DNA of 64,000 bases, taken from positions 434,001 to 498,000 of the forward strand of contig JAMWFC010000092.1 in NCBI GenBank assembly GCA_027475525.1, in the 5' to 3' direction. A program made the position numbers and the translations under genes. The first letter of the stretch is position 1; every line of letters starts with the position of its first letter. Below, one piece after another: positions 1 to 64,000 of this stretch. The notes under the pieces are model-generated. The model was not told the origin of the DNA, did not search any database, and worked only from the letters and a program-made list of their open reading frames with translations. This stretch comes from Macrolepiota albuminosa. Taxonomy: Eukaryota; Basidiomycota; Agaricomycetes; Agaricales; Agaricaceae.

Positions 1-1790
1 ATGCTTCTGGCCTACACACTGAACCTACTATAAGCTGTCTAGTGACATCTGACTGCTCAGTTAGCCTTGCCAGTCCCTTGCCTAACTCCTGCTTGCCTCT
101 ATGCTTGCTTGACTCCTGCTTGTCACTGGTGCTTGCTGGCTCTGTAAAAGGAGTTCTGTAGATGTTAAGTGTTTCCCTTACAGTACTCTATTTTTTAGAG
201 AGCTGCTGGGGTGTGCATTGATCAGAAGACAGGCCTTCCTGAGCAAATAATCCAGTGGATTTAAGCACTTTTCTATAATAGCTGTCTTTAAAGCAATCCA
301 CACAGTATAGATGGCAAGGTGCAAATAAAGAATTAGGCATGAGTCAGACCTCAAAAAAGCTCCAAATGAAGCCTTGATAGTGAACAAGCTAAAGGCAGCA
401 TTAGCTGACAGGATAAATTTGGACTGCCTAGCAGCAGACAAAAAGAGGTATAGTATAGTAAGAAGGCCATGAATGATGGGCTAGTTAGGAATACTTAAAC
501 AGTAAGCATGAGTAGTATGGTCAAAAACTGTAGGCCAGGCACACCTCAAACTCACCCAAGGATGACTATAATGACTACTTAAGATGGTGCATAGGAGTTC
601 AAAAATGATCCAATGGCAACAACTAAAAATGTGGCAACATGTGATAAGATTTGATCTTGGATCAATCTCTGGAATCAATCCCATCAAACAATCATAGATT
701 GATCATGATTGAACTGAGTATTTGAGCCACTTTCTTCCATGACACACAGTACCACTGTCATGCCAATTCCAATGCCCCACAGAATAACACAGAAGTCAAA
801 AATGCCTGGCCAGGCTCTGACCTTAGAGAGGATAGAGAAAGCAGGCAGGGAAATAGGAGTAAGAAGAAGAGGTGCAGCCAAAGAAAAAGAATAGCCAAAC
901 CTTTAGTCACAATGCCAAGTGCTGGCAAAGTAGAAATCAAGGTCCAGACCTAGCACAACTCTGTTCCAAGTGCTGGTGCATGCAAAGAACAACAAATTGT
1001 TGGGTAGACATGTAAATATGGCATGGCCTGTGGCATAAGATAAAAAATATAAAAGAGATGGGGTTTTGAAGGAGTTGAGTAAGCAACTCACTTGCCACAG
1101 CTTGAAGTTCCTAGGGAGTGGACTGCTTAGACTTATGAGCATTTAAGAGTTGACTTTGGGTCAGATTTGATAATATTATTCAAACCCATTTTGAGTATGA
1201 AGCCTCTTTATATTCTCAATAAATCATACATAAATTATAGCATTGTATTACAACATGTGACTAAAACTCCCCAAACTTTGTTAAATTGAAGTTTAAATTT
1301 TAATTAAAGTCTTGCCCGATTCTATTTGAGCAGCTTTTACTAAGTTTAAAACTTCTATTTTGCATCAACACACATGCATAAAGACATTTCCTTCAGTGTG
1401 GCTCCTGACTTAAGATTTTATTGACTAAAGTGAGAAATCTCACATATCTCTGGCTGTAGAGGTTGACTATTGTGAACTGTCCATTTTCTATCACAGTATC
1501 ACCAAGAAAAACATTAAGGGTTTTTAACTTATCACTGAAAAAGTAGAGATTTGACATTAACTTCTTGTCCAAGTGACACAATGCACAGAATTTGTGCACA
1601 CTCTGACTGTGGTGCATTCTCACTTTTCTAGTTATGTTATTTATGAAGCTTTCAAAACTGTCAACTATAGGTTTTCAATACCTACACAAGTGGGTCTAGT
1701 TGACACTGTCATGGACACGTTGTGTTATAAATCTATTGAACCTAAGAACAATATTAAATTATTCCTCAATCCGATATAAGTGACTGAGGG
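1..1790. mobile_element. Decayed LTR-retrotransposon debris (Ty3/gypsy-like)
   Basis: AT-rich, almost CpG-free sequence without an intact gene. On the minus strand at about 178-441 an open stretch resembles the junction of Ty3/gypsy reverse transcriptase and RNase H, but only weakly. The segment around 1020-1200 aligns by eye with 42340-42490: both have an A/G-rich AAGATAAAA stretch, a GGAGTTG block, CCACAGCT, then GACTRYTTAGRCTTA and a TTGGGT block. They are therefore two copies of one LTR family. Bases 1-130 resemble the LTR-like family at 25480-25990 (CTCTAGTGACATCTG). CpG becomes normal at about 1797, marking the edge of the gene region. Confidence 0.55.
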
Positions 1791-2068
1791 TGTTCTACGA
1801 TGCGTTAATGTTTATATAGGTATGGGTGGATAATGAAGCCATTGTCCACACTGTAAAGTACGTCGTACTGTATGAATGTGATGGTACGTCGGTGGCCCTG
1901 ACTGCGACCCTGTGTGAAGAGTGACTGTGTGATATTGTCGAGGTCGATGTCCAACACGTTATTCTCGATGTGGGCCACCAAACAATCTATCATCCTGGAA
2001 CAAAAATAAATAAAGACACCTACAGTGATTCGAACCATATTCCTTTCATACTTACTCCACGTCTCAGG

Positions 2069-3515
2069 ATGTCTGAATCAACAGTTCCTCTCCCTAATCC
2101 TTCATCCCAGTCTCTTGCGGTCCCCCGTGTTTTTCCAACCACCGGCTTTGAAGTGATTCCTCCCTCAGAGATTACAGAGGAAGAGAATTGGGCATGGTAC
2201 ACGCCTGAGTCGTTCTATCCAGTTCGAATTGGCGATATCATTCACTCCAAGTATCAAGTTCTCTATAAAGTCGGGTATGGAACCACATCTACCCTTTGGA
2301 TATGTCGTGATCTTCAGTTGGTTGCTCATTTCCTTTCTGGTGCAACAATCTGAGTGTCTTAGCAGTCATGACAAATACGTTTGTATGAAATCTATGGTCT
2401 GTGACTATCCTTCCGTGAAACGAGAAGTCCGAGCGTACGAAGTTTTGTCCAACGCTGGGTTCACAAGCGATATGAAGGGATTGCGCTATATACGGCAGGC
2501 ATTGGACCACTTTGAATTGGAAATCAAAGGTCGCAGTTACCCATTCCTTATACATGAACCTCTTGGTGTCACTGTAGAAATGCTTGCTATCGAACTTGAT
2601 GGTCTTCCCATTGAATATGTTAGACACCTCAACCGGCAAATGTTGAGCGCCTTACATCTTATCCACGGTGCAGGAATAGTCCATGGAGGTAAAATTAAAT
2701 CCTATCGTGCATGATTTTTACGTACCAACTCACGCTTGACTACAGACCTACAAACAAGGAACATTCTCTTTCGGATTCATGATGAAGCACTCCTTCAGGA
2801 GGCTGAAGAAGACGAAATCCAACATCCTAGCCCCAGGAAAGTTACCGAACAAACCAGCGTCTTCACAACTAGGGGTTATCCTGGACCTATGATTCGTTGG
2901 GTAGGTAGGAGCCTTGTGCCCGTTCTATGTGATTTTGGCGAAGCGCGTACAGGAGGAGAATCTTATGAAGGGCTTATCCAACCCGCTTTTTATCGAGCAC
3001 CAGAGGTCTTTTTGCGTCTTCCATGGGGTACGCCGGCGGATATCTGGAACCTTGGTTGCATGGTCTGTTTTATGACAGTTTTCTTCTCCCCCTCCCTTTC
3101 TCATCCTTCAACACAGATATGGAGCTCAATGTTCACCACCCATCTGTTCTCTCGAACGAATAAATTAAACGAGCAGACTGACGAACAGACTGCTGACAGG
3201 AATCAGCTTGCTCGGATGGTTGCCTTGCTCGGACCACCGCCACGACAGCTACTGGACGACTCCGGTTCACGTGCACTCGAGTATTTTAATGAGGATGGGT
3301 CACCCAAAGGGGATGTTCCGCATGAGACCCTCGAGTCATTACTTGCGTCGTGTTTAGAAAAGGTTGGAAAGACTATGACGGCTGAAGATTCAGCAGCTTT
3401 TCTCGCCTTCATCAGGAGGACCGTAACATGGACGCAGGAAACGCGAGCTACCACATCGGAATTGCTCGATGATCCTTGGGTTTCTGTATCTAGGAAGGAA
3501 AACAGTAGTGTCTGA
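2069..3515 (+). CDS. SRPK-like serine/threonine protein kinase, four exons
   Basis: Predicted exons are 2069-2316, 2363-2688, 2746-3062 and 3117-3515. The kinase landmarks read in order: a glycine loop (KVGYGTTS), the ATP-binding lysine in YVCMK, the catalytic loop HGDLQTRN created by the second splice, the DFG triad in LCDFGEA, and YRAPEV. HGD in place of HRD together with the split layout is typical of fungal SRPK/FunK-like kinases, which phosphorylate proteins such as SR splicing factors; the substrate here is unknown. The first donor (GTTGGT) is not canonical, so that splice is the least certain. The start at 2069 is chosen because the conserved part begins soon after; an in-frame ATG at 1970 exists. 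A normal-CpG gene sandwiched between transposon debris. Confidence 0.8.
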
Positions 3516-3850
3516 TGAATGATCGCATTTCCACATGTGCAAAGGAACTATGTTTTGAGTTTTCAGATTTCGTGTATCAGTGTTTAACATGTGGTGATTG
3601 TAAAAAAGATGTACTCTTATAGACTCATTGCAAGGGCGAAATGTCATGAAGTATGCCACCTGCTCGAAGGTATTGTGCTGACCATGCGTTAGGTGCTCAT
3701 GCAGCAATACTTCGTAGGGTTGGCTTAGATTGAAAGGTCTAGAATGGTATCTTTGCTCGGTTCTTCTCTGCAAAAATCTGAGTTTGTTTATAGTACAAAA
3801 GTGTGTCATACTACTGTGTTGTTGCCTTTCTCCCTTGGAAAACTGTATTT
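3516..3850 (+). other. Putative 3' UTR and flank of the kinase gene
   Basis: No supportable gene. The sequence keeps the CpG content of the kinase gene up to about 3840 and then changes to the AT-rich, CpG-poor composition of the transposon island, so the host/transposon boundary lies near 3840. Confidence 0.4.
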
Positions 3851-5826
3851 TTCATTTGTCTTAAACCTTCTTCTCAGAAGTATGGGTACAAATGGCATGA
3901 TACACTTCCTTCCCATCTTCTAAGAAAAAAATATTGGCATTCACATGAATAAATGCAAATGTAGCAAGGCATCAAGGGTCATTGCTGTAGAACAGAGATG
4001 TTACCTAGCATCATTTCCCTTCTTGTTGTATGTTTTGTTTTATATCTTTTCTCCTCTTTCACTGGGCATCAATTTTGCCACATACCTCTGCTATACTTTA
4101 TGATCGACCTAATCATCATCATTTATTCACAACACTAGTCTAAGCTGCTTGTTGAATCTTTGATTGTAATACATTATCCTTTGCCATTGAATTGCAAGGG
4201 AGTCTCAGGCAGTTCCCAGAGAACAGGTCAAGGGTGCAGCAAGAGATAAGGATAGCTGGTGATTACATGCATTAAGAGATCACATTGCGAGGGAGCTAGA
4301 CCTTGCTTAAGAGATGAGTATTGGAGACACTTGCTGTTAGTGAATTTAAGTAAACACAGAATGAAACATAGTGCTTAGTGAGGCTTAAGCATAAATGCCT
4401 TGCTGTAGATGTGAGGCACTAAAGAACTGAGAGTGCTAGCATAAGTCTAGCAACTTAATGGGCAAACTTTTTAAGAAGTGCACCAAATGGAATATTAAGT
4501 CTGGGGTGATTAAAAAGAGTTTCTAATAGATGTTTTTCCAAAAATCTCTGCCATGCCCTGAAGGGTCAAATTTGCATAATGTGAATAGTAACTTGTTTTT
4601 GTTTTAAATGAGCAATTAGCAATTACAAGTATAAAATTTATCACATGCCTTGGAACTGTCTTGGTCAGAAAACTGTCATTAAAGGAGACAGGATGCACTT
4701 CTATAATTGTATATAGCCCATGGTAGTGGAGCATCAATTTGTCCACATGCCTCAGCCTCCTTTTCTTGTGCAGTGTTCTGATCTTTGATGGAGATAAGTG
4801 TAAGGGCAATCTTTGGAGGCTATGGCTCAGTCACAGATGCAGCAAATCCTAGGCACTTAAACATCTGTATAAGGCTTGCAATAATAGGCACATGTAGTTG
4901 AATAAGGTTGGGGATACATGCACTATTCTTTACTGTATATATCTGACCATTGCAGTAAAGTGATGCATAAGTAGACTCAGTGAGGGCTTTGAGTTTATTA
5001 GAAGTATGTGGTTTCTGACATGATGGACATATAGTATACTGAATGTGTTCATCAAGATCAATTTCTAATTGCTTTTGTGCACACTGCAGAGTTTGAACAG
5101 GATTAGATTCCTCAAGAAAAACACCAGCAGCCACTAGCATGGTCAATGAAGAATTAAGGTTATTTGATGCTCTTTCTTATAATAAATGGCTAAAAACATT
5201 TTTTTAGAGCAGCTTTAAAGCATGTTATCCAAATATATGATTTTTTTGGCAATGCAGGAATCACTATTGAAGTCTATTCATGATTGCTGTTGTACTTTAT
5301 GGGGTTTGCCTTGCCTGGTCTTGTGTGATTACAATAGATGTGGAGGACCTAGCAACAAATCCATGGAGATTTTTATAAAATGCATGGCTGTTGAACTTCA
5401 AGGCTGCATTTAGTATGAAGGACCCAACACAGGATGCACTAAACTGGATTGGAGTGCTACAACAGGTCTCAAAGTCAATTGCAGAGTATTGTACAGCCTT
5501 CTTCAAGCTCAAGGGCAAGCTGAGCTCAGCTGTTGCCAATATCAAGTAAATTAAGGATCAATCCTGAAAAGAATTGAGCACAGCAGCAATGAATGCCCTT
5601 GTAAACATGGACTTTTAAATAGCTGAGAAGGCATAGGACATTCTACTCTACTAGGAGAGCAACTTGGTAGACATTGCAGTGAGAAAAAAAGGTCAGTAGC
5701 ATGAGACATGGGCATTGACAAATCCTGGCCTAGCTGTTGACTTCAGTGACAATGGTGGTGAGGGTTGCCAACCCTCCAGCTGTCAGAGGTTTAGGTGTGA
5801 CAAGAGGTGCATAATATACATTATAT
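3851..5826. mobile_element. Mixed transposon remnants (LTR fragment, possible CACTA/Plavaka-like and gag-like pieces)
   Basis: CpG-poor stretch without intact genes. Bases 4198-4230 are the reverse complement of the distal part of the LTR at 28808-29764 (shared GGGAGTCTCAGGCAGTTCCC), so an LTR fragment lies here inverted. Plus-strand codons at about 5409-5550 read like a gypsy Gag fragment (LEYC/EYCTAFFKLKG-type residues) with later stops; this is weak. The segment near 4798-4840 shares a GGAGGCTATGGCTCAGTCACA block with 26360-26385, linking the debris to elements further right. Confidence 0.4.
4820..5146 (-). pseudogene. Fragment resembling the zinc-motif N-terminal region of Plavaka/CACTA-like transposases
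   Basis: An open stretch of 108 codons carries YTICPSC, later LYCNGQIY, then PIIASLIQMFKCLGF. This CPxC...CxG...P...slxxxFxxxGF order recalls the region ahead of the catalytic domain in basidiomycete Plavaka-type (CACTA-like) DDE transposases. No catalytic domain is present, the surroundings are CpG-poor and full of stops, and the assignment rests on remembered motif order only. It could instead be another basidiomycete transposon family. Confidence 0.35.
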
Positions 5827-5865
5827 GAGCTACAATTTGTGCCTTCAGCACAAATTTCATAGCTT
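5827..5865 (-). repeat. Helitron-type terminal hairpin, copy 3
   Basis: Imperfect palindrome with arms GAGCTACAATTTGTGC and GCACAAATTTCATAGCTT around a short TTCA loop. The same hairpin recurs at 6475-6513 and 7252-7290, each time where a Helitron-like unit ends. Confidence 0.65.
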
Positions 5866-6474
5866 ATTGAGGCTTTACCTTTAAACTCTCTCTAACTAAG
5901 CCTACACCCTAACCTCACTTTGTTCAATTAGGGATCTAGTATGTGTAGAGAACTCAGTGCTTAATTCCAGCCTCAACCTCACTTCATTCAGTTAAAGCCT
6001 CAGTAATCACAACTCAGTGCTTAATCCCAGTTTTCCTCAACTTTCAAAGTATTATTGTAAGCTGAATTGAATTTTTCTTGAGCTTTTCAGATTTTTTAAG
6101 CATTTATAAATCTCAAAAAAAAAAAACTAAAAAGTAGTGTATCAGTGGCCCTTGAATTTTCCTGGATTTTCCTGGAATTATTTAAGCATTTTCTACTAAC
6201 ATCTCCTGAAAAACAGAGCAATTGAATTTTTCTTCACAAACTTTCACATTTCTTTAAGCATTTATAAATCTCAAAAAACCTCAAATTGGTGTTTTATTGG
6301 CCCTTGAATTTTTTCTGATTTTTCACTGATTTTCTTAGAATTTTCTAAGCATTTTTAATACTCAAATAAGCCAACTCTTATGTTGTTATTCTAAAAAGAA
6401 GGTTCTTGGTCAGCTTTGGTCAGCATTAGTCATTTACTAAAATTTCCACAAAAGTCATCCTATTCTATATATAT
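5827..6474 (-). mobile_element. Short Helitron-like unit 2 (leftmost, decayed)
   Basis: Read on the minus strand, the unit starts near 6470 with TATATATAGAATAGG, a decayed match to the Helitron 5' end at 25460 (TCTATATAGAATGCG). It shares the internal GGTCAG...AAGAACCTTC block with that end and finishes with the long hairpin at 5827-5865 (GAGCTAC...GTGCCTTCAGCAC...TAGCTT). It has no coding capacity. It appears to be a non-autonomous relative, or partial copy, arranged head-to-tail with its right-hand neighbour. Confidence 0.5.
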
Positions 6475-6513
6475 GAGCTATGATTTGTGCCTTCGGCACA
6501 AATTTCGTAGCTT
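6475..6513 (-). repeat. Helitron-type terminal hairpin, copy 2
   Basis: Palindromic stretch GAGCTATGATTTGTGCC-TTC-GGCACAAATTTCGTAGCTT, followed at once by a second small hairpin (GGGGGCTTTGCCCCC). It is the same arrangement as at 7252-7290. Confidence 0.7.
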
Positions 6514-7247
6514 GTTGGGGGCTTTGCCCCCAAATTCCCCCCAACTAAGCCTCCACCCTAACCTCACTTTGTTGGGTTAAGGCCTCTGCATTTCACAACT
6601 CAGTGCTTATTCCTGGCCTCAACCTCACTTTGTTGGATTAAGGCCTCCGCATTTCACAACTCAGTGCTTATTCCCAGCCTCAACCTCACTTCGTTTGGTT
6701 AAGGCCTCCGCATTTCACAACTCAGTGCTCTTTCCACAACTCTCAAAGTATTATTGTAAGCTAAATTGAATTCTTCTTGAATTTTTCAGATTTTATTCAG
6801 CATTTATAAATCTTTAAAAAACTAAAAATCAGTATATTAGTAGCCTTTGAATTTTTCCTGATTTTCTGGTGATTTTTCTGGAATTATTTGAGCATTTTCC
6901 ACTAACATCTCCTGAAAAACAGAGCAATGAATTTTTCTTGAATCTTTCAGATTTCTTTAAGCATTTATAAACCTCAAAAAATTCACAATCAGTGTATCAG
7001 TAGCCTCTGAATTTTTCCTGATTTTTTGGTGATTTTTCTTCAAATTTCTAAGCATTTTATACATACATCTACCAAAAAACAAACGAAAAAGGAAGTATTT
7101 GTCAGCCTTAGTCAGAAACTGTCAAAACTGACTTTATACATACATCTACTAAAAAACAAACGAAAAAGGAAGTATTTGTCAGCCTTAGTCAGAAACTGTC
7201 AAAACTGACTAAGCACATCATTTCCCAGGCATCATCGCATTATATAG
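6475..7247 (-). mobile_element. Short Helitron-like unit 1
   Basis: On the minus strand it begins at about 7247-7250 with TCTATATAATGCGATGATGCCTGGGAAATG, parallel to the 5' end of the large Helitron (TCTATATAGAATGCGACAAGGCCTGAGAAA). It continues with the shared AGGCTGACAAA...CTTCCTTTT block and ends in the hairpin at 6475-6513. It contains three tandem copies of a roughly 61-bp repeat (AAGGCCTCYGCATTTCACAACTCAGTGCT, about 6576-6730) and no gene. A near-exact 77-bp tandem duplication (7059 and 7136) lies inside and is probably an assembly artefact. Confidence 0.55.
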
Positions 7248-7251
7248 AGAT

Positions 7252-7290
7252 GAGCTACGATTCGTGCCTTCGGCATGAATTTCATAGCTC
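7252..7290 (-). repeat. Helitron 3'-terminal hairpin, copy 1
   Basis: Arms GAGCTACGATTCGTGCC and GGCATGAATTTCATAGCTC pair around TTC. This is the 3'-end hairpin expected of a Helitron read on the minus strand. Further inside, about 7300-7500 holds three copies of a 60-bp repeat (CTCCACCCYAACCTCACTTC). Confidence 0.7.
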
Positions 7291-7579
7291 GTTGAGGGCT
7301 TTGCCCCCAAACCCCCCCCAACTAAGCCTCCACCCTAACCTCACTTCATTCGGTTAGGGCTCCAAGTATGTATAAGTAACTTAGCCTCCACCCCAACCTC
7401 ACTTCGTTTGGTTAGGGCTCCAAGTATGTATATAAGTAATTCAGTCTCCACCCCAACCTCACTTCGTTCGGTTAGGGGTTCCAAATATGTATCTTAGTAA
7501 CTCAGCTTCTATCATAATCTTACTTTCATTATGTCTTACTGATTCCAGCATAAGTTGTTAACAAATAGAGAGTTTCACA

Positions 7580-7822
7580 TTTATCAAGAAATGATGCTAC
7601 AATTCCAAGTTATATATATTCTATTAGTACAGTATCAACAAATATCAAGTTAGATGCTAAAATATAAAAGTTAGTAATAAGTAAGTAATTAACAATCACA
7701 CTCACATTTGTAAACCCAAGAAATAATGCTACAATTCCAAGTTATATGTACAGTATCAAGTTAGATGCTAAAATATAAAGTTAGTAATAAGTAGTTAATC
7801 AAAAATCACACTTACATTTGTA
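7580..7822. repeat. Diverged direct repeat in the Helitron 3' untranslated region
   Basis: Two copies of an AT-rich segment of about 110 bp (about 7590-7712 and 7728-7822) share ATGCTACAATTCCAAGTTATAT, AGTATCAAGTTAGATGCTAAAATATAA and CACWTACATTTGTAAAC. They lie just downstream of the helicase end on the minus strand. Confidence 0.6.
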
Positions 7823-7827
7823 AACCA

Positions 7828-9497
7828 TTAAGGACTTCTTGATATACAATATTTGCAGTTATTTTTGATGTATTTTCTTCTGACAGAATCACCTTGATAC
7901 GATCTCCTGATGTGCATCGAGAAAGTGCAACATAGAGTTGGCCATGTGTAAAAACTGGTGATCAAAGATCCAATCCAACATGCTTGACTGATTGCCCTTG
8001 AGACTTGTTGATAGTCATAGCAAAAGCCAATCGAATTGGAAACTGTCTCCTGCATAATAGTATTGGCATATCCTCTTCAGAGGCATCTAGATTGATCCTT
8101 GGAATCAAAACAGTTGAACCTGCAAACTTGGCATCTCCACTGATAATACAACATCTGAGGACTCTGGTGCTGATATGAGTGACAATCATTCTTGTTCCAT
8201 TGCAAAGTCCTTTGGTTGTGTCCAGATTTCTAAGGAGCATGACAGGAACTCCAATCTTCAAAGCCAGTTTAGCCAAAGGCAAACTACTGGCTTTCAAAGA
8301 GTTGAGATATTCCACAGGATATAAGGCAAGGCCATCAGGATTCCTGTTATCAGAGAGAACAGAATCTGCACTCTGTAAAATCCTTTCTTCCCCTGGATAC
8401 CTCTCTAGAACTTCTGCATTGATCTCCTCTATATCCGAGTTCTTGCCAGAGAGAATAGTCCGGTCCAGATAATACTGATCATTTTGAGGATGACCAATAT
8501 CAGGATATGTAGAAGAAATCAATCCAGTGATAGAATTGTCATCACAGATTATTCTTTCAGGCAGTTTGACTGTTTCTCCAGGTCCTAGATTTTTCCCTGC
8601 ACCAACATCCAACAACCAAGCTGCATGAGCAATATTCTCTGCAGTCTGATCCAATCTCATATTTTGGACCAAGTAATGGACTTGAATATGATCCCAAAGT
8701 CGGCCCCTTTTGAGTGAAGCAGCAATCATCTGCTGCCTAAGTCCATGTGGAACCACTGGAAGAGTTTGTCTGAAGTCCCCTCCAAAAACCACAGTAACTC
8801 CACCAAAGGAAATGTCATTATCAAAGATGTCTCTGAAGCCACGATCTACAAAGTCAATGGCATTTTTGTGTTGCATTGGAACTTCATCCCAAATAACAAC
8901 TTTGGTGCAAAGTATGAGCTGTGATAACTGGGTTCCTCTCTTGATATTGGCAATGGATGTGTCAAGAGCAGGAATGGGAATTTTGAATCTTGAATGAGCT
9001 GTCCTACCCCCTTCCAACAATAAGGCAGCAATGCCAGATGATGCTACACATAATGCCACATCTCCATTAGAACGAATAGCAGCAGCCAGAGTATTGCAGA
9101 CAAAGATTTTGCCACATCCTCCAGCACTGTGAATGAATAGCATCTTGCCCAAATTGTTGTTTACTGAGTTCATGACAACATCAAAGGTCTCCATTTGTTC
9201 CATATTGAACTTGGCCTTGTTCCTCTCCACTCTTTGCTTGAGCTCCTCAACATCATAATTAATTTCATCTTCTAAAAGTCGATTGCCTAGAAGAATGATC
9301 AGTATTCAAGTCAATCTTTTATGCAAATGCCAATTACCTGGAACTATATTCCAATTCTGTTGAGCCTCTGGCATGTTGGGAAAGTCTTTCAGAGTTTTTC
9401 CAAAATTCATCAAAGTGTCATTGATGAGATAAAGGCCATAGTCATAGACATCCTCATTGGTAAAGACTCGGTCCCTGTATTGCCTAGTATGTTCCAA
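7828..9497 (-). pseudogene. Helitron Pif1-like helicase region
   Basis: C-terminal half of the Helitron protein, which unwinds DNA during rolling-circle transposition. Seen in order: EYE-like lead-in, Walker A SAGGCGKIF (Pif1 relatives have GGTGKT; the T-to-I change would impair the P-loop), Walker B VVIWDEVPM, GGDFRQTLPVV, and the late motif MTINKSQGQ. A 51-bp intron at 9287-9337 (GTAATT...TTCTAG) joins NIVPG to NRLLEDE. A TGA codon at 7962-7964 after VGLDL replaces an expected Arg, and the frame then continues with [16 protein letters not shown], the last helicase motif. Another TGA near 9504 separates it from the upstream part. Confidence 0.85.
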
Positions 9498-9503
9498 TCT
9501 GTG

Positions 9504-11065
9504 TCAAAGATCATCACAAATAGAATGGTTGAATTCGTCCCATAGCGCCTCAGGAGTGGCAGGAGCACAGTGGAATAGAATAGTGCAAAACAGCTGTCTG
9601 AGAGCTGATCCTAGTTGGATTGGAGCAGCTTCAGTGAGACACTGCCTCCATTCTGCATCATCCTCCAAAAGACCTAGAGCCTTGCATGCTTCCTGATAAG
9701 TGGGATAGATATGGCCATTGACTGTCCTGAGATCAGCCCATGAAGTTGCATTGGTTACAACAGTCAAGAGCATCCTGAGATAGAACCTTTCTCCCTGTCT
9801 TGGTGAAGCAAAATACATCCTTTCAATTGCTGTCCCTCTCTGCCTCTCCTTCCAACTCCGTTTAGATGCTTCATAAACAAACTTGGTTGGAAAGTTCTGA
9901 TAAGTGGTGTTATTATTGGGAAACCTGGTATTGGCTTCAAACCAAGCTGTGAGTGCAGTCTTGTCTGCATTAGGTCTAGCAGCCACCACCTGTATTGGTT
10001 CATCATCTGGGAAATAGACTTCATGCTGGTTTTCCAAGTGCACAGGCAATCTGTACACTGAAGGATATTCAGCATGCATGTTGAATTCAAAGATGTGCCA
10101 GCAAGCCTCAGGAGCAGAAATGTATCTGGCATCCAAGTGTTCCTTGATTTCATCCCTCTCCTCTCTAGCAATCTCCAAAGTTGTCCTATCATGGCCCTTG
10201 TAGATGTACTTGTGAATGTATTTGATTGCATCCACTGAAGCACAGACTTCCACATTGATATGACATTGGAATTTGGCTGAGAGATATGGATTGTATGGGA
10301 CAACATTACGATTGTCATAACGACAACCATGCTTTTCAAAAAAGCAGCCATTGTTAGGTCTGGCATATTGTATGGGACAACATTACGATTGTCATAACGA
10401 CAACCATGCTTTTCAAAAAAGCAGCCATTGTTAGGTCTGGCATATTGAGGATAGCCATCATCACCATACTGTGTAGCCTCTTGAAATTCCTTGGGATATC
10501 TCTTGGAATATTTGCCATCTACCATGCACTTGGCATTGGGAAAATCTGCTCCACATGGACCATGAACCATATTGGTAGTAACAACCTAATAACAAAGGTC
10601 AGTCACTGCATTGATAATTCAAGCAAAGCCAATACCTGATACAATTGAGGCTGAGTCACTGGATCAGGAATTTGAGCAGAAACAATAGTGTCCACATGAG
10701 CTGCATCTTTGATCTTGTCATGATGGTGAAAAAAGATCAAGATATGTATATGTGGAAGTCCCCTCTTTTGGAATTCAATGGTATGGACAGATGCCACACA
10801 TTTTCCAAAGAGACCATCTTTGATATCCTTCAAAAGAGCATTTTTCTTGAGTTCAAATACTCTGGCAACAATATCTGGACGGTCAGAAGCTGTTTGCCTC
10901 TTTCCATTAACTATAGGTTCTTTCAACAGAGCATCTTCAATTTCTGGCCACTTTGGATTGGCAGTCATGGTAATGAAGAGATCTGGTTTGTGGAAATGCC
11001 TGCAAATAGCCATAGAGTCCTGGAATCATTGCTGCATATGTCGTTCACTTCCAACATGAGAAGAG
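9504..11065 (-). pseudogene. Helitron HUH replication-initiator (Rep) region
   Basis: Contains FHKPDLFITMTANPKWPEI and, near 10736-10770, RGLPHIHILIF with the two metal-binding His of the HUH motif. Near 10192-10235 is KYIHKYIYKGHDR, holding the two catalytic tyrosines typical of Helitron Rep. These nick and rejoin single strands during rolling-circle replication. An intron at 10586-10635 (GTATTG...ATTAG) joins LYQ to VVTTNMVHGP. A 77-bp tandem duplication (10291 and 10368) shifts the frame ahead of the Tyr motif. An in-frame TGA near 11025 follows RHMQQ where related proteins have Arg. The 5' border is the gypsy insertion at 11066-11070. Confidence 0.85.
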
Positions 11066-11070
11066 GAAAG
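11066..11070. repeat. Target-site duplication (left), GAAAG
   Basis: GAAAG directly precedes the left gypsy LTR (TGTCACG...) and recurs at 22290-22294 directly after the right LTR (...CTGACA). A perfect 5-bp duplication is usual for Ty3/gypsy integration. Confidence 0.95.
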
Positions 11071-11791
11071 TGTCACGACCCCTCCCCTCTGGGCCCACCC
11101 CGGGACACCCCCGGAACACCATCCGGGACCCTCCCTCTGACCCCACAGGACACGCCCCGCCATCAGGACCGCCGGCACCGCCATCAGCCACCACCAGCCC
11201 CGATCACCAATCGGATCACGCAACTCGTTCCCAGCCATCACGCATCACGCATCACGGCTCCATCTGCGCCAATTGATCGCACGCCCCACACGTGCGATCC
11301 CGGTATGCAGCCCCTGCCGCTACTCAATGACCCCCGGAACACCATCCCAGACATCCCGGAATCCCGAGACCCGGCTCTGTAGTACTTATAGCATAGCTCC
11401 CTGTTGTATTCGGTAGTCTTGATATTACATTGCTTTACTTGGATTGTTGCGTGCCCTCTGCTTGACTGGTACGCATTGACTGGCACGCTTTTGACTGGCA
11501 CGCTTGAATACTTGCGTGCTCTAAGATTGGTACGCACTTCGCGACTTTAATTTGCTAACTTGGTCTCGTCTTAGAACCTCCGGTTCACGACTCGACCCCC
11601 ACCCGAACTCCCCAGCTACTTACCACCCAAAACCCCCGGACCAAATTCCCTTCCCCGGGATTCCCCTGTCCACGTCTTGAACCCCGGAGTCCTAGCCCCG
11701 GAGTTCCAGACACCCGAGTACCCGTAGGTCAAGTCCGCATTGTAAGGGCGATCGCTTTCCCGGAAGGCCCCCGACTCAGCGGAACCTGACA
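11071..11791 (+). repeat. Left (5') LTR of the gypsy element
   Basis: 721 bp, from TGTCACGACCCC to GGAACCTGACA, nearly identical to 21569-22289. It holds GTACTTATAGCATAGCTC near 11382-11400 as a possible TATA-like promoter element. Confidence 0.95.
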
Positions 11792-11824
11792 TAATATCAA
11801 GACTCCCTCCTTACACCGTTCTTG

Positions 11825-14738
11825 ATGGCTACGTATACTCACACCTACTACCCCACGGGCTACCAGACCGACCCCTACGGGCGCCCGGTACCCAAGCATT
11901 ACTCCGTGCAGACCCCCCGCCCCGTCTATCCACCCCTTCCATACGAACCCCCGTACCTCCACCGCCATTGGGCCCCCGACCCATCCCTCTACGATCTGGG
12001 GCCCTCAGCCAGCTGGGCCCCTCCGCCCAACTTAGCCATGGCACGACCCGTGGAGGTCCCCTCGTACCGGAGCATCCCCGGGGGCCTGCCGGAGACCCCA
12101 CCAGTACCCAGTGGACCTCGCCCGATCCCCCCCAGCGAGGGCCCCTTTGCACCCACCCCCTACTACGGCTACCAGCGCCCCGTCCCAGTGGACCTCGCCC
12201 GATCCCCCCCAGCGAGGGCCCCTTTGCACCCACCCCCTACTACGGCTACCAGCGCCCCGTCCCCCAACCCCGAGAACCCCGAGGACTCCCCTACCCCGAC
12301 TACCCCCCTCGTCACTACCCGGCCACCGCTCCACCCGCTCGAACCCCTCCCTCGCCAATGGGACGACGACGCCTCGAGGAGTATGAACGGCAACGGGACG
12401 AAGTACTCCAGAGGACTTCGCTCAACGGACAAGGGCGCTGCTCATGGAATTCGGGCACGACAACTTCGAAGGCACTCTGGAGGAATGGGCTCATTGCTTG
12501 GTCAAATTTGGGGACCGCCTCACGCGAGGGGAACTCCTGGAGCAAACTATGGTAAAGTATAGGCGCAATACGATCCTCCGAGAAGAATTGCAACAGCTGC
12601 TCGAGGGGAACTCCTGGAGCAAACTATGGTAAAGTATAGGCGCAATACGATCCTCCGAGAAGAATTGCAACAGCTGCTCGACGAAGTCCACGCGTCCCCC
12701 TCCCCTCGACCCCTCAACGACCCCGTGGACCCAGGTCGCTCGATCCACGTTCGACGGGAACCTCCGGAGCCGGCTCCGGCAGCCCCGACAGCCTCCGTGG
12801 ACCCCACTCCAGAACAACAACAATGGGAAGAGCGACAAAATGCCTCAGCCATATTGCGGTCCCTCAACCTGACTGGGGGCCTCTTCAATCAACCCGCTGC
12901 CCGCACGGTAGGCTTGTCAACTCGCCACAGGGCTAACTCCGTTCCTAGTACCTTTGAGACCTGAGGACAGCCCCAAAGACCTCTGGAACCCCTCCCGCGA
13001 ACAGACAACGCCCAACCCCCGGCCCTGGCGAACCCCAGTAGACCCCGCGCGGACACCCCTAGCACGGACGACACGCTGTGCTACATCGACGAGCTCATGC
13101 GTGGCAACAACAAATCCCGTTCCGCGCCCGCGCCCGTCCTGGTACCGCCCCCTATGTCAGCCCCGGTTCCTCCGGAACGCAACTTCTGCCGTGATCTGCC
13201 ACCCCACTTTGACCTACAAAACCCCCCGCAACCCCTGATGCAAGCACGACCCTCCCGGGTTGAACGCCCCCCGCGCAACCCGGCCCCCCTCCGCCCGACC
13301 CAACACCGCCGAACCCTCCCCGACCACCTCCACCACCCCCAGCCGAACCCCGAGGATGACCCCCAGGGACCCCACCTCTGCCACCCCCTGCGTGGAGACC
13401 CGGGCCTCCTCCTGGCAGGAACAAACCCCCCTGGGATAACGGGCCCCCCGGGCGTGGACCCCCAGGTGAGCGGCCCGGGGGAGGCCCTCCAGGCGGGTGG
13501 AGTCCCGCCCTTGGTGCTTTTCCTCCTCAAGGAGGGGGGGGTAATCACTACTACTACTATTACAATGCTGGCCCCCCTCCCCGCAACGCTGCCGGACCGG
13601 ACGACGCTCGCGACGCCCTCGCCCGCGAAGGACGACTGGACATCCAAAAGCCTGACGCTTTCACGGGCCGGGACCCCCGAAAATGGCGTACCTTCCTCAC
13701 TCAGTGTCTCAATACATTTCAGGCAAAGCCGCTCACGTTTCAGGTTGACAGCTCCTGGGTGGCCTTTGCCGCATCGTACCTCCAGGGGATCGCCTTTGAC
13801 CACTACACGGCCCTCATCCAGTTCGACCCCAACAACCAGGCACTCGCTCGCTGGCAGGCTTTCGTCGACGAGTTCTCCGGGAAGTTCGGAATCTACGACA
13901 CCGTGGCTGAGGCCGAGGACAACCTCTTCAACCTCCAGATGCGCTCGGAAGAACGTTTCACCACCTTTATCGTACGTTTTGAGAAGGAAGCTTACAAAAC
14001 AGGTTGGAACTATAGCGCCCTCCAGTACGCCCTCCACCGCGCCCTGCCACAACGCATCAAGGATGTCCTCCGACTCGCTCCGAAACAACCCTCCTACGAC
14101 GGGTACAAGGCCCTCGTCATGCAGATCGACCAACGCTACTGGGAAGACCGCAGCGAGTGAAACAACCCTCCTACGACGGGTACAAGGCCCTCGTCATGCA
14201 GATCGACCAACGCTACTGGGAAGACCGCAGCGAGTATTTGAATTCCCGACCCCCCTGGAACCCTAGAGGAGGACCCCCTTGGCCCTCCAGCGAAACCCCC
14301 AACCCCCAAAGTTGAAACCCCGGTCCCCCTGCGTTCCCTAGTGGTCGACCCCTGGTGAGTCGCAGCCCGCCCAATGCTAACCCCGGCAGCGGCGTCCGCC
14401 TCCAGGCCCAGCTTAACGCCGCCGTGGCCGCCCACGACCCGGGCGACGTGCCAAGTCCCAAGGAACCCCCGGAAAACCCCGAAGACTTCAACTGCGACGA
14501 CGAACGGGACGAGGAGGCCCTCCGGGCCAACCAGCTTCAAAAGAAGGGACGACCCTGGATCGAAGTCCCGACGGATGTGCAGGAACGATGGAGAAGGGAG
14601 GGTGTCTGCATACTCTGTGGTGAGAAAGACCATTTCATCTCCGAGTGCCCCAAACGACAGGTCATGGGACATGCCACCTGGACCTTCGAAGGGGAGGACA
14701 CCATCTACGAGTATTCGGAAAACGACCCGGCAATTTAG
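11825..14738 (+). pseudogene. Gypsy gag (capsid and zinc knuckle)
   Basis: Begins MATYTHTYYPTGYQ at 11825, continues through a Pro/Tyr-rich region, a helical segment (FEGTLEEWAHCLVKFGDRL, 12444-12600) and the capsid-type Gag domain (FTGRDPRKWRTFLTQCLNTF to the segment ending RYWEDRSE, about 13640-14160). It ends with a CCHC zinc knuckle, CILCGEKDHFISEC (CX2CX4HX4C, about 14610-14650), and TAG at 14736. Gag packages element RNA into virus-like particles. Breaks: 77-bp duplications at 12111, 12525 and 14082, TGA codons at 12962-12964 and 14313-14315, and small shifts near 12430 and 13400. Confidence 0.8.
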
Positions 14739-14910
14739 ACCCGGAAGACGCCCTAAATCGCGGAATCGACCCCGACGTCTTCTCCGCCCCGGTCTCACAC
14801 CTTTGCTCTACGACACTCATAAAGACGCCCTAAATCGCGGAATCGACCCCGACGTCTTCTCCGCCCCGGTCTCACACCTTTGCTCTACGACACTCATATA
14901 GGACACCCTC

Positions 14911-15310
14911 ATGGCCTACCTACCCTCCTACTCCTCACACTCCCTCCTCCTCAAAACCCGCCTCACCCCCTCCGGAACCTCCCTCAACACCCTCGTTGAC
15001 AGTGGCGCCACTGACAACTTCATCGACAAAGCATGGTCCACCCTCGCCCCGGAACCCGCTCAGCGACTCCCGGTCCCGGTACGGCTCTGCCTCTTTGACG
15101 GGGACGCCTCTACGGCGGGGGACATCACTCATTTTGTGCGTATGCCTGTTACCTTTGCCAACGGACAGACTCACACCCTCCGGATGTTGATAACCAAACT
15201 CCACCCTTCCGCACCCCTGATCCTAGGGCTCCCGTGGCTCCGAGACACCAATCCCCGCATCGATTGGCAACATCTCACCCTTCGACTGACCCGGGACCCG
15301 ATGCCCGACG
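14911..15310 (+). CDS. Gypsy pol, first retropepsin domain
   Basis: Starts MAYLPSYSSHSLLLKT at 14911 and carries the catalytic aspartate motif LVDSGATDNFID (about 14992-15027), then LILGLPWLRDTNPRIDW and a beta-strand end. This is an aspartic protease that processes Gag-Pol. An in-frame TAG just upstream (about 14898-14900) follows the 77-bp duplication at 14745, so how Pol is started or joined to Gag is not clear. The open frame continues in frame 1 toward 15354, where a CCCAAAG heptamer lies. Confidence 0.8.
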
Positions 15311-15389
15311 ACCAGCAACTCCCCTTCGACATCCCCCACTCTCCGGACCCTACCCCAAAGGATGGGCCTCCACCACCCCCGGACTCCAG

Positions 15390-15910
15390 TCCCGTTCATC
15401 CCGATCCTTCGTCATCAATGCCAGGCTGGACGGCGCCCCAGGACCAGTCTTGGCCCTCATCGACAGTGGAGCCACCGGAGTTTTCATCAGCGACGCTCTT
15501 GACCTCCCCCACGACTCCCTCGACCAGCCCCTCCGCCTGCAACGCCTCAACGGCACCCCCTCCTCCTCCGGCCCCATCCACTCCCCCACGACTCCCTCGA
15601 CCAGCCCCTCCGCCTGCAACGCCTCAACGGCACCCCCTCCTCCTCCGGCCCCATCCAAAGGTCTCACTTGGGACGCGTGACCCTGGACAACAACTACGAG
15701 TTCACTTCCGACTTCCTGGTCACGCGACTTCACGAATCGACCCCGATGGTGCTGGGACTACCCTGGCTGCGCAACACAAACCCCGACATCGATTGGAGGA
15801 CGCTCACCATGACCTTCCCGGGACCCGAAGACCACCCCCCTGGCTGCGCAACACAAACCCCGACATCGATTGGAGGACGCTCACCATGACCTTCCCGGGA
15901 CCCGAAGACC
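15390..15910 (+). pseudogene. Gypsy pol, second retropepsin domain
   Basis: In the -1 frame relative to the first protease, SFVINARLDG leads to LIDSGATGVFIS (about 15450-15495) and, past two 77-bp duplications (15504 and 15764), MVLGLPWLRNTNPDIDWRTL. The paired DSGAT and GLPWLRxTNPxIDW motifs repeat those of the first domain, so the element encodes two tandem retropepsin-like domains. A Pro-rich linker follows to 16257. The frame is broken by the duplications as assembled. Confidence 0.7.
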
Positions 15911-16260
15911 ACCCCTTGACCGCCGTGCACCTCCGGGCCCTAGGGAACGACCCGACGCCCGACACCCCCAGGACGACTGACGCACCCCCCACGCATGCAC
16001 CACCCACGCCCGTCCGAGACCGCAGGGCCCCCGATCGACCCCCAAACATTCCTCAGAACAAGTACAAAGGGCTGAACTACCCCTGCCAGTCTCAAACACA
16101 CGTCACACCCGCTCTGGCCGATGCTTCCGCAACCCCAATTGACCCGAGCGCGCTCAACATTAGGATCATTGGGGCCGCCCCCTTCACCCGCCTCATGAGG
16201 GATGGAACTCCCACGTTTCAGCTGCACACCTCGCCTTCCCTCCCGGAAGAACATCTATGA

Positions 16261-19200
16261 GGGGACGCTATTTCCCTGGAAAAGAAAACCGAGGAGCAAA
16301 TCCTCCGAGAAGTAGTTCCCCCGGAGTATCACGAGTTCGCTGACGTATTCTCCAAAGGAGACGCCAAGGAGATCCCCCCTCACCGCCCCTATGATCACAC
16401 CATCGACCTCGAGGAAGGAGCCACCCCCCCTTTCGGCAAAGTAAGGAGATCCCCCCTCACCGCCCCTATGATCACACCATCGACCTCGAGGAAGGAGCCA
16501 CCCCCCCTTTCGGCAAAGTATACAATATGTCGGAGGTCGAACTCCGGGCCCTCAAGGACTACCTCGACAAAATGCTCGGTAAGGGATTCATCCAACCCTC
16601 CGCCTCTGCCGCCAGAGCCCCGGTTCTATTCGCCAAGAAAAAGGACGGCTCGCTCCGGCTCTGCGTTGACTACCGGGGATTCAATAAGATCACCAAGAAG
16701 AACCGCTACCTGCTCCCGCTCATCGGCGATCTGGTCGATTGACTCTGCAGTGCCAAGGTTTACACGAAAATCGACCTCCGCTCCGGTTACAACAATGTCC
16801 GCATTGCCCCAGGACACGAGTGGAAAACCGCGTTCCGCACACGGTATGGTCTGTTTGAGTACCTTGTGATGCCTTTCGGAATGACTAACTCCCCCGCCAC
16901 GTTCCAATACTTCATGAATAACATTTTCCACGACATGAGCGACGTCTTCGTGATTGTCTACCTGGACGACATCCTCATTTATTCCGACTCACCAGAGGAC
17001 CACCAGAAGCATGTCCGGCAAGTCCTTGAACACCTCCGGGAGCACAACCTCCACGCCAAGCCCGAGAAGTGTTCATTCCATACGAAAGAGGTTGAGTATC
17101 TTGGCGTCATCGTATCCCCGAACGGCGTCCGCATGGACCCCCACAAGGTCGAGGCCATCGTCAACTGGCCGCAGCCCCGGAATGTCAAGGAAGTACAATC
17201 TTTCCTGGGTTTCGCTAACTTCTACCGGAGGTTCATAGATAACTACTCCGGTATCACAAAACCCCTCAACCGGCTCACGTGCAAGGACGTCGCCTGGAAC
17301 TGGGACAGTAAGTGCCAGAGCGTCTTTAACCTGCTCAAGGAGGCTTTTACAGCCGCCCCCGTGCTCCGGCACTACGACCCAACCCTCCCGATTATCCTAG
17401 AATGTGACGCCTCCGACTACGCCATCACTGGGATTCTCTCACAGATGGAGCCTGACGGTGGGGAGCCCTGGCCAGTCGCCTTTTACACCCGGTCCATGAT
17501 CGACGCCGAGCTCAACTACGACATCTACAACAAGGAGCTCCTCGTCATCGTCGAAGCCTTCAAGCAATGGTGAGCCTACCTCGAGGGAGCCCGGCACCGG
17601 ATTCAGGTCTACTCGGATCACAACAACCTGCAGTACTTCACCATGACCAAGCAACTTAGTCGACAGCAGGCCCGGTGGTCCGAGATCCTCTCGGAGTACG
17701 ACTTCACGATCCAGTACCGCCCGGGACGACTTGGAGCTAAACCCGACGCCCTCACCCGTCGGCTGGACGTCTACCCCAAGAAGTCATTCGAGGTGGAACG
17801 CAATGCGTTCAATCATCGCGTGGTGATCCCTCCCGAACATTTGAATGCTGTACTGATCTTAAACGACGAAGGAACCCTGAGCCAGATCCACTGCGCCTCC
17901 CGAGACAAGTATTTCGCCGATCATGACCCCCGCAACCCTCCCGACAGAACCGACCGGGACCCCGCCTTTTCCTTGTCTCCCAACAAGAAACTCCTCCTCC
18001 GGGATGGCCGCATTTACATCCCGGATCACGCCCGACTCCACTACAACGTCCTGCGCCAGCACCACGACCACAAGCTCCGGGGACACCCTGGGATACGTAA
18101 GACCCTCCAGCTTATCTCCCGGACTTACTTTTGGCCAGGATTGAAGAAGGATGTGACCCGCTACATTCGATCATGCAAAACCTGCCTCCGGGCCAAGGTC
18201 CCCCGACACCGACCGTATGGACTCCTGAAACCCCTGCCGGTCGGACAACGCCCCTGGTCCTCCATATCTCTGGACCACATCATCGAACTCCCGGAATCTG
18301 AAGGGTTCGATGCCATCCTTGTTGTTGTGTGTAGGCTAACCAAACAGGGCATTTTCCTACCCTGCCACACCATGGACACCGCCCCGGACTTTGCCCGGCT
18401 GTTCCTTGAGCACGTCTTTGCCAAACATGGACTCCTGGATGACATCATCTCCAACCGTGGCCCCCTCTTCGTGTCCAAGTTTTGAACTTCCCTGTGTAAG
18501 GCACTTGAAGTAAAGACTAACCTCTCTACCGCCTACCACCCTGAAACCGACGGCCAAACCAAAAGGGTCAACCAGTCTCTCGAGCAGTACCTCCGACTGT
18601 ACGTCAACTACTTGCAGGACGACTGGCACGCCGAACACCCCCTGGCCGAGTTCACCTACAACAACACGCCACACTCTGCCACCGGGGTATCCCCCTTCTT
18701 CGCCAACAAAGGGTACCACCCCCGACTGACGCTCTCGCTCCGGGACATCCCGTCGCACGCCGCCCACGAGGTCGCCTGGAATCTCCAGTCCCTTCACGAG
18801 TTCCTCCGGAAAGAGATTGACACCGCAAACCAGGCCTATGCAAAACATGCCGACCAGAAACGGGAAGACACTCCTAACTGAAACCCCGGGACAAAGGTAT
18901 GGTTAGACCAACGCCACCTCCGCACCCGGCGACCCTCCCCAAAGCTCGATCATAAGCGCCTTGGCCCGTTCAAAATACTGAAGAAGGTCTCCTCCCACGC
19001 CTACAAGATCGAGCTTCCCCCAGGACTAAAAGGCCTGCACCCGGTATTCCACGTCCGCCTCCTGGAACGACACTCCCCGGATCCTTTTCCCGAATGACGC
19101 CCCGGGCCCCCTCCCCCGGTAGAAGTCGAGGACGAGTATCACTACGAAGTCGAAGACATCCTCGACTCCCGAAATATTCGTGGACGACCCCACTTCCTTG

Positions 19201-19350
19201 TATGGTGGAAGGGATACGGCCTGGAAGACGACACTTGGAAACCACACCGAAACCTCAAAGGCGCCCTCGACAAACTCCGGGACTTCCAACAACGGCACTC
19301 GGGAAATGACCTTCCCGGGCGCAGGACACACAGACGGCAGTAGTGGGCGT
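16261..19350 (+). pseudogene. Gypsy pol: reverse transcriptase, RNase H, integrase and chromodomain
   Basis: One frame runs through RT ([20 protein letters not shown]; active site IVYLDDILIY near 16945-16980), RNase H (LECDASDYAITGIL, about 17397), the integrase zinc region (HHDHKLRGHPGIRKTL...CKTCLRAK, about 18058-18200) and core (SLDHIIELP; TAYHPETDGQTKRVNQSLEQ). It ends with FHVRLLE and a chromodomain-like [23 protein letters not shown]...DTWKP (about 19150-19250). The chromodomain can steer integration to modified chromatin. Five TGA codons (16740, 17571, 18483, 18879, 19095) interrupt it, with another at 16258 just upstream and a 77-bp duplication at 16366. No other stop type is seen in this frame. 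Confidence 0.9.
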
Positions 19351-19601
19351 AACCCCCGCCTCTGGGCTCAGTAGGGATTCAACTCCCATGTATACTTTCC
19401 GCTTTCCTTTTCTACATCTCACTCTCTCCTAGTACCTCTTCGTAGTAGCGCCCTGGAGTCGGGGCAAGGTCTCTTTCCAACTCTTTACTAATCTCTTACC
19501 CGCTTTTACTCACTCCGGCAGTCCAAGTATATACAGCTACAAATTACATTACTCTACAAAGTACCAAGACCAGCGACAAGAAAAAAAAAAAAAAGGGACC
19601 C

Positions 19602-21387
19602 CTAATACTGGGGCCCCAGATCCCCCTCCCCCTCCGCCTCACCTCCCTCCCCCACCTTCCCGGGCCAACCTCGGAACCCCTCCCCCATTCCCCCCGGACC
19701 GTGTTCCTGCAGTGCCTCCTCTGCCAACTGCTCCCAGGACAGGAGAGGTTCGCCCTCGTCCAAGATCCTCTTGAACCACGAACCGGGGGCGGGCACGTTC
19801 CCCACCAGTGCGCCGATACCATCCGCCCCAGCAATTCGAGGCCTCGCTCCATCCCAGGGGTCGTCATCTCCGGACGCTGGCCCTCCTGTAGCGACGCCAG
19901 CGCCGCAGCCGCCCCGTCCAGGAGCAAGCAATGCTTCCAGGCCCAGCCTGGACGCGTCATTAGGAGACCAAACCCGAGGGAAAAAGAGACTCACTTAGCG
20001 CGGCCATGCGGGCCACCACTACGTCCAGACGCAAGTCCTCCACCAACCCCTGAATTCCCGGGAGCCCCACCCCTTGCCCCAGCCTCGCCCGCAACGCCTC
20101 TAACTCGGCCTCCGCTTCTTCTCGGGCGACCCTGGCCTCTTCCAGGTCCCGGGCCATCCCCTCCCGACCCTCCTCCAGACCTCTCCTGGCCGCCGCCCCC
20201 TCCCTCACCTCCTCCTCGTGACCCTCCTGTTCGCGCCCGGCCCGCTCCTGCAAAGCCTCGAAGTCGCCAACCAGGAGTCCCCTGGACAAGGGGGAGAACT
20301 CCGCGGGGGACAAGCGCGGGGGAGAGACCGGAGATGGGGTCCTCAGGGGCAGACGCACCCTCTTGGAGGGCCTCGGGGAGGGACTGGGCGACGCCCGTCT
20401 CTTCCCCTTGTTAGGACGCCCCCCACGACCCTCGTGACCCCCGGCCCCGGCCCGGGTCGCCCGACGTGTGATCAGGACCATGGGACGGGCCTGGCCCGCC
20501 ACCCGGACGACCCCCTGGCCCCCCGACCCCCCACGGGGCGCCTCCGCGGGCACTGCGGACGCCTCCCCCGCCGACTCCAGCCCTGGCTCCGCCCCCTCCA
20601 CCGGCTCCACCACCCAGTCCTGCTTCTCAACCCCCATCCTCCAGGTGACCCCCGCCAATGGCCACCCCTGCTCCCGTGCGACGCATCGCGCCCTCCACAG
20701 CGCCGACACGGAACACTGCTCGTGGTTGAGGCGGCACGCCTCGCACACGGAAGTGTCCCGGTGGGACGAGGACGCCGGGGCCTCAAATAAGCAGGGCACC
20801 AGCCGGCGGGCGCAATGCAGACACTACGGCTCCAGAGTCAGCCAGGAGACCCGAGGTAGGAACCCACTTACCGGCCCATTACTCACACATCAGCTGTGGG
20901 CAGGCAACCCCCGGGGCCTCTCCAAAGCCTCCGCAAAAACCTCCTGTGACACGCCTGCCCACGCGACGTGCCGGTCGTCCGGGACCACCGTCACCGTCCC
21001 TACCGCCATCCTGGAGCGACGAAATTGAGGGGCGGTTAATCGAGGCCGCGGAGGAGGGCGAGGGGGACGCACGGTTATCCGTGCGAAGGTGGGCACGGGA
21101 CGGCCACGGCCGGGCCCCGAAGAAGGACCAGGGGCCACATCAGGTGGACGTGCCGGGAGCCAACTGAGACCCGCCTCCGGGGCAGGAATGTTTTGTTGTT
21201 CTGAAAAAGGAAGGTCAGTAGCAACAAGCGAGTGGCGTGGGAAACACTCACGTTGCTGCGCAAGCGCCGCCACGCACTCCTGGTCTTGACAGGCTCAGTA
21301 CCGCGCGTCCCGGGCTTCCCAAGCCATGAGGGGCACGACCTCGTTGGTTTGCGGGGGCGTCAGGGAATGCGTTGGCGTACACGACAT
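19602..21387 (-). pseudogene. Antisense accessory gene of the gypsy element: double CX2CX6C protein with coiled coil, spliced
   Basis: Opposite to pol, between pol and the 3' LTR. Predicted exons are 21252-21387, 20872-21200, 19995-20823 and one or two further exons ending at 19602. Splicing at 21201-21251 (GTGAGT...TTCAG) and 20824-20871 (GTAAGT...TAG) keeps the frame. Exon 3 opens with CLHCARRLVPC, followed 15 residues later by CEACRLNHEQC. Two CX2CX6C blocks resemble the fungal Zn2Cys6 cluster, so metal and perhaps DNA binding are possible. A basic serine/proline tract (KGKRRASPSPSPRPSKRVR) and a long E/R-rich coiled coil follow. Two in-frame TGA codons (near 21295 and 20885) disable it as assembled. 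Similar Cys-rich plus coiled-coil proteins occur in agaricomycete repeats; the function is unknown. Confidence 0.65.
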
Positions 21388-21473
21388 GGTTGAACTTGAC
21401 GGTAAAAAATTTTTTCGATACGTGGCGAGTCAGGTGCCAGATCCCACGGTTGGACCCCGGTCCGGGGCTACGC

Positions 21474-21491
21474 GCGCTGAAGGGGGGGTGA
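21474..21491 (+). other. Polypurine tract of the gypsy element
   Basis: GAAGGGGGGGTGA lies immediately before the 3' LTR start, the expected place for the plus-strand primer. It is duplicated at 21558-21568 by the 77-bp tandem duplication. Confidence 0.6.
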
Positions 21492-21568
21492 TGTCACGAC
21501 CCCTCCCCTCCGGGCCCACCCCGGAACACCCCCGGAACACCATCCGGGACCCTCCCTAGGGGGGGTGA

Positions 21569-22289
21569 TGTCACGACCCCTCCCCTCCGGGCCCACCCCG
21601 GAACACCCCCGGAACACCATCCGGGACCCTCCCTCCGACCCCACAGGACACGCCCCGCCATCACGACCGCCAGCACCGCCATCAGCCGCCACTAGCCCCG
21701 ATCACTGATCGGATCACACGACTCGTTCCCGGCCATCACGCATCACGCATCACGGCTCCATCTGTGCCAATTGATTGCGCGCCCCACACGCGCGATCCCG
21801 GTATGCAGCCCCTGCCGCTACTCAATGACCCCTGGAACACCATCCCAGACATCCCGGAACCCCGAGACCCGGCTCCGTAGTACTTATAGCGTAGCTCCTT
21901 GTTGTATTCGGTAGTCTTGATATTACATTGCTTTACTTGGATTGTTGCATGCCCTCTGCTTGACTGGTACGCATTGACTGGCACGCTTTTGACTGGCACG
22001 CTTGAATACTTGCGTGCTCTAAGATTGGTACGCACTTCGCGACTTTAATTTGCTAACTTGGTCTCGTCTTAGAACCTCCGGTTCACGACTCGACCCCCAC
22101 CCGAACTCCCCAGCTACTTACCACCCAAAACCCCCGGACCAAATTCCCTTCCCCGGGATTCCCCTGTCCACGTCTTGAACCCCGGAGTCCTAGCCCCGGA
22201 GTTCCAGACACCCGAGTACCCGTAGGTCAAGTCCGCATTGTAAGGGCGATCGCTTTCCCGGAAGGCCCCCGACTCAGCGGAACCTGACA
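21569..22289 (+). repeat. Right (3') LTR of the gypsy element
   Basis: 721 bp, matching the left LTR in length and ends. Bases 21492-21558 are an extra copy of its first 67 bp, produced by the 77-bp duplication (21481 and 21558). Confidence 0.95.
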
Positions 22290-22294
22290 GAAAG
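22290..22294. repeat. Target-site duplication (right), GAAAG
   Basis: Matches GAAAG at 11066-11070, and the Helitron coding sequence resumes after it. Confidence 0.95.
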
Positions 22295-24557
22295 GACCAC
22301 ACGTCGACTTTGCCTGCCTAAATCTTCATCTCCAGTAGCCGCATTGACCACTCCTTGATAGACTTCAGCCCTAATCTTCTTTTGATTCTGTCTAACCCAG
22401 TTGAGCTTTGATTGTTCTATTGATGCCCATGCATCCACAACATATTGCTGGAACAGTCTGCCACTCCAAAGCAATGCAGCATTAGCTTCCAAAGCTCTCT
22501 GCTGCAGCCTATATGCATAATATGCAGTTTGGCTGACATTTTTGGCTCTTTGTTCTCCTGCTGGTCCAAACTGAGATTGAATATTGGTGTAAAATCCAGG
22601 TTCTCCAGTTGGAAATATGATAGTGTAATGCAGAGGAGTGTAATAGGGGTGTAGATGGCTGATTCGCTTCAATTGACCTCCATGCAGATGCAAGACTATA
22701 TCGCGATGATCGGATTGTTCTTCAGAACCATCTCCTGATATAATTGCAGCAACTCCTTCCTGTTCATTGGGGTTGTTATAGCATCGATGATCTCCAAAGT
22801 CAGCCCTAAGTTGAACAGAAAGCCTTTGTGGTTGGCCTTCAGGAACTTCTGTCATAATCTGCTTTGCAAGCTTGTATAAGCCAATAAAGGGATTGACTCT
22901 ATGAAGCATATGCCTTCAGGAACTTCTGTCATAATCTGCTTTGCAAGCTTGTATAAGCCAATAAAGGGATTGACTCTATGAAGCATATTCTGCAAAGAGG
23001 CCATTATCTGAGGATTCAATCTAGGATTGCTTCCTTGACAAAAAGCCAATTGTTGATTGTGATCATAGAAGTAGAGTTGTGCATACATAGGATGATTGCC
23101 TTCAGTTGGAAGCAAAGCACCTGTCAGATGATGGAGCTCTCCATTGATCCTAAAGCTGTATGGTCCAGGAGCATTTGTAATTGCATGGTCAATCTTGACT
23201 CCCAGAGATGTAAATGCAAAAGCAGCATTGTATTGATGGATAGATGCTTTGAAAGCATCAGAAAGAGCATGATGGCCTTGGAGTAAGCCAAGCAGTTCTG
23301 GTGGAGCATCAGCAAGTCTGGGCAAATCAATCTGGCCTTGCAGACAGCACATGCCAAATTTTGTATGATGTCTAGTAGAACTGGTGAGCTTTTCAGCATT
23401 CCAATGTAGAGCCTGACAGTGTGGACATATGACATCCATAAGACCAAGATAATGTGCTGAGGGTTCATCTATATAAGGCTGTCTTCCTCTTGGAAGAGCA
23501 TTGATGCCTTGAATATGATCAACCCTTTGTAAGATAGGAGGTGCTGGTAGATTTTGCACAGGTGGATCCACATATTCCAAGTCCTCCTCCATATCCTCAG
23601 CAGGATCATTTCTAGGATCTTCTGGTAGGACTCTTGGTTGTTCCTCTACTATTGCTTGTGCCAATTCCTGTTGCCTCTGTTGTTCTTGAATCATAGCCAT
23701 ATGTCTCAGCCTTTCCTGCTCTTGCAATTCTGCTAGTGTGGGAGCTGGCAGAGATGGCATAGAATTCTGTACAGATACATTTCTGACTCTTCTAAATGCC
23801 AGAGCAGGTAGGGGTGGCACCATAGGCATAGGATTCTGTAAAGGAGTGTTCCATCCTTCAGGCAGAACAGTTTCAGGAATGTCCACAGGAAGTGGAGCAA
23901 TAGTAGGCAGGTTGTTTCTTCTATGTATAGGAAGAGGGAGAGCAGGTAGAAGTGGTATCATTCTGGGCCTATTGTTTCTTCTGGATGTAGAAACAGGTAG
24001 AGGTGGCACCATTCTAGGTATAGGATTCTGTAAAGGTCCATCCCATCCTTCAGGCAAAAGAGTTTGAGGAATGACAATAGCAAATGGATCCTGAGCAACA
24101 ATAGGCATATTCCCAGACTCTCTACTCCCAGACCCTATACCCCCAGACTCTCCTCCCCCAATCCCTATACCCTCAGACTCTCCTCCCCCAGACTCTCTAT
24201 CCCTAGACTCTATACCCCCAGACCCTATACCCCCAGACTGTCTATTCCCAGACTCTCTACCCTCAGTTCCTTCAGTTTGAGGAATGACAATAGCAAATGG
24301 ATCCTGAGCAACAATAGGCATATTTCCAGACTCTCTACCCCCAGACTCTCTATCCCCAGACCCTATACCCCCAGACTCTCTATCCCCAGTTCCAAAATGA
24401 AGTGGTATAACCACAGAAGTAGATCTTCTACTTCTATGTGCACGATGATCATCAGGATCAGTCATTTGCAACTGTTGAAGCCTGCTTTCAATCCTAGCCT
24501 GCTGTCTTTGACCTTCAGGAGTACTGGGTTGAGAATGAGTAGTTGAAGATTGCCTAA
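22295..24557 (-). pseudogene. Helitron protein, N-terminal region
   Basis: Minus-strand coding upstream of Rep. It begins after a likely acceptor near 24556 and runs through a low-complexity RESGGIGSGxRESGG tract (about 24060-24400), a Pro/Leu-rich tract, and a conserved block CPHCQALHWNAEKL...CCLQGQIDLP, with the two Cys pairs typical of the zinc-like element ahead of Helitron Rep. Next come SYxFRINGxLHHLTGALLP and the start of the Helitron_like_N domain (LHLHGGQLKRISHLHPYYTPLHYTIIFP). A 77-bp duplication (22835 and 22912) breaks the frame once. The gypsy insertion cuts it right after RRVVLS. Confidence 0.8.
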
Positions 24558-24599
24558 ATTATTGATTTTTTAAGCATTTCAATAGCTCAAACTCTTTAA

Positions 24600-25130
24600 A
24601 AGTTACTTACATGATGATATATCTAGTATATCAATAGCTAAATGTTGTCAAGCTTTCACTAATAAGCTGAATTCAATGTTTATTAGCATTGATCAATAAT
24701 AAATGAACTAATACTAACTGTTTGTAGTGTCAAATAAGCTGAATTGAATATGTATTAGCATTGATCAATAATAAATAAACCAATACTTACTTTGTTGTAA
24801 TGATTTCGGATTTGTTTGTAGTGTCAAATACTGTTTGTAGTGTCAAATCAGCTGAATTAGCATTGATCAATAATAAATAAACCAACACTTATTTTGTTGT
24901 AATGATTTCGGAATTGTTTGTAGCTGAATTGAATGTTTAGTAATTGATCAATAATAAATAAGCCAATACTTACTTTGTTGGATTTCGGAATTGTTTGTAG
25001 CTGAATTGAATGTTTAGTAATTGATCAATAATAAATAAGCCAATACTTACTTTGTTGTAACTTTGTTTGTAGTGTCAAATAAGCTAAATTCAATGTTTGT
25101 AAACATTGATCAATCAATCAACAAATTGAC
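24600..25130. repeat. Minisatellite-like repeats in the Helitron 5' leader
   Basis: About six diverged copies of a 75-100 bp AT-rich unit built on AATAAGCTGAATT, TTGATCAATAATAAATAA, CCAATACTTACTTTGTTG and GATTTCGGAATTGTTTGTAG. One step has a period of exactly 77 bp and identical copies (24904 and 24981), so it may be an assembly duplicate rather than a genuine repeat. Confidence 0.7.
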
Positions 25131-25139
25131 ACTTACTTT

Positions 25140-25460
25140 ATTTGTAGTGTCTTCTCACTACAACGGTGAATTTTGAGTTTGTTTGGTCATGTGTGGTCAA
25201 AGAGCATGCGAGGCGTGAAAAGTAGTGTCCACTAAATCGCGTTTGGCCTCTTCTCATCCGGACACCTTCAAAAAATGTCCAAACATAGTATTTATATTAA
25301 TATTAAAGTTTACAATATATATTTTTTTATTTTTTATACTCTAAGTACGAAAATTGAGACTCCAATACAAAAAATGAGATGTCGTTATCCTAAAAGGAAG
25401 GTTCTTGGTCAGCCTTGGTAATCACATTTTTTTCTCAGGCCTTGTCGCATTCTATATAGA
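25140..25460 (-). promoter_or_regulatory. Helitron 5' end and probable promoter
   Basis: Lies between the repeats and the 5' terminus. It has locally normal CpG content (AGGCGTG, AATCGCG, CATCCGG) and no reading frame. A TATA-rich stretch is at about 25300-25345. Promoter function is inferred from position only. Confidence 0.35.
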
Positions 25461-25479
25461 TAATTATATAATCTATATA

Positions 25480-25985
25480 GTGCTGCTATTGTCAGCTAAA
25501 TATAGTCTTTCTTGTCATGCTTATCTTCTATTAGTCAGTGTTTCTATTTCTATAGTCTTTATTTTTGTCCTTGATAGTCAGTATCAAGTCCTTATCCTTG
25601 ACACCATCAAAGAATTCATATACTATAAGAGCAAGGCTTAGTATCTGTAGAACTCCTTTCACAAAGCAGGTGATTGTCAGAAGACTGCTATATCCAACTC
25701 TACTTCAAACTTAGTCTGACACATGCCTACTCTTAGCACATCCAATGTCTTGCCCTATCTCTTCTGTATTCTAATAGTTAGCCTTGATGAGTCATATGCA
25801 TAGACCTTACTCAGCATCAATTATTATTAGTCATACTCTATTACATACTAGAGTCCAATTAGTTGAACAGTATTAGTAATAGCATAGCCACCAATATAGT
25901 ATATATAGGCAGCCTATAGATAGAATATTCTCAGGCTGAACAATAGCAGTGTTCTCCTAGCCTATTTACTAAACCAACTTTAAGC
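25480..25985 (+). repeat. LTR-like repeat, family X, forward copy
   Basis: The reverse complement of about 34480-34860 aligns along most of its length: CTTAGTCTGA, GTTAGCCTTGAT, ACTCAGCATCAATTATT, CAATTAGTT, AACAGTATTAGTAATA, GCCACCAATATAGT and AAGCTTCTCTAGT are shared. The two copies are inverted and flank the copia element. No coding sequence. Confidence 0.65.
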
Positions 25986-26285
25986 TTCTCTAGTGACATC
26001 TGCCAGACCAATACTAAGAGTGTACATGACAGAGGAATAATATCTCAGTGACTGTCTATATAGAAGAAGCAACTAATTATTGTCATACCTACATAACAGA
26101 AAAATGGCTATATATACAGAATCAATATTGGTACAGTAAAACAATAAGAGAAAATGAGCACTTATTACTTCAGTGACTGTCTGTATAGAAGAAGCAACTG
26201 AGGTAGTAATTGCCATGTTGGTGCATGTATAATATATGTCACATGACCACATAGTAAACTAAGAAGGCCAGTTTAACACAACTCC
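25983..26285 (-). repeat. Copia LTR, downstream copy
   Basis: Direct-repeat partner of 34085-34350 with around 10-15% differences by eye. It contains two internal copies of CAGTGACTGTCTRTATAGAAGAAGCAAC. Confidence 0.7.
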
Positions 26286-26299
26286 ATTAGACACAATTA

Positions 26300-26925
26300 A
26301 AATGTGAAATAAGAAAGATTAAAATAAAGTAACAATACCCAAATGTAAGGGTGACCTCTGGAGGCTATGGCTCAGTCACACAGCTGGCAGAGGGAGATCC
26401 AAAGTATATTAGAGTTTATACTAACAATATCATAACAACTACTCACTTGGCAGAGGAAAATTCAAAGAGAAGAAGTCTAGGGATTTCTTATGCCAGGTTG
26501 AATGCTTCTTGGGCCTCTAAAGCATGAGAAACAACTGTACAGTACAACAAAACCTTAAAAACTCAAAAATTGCCTAAATAAATAGCTGTACAAATAAAAC
26601 AGGAAAATTCTGGACTTTGAAAGTCAGAAAAGCAAACTCTGGCTTATATAAGCAGTCTGGAAGCAGTGCTGAAAGGCCTGCACTTGTCTGAATGATAGCT
26701 AAAGAATCAGAGCACCTCAAGGGCTGAGAATAATACTAACAGATAGTGTTGAAAGAACAGAAACAGTAAAATGAGAGAATAACAGAAGAAATAAAAGCAT
26801 GAATAAAAGGAGAGTGAAGAGGTAAGGAGTGAAAAAAGGAAGAAATGAGAAGTCCTCTGACACCAGAGCCTTAATAAACTTGTAATGATTATTTTTCTAA
26901 AGTGCTTTTGTCAAAATATCAACAA
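26300..26925. other. Copia 3' untranslated remnant
   Basis: AT-rich sequence between the LTR and the RNase H fragment. It includes GGAGGCTATGGCTCAGTCACA (about 26360-26385), shared with about 4815-4840. No gene seen. Confidence 0.3.
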
Positions 26926-27213
26926 TCATTTTAGTTGTAAGAATCTATGAAGATTGAAAGGATCCAGTTCATAAATGTTCACATATAAATGATATTTGAT
27001 GTTGATATATTTTGACCTGGCATTTATCAAGTCAGAGTTTGCAATATTGAAAGCACTTTTGTTGTCACAATAAATTATAATGAGACAAAGAATTAGAAGA
27101 TTAAGAGATGTGATAAAGTATCTGATTGATATAGTTTTGCACATTGCATGGTAGAAGAACATGTATTCTGCCTTCATGTACAATAAAGCCACTATATGTT
27201 GACAGACTAACAA
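26926..27213 (-). pseudogene. Copia RNase H fragment
   Basis: IIYCDNKSAFNIANSDLINARSKYINIKYH (read in two pieces) contains the copia RNase H signature YCDNxSAxxxA...RxKxIxIxYH. RNase H removes RNA from the RNA/DNA hybrid. The fragment is decayed and lacks continuity with the RT. Confidence 0.75.
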
Positions 27214-27327
27214 CTATGAGACCAGACTAGAGTAGACAAAAAACACATAACTGAAAACACTTTGGCATGTTTCAGAATTGGAAGCCCAGTCTGCATCAAC
27301 AGTGCTAAAGTCAGCAGGAAAAACAAG

Positions 27328-28220
27328 TCAAGCCAATAGATCTGAAGATGGCCAAGAGAAATTATATTCTAATGCATAATTTTGAATGCCCAACAAGTAT
27401 TGTAAAACATGTTTCATAGCTAATAAATGTTTGTGAGTCAGATTCAAGTTATGTTGTTCTAGAGACATTGCAGTAAAAGCAATATCTGAACATGTGTGAG
27501 ATAAAAAATAGACCCAGCTAGACATTAGAAATGAATTTTGATATCATTGTCTATTATGTCAGGTAATGAATTAGGAGGCAGCTCAGATAAATCCTTGATT
27601 TTCCCAGCAAGAGAGAGAGAAAGTGGAGTAGCATTGAGAAGACAATATGTTGTCAATAAGTCAATAATGTATTCTTTTTGAGATAATCAGAGTTTGCATT
27701 GAGCCCTGTCACAATCTATTTGTATCCTCAAATATAGATTTGTAGGACCAAAGTCTTTTACTTTGAAATAGTTATGCATTCAGGAGATAATCTAGTCATA
27801 AAGCAGTTTAAAGTTTGTCACATTTAATCTATTCATTAATATGTATGCAAATAATAATTGGTAGGTCTTAATTATTGTCAAATTTGAATATTGATAGATT
27901 CAGTAGAGTGAAGATCTGCCAAAAAATACTATGTGATCCACTTCACAGCAGATGAGTCCATATGATTCAAGTTTCTCTTTCATTACCTCGTATCATTTAT
28001 GAAAAGCTTGTTTCAACTCATATAAAGCACAAAAAACATAATTGACTTTCTTTAAATCAAAATCAGAGAATCCCAGAATCTGTTTGCAATAGATTTTATG
28101 AGAAAGAGAAGCATTCATAAAAGCTGTTTTAATGTTAAAAGTAAACAGGTCAAGATTGTGAAGTGCAGCATATGCTAGTGATCTGAATGCTTATTATTTT
28201 AGTGACTGGTACATATGTTA
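27328..28220 (-). pseudogene. Copia reverse transcriptase fragments
   Basis: Near 27880-28210 the minus strand reads LDLFTFNIKTAFMNASL, then ALYELKQAF and DHIVFF, matching the copia RT blocks (D-x-KTAFLNG; LYGLKQ). Near 27328-27525 is SHTCSDIAFTAMSLEQ...LKRVLQYLLGI-type sequence, the conserved region between RT and RNase H. Several stops interrupt it. Confidence 0.75.
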
Positions 28221-28807
28221 TACTATAATATTCAGGTCATTGACTAAACCCTTGAGTAACAAGATAAGCCTTTTTTATTCCTTATATGATTAATTCATTT
28301 GAGATTCACTTTATAAGCATACACCTATCTCACACTAATAGCCTTTCTACTTATAGGAAGATCTGCCAGAATAAATACTTTTTGCTAATGAAGACTCCCC
28401 ACTTTGCATTTTACAGCTGCCTGCCAAACTGCAGCATCATTCCAATGTATAGCTTTATAGAAATTTTCTAAAGCTTTGTTTAAATTTCATTCTTTGTCCT
28501 TGCAAAAATATAGAGTGTCTTTAAAAGATGCATATACAATAAAGTCATTAATAGCTAGACATTCAAGGTTTAATAAGTCATTTATTGAGTTTTCTAAACA
28601 AGCAGAAGGAATGAGTGTATCAATGTCCAAAATTGCTAATAAACCCTAATAAAGTTCAAGATGAGCTTGATTGTTAGAATATCATTTAATTAGATTTTTA
28701 TTTTGTTAGGGTTCTGAAGAGACATCTCAACTCTGCTTTATCTGCTCATAACTAGTAGCTACCTTATCAATGTCCCATTGTTAAATTGCATGTTGATTCT
28801 TATATAA
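28221..28807. other. Degenerate copia internal sequence
   Basis: CpG-poor and full of stops on both strands. By position it should be the integrase-to-RT linker of the copia element; no motif was recognised. Confidence 0.3.
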
Positions 28808-29764
28808 TGATAGGACTCTACACAAGCTAGGTGTATCAACAGCAGGCTTGGCATTGGCTCTGGACACCTTGCCACACTCATTCTGAACTTGGCACACACA
28901 ATTTATCTATTTTAGGCCTTACCCAATGGCCACGCATAGCAGGCAATAGATCCAATCAATGATAGTGCTGATGGAAGCTAGAATGTTGGCTGGCATCATG
29001 CCACTGGCAAGCATTGACAGGTGGCATCAATCAATCAGCACATGGCACAGCTAGCTAACAATAGTGCTTATGGATTAGGCATAGTGGCATTTGCTCATGA
29101 CAAACAGCTTGGTGTTTACTCTGATGCCTAACTCCTCTTAGCACTCCTTTCTCAGTCAGTTAAACAGCTCTCTTATTTCATTTCTCATTATTTAGTTTAA
29201 TGCACAACATTTAATTACATTACTTACAGTTCACTGCTCCTTGGCAATTCTTAGCTACTTGGCAAGGAAGAACTTATTTTCACTATAAATGCTTACCATT
29301 GTCATTAGTTACCAATAAAACAGAATACTCTATTTACTTCTCAGTTCCTCTCATAGTTTAGATTTCATTTGTGCTGACTAAGTTTATAGTCACCAAGTAT
29401 CTGAGCACCTCTAGCCTGCTTGCTGCAGTTACATTTATGGTACCTACATGCCTTACACTTATAGCAGGCAACATGCAACTTAGATGTTATTAAGCCTCTA
29501 GTTTCTTGCTACATCCCTTGTCGCACCTTATATCTGCTTTTCTCCTTTATATAGGTGCACTTTGTCATTAGCACACCTTCTTTACCACATATCCCTTACT
29601 GACTACTGTTACCAACCTTCATCCAAACTTGCTATTGAGCTAGTTTCTAACTTGTTCTCTGGGAACTGCCTGAGACTCCCTCAAAACTTAGCATGCCCAA
29701 TGCATCTGTACTGATCAGTAGCCATAAACCATATCTGCTACTGATCTACTTTTGGGCATCATCA
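28808..29764 (+). repeat. Solo LTR, family Y, inside the copia element
   Basis: 957 bp with TG...CA ends (TGATAGGACTC...GGGCATCATCA). It aligns along its whole length with 35560-36513 and with the partial copy 36514-37247. No internal element region accompanies it here, so it is a solo LTR left after recombination. A clear target duplication was not found. Confidence 0.8.
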
Positions 29765-30363
29765 ATGACCCTTACCATACAAATATATATACCACTGTAC
29801 TGCACACAAACCCTCAGTTTTTTGTACATCACTGAGGGTGAGTTTTTTATTAATGCATAAACCACATATTTATTCTGATATGTATACTACAGAACTGACT
29901 TGAATACTTGTCAGGTATTACATAATATAGTCTTTTGTACATGACTGAGAAACTGACTTGAATATTTATCAAACAATATTGCTTAAGTCCTAACACATTT
30001 TGTTTGTATACATCATCAAAAAAACATGCATTTTGCATCAGTAAGTTTAATGTTTTGACAAGAGTGACCAACAGAAAATGTAGATGAGAAGTGATCATCA
30101 GGAGATGAAATTAAAAATAGGTCAGAAGAAGTATAAGTTCCTAAAGAGAAAGATGATCTTGGAATCTGGTAAAAAATTTATGACTGAGATGACTGCAAAC
30201 ATTCTTGTTGAAGACAACATCATAAGAGAAGAAATATCAACTATTTAAGTCATGAACATGCCAACTTAATCAACTTTCTTCATATCCAACAAAAATAGCT
30301 TCAAAACAGCAAGTATCACTTTTTTTGCATTTCTAATAAATGCAATACAAAACACTGGCAATC

Positions 30364-31035
30364 TCATACATGTAGATGTGAGAGGTCAGGTTTTGTGCCT
30401 TTGACAATTTTATACGAAGTGTTGAGAGCTGGAAAAGTAGAGCTTGGAAGACAATTACAAAGATATTGGACAGTAATAATAGCATTGCTTAGGAGCAACA
30501 TTGATAAACCAGATTCAGCTATCATAGCTTGAGTGTTGTCTTTAATAGTGCAAATGTATCTTTCAGCCTTTCTATTCTGCTGATGTGCATAAGATGCCAT
30601 GAACTGAAGGATGATATCTGTAGAATCAAAATTATCTCAAAGAATGCCAGTAACAAATTCCTTTGCACTTTTATATCTAACGACCTTAACTTCATTATCA
30701 GACTTGAGTTTGAAATGAGCTTGAACAGTTTTTAAATATTGATTAGCTTGAAAATGAGCAAAAAGTAAAGCAGTGCCACCTAGGTTTGAAAAGTTATCTA
30801 GAATAGAATGAAAGTAGTTGGTGTGACTATTTGCAAATTGTGTGGAGAATGGACTGCAAGAGTTTATGTGAAAGAGATCACAGACTTTGTCCACATGATG
30901 TTGGTAATGATCAAAAGGTTGTGCTGGTTGCTTGCCAACAATACAAGGAATGCAGTGATCATTGAAAAAAGAACCAACATAGTCAACCTCAGAAGCAAAG
31001 TACTTAGTAAGAACTGCCTGAGGAGCCTTGTGCAA
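30364..31035 (-). pseudogene. Copia integrase fragments
   Basis: The upstream part (30637-31035) has LHxAP-like HKAPQ and CIPCIVGKQPAQPF, the GAG-pre-integrase/zinc region. The downstream part (30364-30600) has SYAHQQNRKAERYICTIKD, matching the integrase motif PxxxxQNGxAERxNRT, then YLCNCLPSS and GTKPDLSHLHV. These catalyse insertion of the cDNA. The catalytic core is frame-shifted between the two parts. Confidence 0.75.
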
Positions 31036-32434
31036 TGGATGTCCTAAATTACAATGCCATAAATCTGGTGTAGCAGGGATTCAAGGAACTGATAAGGGTA
31101 TATTAACAATGGCCAGAACAGAAACTGGATGAGATGAATTTGGAAAGATGAAATTACAATACAGAAAAGAAAGTCAATTATGTGTAGAAGCTGAAATAGC
31201 TTTGTGTTGGAGAGTTAGAGAGGAAGAAGGGGAAAAAATAAATATGGTATTTTTTATGAAATGAACATCTATACCATGTTCTACTATGAAGCCAATTAAA
31301 AAAAGATTAATCAGTATATCTGGAGCATAAAGACAGTCCAAAAAAATGAGAGTGATATGCTGACTATCAACATAAGCATAAAATCTGCATTTTTCTCAAG
31401 CAAGAGTGGTAAGAGTACCATAACTTACTGTTTTGACTAAAACTGCCAAATTTGTATTCTATGTCTAAAAGAACTTGTGATTCCAAATTATGTAATTTGT
31501 ACATCCAAAGTTAAGAATGGAATTGAAGCAGAGATACTGAGGCAAAAACAATAGGATTTGTAGAGCTCATGAAGAATAAGAAAGGAGTTAGATTTTCAAT
31601 TTCATTGAACATAGAATACATATGAAAAGCAGTATCATTCTTGTCATTGACAGGCTTCTGCTCAGACTAAGCACATCAAGAGACATTACAGGCCTACTGA
31701 TATTTGTTAATTCTGGAGACTCAAGCAACCTTCATTAACTTAGAACATCTATGGCTATTAACTCTTAATGCAAGCTTCACTTAGCAGTCTCAACTGCCAT
31801 TCACCATTTATTGACTTCAAAGACTCAGGAGACTCAAGACTCATAAAGAGATAGTGCTAATACAACAGCAGAGAGGTGACTTTGACTAAACTCTGATCAG
31901 TTCCAGAAGAGAATAGCCTTAGGTGCTGTTATTTGTTGAGGCACTTCAATTAGAAGTATAAAGAAGTAACATTGATGGAACAGGATATACTACAGCCCAA
32001 CACTTTGGCCTATCAGAAAGTAGTACAAAGTTTAGCATCAGAGTTAGCACTTCTAGAATACAGTGTCTGTCAAGAATTTTCTAACTATATTCCAGAGTAT
32101 TCTGGCCAATTGGACTTATATTAAAAAGTAAGCAGACTCATACAAGTTTAAGTAGTTTTAGTTGCCATAGCCAATAGGCTGTAATGCTGTTGATTGCTGT
32201 CTCACTAGCTTGACTTAACTTCATCACTAAGTTAGGCACTAGCATTGCCTATATCATCTTCATTGTCTACAGTTTCAACAGTAGGCATATTTGCATTGCA
32301 CTATTTCATCTTCTTGCAAAATTTTTATTAGAATTACGGCACTTACAATTTGCTAAATAGCATCAGGAGCACTATTTACTAGCATGTTGTCACACCCTAT
32401 TAGCTCAAGTACATTGGGACCCTGTCAGAACTCC
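31036..32434. other. Degenerate copia sequence, no motif recognised
   Basis: CpG-poor and stop-rich on both strands. Its position between gag and integrase fragments suggests a former protease and linker region, but no DTGA-type motif was found. Confidence 0.3.
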
Positions 32435-33350
32435 TCACACTTTACACATGCCAGGCACAAGAGATGGCATTATACTATGTAGCATCCAGCATTCCCAACT
32501 ACAGTTGAGGTTATCATTGTCTTTGACAATAGTAGATAATACAGGAGTAGTGACAATATCTTCTACAAAAGACAGAGGTATAGAAGCACTTTCAGTGACA
32601 CAGTCTGTTAAAGCTATGTTTATATAAGGACAAGTATCAGTATTACAAGAAGAACAATGTGACATGTTGTTAGAAGAAGTAGAAGATTGTGATGAACTTT
32701 AGATAGTAATATTTGGCTGCAAAGAGGTTGAAGGTGGTGTAGAAGGTTGACAAGAAGAAGAAGCAGTAGAAACATGTGTGATTGGATGGTTTGCATGCCA
32801 ACAATAGAAATCAATGTCAATTTTGAGGATAGTATCTGTCAAAGTATAGAAATCAAAAGTGCCATTAGTATTGTGATTCTATAAGTGACAGACCTCTTCA
32901 CAAACATAATTGAAGGCCTTGTGATCTAGAATCCCATCCATAAAGCCCTGGATCTTTTCATATAATGTGAAGTCCCATGGTGTCTTGGCAACTTGGTTTA
33001 CAGCAATATGCCATGCTTGAATGAAGGTTGGAATCACATTAGAAGCACACAAAAGTTTGAGAACAGAATCCTTGATACATTGTGCCAAAGCCACACTTTC
33101 AATACTAAAACACTTCTGTTAGAAAGCCAATAGATCATAAGCTGTACAAGTAGAGAAATTGTAGAGGCCACTTTATGCAGGATGAAGAGAATTAAAGATC
33201 TCAGTTGAAAGTTTGCTGATGTAAGAAACAATGTTGTTGTTTTGCCAGAATATTTTGTAAGCATGTGATTCTGCTGCTGTCTCATGAGGAGGATAAGAAG
33301 GTGGAGTGACCACCTTGCATGTTGAATTGTAAGAGGCACCTGGAGGAGAG
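32435..33350 (-). pseudogene. Copia gag-like remnant
   Basis: Three short open stretches on the minus strand (for example VIPTFIQAWHIAVNQVAKTPWDFTLYEKIQGFMDG near 32879-33094, read in pieces) have the helical look of a copia Gag. Their place upstream of integrase fits. No zinc knuckle is visible. Confidence 0.4.
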
Positions 33351-34084
33351 AGAAGGCATATGTGTCTATTCAGATCTATCTGATCTATGAGTGCCAATGC
33401 TAGCCCAAACCAATCTCTCCAATCCACAGAGAAGCTGAGTTTCAAAGTGGTCTCCAAGGGAGGAGGTTGGAAATCAGAGCAAGATTTGAAAGGAAGAGAA
33501 GAGGAAGGAGTAGAGAAAGCTGAGTGAGGAAAATAATAAGGATAATAAGAATAGGAAAAAGGAGCAGAAAGAACATGAAAATTTGATTCTACTGAATGAG
33601 GAAAGTAATAAGGATAATAAAAATAGAGAAAAGGAGCAGAAAGAATGTATAAGAATCTGAGAATCAGAAGACAGGAATATATGCATATGTAATGGATTGG
33701 GAATAAACAAACTAGACAGAGAGGATGATATATGTAGATGATATAATGGAATATAAGAAGGGCAAGTACAACAAAAATTAGAAACAAGAGTATCAGAAGA
33801 GTTTAAATGAAAAGAATGCAAATAGTGAGATATGAGTTGAAGGACCAGAAACATGGGGCAAATAGCCTGCATTGGGTTGCAAGGGATGCAGGTTTGTAGA
33901 CAGATCAGACATTTGGGTCCTGAGAGTCAGGAACAAGATGAAAAGGTGAATTGATGATTGTGCAAGGCACAGCAATAAAATGGGGTGAAAATGGCATGAA
34001 AATATGGAAGAAGGAAGGGAAGAGTAGCTCTAGCAACTCAAATAGTGCTAGCAACCCCAGAAGAGATGCCCATAACCTGCCAGA

Positions 34085-34350
34085 CTGACACTGAGTGCCT
34101 GTGTGACAGAGGAATAGTACTTCAGTGACTGTCTGTATAGAAGAAGCAACTAATTATTGTCATATCTACATGACAGAGGAATGGCTATATATACAGAATC
34201 AATATTGGTACAGTAAAACAATAAGAGGAAATAAGTATTTACTACCTCAGTGGCTGTCTGTATAGAAAAAGAGACTGAGGTAGTAATTGCCACATTGGTG
34301 CATGTATAATGTATGTCACATGACCATGTAGTAAACTGAAAAGCTATAGA
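34085..34350 (-). repeat. Copia LTR, upstream copy
   Basis: Direct-repeat partner of 25983-26285, beginning near TGTGACAGAGGAATAGTAC and ending near CATGACCATGTAGTAAAC. On the minus strand it is the 5' LTR. Confidence 0.7.
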
Positions 34351-34479
34351 ATGGCCAGTCTAGAGATTTCACAGGAAGTGTACATAAATCATTTTCCCAG
34401 AAAGATGTCTCAAAGCAGGGGCAGAAAGCCCCTGCACACCAGCAGGCAAGGAGCAAGAAAGGCAGGCAGAGTGTTGGAT

Positions 34480-34900
34480 AGTACTAGAGAAGCTTATAGT
34501 CAGTTCAATAGATAAGCCAGAAGAACACTGATACTGTTTAGTCTGAGGATATTCTGTCCTGCAAGCTGCTTCTATACACTATATTGGTGGCTGCACTATT
34601 ACTAATACTGTTTAACTAATTGAGCCCCAATATGTAAAGACATATAATTAACAATAATTGATGCTGAGTAAAGTCTATGCATGTGACTTATCAAGGCTAA
34701 CTATAATAGATAAAAGAAGATAGGACAGGACAGGCTGAGTGGTAATATAAATCTACTAGAAGTAGACACATTTTCAGACTAAGCTTGGAGTAGGATTGGA
34801 CTTGATCCAGAGACTGGTCTCCTAACAGCTGCTATAGATGTGGACTGAGCGCATAGGACACAGCAAAAAAGTATTCAAGTTTAGCATAAAATGGTATTGT
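34480..34900 (-). repeat. LTR-like repeat, family X, inverted copy
   Basis: Inverted relative to 25480-25985 (same shared blocks). The two copies flank the copia element in opposite orientation, so the copia did not simply insert into one X copy. Confidence 0.6.
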
Positions 34901-35559
34901 TGAAGATAGCAGTTCAGAAAGCAATAATTGTGAAGAAGGCAGAGGGCAAAAAAAAGAGCAACCAGCAGCAGATTTTGTTAGAGTTGCTTTATGTTATTGC
35001 AATAAATGCAACTAACATAGTCCATGTATCTACACTTAGTAATAGGATTGTATTACAAGCTGCACAAAGCAAGTTTTAAGAAAACCTGTCACTGTAGCTA
35101 TTGCACAGCAGTGATACATGCATGCTCACAACATACACTGTATTTGGCACTAGAGCTTTCTGTTACTCTACATATCCAGACATCAGGCTCAATCATGCTG
35201 TATATTGATATGTGGCTGTGCTAGCAGTTAAGAACATAATAAGCACTAGAAGTCAAAATAAACATTTATCAAAGCTGAAACCTGTAAGCCTCCTAATAGC
35301 AAGTTTCAACAAATGGTATCTCTCAAAATACACCAAAAAAAATACACAAAAATACAAATAAGTTAGAGTAAGGTCCAACTCAGACTATCAACTCAACAAA
35401 AGTCCAGCCACTGTTATGAGGAAGGGAGGCATGGAGCTAGCAAACAGAGTGGATTAGCATCAATTTGGAAACATCTGATCTAAAAAAAAATAACCAAATT
35501 GGAATGTTTGGACTAGATAAAAAAAGGATAAATAAAAGAAAAATACAAAGAAAGTATGA

Positions 35560-36513
35560 TGATAGAACCCCACACAGGCTAGGCATATTAATGGCAGGCT
35601 CAGCATCAGCTCCAGACATCTTGCTGTACTTGTTTCAAACTTGGCATGCACAATTTATTCATTTTAGGCCTTATCTGATGGCCATGCATGACAAGCAACA
35701 GATCTGATCAGTAATAGCACCAGTAGCAGCTAAAATAATAGGTGACAGCTGGCATCATGCCATCAGTTAACAATGACAAATGGCATTACTCAATCAGCAC
35801 ATGGTACAGCTAGCCAGCAGCAGTGCTTACAAGTTGGAATGATGGCATTTATCTGTGACAGACAGCTTGGCATTTCACCTTGGCACCCTCTCTTAGTTCA
35901 GATGGACAGCATTCTTGTTCATTTCTTACTATTTAGTTTAATGCATGGTGTTTACTTACATTTTTTACAGTTTACTACTTCTTGGCAATGCTTAGCCATT
36001 TAGCAACGGTGAACTCATTTTTACTATAAATACTTACTATTGTCACTAGTTACAAAACAAAACAGAGTACTCTGTTTACTCTTCTCAGTTCATCCTATGG
36101 TTCAGATTTCTTTTGCGCTGACTTAGTTCAAAGTTTCCAATTGTCTGAACACTTCAAGCCTGCTTGCTGCAATTACACATATAGAACCTATGTACCTTGC
36201 ACCTATAGCAGGCACTATGCAGCTTAGCCACTACTAAGCCTCTAGTTTTCTTACCACATTTCTTGCTGCACCAGTACTCAAAAGTCTTCTCTCATTCTTT
36301 AGGTACACTTGTTTGTTGGTACATTGATCTTACTGCACATCCCTTACTGACTTTCCTTCCCAACCACCACTAAATCCTACTGTTCAACTCATTTCCAACT
36401 TGTTCTCTAGGACCTGCCTAGAACTCCCTCAAACACTTAGCACACCCAACACATATTTCCTGGTTAGTAGCCATAAACCATGTCTGCTACTGACCCACTT
36501 TTAGATGTCATCA
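35560..36513 (+). repeat. LTR, family Y, complete copy
   Basis: 954 bp, TGATAGAACCCC...GATGTCATCA, aligning throughout with 28808-29764. It lies within the family Z LTR. Confidence 0.8.
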
Positions 36514-37247
36514 GCAGCAGTGCTTACAAGTTGGAATGATAGCATTTTCCTATGACAAGCAGCTTGGCATTTCACCCTGGCATCTGACATTGCTTGGCAT
36601 CCTCTCTCAGTTCAGACAGACAGCATTCTTGTTAACTTCTTGTTATTTAGTTTAATGCATGGCATTTACTTACATTCTTTACAGTTCACCACTTCTTGGC
36701 AACACTTAGCCACTTAGCAATAGTGAACTCAGTTTACTATAAATACTTATTGTTGTCACTAGTTATAAAACACAACAGAGTACCCAGTTCAAACCCCACT
36801 TCTGCTCAGTTCACCTTATGGTTCAGATTTTTTTTGTGCTGACTTAATTCAAAGTCACCAATTGTCTGAATACCTCTTGCATGCTTTCCACAGTTACACA
36901 TACAGAACCTACACACCTTGCACCTATAGCAGACAATGTGCAGCTTAATTGTTGCTAAGCCTCTAGTTTTCTTGCTGCATCCCTTGCTGGACATACTTAA
37001 AAGTCCTTTCACATTCTCTAGGCACACTTGTTTGTTGGCACATTTTTCATTTGTGCCTTATCCTTACCACACATTCCTTACCAACTTTTCTTTCTAATCT
37101 TTGCTAAATTTTACTGTTCAACCCATTTCTAACTAGTTCTCTGGGACCTGCCTGAGATTTCCTTAAACACTTAGTATGTCCAATACATATTCTTTAGTCA
37201 GTAGTCATAAATCATGTCTTCTACTGATCAACTTTCGGGCACCATCA
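36514..37247 (+). repeat. LTR, family Y, 5'-truncated tandem copy
   Basis: Begins abruptly at CAGCAGTGCTTACAAGTTGGAATGA, which corresponds to about 35818 of the preceding copy, and runs to the normal end ...GGGCACCATCA. The junction lies in CAGCAGCAG present at both sites, suggesting a deletion between short matching repeats that removed the internal region and the start of the second LTR. Confidence 0.75.
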
Positions 37248-37559
37248 ATGAATAGAAGAAGAATACAAAAAAGTGATAAATGGAAGAATGCAAAGAAAAG
37301 ATGAATAGGAGAATATACAAAGAAGAAATAAGAAAAAAAAGTATAAAAAAAGATATGAATAGAATGGTGGCACTAAAACAGGCGTCACAAAAGTAGAAAA
37401 TGAAACAACAAATTATGTTAGAAATGCTGAGAGATCAGGAACAAAAAGTCATGAATAGCTAGTGGTGGCCTCAGATGCACATGGAGGTCACAAAGTTCTG
37501 CCAGACATGCATTGCATGTTAGAGGGCAAAGCCTAATAATCAGAAATCTGCAGGAAAGC

Positions 37560-39480
37560 TACATTCTCTGCCTATCCTAGTTAAGCTCTGAAATTCTATT
37601 AGAATGGACTATTCTCAGAGTCTAAAGAATATAACTATTTTTGGGTGGTAATCTGCCTCATAACAAGTATGTTGCAGCTTATTTCAGTGCACACAATAAT
37701 AAAAGCATCTGAGCTTTCATGCATATACCTCAAGAAAATTGTGAGGCTCTATGGCCTCCCAAGCTCAATTGTGAATGACTGGGATTCAAAGTTCACATTA
37801 CTATGATGGCATGAGCTGCACAAGTTGCTCAGAGCAAAATTACTCATATTGACATTGTTCTATCTTCAGATAAATGAACAGACCAAACAAGCCAACTGCA
37901 GTGTGGCTTAAATATTCCAAACAGTGGTCAGACCTGATCAATGGGACTGGTGATATGATGCTGTACCAGCAGTCAGAGACACACCATGCATCAGAAGTCA
38001 AAATAAACATTTAATAATAGACCAAAAACTGTAAGCCTTCTGGTAGCAGTCTCAACAAAAATATATTTCCAAAACATCCCAATAAATACACAGAAAAGTA
38101 CAGAACAACAGGCAGAGACCAGCTCAAACTATCAGCTCAACAATAGTCCAACCACTGTAATAGAGAGAGGAAGCATGGGAGCTGGCAGAAGTGATGAAAT
38201 AAGATCAATTTGTGATGATCTAGATCAAGATTAGATCTGACAATGCCCAATTTGACATGACTAAAAGAAGAAAGGAAAAAGAAGCATGGAATGAAGGAAA
38301 GTGCTAAAAGGGAAAAGAAGGATCTATGAATGAGATCATGTTAAATGAAGCTGAAGCAAATGGGGAAGTGGCAATCAGAAACATCTGGAGGAATAGTGGA
38401 ACAAGAAGTTGAATGGTGGAACTGGTGGCACTAAAACAGGCCTCCCAAAATGGAAATTGGACTATCAAATATGTTCTGGAGGCTGGGGAGTTTACAACAA
38501 AGCATCATGTGTAGATAGTGGTCTGTGCATCAGAAAAATGGTATAAATAGCCCAAGTTTAGTAGAGAATAGAAAGGCAATTGATAGGCGAAGGCTCAGTA
38601 ATTCTCAAAAAGTGAATTGCTTAGGCTGGAGTTTGTTGAGAAACCTCTGCTTTCTACAAAATTATTAAAAGCATTCAAAACAATAAAAGTTCATTTTGTC
38701 GTCAAAGTCAGTGTGAATTGAAGGTCATATTCTACACTAGCAAGCCCCAGAACTATCAGTACTACTTGCAACCAAATACTACACTGGGTTGACAGAATAC
38801 CATTGACCAAGTTTGCAATTAATGCTAGTATGTCTGAGACCACTAGGTATGCACTATTCAAACTGAATATATGGTACATGCCCTCTATGATACAGAAACT
38901 CAAAGGTGATGAGGTTGTGTACAAAGACATTAAAGACTTTGCATAGCAGGCATTGGAGAATATTGTCAATATACATGATACTGTCATTGCAGCACAAGTC
39001 TTTCAGACACAACATGCAAATGATTGACAAAGTGGGGAGCCTGAACTAATGCAGGGTGCATTAGTATACTTGTCAACAAATAACCTGAACATTCTCAAGA
39101 AAAGGACAAGCAAACTGTGCCTAAAATTTATTGGACCCTATAGAATTCTGAAAGCCAAGCCACATATGTCAAACTATGTACTAAAACTGCCATTGGCACT
39201 GCAAGCAAGGAGAATTGTGCCAAAGTTTCATGTCTCCTTTCTCAGGCTATATTTAACTAGCAATGATGCTCTATTTTCCAATCAGGTGACATCTGAGGCA
39301 TATAATTTTGGGGCAGTCAACAAACAGGAATAGTTTGTCAACGAGTCACTGAGGCATTGGTGGATAGATAATAAGAACCTCAAATTTGAGGTTTGGTGGA
39401 GTGCTGGAGATACAATATGAGAGTTATATCAGATGTGTTCGAAGCTGGCAGCTTTGGATTGGTATTTGGAATTTCAAGGC
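37560..39480 (+). pseudogene. Ty3/gypsy integrase and chromodomain remnant, split by a solo LTR
   Basis: First part (about 37730-37945): YGLPSSIVNDWDSKFT, TLFYLQINEQTKQAN and VVRPDQWDW, the integrase core. After the solo LTR the frame resumes at 38788 with VDRIPLTKFAINASMSETT. Then come GALVYLSTNNLNI, KLCLKFIGPYRILKA, FHVSFLRLYL and, at 39330-39420, HWWIDNKNLKFEVWW, a chromodomain-like end. Several stops and near-absence of CpG show age. This chromodomain gypsy lineage is distinct from the GC-rich element at 11071-22289. Confidence 0.8.
37951..38782 (+). repeat. Solo gypsy LTR, family Z, with ACTGG target duplication
   Basis: Inserted in the integrase codons between DW and VDR. ACTGG at 37946-37950 and again at 38783-38787 is the 5-bp target duplication, and excising one copy restores the integrase frame. 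It has a promoter-like TATAAATAG near 38540 and the same start as 35206 (TGATATG). Confidence 0.85.
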
Positions 39481-41270
39481 ATATGACAACCAAGGCAGCT
39501 ATCTAAGCACTCACATGCTTGGATAAGATTATGTCAGATCTGGATCTGATCTAATGCCATCATCTAATAAGATGAGGTAACAAAATAAGATTGGATCATT
39601 AAAGTCAGATCAGGTTATGTAACCTGATAAGCACAAATTGTTTTTCTGGAAACTGCTGCATCAACATATTGGTCAATGCCATCTTTGTTTGCAGGGCAGC
39701 TTCAGCTATTGCAGAGATAGAACCCACAGAGTTTTGATATGGAGGGAGAGCAGCAAGTGGCTATTAGTATGGGAACAACAGCCCCAATGTCAAGCATGGC
39801 AGCATACCTGGCCATGGCTTAGTTTGGGCAGAACTCAGCCCAATTTGAACAGACCCCACTATTTTTCCTATAGTTTTACCCCATGCCATTTTTTCCAGGT
39901 TTCACCAGGCCTGGACAACAATCAATGCAGATGCAGGTGCCATGAGGAATGATGGTGTCACAGGCACAGCAGGTAGTGTCTATAGAGGTAGATGAGGACA
40001 AGAAGGTGATCAAGGCACAGAGTGAGGTAGATCTACCTTGAAATGAGCATGGTTGGTTGCCTGTGGGAGAGAAAAGAAATCAGAGCAAGGTAGTTCCACC
40101 TTAGTAAGATCATAAGCAGTTTCCTCCACAAGAAGTGGTGAGGAGGCTGGTGGTAAACCAGGAACCATTAAGGAGAAGAGACAAGATGCTGTATTGAGAT
40201 GATCACAGTAAGCTGTGCAGGCAAAGTCAACTGTGACCTCAATCACCACCATGTCCAAGGTCTCTTGTTAAGGAAACAATCCTCATTACTATGAAGAATC
40301 CTGTAAGTGAAAAAGAGAAAGAGAGAGTGGTTGAGAACTGAGCAGACTCTCAAGTAGAGCTTGTGTAGTGCTATTTGATTGTGGCAGGACAGCATGTCCT
40401 GTCAGAGTCAGAATTTTTGAAGGACCTAGTGGCCCAGGTGGTAATTGTGGGCCTGTTGGATGAGATTGTTATATTGCAACAGGGTAACAATAATACAATT
40501 AAAATGTTTGCCAACACAATGAAGCAGCAAGTGATGATACCAGAAGAGCAAACTGAGGCTAAGCACCTCAGGCCACATGGCAAGTGATGATACCAGAAGA
40601 GCAAACTGAGGCTAAGCACCTCAGGCCACATGAGATGAGAGGAAGATTAAGTGAGGTATAGAAAGTAGTGCAAGTGCTGATAGCACCTCCTGAATCCAGA
40701 GAGGCAGGAGAGTTGACTCCTTTCTCTGCAGAGTTGGAGGAGGATGAAATGTCTGTTGATGACAAGGACTACAGGCTGGCCTTGTTGCTACACATCTCCA
40801 GCACATTGAAAGTGCAGAGCAAGCAGAAAGTTGCTCTGCAAGAATCAACAATCCTTTTTCAAGCTGATGTGCCAAAAGGAGCTGGACTAAGAGAGATCTC
40901 ATTTTTCCTTTCTGTAGTGAGTTTCAAAGCTCCTTGAGGCTCATATGTGCCAGAATTGCCTCATCAAGACATGTGCATAGATAATCAAGTAGAAAATTAT
41001 CTTCTGACTTTGGCAGTGCTAGGCATTGTAATGGCAATGCTAGTAACTATGGGACAAGCATTGAGGAGACCCTGTCAGAGGGAGAAATGGCAGTGCAGAA
41101 GAACTTGCAGTTGAATCACAACTACAAGTCAGCCATCAGAAAGAAAGCTACTATGGGCAAGCAGGCAAAAATCAACCAAGACCATTGGAAACAGGCCATC
41201 AGGCATATCCCAGATATGCTGCCTTAGATGAGCAGCTTTTTTGTTACACTACTTATAGGACTAGAATCAA
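39481..41270. other. Transposon-derived sequence without recognised coding
   Basis: CpG-poor. About 39500-39640 holds a short-period TCAGATC/AAGAT-rich stretch of the kind found in LTR ends. Plus-strand open stretches at 40375-40587 and 40668-40937 match nothing I recognise. A 53-bp tandem duplication (40528 and 40581) starts CAAGTGATGATACCAG. Confidence 0.35.
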
Positions 41271-41292
41271 AGATCAATCTAATTCTGCTGTG

Positions 41293-43270
41293 TGACTATA
41301 AGCTCTTGACATCATTTTAACAAGCTTGAAGCAGAGATAGTTGTACCGATCTAATACAGCAAGGTCCAGAAGCATTTTAGAGTTACCAGTTGCCAATTTC
41401 TGTAACTTCTGAAGCTCTTTTTGGTGCTTCTCAATGTGTTTCTTGAGGTGTTGATAGATGGTTACTGGTGTTCCATCAATACTACTAGTATCTTCACTGG
41501 GACTTGATGTTCTCTGCAAGGTCTGTGGACTATCTTCTTCTGTAGCAGACTCAGGAAGTAATGTTGAATAAGACTAAATAATATTTTGAAAGTCTTGAGT
41601 GCAATTGTCAGACATCAATAAATCATTAACATGAGATGACTACAGTGCTTAATCAGTGATTGTCGAGATCAAGAAACTTCTTATAAGAATTTTATACATA
41701 CCATAATTGTATGTCTTCTTCATTGGTACAATTCATGTTAATACATCTGCCTCATACAAGGCAGACAATAAGAGTCAAAATGCAGTCTCAATATATCCAA
41801 AAAGCACTGAAAACTGTAGACATGGGCAGACTCACCTAAAACCCAACCCAAACCTATAAATACTAGTAAATCCAGCCAGCACAGCAGTAAATGTGCAGTG
41901 ACAAGGCAGTAATCAATGATTGATGGATTGGAAATAGCCAATGTGGTGGCAGTATCCAGAAGGGCTGGGAGCTCGTAGAACAACTCCAAAATCAGAACCC
42001 AATCAGGACTTGACATCATACATCAGATTATTGCTAACCACTGACCCAACTGCAACCCTGAATACTCAGCAATGGCCACTTGAAACCACTCACTGCACCT
42101 CCAAAACAATCAAGTAGTTGCCAGGAAGGAGGAAAAAGATGAAAAGAGAGAACAAAAGGAAGGGAAAAGAGAGGAAGAGAGAGGAAGAGAGATTACCCAA
42201 TGAAATCAGTGGAGGAAAGATTAGTCTTACTACAGGTCAGTAACCCAGCAACCAATATCCAGACCCTGGTGGCAGGCAACACTGGATACCAGAATACAAA
42301 ATCAACATCAATAACTTGTTACCATGTGAATACATGCTGGTCCATGCACAGAATGGAGAAAGATAAAAGGAGGGGAATTTCAGGGGAGTTGGACAAGTAA
42401 TCACCTGGCCACAGCTCAGGGTCCCCGAGCAGACTATTTAGGCTTACAAGCAATTAGATTCACCTTGGGTTTTGGTATTAATACTATTTGTACCCAACTT
42501 TTGAGTGCAAACTTTTAAGTTTACATTCAAACAAAATAATTAAAATTATAAACTACTTTTACAAAGTGTGCACACATGTACCCTTAGCCCTACATACTTT
42601 GTGAAGTGGAAGTTGAAATATAATCAAGGTTCAGTCTTATTCCACTAAGACTACTTTTACTTTTGCATCAATGTCCATCAACTTGGATTCATTATTTTTG
42701 ACTGGAACTTCTATGCTGACTTGACCAGGTAAAGTTACTTCTAAAATTTTGATGTCTGAACTCAAGTTCTCAGACTCCTCAACTTCTGCATGTGCTGATT
42801 CAACACTATGTATGGAATTTGATACAGCCTGTACCAACCATTGGTCTTACAAATGAATTGGTTCAGAATAAACAATCTACCTTGAAAAATGATGTGATGC
42901 TTTTCTGCTCCACCACAGCACGTGACTTTTTGGTCTTTCCCTTCTGATTATTCCAGTTTGTTGTGTGTGAGACTTTGATTGGTCTATCCAGAATCAAATC
43001 TGCATTTTCTTTTCTTTCCTTTCGTTTCTTAGCCTGTGGCATCAGCTTATTGATTTTCAAATCTGAAATAGCCACTTGGACTATTAGTTGCGGCCTTCCT
43101 TCTTCAGATTCTGAATCGGAAGATGCTGACATGTTTGGCCCCTGTTGTTCATATGTGGGATCCGCCACAAGCTCGGGATTTGATTGAGACAATGGAATAT
43201 ATTTGTTCCCGTGTTTGACAGCTTCGCGATGACGAGCAGCAGCGCTCTTGCATCCTTTGGCTTTGGGCAT
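41293..43270 (-). pseudogene. Decayed transposon-associated gene (basidiomycete DDE-endonuclease-type N-terminus), interrupted by an LTR
   Basis: Starts MPKAKGCKSAAARHREAVKHG at 43270, with an acidic serine tract (SASSDSESEEG) and a KSRAVVEQKSITSFFK end near 42890, then a likely intron to VSNSIHSVESAHAEVEE (42640-42825). A further exon at about 41293-41575 reads LKKHIEKHQKELQKLQKL...KMLLDLAVLDRYN. A SITSFF-type motif followed by KMLLDLAxLxRYN is a combination I associate with agaricomycete DDE-endonuclease transposon proteins; no catalytic domain remains. The gap 41700-42630 is filled by an LTR. Confidence 0.4.
41740..42620 (+). repeat. Solo LTR, family W, in the transposon-associated gene
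   Basis: The distal half aligns with 890-1260 (shared AAGATAAAA.GRRGGGG, GGAGTTG, CCACAGCT, GACTRYTTAGRCTTA). CTATAAATACTAG near 41850 could be its TATA box. Exact ends not defined. Confidence 0.5.
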
Positions 43271-43702
43271 CGGGACAGAACACTGAATACAGCTGTCACT
43301 CAAATTTTCAACCTCGGGTACGGATACGAAGAGGTATCCACAATTTCGTATCCACTCCCTCGAAAAAGTGAAACACCGTGTGAATTTTTCTATTGCAGAA
43401 ATCGTTGTTTTTTGGGAGGTTTCCTTTCCGAAGAAAATCATAAAAAAAATCAACAAAAATTTTCTAGGTACCCAAACGGAGCTGCTGGAGAGGTGGTGAC
43501 ATGCACTGTAGGCTTGTTAACCTGGTGTAGTAGGGGTACTATAACAGGTACGTACACGTACATCAATTGATGATGACCTGATTAGGTTTACAGATCGCAA
43601 CATCTATACGCCCATCAACACCTGATACTCATTGGGTGCTTTAGCATACTCTTCTCTGAGCCTTTGTTTCTGTTCGGTATCAAAGGTTTTCATTGACCGT
43701 CA
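43271..43702. promoter_or_regulatory. Intergenic region between the transposon island and the adaptor-receiver gene
   Basis: CpG content returns to normal near 43090-43200. No gene is seen in 43460-43700. A short palindrome-rich stretch GGTACGTACACGTACAT lies at about 43549-43565, of unknown meaning. Confidence 0.3.
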
Positions 43703-45628
43703 ATGAAGTATAAATCTGGGAGTATCCTTGCGATCAGAACTACGAAACCTCAAACAGTTCAAGTTTCAAGTCGATGGCTCGACAACTTGGTCCTGGCAGC
43801 AGAGGTGGTCCGAGATGGATGTGCTCTGGCCCCGTTCCCTTATCTAAAGTTTGCAGCCAGCATTACAGTCCAGTTATTACTACGTATACAGGCGAGCATG
43901 ATACTTTTAGGTCCCATGTACTTTTTGACAATCGAGTTACCAGACTGTACAGAGGAACAGAGATGATTTCTTGGACCTCTCTAGGAAACTCGTCGAAGTC
44001 ATCGTCACAATGAGAGATACATTATGCACCTGTCTTCAGAGTTCATCCTCTGCACCTGAGCTTGCGGTTCCAAGCTTCGACTTTGTCGGGTACATCATTC
44101 ACCTTCTTGCAGCGCTTAAATTGACATTCTTTAGCAAACTTCTCGCCTTGCAAGCTCAAATAAATGAAATTGTTCGCCGAAACAATTTTTGGACGTCATT
44201 CCTCAGATCCTCCGAGATAACTGAAGCCATCGGGAGATACAAAGAACAAATCAATGACTTGCGATCCAATATCACCGTTAGTTTGCTCCTGGTTCTCTCA
44301 AGGTAGCCTGACTGTTGCCATTCTTAGCTCGATATTGTCGTTCGTTTAAGCCTCAAGATTTCTGAGGAACGTGCACCTCGTCAGTTGGCATGTACATCAA
44401 ACGTTCTTTACTTCATTGATGCTATGAACGAAACTGTACCTGTGGCATTGGATCATTGCTCGAGCCCAACGGTTCGTTAACTCGTCTCCCTGCACCCAGT
44501 CGTCTTGACGATAGTGGGCTAATCTATACAGGAATTCAACGAGTACGTCAAGTTTCGGTTCCGGAAGAGGATGGGGCGTGCGATAGTCGAAAGAGGGTAC
44601 TATGCTCTGTGCCTTCAATTGGTCACAGGCTTTCAACAACCTCTTGGTCCAAATGACGAGATGTGGTCCCTACTAGTCAAACCTGGTGTTACAATTGCCA
44701 TGGACATCGTTTTGACATCAGAATTGGAGGATGTAGAGACAGATGGTCATCGGTGTCCTTCCTGTGGTTGCCTATGCAAAGATACCTCATTGGGTGACGA
44801 AATTAAATGGTATAAATATGTTACAATGGTATTTCAACCTTCTCATGAACGATCCTATGGTTTTAGTTCAAGTTGTACGGCAGCATTTCGCATAGTTCAT
44901 ACTACGATCGAGAACGGTGATACACTTTCCGATGGCTCCACTCCAGGGTCAATAGCATTCCCACCCATGCGCCCACTGTGTATTCGAGGACAGACTGGCG
45001 ATGAATGCGATATTCGATACTTTCGTCGTTTTCGTGTCATTATGGATGTTCTCAGGCAGACAGCTTGCGTACTTGTTGCCGAAGGTCAGTTTTCTCGTAC
45101 ATCATAACTTGATGCCGTGAGGTGTGGATAAACGAGAATTGACCCGTACACAGATAACCCAGTTGCACGACAATTGCTGGTGAAGCAGTTACAGAAATTA
45201 CAACTCCATGTCATTGCCACAGGCAATGGAGCAGAAGCTCTGGCTGAGTGGGAAGCTCGTGGACCTGGGTATTTTAGTGCTGCTTTATTTGACCATCGTA
45301 AATTTATGGTTGAGCAAACATTTTTGATCGTCTGAACTTCCCTTACAGATATGCCTGTGTGCGATGGTGCCGAGGCCACCAAACGACTCCGCCTCATGGA
45401 GAGTGAACGGAACTGTACAGTTCTTCTACCAAGTATATTCCATTTCATATACACGAATTTCTTGATTGCTCACAATTTCAATCATACAGTTGTGGCATTG
45501 AGTGCCGATTGTCAGGATTCTACAAAACAACTGTGCTTGAGTGCTGGCATGAATGCGTTTTTCAGTAAGCCTGTAAAGAAAGGTAAGCGTGTGCTTCACG
45601 ACGTGACATGATGCAGTAAGAAGTTGAG
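43703..45628 (+). CDS. Candidate fusion: helical adaptor, ubiquitin-like domain, response-regulator receiver
   Basis: The N-terminus (LAPFPYLKFAASITVQLL...NRDDFLDLSRKLVEVI, about 43780-44280) matches the four-helix adaptor (MLKL_NTD/HeLo-like) at the start of many agaricomycete signalling proteins. At 44350-44720, FIDAMNETVPVAL...GRAIVERGYYAL...WSLLVKPGVTIAMDIVL fits their ubiquitin-like domain, followed by CPSCGC. The same open frame runs without a stop to ACVLVAE; a 69-bp intron (45085-45153) then gives the receiver start VAEDNPVAR. The acceptor Asp is in LFDHHMPVCDG (made by a second splice near 45310-45347) and the Lys in FFSKPVKK. No histidine kinase domain is seen. Exon borders near 43890-43965 are uncertain; this could be two adjacent genes. 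Confidence 0.55.
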
Positions 45629-46357
45629 ATATGCTTAGGGGATTTCAGCTATATGTTGTCAATGCTTAGGGAACATCCTAGCATTTAAATGTTTCTTCCC
45701 TGGGTTCAAGTTAGTCCTCGTTGTCGATTCCTTCTTTTTATGGTTCTGTATTTCTTGTTTTACCATGGCTTGGGTATTATTCCCGATATCTGTTACAGTA
45801 AAAGTAGACAATGGCAATTTGTGATGTAAGGAATGACTTTTCCCTCGTAGTGTTGTCCATCCTAGAGAATGGCCACCTCAAGCAAGACTCGCGCGCGCAG
45901 CATCACCCACCTCAACATCTTCGTCACGCCTACATCAACGCTGCCACACCAGCCCCGGCCGCCGCTGCGCTCTCACGGGCCGGACAACATCGAGGCACTT
46001 GCACGTGTGCGTGTTTCAGAGCCAGCGCCGTCGCGGGTTGAGGTTGGAAAAAAAGGGAGTGGGAGTTAGGGCGGCGGAGCGGTAGTTTGGACTTGGACAC
46101 AAGCATGGGCCAGGCAGTTGACGGGGTCGTCGTATCGGACTGCACGGCCTCGAAGCGGACGAGGTCCCTTTTAATTCGTGTTCGTGTTCGGGTTCGGGTT
46201 CGAAGCGGCGGTTGAGGAACTCGATTGAGGAGAATTCGAGGAAAGTGACAGCAGGAATGGAGAAGGTAGAATAGATCCTTTTGTAACGTGGCGCCCATTT
46301 GGATTAACGGGTGCCGGTCACGTGGCTGCGTAGGCAAACAAAATACTTCTCGAACTA
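45629..46357. other. Intergenic region, possible short gene at 45869-46069
   Basis: A 66-codon plus-strand frame beginning MATSSKTRARSITHLN at 45869 is the only candidate and matches nothing I know. GTTCGT/GTTCGG hexamer repeats lie at about 46175-46205. The CpG-rich tract at 45890-46220 could be promoter-like. Confidence 0.25.
46340..46343 (-). terminator. RNA polymerase III terminator of the tRNA gene
   Basis: AAAA on the plus strand gives TTTT on the minus strand 15 bases after the tRNA 3' end, as expected for Pol III termination. Confidence 0.6.
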
Positions 46358-46452
46358 TGATGAGAGGGAGATTCGAACTCCCGCCCCCGAAGAGACCAGA
46401 TAGAAGTACAGAAACCTTAGTCTGGCGCCTTGGACCGCTCGGCCATCTCACC
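46358..46452 (-). tRNA. tRNA-Leu(AAG) with a 13-base intron
   Basis: On the minus strand the acceptor GGTGAGA pairs with TCTCATC. The D-arm/A-box is TGGCCGAGCGGTCCAAGGC, the long variable arm TCTCTTCGGGGGCG marks a class II tRNA, and the B-box/T-arm is GGGAGTTCGAATCTCCC. The anticodon stem CCAGA/TCTGG pairs only if 13 bases (46402-46414) are removed just after position 37, the standard place for nuclear tRNA introns. The loop then reads CTAAGGA with anticodon AAG (46416-46418), which decodes CUU/CUC leucine codons. The mature length is 82 bases including the discriminator A. Confidence 0.93.
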
Positions 46453-47512
46453 ATACCTATATTTAGAAAGCAGATGTATAATATGCTGACGTTTTGTCCG
46501 TTGTCCAGAAGACAAGAAAGGGCACTACGTCGTCGGTACCAGTGGGATGAACCATGTAACCCGGACCATTCCAACGATCGTTCTCTAGTATGCACCACAT
46601 CAACCAGGCAGGGGTCGTCATAGACTGTCCAAGGCCAAATCGTGTGCATCGCGAGGTGGGGTGAGTCGTTGGTGTAGAGTCAAACGAAGTTAGTAAGTCG
46701 ACTGAGGGCGATTGTCTGCGTATCCTAATAAATTAGGAAGACTGGTAAATACGGATCGCGCGACCATATGCCTATGGCGCAGAAAACAGAAGGACGTACC
46801 ATAAAAGGAAATGTGTGACGTCATCGTCGTGTGGGTCATACTTCAAGCTTCAAGCTTCGAGCTTCAACAGTTAGTATATTGCGTGCAACCGCCGGCAACC
46901 CGACAAACAAAAATAGTCAGTAAGCCTGCGGGCACTTCTTCGACATCACCTATGTCCAGCAGAGTGGGATGTTATGGGAGGAGCCGTGCGGGCGCGTCCG
47001 AACGGAGCGACTGATTCAGAGTTTCTTTATATTCAGTACTGACAGAATGTGTATGCTGTATGCCGATAACCCCTTGCTTAAAATGACCTTTTCTACTGAT
47101 CATCAAGTTACGACACTCGATCAATAAAAGTGGTTCCTTGGGTCTATGGGGAAACAATGATGGTGGTAATTACGGTGTAATCAGCGGGGCCCGGGGGATC
47201 AATTTCTGTGTTTTACCTTAGTCGCTTTAGTTCATAGCCTAGCATAGGATGAAAATAGTGTTGTAACTCGGTTGTGTCAAGGAATTCACTATTGCGATCA
47301 ATAAATGATATATCTGCGCTCATTTTGCTGATGGGAATGGACTACTTAAAAATATGTATGGCGACACTTTCCCAAAAAAAAAACCGAATTCACACATGTA
47401 CTGCCTCATGGCTGTGAAAAATGATGATATGTGCTAGTCATGATGAAAGTCTGGTTGAAAAGCTTCGGCTCTTCCCCACTACCTGGAACAGCCCACGTCA
47501 TTCGTGCTTCTC
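46453..47512. other. Intergenic region
   Basis: No supported gene. A tandem CTTCAAG/CTTCGAG motif lies at 46842-46868. Short open frames on both strands have no recognisable features. The right part (about 47300-47500) is the likely promoter of the membrane-ankyrin gene. Confidence 0.3.
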
Positions 47513-50500
47513 ATGGTTGCTTCATGTTTTCCTTCCAATCCTGACATCTCTGGTATCGGCGTGAGGACTGCCATCTATGCACAGAACTTACTCAGTTTTG
47601 TTCCTGCGCTGGTGCCACTCAGAGATGGAAAGGTCACGCACACTCAGCTGGAGAGCTTGGAGACACAATCTATGACAATCCTCATCACTGCCTTCGCCAT
47701 TCTTGTCTCGACCATCATACAAGCTCTCACCCCAGATGGTATTACCAATTTACATGCAACGATCATCCTGAACCTCAGCTGGATGAATAACACAAACCTG
47801 TCCATTTACTTGCTTCTCTACATCCAGCATAGAGTCAATCTCTCGAAGGAGGAGTTACGTGAAGAAGTCGAGGAGATGGTGGGTGTCAGGATAGAGAAAG
47901 TTGGTTCGATCCTCAGGCATCGGTGGAAATATGAAATGCGCAAGATTTGTTCCAACCTTGTCGTGATTGTCGGCTCAATCCACTTATCACTCATGTCTGC
48001 AGTCGGTCTCTGGCTTTGGATCAACCCACTTGGATTTGGGGACTCTAAACCATGCTCCCTTGATGCACCGATTTCTGTCTTCGGAATTCAGGTTCCACTG
48101 GGTTCTGTAAGACTGAAGATCTGGTACATTATGATCTACAGCACAGTCTTGATTCCAATCTTGAATCTCATTGTTCCAGGGATTTTTTTCGAATCGTTAC
48201 TCTTGGCTTTCCACAAATTTGGCAACAAGTGGTGGCATCATTGGGACCATCTGGTCAATATGACATCAGCTTTTGGTGTTCTGGCTATAATCAATGTCGT
48301 CTTGCTTGTTGATAATGAAGTGACACTAAAGATCAATTTACACCAAGGCAACCTAGGTCAAGATGAAAGTCAATGGACTTTTGGTCAGACTCTTGCACTT
48401 CTTCTACTTCTTGTGACTCTTCGTGATCTTGGAGAATCACTAGTAGAGCGCCGGGCTGGAACACTGGGGAAAAAGCTTTATAATGCATCAAGAAAAGGAA
48501 AGATAGACATTGTTCAGTATGTTCTTGAACTTGGGGCAAAGAAAGAGGCAATTAGTAAGGACAAACATAATTTGATTCTATTTAGATACTCATGTTATTC
48601 TAGATTCATCAATTCGGATTGCATCAGAAAAAGGCCATCTAAAAGTTGTTGAGTTTCTACTCAAGCATATTGAAGATGTAGATACAAAAAGTGAGAGTCA
48701 TATTTAGTGAATTGAACACATTATTTATACTTTCAAATCAGAAAAAGACCAGTCTATTGCATTGTATTCAGCAGCAATAAAGGGGCATCTAGATATTGTC
48801 AAGCTGTTAACCGAATACAATGCCGATGTCAATGCAAGTAAGGTTGTGCTCAATGTACTACATATACTTTCTAATAGTGTTAGCTTAGATATTCATCAGT
48901 GGATTGCACTTCACTGGGCAGCAGAAGAAGGCCATTTGGACATTGTCAGGCTGTTAATTGAGCATGGTGCAAATGTAAATGCAAAAAGTGAAAGTCATGC
49001 ATGCTAAATTGCACACACCACTGATTTGTTCTTTCAGATACAAATGAGTTAACTGCACTCCATTATGCAGCAGGAAAAGGGCATTTGGATGTTGTCAAGC
49101 TCTTAGTTGCACATAATGCAAATGTGAATGCAAAAAGTAAGTGTTAGTCTTAATAGACTATTATATTTATATATATCTGAGATGGATTAATTGAGATATT
49201 CAACAATGGAGTGTACTTCACATTGCAGTAGCAAAAGGGCATTTGGATGTTGTTAAGCTATTGATTGAGCACCATGCAGATATAAATGCAAAAAGTAAAG
49301 ATTATACTGCATATATCTCATATACTACTGAAATTATTTTTCAGAATCTTTAGATGGCTTTGAAACAACAATACTTTATACTGCAGCAATGGAGATGCAC
49401 TTAGATATTGTTAAGCTCTTGATCAAGTGCAATGTAGATGTGGATTCAAAGAGTAAGTATAATGCTATCAAATGCATATATTATTAATTTATTAATTGAA
49501 AAGGTAATTGGATTCCTCTTCATTGGGCAGCACAAGAGGGGCATGTGGATATTGTTAAACTGTTAATTGAACGCAATGCACATGTAGACAAATGTAAGAG
49601 ATGTGCTTATAACACTGCATATTCTAATAAATTTGTTTCTTAGACTCTAATTGGACTGCACTTCACTGGGCAGTAAAGCGGAGGCATGTGGATACTGCTA
49701 GGCTATTACTTGAATACAATGCAGATGTAAATGCAAGAGGTATGAATTATGCTGAATCCATAAATATATCTTACCTTACATTATTACTAATATTGGAGTT
49801 TAGAAGAAGAAAACAAGTGGACTGTGCTTCATCTTGCAGTAAATCAACAGGATCTTAACATGGTCAAGCTTTTACTTGAATGTAATGCAGATGTAAATGC
49901 AAATGGTAAGTGATGTTTAATTAAGTGTATATAGTATTGATAGCTTTTGCTTAGCTGATCAGTGGACTGCACTTCATTATGCAGCCCAAAAAGGATATTT
50001 TGATATTGTTAAAGTATTAATTGAATATAATGTAGATCTTGATGCAGAGAGTGAGAATTATGTTTAATTGTATATGTATAAAGCTGACATTACAACTTCA
50101 GACAAGTACAAGCAGACAGCATTACACTGGGCAGTGAGAAAAGGGAACTTGGAATTGGTCACACTTCTAGTTGACTATGGTGTAGCTTTGGATTTGAAAG
50201 GTAAGTTGCTATGTTTGATTTACAGTACATTCTTTTGAAATTGTTGATTTAGATTACTACAACTGGACTGTACTTCATTGGGCAGTGCATGAAAGGCATA
50301 TAGAAATTGCCAGGTTATTGATTGAACATAACGCAAATATAACTTTGAAAAGTAAATATTTTGTAATTAATTGCACTTGATACTAATCAGTAACTTTAGA
50401 TAACTATGAGCAAAATGTACTTCACTTTGCAGCAAAAGGTGGATGTTTAGATATTGTTAGGCTGTTAATTGAGTATAATGCAGATGTAAATGTGCAAGGT

Positions 50501-50790
50501 AATTATTATATTATATTGAATAAGATGCATATTCTAATTTCAATGGTGTAGATTATTCTCATTCAACTGCAATGCATTTGGCAGCAAATATAGGGTACTT
50601 TGAGATTGTTAAGCTGTTAATTGAGCATAATGCAGATGTAAATGTAAAAAGTAAGATCTGTTTGTTCTAAAAGCATATAGATGCTAATGTTATGAGCTTA
50701 GATAAATCTCATCAAACTGCACTTCATTTGGCAGCATTAAAAGATCACCAAAATATTGTTAGAGTGTTAATTCAGCATAGCACAAGGTGA
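47513..50790 (+). CDS. Multi-pass membrane protein with about 16 ankyrin repeats, mostly one repeat per exon
   Basis: Exon 1 (47513-48554) starts MVASCFPSNPDISGIGVRTAIYAQNL and encodes about seven hydrophobic segments (for example SMTILITAFAILVSTIIQAL, LVVIVGSIHLSLMSAVGLWL, TLALLLLLVTL), a fungal membrane module. It ends with the first ankyrin repeat (LYNASRKGKIDIVQYVLELGAKK). Fifteen short exons follow (48604-48690, 48742-48837, then about one every 150 bp). Each encodes one repeat such as WIALHWAAEEGHLDIVRLL and is separated by 45-65-bp introns. The introns checked are all phase 1 (codon split after its first base). The last repeat ends ...VRVLIQHSTR then TGA at 50788. Ankyrin repeats bind proteins, so a membrane-tethered scaffold or sensor is likely; the ligand is unknown. 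Confidence 0.75.
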
Positions 50791-51947
50791 TATAATTGAT
50801 GCATACAAAATATCACTAAGTAGAAAAAAAATATATTGATTGCGACTGCTATAATAATTGGCATTTTAGCTATTGAGCCTTACCTTGAGCTTAGTCCAAT
50901 TCTATGTATCTGCTCCTTTCTCCTCATGTGTTGTTGTAATTTTGCAAAATAGAGGGGATATTTATTTCTCATCCTATAATGAAGATTTCTTAATTAATAA
51001 CACAGATAAAATATCCTACTTATAATAATCTGCTTTAGCTTATGCAGCATATTGATATACAGATTTGCATGGTATCAGTTCTTCATTCATTGATTCTCAA
51101 GTAACAGATGATTGATTTAGCAATGAATTTGCAGTGGACAATCAATTTCTGAACTTATGAAAACCAGTGAATAGATACTAAATGTACAACAGAAGTCTTG
51201 GACACATATTCTACATGTGGATTTATATAGTATCTGTTCTCTATTTATTGATTTCTGAGCAATGGATGATGAATAGATGCTAAACAAACAACAAAAACTT
51301 CTGATGGATTTTTTACATTTAAATAGCTCTGCATAGTATTTCTTCTTTCCCATTGATTTCTGAGTGACAGATGACAGATTTAGTAATGGATTTGCAGTAG
51401 ATAATGGATTTTGGAGCTTGTGAATAATGAAAACTATTGAACATATATTATTACACATACAACAGAAGGCCACAATAGCTCAGCTGGCATCATTGTAGTC
51501 CTCAGTCAAAAGGTCACAAAATTGATTGCATATTTTGGCTCATGCACTATGCGTTATGTGTTATGCGTTATACAACCCCATACAATGAGCCCACCATGGT
51601 TCCAGCCCAAATCCCATGCATTATTAGATTTATGCATTGTGACATTATGCATTATGAGATAATCTACTGTAAATAGAATCATCAACCGCTCCCAGGACTG
51701 ATATCAACCAATCAGATTCCACTTCTTTTAGTTCTAGATGGGATCCGGAGTCTTGTCAAATGTGCACATTGATCATCAGGATGAGCTCCGTTTCACGCCA
51801 TATCAATGTTACATCAAGGAACCTGCTTGTGGTACAGTGTGACCGAGCTGTCTGCCTGCAAGTCAAATTCCAAATCGGGACAATTTTGTTGCTAAACGCG
51901 TCCAGTCACACGTCACACGTCACACATCCGTTTTGGTGTCGACAACG
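50791..51947. other. AT-rich intergenic region and ISWI promoter
   Basis: 50800-51480 is AT-rich with no gene; degenerate repeats such as GATTTCTGAG.AAYGGATGA and CAACAGAAG occur two or three times. 51540-51660 has several GCRTTATG copies. 51700-51947 is CpG-normal and should hold the ISWI promoter and 5' UTR, with two or three CACACGTCA copies at 51906-51925. Confidence 0.35.
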
Positions 51948-56555
<4,608 letters not shown>

Positions 56556-56893
56556 TGAGTTGACTGATGCTTGCCGTGGTCGTTTTTTGTATTACAATAT
56601 AATTATCTTTTACTCTTGTGCATGTGTATGTTTTGTAGAGATAGCTGGAATTCCTATTTTGCTTGATATCAGAATGGCTTGCCCTGCTCCTTTAGCATGT
56701 AGATGATTGATCGGGCGGCAACACCTTCCGAATTATCATCAATGTCAGCATTTCAGGTGGCCACATAAGTATCAATATTAATGTATCGAAGGCCCTAAAT
56801 CATCCCTAAATCATATATATGGGTAAATACAGGTCCTACAGTAACAAGAATTCCATAACTAGAAAGTGAGATACGAAAAAGACAAAATTCCAA
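56556..56893. other. Shared 3' intergenic region of two convergent SNF2 genes
   Basis: About 340 bp between the stop of the ISWI gene (+) and that of the LSH-type gene (-). AT-rich, no gene; it must hold both polyadenylation regions (for example AATATAATTATC near 56595). Confidence 0.5.
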
Positions 56894-59800
56894 TCACTCT
56901 ATATCCTCCCCAAGCATCTTTGCAAGAGCATCATTTCCTTGATCAACAGGGGCCTGATACACAGCAAACGCGGTCCTCTTTCCATCAGCCATCTCAGGTA
57001 CCACTCCAGCGTCTGCCTCCCTACCAGCAGTCTTGCCGGAAGACGTCCAGCCCTCTCCTCTGTCAGCAAACACCTGAGGCCTCCGATCTAGCAAAACTTC
57101 TAGATCCTCATCAGAGAGAACTCCAGCCTTGCCTTCCGCGGTGTTTGGAACTACATCGATCTTCTCGCCTTCAAGCCGAAGAAGTTCTGCTGCCATCTCT
57201 GCCATTGTCTCAGGCTTGCTCTTGCCCGCTGCCGCGGCTGGTTTCTTGAATTTGCCTGGTAGATACACGATCAGCATCGGGAGGGAGGATAATCTATCGT
57301 TAGCGTACCTTTCGCAATGACGAGCGCCTCAAGCTGGCGCTTCTCCGTTGCGCGTTGCATGATCTTTGTTTCGATCGTATGCGCGCTTACGAGCCTGAAT
57401 ATCAGGACTGGCTTCGTCTGACCGATGCGGTGTGCCCGGTCCTGTGCCTGCGCGTCCATTTGAGGATTCTGGATCGAGCAAGCACCGTCAGATGTTGCTA
57501 TATTGAGTTTCATCACCTACATACCCAATCCTGATCGTAAAAAATCACTGTATCCGCAGCGGTGAGGTTGATACCCAGTCCCCCGGCTCGAGTACTGAGA
57601 AGGAAGAGATGGGGTGCATCTGGGCCATCTCCGCCAGATTGAAACTTGTTCATCTGTTCTCGACGCTCAACAGGCGACGATGATCCATCGATACGGCAGA
57701 TATTCCATCCCATGCATTCCGTTGCCCAATCCTGTGATGGAAGAGAGAAATCAAACCACTGCAGAGTGTTGAAATAATCGGCGAGACTACCTCGATGATA
57801 TCGAGCATCGTTGTGAACTGGCTGAACAAGAGTACCTTGTGCTTCCGCCTGAAGAGCTCGCGAAGAAGACGATCCAGTACCATCATCTTCCCACTCCCAT
57901 TGACGAGGTCGTCATTCAATACAGCCTGCTGAGTGACCGGATCCACCGGCCAGTCAAATAAAAACGGATGGGAGCAAACTTTTCGCAATTGCATGACCGC
58001 GTTCTGAAGCTTCATGTTATTGACTTGCTTCACTAAACCAAAAGCCACGATATCAGACCGTTACGGAGTTAAATGGAAAAGACAGCTCGTACCCGTCGTC
58101 TTATACTGATGCTCCTTATTCAATCTCTCGAGTTCGTCCTGATCCGGCCTCCTCTCTTTCACCCTGATCCCCCGTTCATCCACCTCTCCACTCTCGACCA
58201 TATCGAAATACTCATCGTCATCCCCATCCACATCATACCTCTTCCTCACCAGCTTGCCACCTTCACTGCGCAAGCGCCGAGGTCCAGTGTCGACAGGCTG
58301 TTCTTCTGTTTGCGCCGGATTCTTGCCTAATAGGTAGGACCGCAAAGTACCCGCGAGAACTCGATCGTATGCCTCACGCTGCTGAACACTAAGAGGTGCA
58401 TAAAGCACGTACTCCTTCTTTGGAGGAAGATTAACTTCAACGTCGACTTTGAGACGACGTAGAAGGAATGGTTTGAGGAGGGCATGAAGAGCCGAGATGA
58501 TTTGAGAGGATCGCTCAGAGCCGAGGCTTTGTTGCATGGAGGGTATATTGAACCTAGACAAGAAAAATTAACATCACACGATCGTAGTACTTCAAGACGT
58601 ACCATTCTTGGAAAGAATCCACATCATTGAAGATATCCGGTAATATAAAGTTAAGCAACGACCAGAGTTCCGCGAGATTATTCTAATACGGGACTGACGT
58701 CAGTACATTGCAAATAGTGAGATCAAGCAAATGTACATGAAGTGGTGTGCCGGTCAAAATCATCCTTCCAGCGGATTTATACTTCTTTATCTCCTTCATG
58801 AGCTTGCAATCCAGATTCTTGAGTCTGTGTCCCTCGTCGACGACGATATATCCCCAATTATAATGTTCCAAGTGCGCGCGATCCTTGATGATCATCTCGT
58901 ATGTGGTAACAACGACAGGGAATGACGCCATCGGATCTCGTTCCTCATCGTTGTCTTCCTCCTCTACTTCATCATCCGAATCTATCTGAGCAGATTTAGT
59001 GACACGACCGCCACGTTTCGAACCACGCTTGACAGTCGTCTTCTGTTTACCCTTTGGCTTTACTTTGGTGGACGCTGTAGGCTTACTCTTCGTCCGCGAC
59101 GAAGGTAGTGCCATCTTCGTGCGTCGCAATTCTGCGCGTTCGGCTGGGGTGCCATGATACATGCAAACAGGTATCTATCAAGATGAATCTATGCATCAAT
59201 AACTCTATGGAGGGGGTGAATTGTCATACCGAAGGAGCGAACTTCTGATACTCGTCCACCCAATTGTGCATAACACTAAGAGGGCAAACGATAAGAAATG
59301 GGGTGGAGTTATGGTGCTCGCGAAGGTAAGCACTGAATGCAATGGTTTGCAATGTCTATAATGGGTTGTGAGCGTATTCTCTAGAGCATTCGCTGAAGAC
59401 GCCACCTTTCCGAGTCCCATTTCATCGGCTGCAAAAGGCCTCTATAAGGGGTATCCAGGTTTTTGATTAACGAGTAAACGCACCTAGAATGCCAGATATT
59501 CCATTCTGGTCGAGAGATACCATCCATTGTAGTCCCTCGAGCTGATACTTTTTGAGCTTCGCTCCTGTTACCAAGGATGGCTGTTGGAACACAGGGGCGG
59601 CCTCCTCTTCATTTGTCTGGGGTTGTACTTCACCATCAACTCCCTTCTTACGTTTAGGGCCAGTCCCCTCGTCGTCTAATTCGTCGTCACTTTCTATACG
59701 GGCGCGTTTGCGCCCTTTCACAGCGATAGCGCTACGCTTCGGCTTGGATTTAGTCTTGCTCTCAGACTTTGCCGCTGCTGCTTCCATAGCTTTCTTGTGT

Positions 59801-60170
59801 TGCTCCATCTGAGTTTGTAAGAAGTTGGTATATGCGGCAGATTTCTGCAGTACAAATTGGAGTCTCGCATAACGCTTCTCCGTTTCCTGTGAGAGTGAAA
59901 CTAAGTGAATTTTACGCGTCCTAACCGCGACAAAGTTGCTGAACTGACCTCATCAGCTTCAGTTCCATCTTCTGAGTTCCCTTCCACTTTCTAAAACATA
60001 ACTTTGGTCAGAATCATTGATTGACAGATGCTAGCACTGCTCACTGTGGTGTTCTCCAAGACATCATACTCGGAGGGATCTGTCGGAGGCGGCGAGGAGG
60101 GTGCGGTGCTTGCCGGTGCAGACGACATGTAAAATGCCGGGGAACTTGCAGAAGCCGGGCTCAACGACAT
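56894..60170 (-). CDS. LSH/HELLS/Irc5-type SNF2 helicase
   Basis: Starts [17 protein letters not shown] at 60170 and stops at 56894. After a Ser/Pro-rich start and a coiled coil with basic tracts ([18 protein letters not shown]), the ATPase reads [22 protein letters not shown], an intron across the DEMGLGKT region, [22 protein letters not shown] (DEGH rather than DEAH, as in LSH/Irc5), [40 protein letters not shown] and DRAHRIGQ. A basic/acidic insert (about 58990-59110) splits the two RecA lobes' linker. Known relatives remodel nucleosomes and support DNA methylation and repeat silencing (LSH, DDM1) or cohesin/recombination functions (Irc5). All checked introns are GT-AG and frame-keeping; the gene looks intact. 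Confidence 0.92.
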
Positions 60171-60530
60171 GACGAACGTCCGATGGTTTGCCAGACAAGA
60201 CGCGTTTTTCAAGCTCAGACCATCGTGACCGATGACCGCGCAAGAGGCTGCCCTAAATTCATCATGTGATTAAAGTGACGCGGATTTTGATGCGCTTCGC
60301 TGTCGGCCTCGGACATCCTGATTCCTGGCATGCTACCGTCGTAACTTCATAGCTTCTTATTCATTGACGGGTGTGCCTACATCAGAAAATGTCTGTTCTA
60401 CCTAGTTTGAATAACTTGAATTCTGAGTAAACATACTCAGCAGACCTCGTCGACTCTCCTCAAGGACCGATGTATAGGCGATGCCCGGTGAACTATAACT
60501 AGCAAACATTTTCCCACTTCATCGGCTGCT

Positions 60531-60731
60531 CTAGTAACAGCCAAGCAAAGGATGAAACATTAAGCATACCTCCTTGATCTCATGGGTTCCCCCGTAGATA
60601 CGGATCCACCGCCGAGGCTCACCGCAATCGTTTTCCACCCGTTTCCACGCAAAAGTTATAGACACTTCTCCGTCGCTGGAACAAAGTGAAAGTGTTGGCT
60701 TCGAAGGATTGAGAAACGACGTAGTGCACAA
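60531..60731 (-). CDS. Hypothetical short protein, possibly two exons
   Basis: MCTTSFLNPSKPTLSLCSSDGEVSITFAWKRVENDC... runs to about 60570, where a GAG|GTATGC donor could splice to downstream sequence. No domain recognised, no signal peptide. It lies head-to-head with the plus-strand small gene. Coding status uncertain. Confidence 0.3.
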   Translation of the reverse strand: MCTTSFLNPSKPTLSLCSSDGEVSITFAWKRVENDCGEPRRWIRIYGGTHEIKEVCLMFHPLLGCY

Positions 60732-60874
60732 CGCTGCTGGTCACAGATTTGCGGAAATATCCCCCTAGCCATCAACCATGGTCGCGCTCGTGATCGTTTC
60801 CACACAGTTGCCGGGTGTCAGAGGGCTACACTGCATCTTGATTACCTCTGTGATCCGGTTAACACCTTGGGCCC

Positions 60875-60881
60875 TTTATAA
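60875..60881 (+). promoter_or_regulatory. TATA box of the small Tyr/Pro-rich gene
   Basis: TTTATAA in a GGGCCCTTTATAAACTCCC context, about 240 bp before the start codon of the gene at 61118 and followed by a C/A-rich leader, as at strongly expressed fungal genes. Confidence 0.55.
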
Positions 60882-61117
60882 ACTCCCCGCTGTTCTTAGT
60901 TTCATCAATAGGCTGGCCTGTTCAATACCCCCTCGCATAACTTTATCACAAATACTCTTTCACGAGCTCTAACGACTTCACGACCTCTTACAACTCACAA
61001 CCAAGCGTCCTACTCCTTTCAAGTACTCATCAGGACACACAGAGAAACATCCATCTCGCCAAATCGCATTTCACACCGAACACCGAACACTCACGCGACT
61101 CCAATCGTAGTCTGACA

Positions 61118-61399
61118 ATGTTCACGCGCACCTACTACCCCAGCACCGCCAGTGTCTTCATGCCCACCACGAGCTATGCAAATCCTACATACGCTACCAT
61201 ACCCATGTCCGCGCCTGTCATGGTCCCGTCATTCCACAGGCAGGCGCCCGTTGTCGTCCCTACTACGCAACACTATGGATATGCCCAGTCTATGCCGTAT
61301 TACGGCGCCATGGCACCGACTGTAATTGTGTCCAGTCGTCACAGGCACAGGTCCAGCAGAAGGCACAGACGCCACTCCACGAGGTTCTTCGACTTTTAG
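61118..61399 (+). CDS. Small Tyr/Pro/Met-rich protein with a basic His/Arg tail
   Basis: 93 residues in one exon. MFTRTYYPSTASVFMPTTSY begins a low-complexity Tyr/Pro/Thr/Met-rich part without a signal peptide or membrane segment. The end SSRHRHRSSRRHRRHSTRFFDF is strongly basic. The TATA box at 60875 and a long C-rich leader suggest good expression. Such short proteins are common in agaricomycetes, often stress- or development-related, but I cannot name the function. The frame looks real because composition is consistent throughout and codons are CpG-normal. Confidence 0.6.
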   Translation: MFTRTYYPSTASVFMPTTSYANPTYATIPMSAPVMVPSFHRQAPVVVPTTQHYGYAQSMPYYGAMAPTVIVSSRHRHRSSRRHRRHSTRFFDF

Positions 61400-62101
61400 A
61401 ACCGACGCCGGTTCTTTCTGTGTCGCACGAGAAGCTGAGAAAGAGAGAATACCTAAGAGAGAGATGTTGGAGGCAGAGGACGGAGGAGTTAGTGTAAGAA
61501 ATTTGTATTCTATGACATGAGGGACAGGCGTGTCTCTTGCCCGTCTGTGAATGAGACAATTGATACGTTTGCACTGATTGGCGTCCGTCTTTCAACCGCT
61601 CGCAAGTATTCAACCTTGTCCTTGGTTATCAACCGTGAATGTAGCAATGCAATGTTGAGAATGAACTTCGTCTACAATACTGAGACGGTATAACACATTC
61701 CTTTTCTGACACCCAGATCCGGCACCCAGAATGACAGATTTCTAAAATTCTCAAAATAATCAACTGTTGGAGTAATAAACGAGACTATCCACGTCGGTCC
61801 GTGCACCGATGTCACTATTAGTCTTCTTGTCATAAACTTTCCACTGTCTCGCTCATGCACTCAGGGACATCTTCGAAATCATTTTCGCTGTATTACCGAT
61901 ATGTAGAATAGCATTTGTGTTACTCTACGGACTTTGATACGCTCGAGTTTAATATCCTCAGTCGTTGTCTCCACAACAATGAGGACATAGTTCATTATTA
62001 ACCGATACCCTAATTCGAGCAAAACTATACACGAGAGCCGCTGTTATTGCCAAGATCCTTCTTGACTTATACTGTCGAACTTGGTTTGAGTATAAAAGTG
62101 T
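61400..62101. other. Intergenic region
   Basis: No supported gene. Short open frames on both strands lack recognisable features. The first 150-250 bases are the likely 3' UTR of the small gene. Confidence 0.35.
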
Positions 62102-62222
62102 CCAATGAGCTTTGACGTCGTAAAGAAAGTGAGTAAGGAGAAAGTTTGTACCGGGTCCAAATGGGGAGAGCTCGGTAGAGCCGGTCCCGTGTTTATTGCT
62201 CGTATACCAGTGACAATATGCG
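62102..62222. repeat. 121-bp direct repeat, copy B2
   Basis: CCAATGAGCTTTGACGTCG... to ...GTGACAATATGCG, identical by eye to 62437-62557. It fits the outer B repeat of a DIRS/Ngaro-type retrotransposon whose recombinase lies to the right on the minus strand. Confidence 0.85.
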
Positions 62223-62436
62223 AGGGGAGGTGGGTGGGTAATACAAAAATATACTACGTCGCGGTACTACGAGCGTTGAGAAAGAGGAAAGAACTAAGTA
62301 AGTAGAAACCCACCTAAGGAGCAAGCGTTGAGATTGGAAAAGGATGCCAATGTCTCAACTCGCTCCCTAGTGGGTGAGCACGTGAGTCCCGCGACTCTGT
62401 GCACATTAGCCTCGTGAAAGTTTTACTTTAACACGG
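62223..62436. other. Segment between the B repeats, candidate A2 repeat
   Basis: 214 bp between the 121-bp copies. If the element has the A1-ORFs-B1-A2-B2 structure, this is A2 and its partner A1 lies beyond 64000. It includes GCGTTGAGAAAGAGGAAAG and a related GCGTTGAGATTGGAAAAGG. Confidence 0.45.
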
Positions 62437-62557
62437 CCAATGAGCTTTGACGTCGTAAAGAAAGTGAGTAAGGAGAAAGTTTGTACCGGGTCCAAATGGG
62501 GAGAGCTCGGTAGAGCCGGTCCCGTGTTTATTGCTCGTATACCAGTGACAATATGCG
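62437..62557. repeat. 121-bp direct repeat, copy B1
   Basis: Identical to 62102-62222 at a 335-bp offset. Confidence 0.85.
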
Positions 62558-62615
62558 GCTATTCGCCTATACCGTTGAAAACGAATGAGTGAAACGATAT
62601 TAAGGTGGTTGTCAC

Positions 62616-62687
62616 TGGCGTACAGTATTCATCGACCGGTTTGATCGACAATGGCGTACAGTATTCATCGACCGGTTTGATCGACAA
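62616..62687. repeat. Tandem 36-bp duplication
   Basis: TGGCGTACAGTATTCATCGA... occurs twice head-to-tail (62616-62651 and 62652-62687), identical by eye. It lies between the recombinase gene and repeat B1. Its period of 36 sets it apart from the 77-bp artefact class. Confidence 0.85.
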
Positions 62688-62865
62688 CTGCAATCGAGGT
62701 TAGTAGTCACTAAGCAATCTGCTCGGGTGACTTTACCTCAATTAGTCTCGGCATAACGTCTGCGTGTGCATGGACAGCTCGGAGACCATATGACTCGTTG
62801 CTTTAGCAACAATATTAGTGCACTAGCACCAGTATCTGTGAGGAAACAGACCTAGAAAGAAATAG

Positions 62866-63864
62866 CTACCAATCTATCATCTCACTTCGTCTGCTTAGCG
62901 CAAGGGCGTGTAAGACAATTGGGTGTTTCCTGATGTATCTCTGGAAGGCATCTGAAGACCAACGCCCAGCTGCCTGGATTACGGAGGGTGGTGCTCCAAT
63001 CTCTGCAAGGAAGGTTGCACCTCCGGCACGTAGAGATTGTCCAGCAAAATTGTTATTGAAGAATGTCCGCAAGCGGCGTATGAAGAAAGATCGGGTGGGT
63101 GATGATCCATCTTCTCGGAGCCACAGTTCCCGACGCAGTGGAAACTTAGAACTGCGATTGTTCCAGTACCGTATGAATTGTCGTTGTGGGTCAGATGCGT
63201 GGCGTGTTTTCCGAATATAGACCAGATTGCCTTCGAAAAAGGCATCAGCCTTGTGCGTTGGCAGGAAGAAAGAAAAATGATCGTATTCGATGTTGACAGA
63301 GCGTGACGTGGTGGTTTTCCGATAATCTTGTAAGGCTACGTCGTCTGGGCATGTCATTTCTCCAAGGCGCAGAAGGCCATGGAAGCCGGTGCAGAGCATA
63401 GCAATGAAAAGTAGGTCGTCGTGTGAGGGGTTCGAACCATAATGAGTAATGACTCGAGCAATGTCTTCACGAGTCAAAGCATGCTTTCGCTGGGTCGCAG
63501 ATGAGAAACGTTTTTTCGAACCTGACAGCGTCTTCTTTACAAGCGGGGAATTGCGTTCACTGCGAACATTTGGGAAATAAATTTCGAGTTGGTTGCATAT
63601 ACTGGACAGGTAAACTTGAATAGATTTTGGGTCAATATGGTGGGACATATATGCCACATAGAGGGATAACGTGTCAGCAGTAGGTTTTGTATCAAGCTGG
63701 TGGAGTTTTATGAAGTTGAGGTAGGAATTGAGAGCTGAGCCATAGGATTGAAAGGTAGCATCACCAATTCCGTAACCAAGTGTGATGGAGCGTTCTCTGA
63801 TCAAACGTTCCTTCGACCAAGCAACCCGGCGAGGTTGCCTGGGTTTTACCGTAGGTATGATCAT
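62866..63864 (-). CDS. Tyrosine recombinase of a DIRS/Ngaro-like retrotransposon
   Basis: 332 residues starting MIIPTVKPRQPRRVAWSKERL. The N-terminal SAM-like part (TFQSYGSALNSYLNFIKLH...LSLYVAYMS) precedes the catalytic domain: first Arg in GLLRLGEMTC, the box II GQSLRAGGATFLAEIGAP (second Arg; the usual His two residues earlier is Gln-Ser here), W in AAGRWSSDAFQ and the nucleophile Tyr in FQRYIRKHP. Such enzymes integrate circular cDNA without target duplication. The start codon overlaps the stop of the upstream frame as ATGA (63861-63864). The frame is fully open, unlike most elements in the window, so it may be recent. A Crypton is the alternative, but the RNase H tail upstream argues against it. 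Confidence 0.85.
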   Translation of the reverse strand: MIIPTVKPRQPRRVAWSKERLIRERSITLGYGIGDATFQSYGSALNSYLNFIKLHQLDTKPTADTLSLYVAYMSHHIDPKSIQVYLSSICNQLEIYFPNVRSERNSPLVKKTLSGSKKRFSSATQRKHALTREDIARVITHYGSNPSHDDLLFIAMLCTGFHGLLRLGEMTCPDDVALQDYRKTTTSRSVNIEYDHFSFFLPTHKADAFFEGNLVYIRKTRHASDPQRQFIRYWNNRSSKFPLRRELWLREDGSSPTRSFFIRRLRTFFNNNFAGQSLRAGGATFLAEIGAPPSVIQAAGRWSSDAFQRYIRKHPIVLHALALSRRSEMIDW

Positions 63865-64000
63865 TTTTCTATTGCCCCCAGCAGATCTCGAGGGGGTGTG
63901 AAAGTGTAGATGGCAATCGTCGGCTGTAAAGCTCTAACATCTTCGAATCTGTGCCTAGACAGGAGATCTGCAATAACATTGTTTGCTCCTGAGATGTGAA
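63861..64000 (-). CDS. C-terminal end of RT/RNase H polyprotein (partial, runs off the window)
   Basis: 46 codons reading HISGANNVIADLLSRHRF at the top, then a linker to a TGA at 63861-63863. HIxGxxNxxADxLSR is the conserved close of the RNase H domain in Ty3/gypsy and DIRS elements. It overlaps the recombinase start by ATGA, so the recombinase could be made by stop-coupled reinitiation. Confidence 0.75.
   Translation of the reverse strand, partial: HISGANNVIADLLSRHRFEDVRALQPTIAIYTFTPPRDLLGAIEK

Follow-up and report, generated by a model that had tools for sequence, protein, structure and literature searches.

Are tandem duplications of one fixed length, set in unrelated sequences, a property of a fungal genome or a trace of how its sequence was put together? 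The question is raised by a stretch of the Macrolepiota albuminosa genome record (here called the window, 64,000 nucleotides in full) in which twelve tandem pairs have a period of 77 bp. From the sequence evidence set out below, these pairs are very probably an assembly artefact, produced when graph pieces with a 77-base overlap were joined untrimmed, and the 77-bp repeats are probably absent from the living fungus.

Period-77 pairs in the window

Each base of the window was compared with the base 77 positions downstream. This comparison recovered all 12 pairs described in the initial annotation, 11 identical and one with a single mismatch, and found no further period-77 site (Table 1). The unbroken runs at the 11 exact sites measure 77 bp (six sites), 78 bp (two), 80 bp (two) and 81 bp (one), and the twelfth site (7056-7133) has a 78-bp run interrupted by a single mismatch, at 7073. 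In runs longer than 77 bp the start position is ambiguous by 1-4 bp, and the maximal runs begin at 7056, 10290, 12107 and 15761 rather than at 7059, 10291, 12111 and 15764. Tandem Repeats Finder recovers the same 12 places, the last one as a 2.5-copy row (24862-25060). Other exact tandems in the window with a period of at least 20 have periods of 30, 36, 53 and 61, one each.

Table 1. Tandem pairs of period 77 in the window and the elements that hold them
Feature	Position	Strand	Setting or remark
77-bp tandem pair, one mismatch (7073)	7056..7210	.	no coding region recognised
Helitron helicase piece (PIF1)	7962..9305	-	Pfam
77-bp tandem pair, run 81	10290..10447	.	between Helitron pieces (minus strand)
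LTR retrotransposon holding 8 of the 12 sites	11071..22289	+	LTRs 11071-11791 and 21569-22289
77-bp tandem pair, run 80	12107..12263	.	in LTR element, upstream of gag
77-bp tandem pair, run 80	12525..12681	.	in LTR element
77-bp tandem pair, run 77	14082..14235	.	end of gag ORF
77-bp tandem pair, run 77	14745..14898	.	in LTR element
77-bp tandem pair, run 77	15504..15657	.	in LTR element
77-bp tandem pair, run 78	15761..15915	.	in LTR element
77-bp tandem pair, run 78	16366..16520	.	upstream of reverse transcriptase ORF
77-bp tandem pair, run 77	21481..21634	.	spans 3' LTR start
Helitron N-terminal piece (Helitron_like_N)	22274..22915	-	Pfam
77-bp tandem pair, run 77	22835..22988	.	Helitron N-terminal region (minus strand)
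77-bp tandem pair, run 77	24904..25057	.	repeat sequence, no coding region recognised

The LTR retrotransposon contains the Pfam domains gag, RVT_1 and Integrase_H2C2, and its two LTRs align at 96.8% over 724 bp. All eight pairs inside it are exact, though 23 of 724 sites distinguish the two LTRs. The start of its 5' LTR has no tandem pair, unlike the start of the 3' LTR (21481). Pfam found no family in the ORFs at 9504-10585, which adjoin the PIF1 piece and are taken as part of the Helitron from their position, none in the ORF at 22852-24558, upstream of the Helitron_like_N piece, and no protease in the ORF at 14902-16260.

Since 77 does not divide by 3, every insertion in a coding region shifts the frame. 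It had been claimed that removing the extra units rejoins gag, both proteases, pol and the Helitron protein. We judged this on the record as it stands, by the frames open on either side of the pairs; support for the claim is weak overall and clear at 22835 only, where the phase shift is that expected of 77 bases and no frame crosses both units. At 14745 the frames that stay open beyond 120 bp lack the expected shift, and at 14082 the right side has no open frame. At 10290, 15504, 15761 and 16366 one frame also runs straight through at some flank lengths; the open-frame test discriminated poorly at most sites.

The period spectrum and its genomic setting

The genome record comprises 100.1 Mb in 129 contigs. 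We sampled 238 kb of it, made up of 20 stretches around gag copies (198 kb; two of these are mutually identical, so that their sites are counted twice) and 10 random 4-kb stretches (40 kb). Of the 147 adjacent repeats in this sample whose units measure 30-299 bp and agree to 95% or more, 146 have period 77. Random stretches account for 14 of these sites, spread over six of the ten, which corresponds to 0.35 sites per kb (bootstrap 0.12-0.60). Exact tandem runs, counted from 20 bp and 0.9 periods upward, have period 77 in 127 of 127 cases in the gag stretches and 12 of 12 in the random ones. A genome-wide spectrum lacking a peak at 77 had been named in advance as evidence against an artefact; in the 238 kb sampled, 77 is almost the sole period.

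The run lengths also fit a unit of exactly 77 bp. Extension beyond 77 by 0, 1, 2 and at least 3 bases was seen in 77, 34, 16 and 12 of the 139 runs of at least 77, as compared with 78.2, 39.1, 14.7 and 7.1 expected (p = 0.23). This matches chance and thus gives no sign of junction microhomology. Across 149 sites and 11,473 bp the paired units show 30 mismatches, or 0.26%; a site entered this count if it had 11 mismatches or fewer. No N characters were seen in the window or in the 30 stretches checked.

A genome search with eight of the 12 window sites showed each of these to have counterparts elsewhere in the genome; the remaining four (12107, 12525, 15761 and 16366) are inside the same LTR element. 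These results agree with the multi-copy transposon setting proposed in the initial annotation. A gene stretch without a pair was found at 2 genome places. For the random stretches, Pfam was run on one ORF each (n = 10; the longest, except the second longest for L031): L031 and L033, both with duplications, gave transposon domains, L032, without a duplication, gave a transposase match below the curated cut-off, and the other seven had no match in the tested ORF. The link of duplications to transposons is therefore only partly shown in the random stretches.

Other copies, branch points and boundaries

If the pairs arose from untrimmed joining, the living genome would carry one unit per site. The unit at 22835 has 44 other exact places, all 44 single, and every one of these copies parts from the window with the base directly after the unit. 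All five other exact places of the 24904 unit are likewise single, four of them differing at the base immediately preceding it, as are both of those of the 15504 unit, where neither splits at the unit edge and the nearest differences lie 4 and 12 bases away. The 21481 unit has one other exact place, which is single and may differ at the edge through a 1-bp shift. Of the two versions in the mismatched pair at 7056, that of the first unit is found at two more genome places and that of the second unit at none. The 14745 unit has no second exact place in the assembly; with up to 3 mismatches allowed it matches 178 other places, and among the roughly 100 of these that were listed no two lie 77 bp apart.

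At 14082, the unit stands alone in contigs C77 and C89. Out of four other places there, two differ from the window at the base immediately left of the unit; this differing base is the unit's own last base, and the case was omitted from the strict branching count described below. With its left flank, the 10290 site has 40 scored places (window included), of which 33 stop after one unit and seven match through both. One stretch, L095, matches the 10290 pair over its full length, yet its runs at periods 76 and 77 are all short. On the allelic contig C78, at a place extrapolated from the helicase gene, two stretches (L103 and L104) match the window only reversed, at 83% and 75%.

Many units end where repeat copies begin to differ. 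Of 18 units with an exact occurrence elsewhere in untargeted DNA, 9 are flanked there by a different outer base, as compared with 49 of 533 control 77-mers (Fisher p = 2e-5). Including the flanks fetched for window sites gives 12 of 22 against 49 of 536, a count favoured by flanks that were fetched because they hold window units, which the 9 of 18 recount drops; a looser first count gave 17 of 42 against 29 of 628. The other 9 of the 18 common units (10 of 22 with fetched flanks) do not branch in the DNA examined, and branching is thus seen as an enrichment, not at each site. When six window sites were searched genome-wide, the edge split at four, did not split at one, and one had no other exact place. 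Units that branch at their very edge look like branching nodes of a 77-mer graph. Branching control 77-mers far outnumber the duplications along the sequence, which suggests that the software mostly trimmed correctly.

A software fault of another kind, such as a scaffolder, gap filler or polisher copying a fixed 77-bp anchor, would need no 77-mer graph. The small number of long contigs (129) and the lack of any N seen imply that some step past short-read assembly acted, and a few units differ, as polishing could produce; a fixed anchor, however, would not be expected to stop where repeat copies diverge, and we consider such a fault very unlikely.

Still less credible is a real fungal process that made fixed 77-bp tandem duplications recently and independently in many repeat copies. 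The pairs are present in many contigs, those of the window are confined to transposon and repeat sequence, and their units are near-identical, as from very recent events. Against this, the units favour branch points of copies, to which an assembly graph is sensitive but a repair enzyme is not, microhomology is not in excess, and the units are identical within an element whose LTRs differ by 3%. We know of no mechanism that fixes the length of a duplication to the base across unrelated sequences. That the fungus carries in its repeats thousands of recent, independent duplications of exactly 77 bp, made by a base-exact process bounded at sites that vary from copy to copy, is correspondingly hard to believe.

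Old duplications inherited within each transposon family would be expected to have equal boundaries in related copies, and units diverged about as far as the element is old. Some observations point this way: a search with the full 154-bp pair at 14082 gave at least 42 matches of 82-100% identity (40 of 535 candidates scored), although this search ranks duplicated copies first; the two-unit matches at 10290 are seven, window included; and an identical pair occurs in the window and in contig C92. The gag stretches contain 22 duplications in the 14082 region, of which 19 could be placed on the window. Even with chance extension discounted, these begin at 13 or more different positions; four of them are compatible with the window's boundary, which inheritance would produce as well; six duplications near 10290 have six start positions, all different from that of the window. 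The copies are 88.7-96.0% identical to the window over flank plus unit, while the units within each copy are nearly identical, and the eight pairs of the LTR element have 0 mismatches, as compared with 23 of 724 LTR differences. Around the identical 154-bp block of the window and C92, the left flanks already diverge at their first base and the right flanks at their second, which would be expected if both paths cross the same node. Single-unit copies are common as well, and inheritance appears extremely improbable. We rejected both the biological fixed-length and the inherited duplication on the evidence given for each.

Proposed mechanism, consequences and known systems

The reading of the pairs as unmerged overlaps, first put forward in the initial annotation, draws support from the period spectrum, the single copies elsewhere, the branching enrichment and the mostly scattered boundaries. 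One fixed length recurs over unrelated sequences (146 of 147 repeats in the sample, 12 of 12 sites in the window), and, with k = 77 itself assumed, the 139 runs have that exact length apart from chance extension. We propose that neighbouring pieces of a short-read de Bruijn graph would share exactly 77 bases, and that setting such pieces end to end would print the common 77-mer twice. The graph would have used k = 77, or k = 78 with an overlap of k-1, and the fault may lie in path joining or in graph-based read correction during a hybrid short- and long-read assembly. What was described as joined contigs may in fact be pieces of the graph put together either within a hybrid assembler or in read correction, two routes that look alike here. 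An exact overlap alone does not give the mismatch at 7056 and the 30 elsewhere; polishing could be their source.

If the random sample is typical, the 100-Mb record would contain about 35,000 false 77-bp insertions (12,000-60,000), or roughly 2.7 Mb, as extrapolated from 40 kb. Intact-transposon counts, pseudogene calls, repeat libraries, tandem-repeat surveys and indel comparisons would be distorted if based on this record. The spectrum of exact-tandem periods offers a cheap check for similar faults in other assemblies.

Neighbouring segments of a SPAdes-type graph overlap by exactly one k-mer, and k = 77 is a usual SPAdes value. If a graph of this kind was used for the record, untrimmed joining of such segments would yield pairs of the kind found here. 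The k-unitigs of MaSuRCA overlap by k-1, and a MaSuRCA route would need k = 78. The best-named protein hit of the present genome is from Termitomyces, and for Termitomyces sp. T153 a published description gives a hybrid assembly of BGISeq and Nanopore data, built by MaSuRCA 3.4.1 with POLCA polishing (PMC10126200). The T153 assembly is no more than a lead to how the present record may have been made. The titles and abstract openings surveyed, with incomplete journal coverage, contain no description of a k-length tandem artefact, which is a weak negative. False duplications, in which a single sequence of the organism is printed twice, are familiar from draft assemblies; those usually vary in length and stem from haplotypes left uncollapsed or from errors in the reads, whereas the present copies lie side by side and have a fixed length of 77 bp.

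Period-77 tandem pairs in the window and in the genome

Comparing the window with itself at distances of 5–2999 (periods of at least 20 listed), we recovered all twelve tandem pairs that the initial annotation had claimed at a period of 77 bp, and Tandem Repeats Finder concurs on these pairs. Unbroken distance-77 matches of 77–81 bp occur at 11 of the 12 sites, and the pair at 7056 spans 78 bp with one mismatch; no further period-77 sites were found in the 64-kb window. The remaining exact tandems with a period of at least 20 have periods of 30, 36, 53 and 61, one each. Two exact two-copy tandems lie away from the transposon block, at 40527–40632 (53 bp) and 62616–62687 (36 bp); since their lengths differ, they are probably ordinary.

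The same annotation had read the pairs as assembly overlaps joined unmerged, a reading that calls for a peak at 77 in the wider period spectrum. The assembly (100,137,612 bases, 129 contigs), in which the window is C43:434001-498000, was sampled in 20 stretches of 9.9 kb, each surrounding another gag copy, and in ten random 4-kb stretches, the latter drawn from 17 contigs (28.5 Mb in total) that carry gag matches. The period of 77 dominates: it accounts for 127 of 127 exact tandem runs (minimum 20 bp and 0.9 periods) in the gag stretches, two of which (L025 and L026) are identical so that their sites enter the counts twice, and for 12 of 12 in the random stretches. Across periods of 30–299 at an identity of at least 95%, the 30 stretches together hold 146 tandems at 77 and one at 44. 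The gag-stretch query itself contained a pair, which biases pair density there; in the random stretches, 6 of 10 carried sites (14 sites at 66 or more of 77 matches), a density of 0.35 per kb (bootstrap 0.12–0.60).

The identical stretches, L025 (C81:806900-816800) and L026 (C81:250500-260400), lie about 556 kb apart on one contig and agree over 9898 bp, 77-bp pairs included, which would reflect either a very recent duplication or one sequence assembled twice. Another contig, C78, matches the window collinearly at three 1-kb spots (94.8, 99.9 and 99.3%; window ~41.7–60.2 kb against C78:322000-347000), and because these spots follow in order at such identity, the assembly appears to hold both haplotypes of the region. 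From the spot at window 41.7 kb to that at 45.2 kb, C78 is longer by about 6.5 kb; a 264-bp stretch of a helicase gene is identical in the two. The reading frame at 53005–53667, which has a helicase domain, matches a Termitomyces sp. T32_za158 protein at 99% identity over 97%, and on this match the organism is taken to be a Termitomyces, one of the fungi that termites farm.

Transposon features in the window
Feature	Coordinates	Strand	Parts
LTR retrotransposon	11071-22289 (with target-site duplication 11066-22294)	+	LTRs 11071-11791, 21569-22289
Helitron_like_N piece	22274-22915	-	
PIF1 helicase (Helitron piece)	7962-9305	-	

The LTR retrotransposon sits between the two minus-strand Helitron pieces. 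Each LTR runs from TGTCA to TGACA, and GAAAG abuts both outer sides, which reads as a five-base target-site duplication. Between the LTRs (11071-11794 against 21569-22292), 21 of 23 differences are transitions, a bias that would fit C-to-T mutation of repeats.

Unit length, boundaries and single copies

When a block of exactly 77 bases is repeated, the match run exceeds 77 only through chance agreement of the outer base. We counted 77, 34, 16 and 12 runs with 0, 1, 2 and at least 3 extra bases, a distribution that chance extension fits (p=0.23) and that shows no excess of microhomology at junctions. The two units of a pair differ at 30 of 11,473 positions (0.26%; 149 sites, taking in only those with at most 11 differences). 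All eight pairs inside the one LTR element are exact; the LTRs of that element differ at 23 of 724 positions, and about 10 differences would be expected in these pairs had they arisen at random times since insertion (estimated by applying half of the LTR divergence to 616 bp).

A single duplication inherited by most copies is rejected, since boundaries mostly differ near 14082 and 10290. Near 14082, 22 duplications aligned in the gag stretches (L023, one of the 20, contributed none), of which 19 found a position on the window and three did not; with both L025 and L026 counted, the placed ones have 14 starts between 13961 and 14096, at least 13 after allowing for chance extension, and 4 of 19 are compatible with the window's boundary. 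Five other stretches carry six duplications near 10290, with starts at 10182, 10270, 10301, 10311, 10317 and 10322. Judging by their positions, most of the nearby duplications are therefore separate events.

Whole-genome exact searches with single units found, window excluded, 44 other places for 22835, five for 24904, two for 15504 and one for 21481, and all 52, fetched with their flanks, are single. The 14082 unit occurs once on C77 and once on C89, as an exact pair on C92, and on C22 as part of a different exact pair shifted by two bases. The 14745 unit has no exact match elsewhere in the genome; with up to three mismatches there are 180 matches including the window's two, and among the roughly 100 listed no two others are spaced by 77 bp. 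For 10290, a query that reached 110 bp into the left flank yielded 172 candidates; among the 40 scored, seven (including the window) match through both units and 33 end after one. One stretch, L095 (C110:1767050-1767760), matches the 10290 pair over its full length at 99% with only short runs of periods 76 and 77, as if a 1-bp indel had occurred within one unit.

Because 3 does not divide 77, the initial annotation had each pair shifting the reading frame. This holds at 22835, where the open phases flanking the pair differ by the expected amount and no frame runs through both units; 36 of the 44 single-unit copies of this stretch have a frame open across the full 351 bp, and the two-unit window version has none. 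At 14745 the phases that stay open over at least 120 bp lack the expected shift. At 10290, 15504, 15761 and 16366 the expected-shift phases are open, yet these sites say little because a frame that crosses both units without a shift is open as well, for some flank lengths or for all of them. On the right-hand side of the 14082 pair the window has no open frame; one single-unit copy (L039) is open across 551 bp and another (L040) is closed.

Branching at unit edges and origin of the pairs

In a 77-mer graph, segments terminate at 77-mers whose continuation varies among copies. We scored a unit as branching when it was found exactly elsewhere in the sampled DNA with a different outer base. In 29 stretches plus the window, none fetched for branching, and with runs of exactly 77, 18 of 77 duplications had their unit elsewhere and 9 of these 18 branched, against 49 of 533 control 77-mers found elsewhere (7074 in total, same stretches; Fisher p=2e-5). 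Adding the flanking DNA that had been retrieved for the units of the window, a choice that favours the outcome, gave 78/22/12 against 7074/536/49 (p=2.8e-7), and a looser initial version gave 145/42/17 against 2900/628/29.

At individual sites, all 44 other copies of 22835 split from the window at the base that follows the unit; four of five for 24904 and two of four for 14082 split at the base immediately before it. The one other copy of 21481 splits at the unit edge, where a 1-bp shift is perhaps responsible, and neither of the two for 15504 does. At 22835, half or more of the copies depart from the window at 14 of 240 flanking positions, so that chance alone would put a split at any one edge roughly one time in 17. 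The enrichment across many sites is the stronger evidence.

Spectrum, run lengths, single copies, scattered boundaries and branching enrichment together support assembly overlaps as the source of the pairs, and we consider it almost certain that the feature is not biological. The most likely course would be that a de Bruijn graph of short reads, its segments overlapping by 77 bases, was threaded by long reads and that the common 77-mer was left untrimmed at some joins. The use of long reads is pointed to by the 129 contigs and by the absence of any N in the window and the 30 sampled stretches. Because branching 77-mers far outnumber duplications, the fault would have been occasional. Later polishing could account for the few unit differences, such as that at 7073, where the first unit's version occurs at two other genomic places and the second's at none.

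A possible lead on the program is the MaSuRCA hybrid assembly that has been published for Termitomyces sp. T153 (PMC10126200). The Unicycler paper attributes overlaps at contig ends to the SPAdes process and states that Unicycler strips them (PMC5481147).
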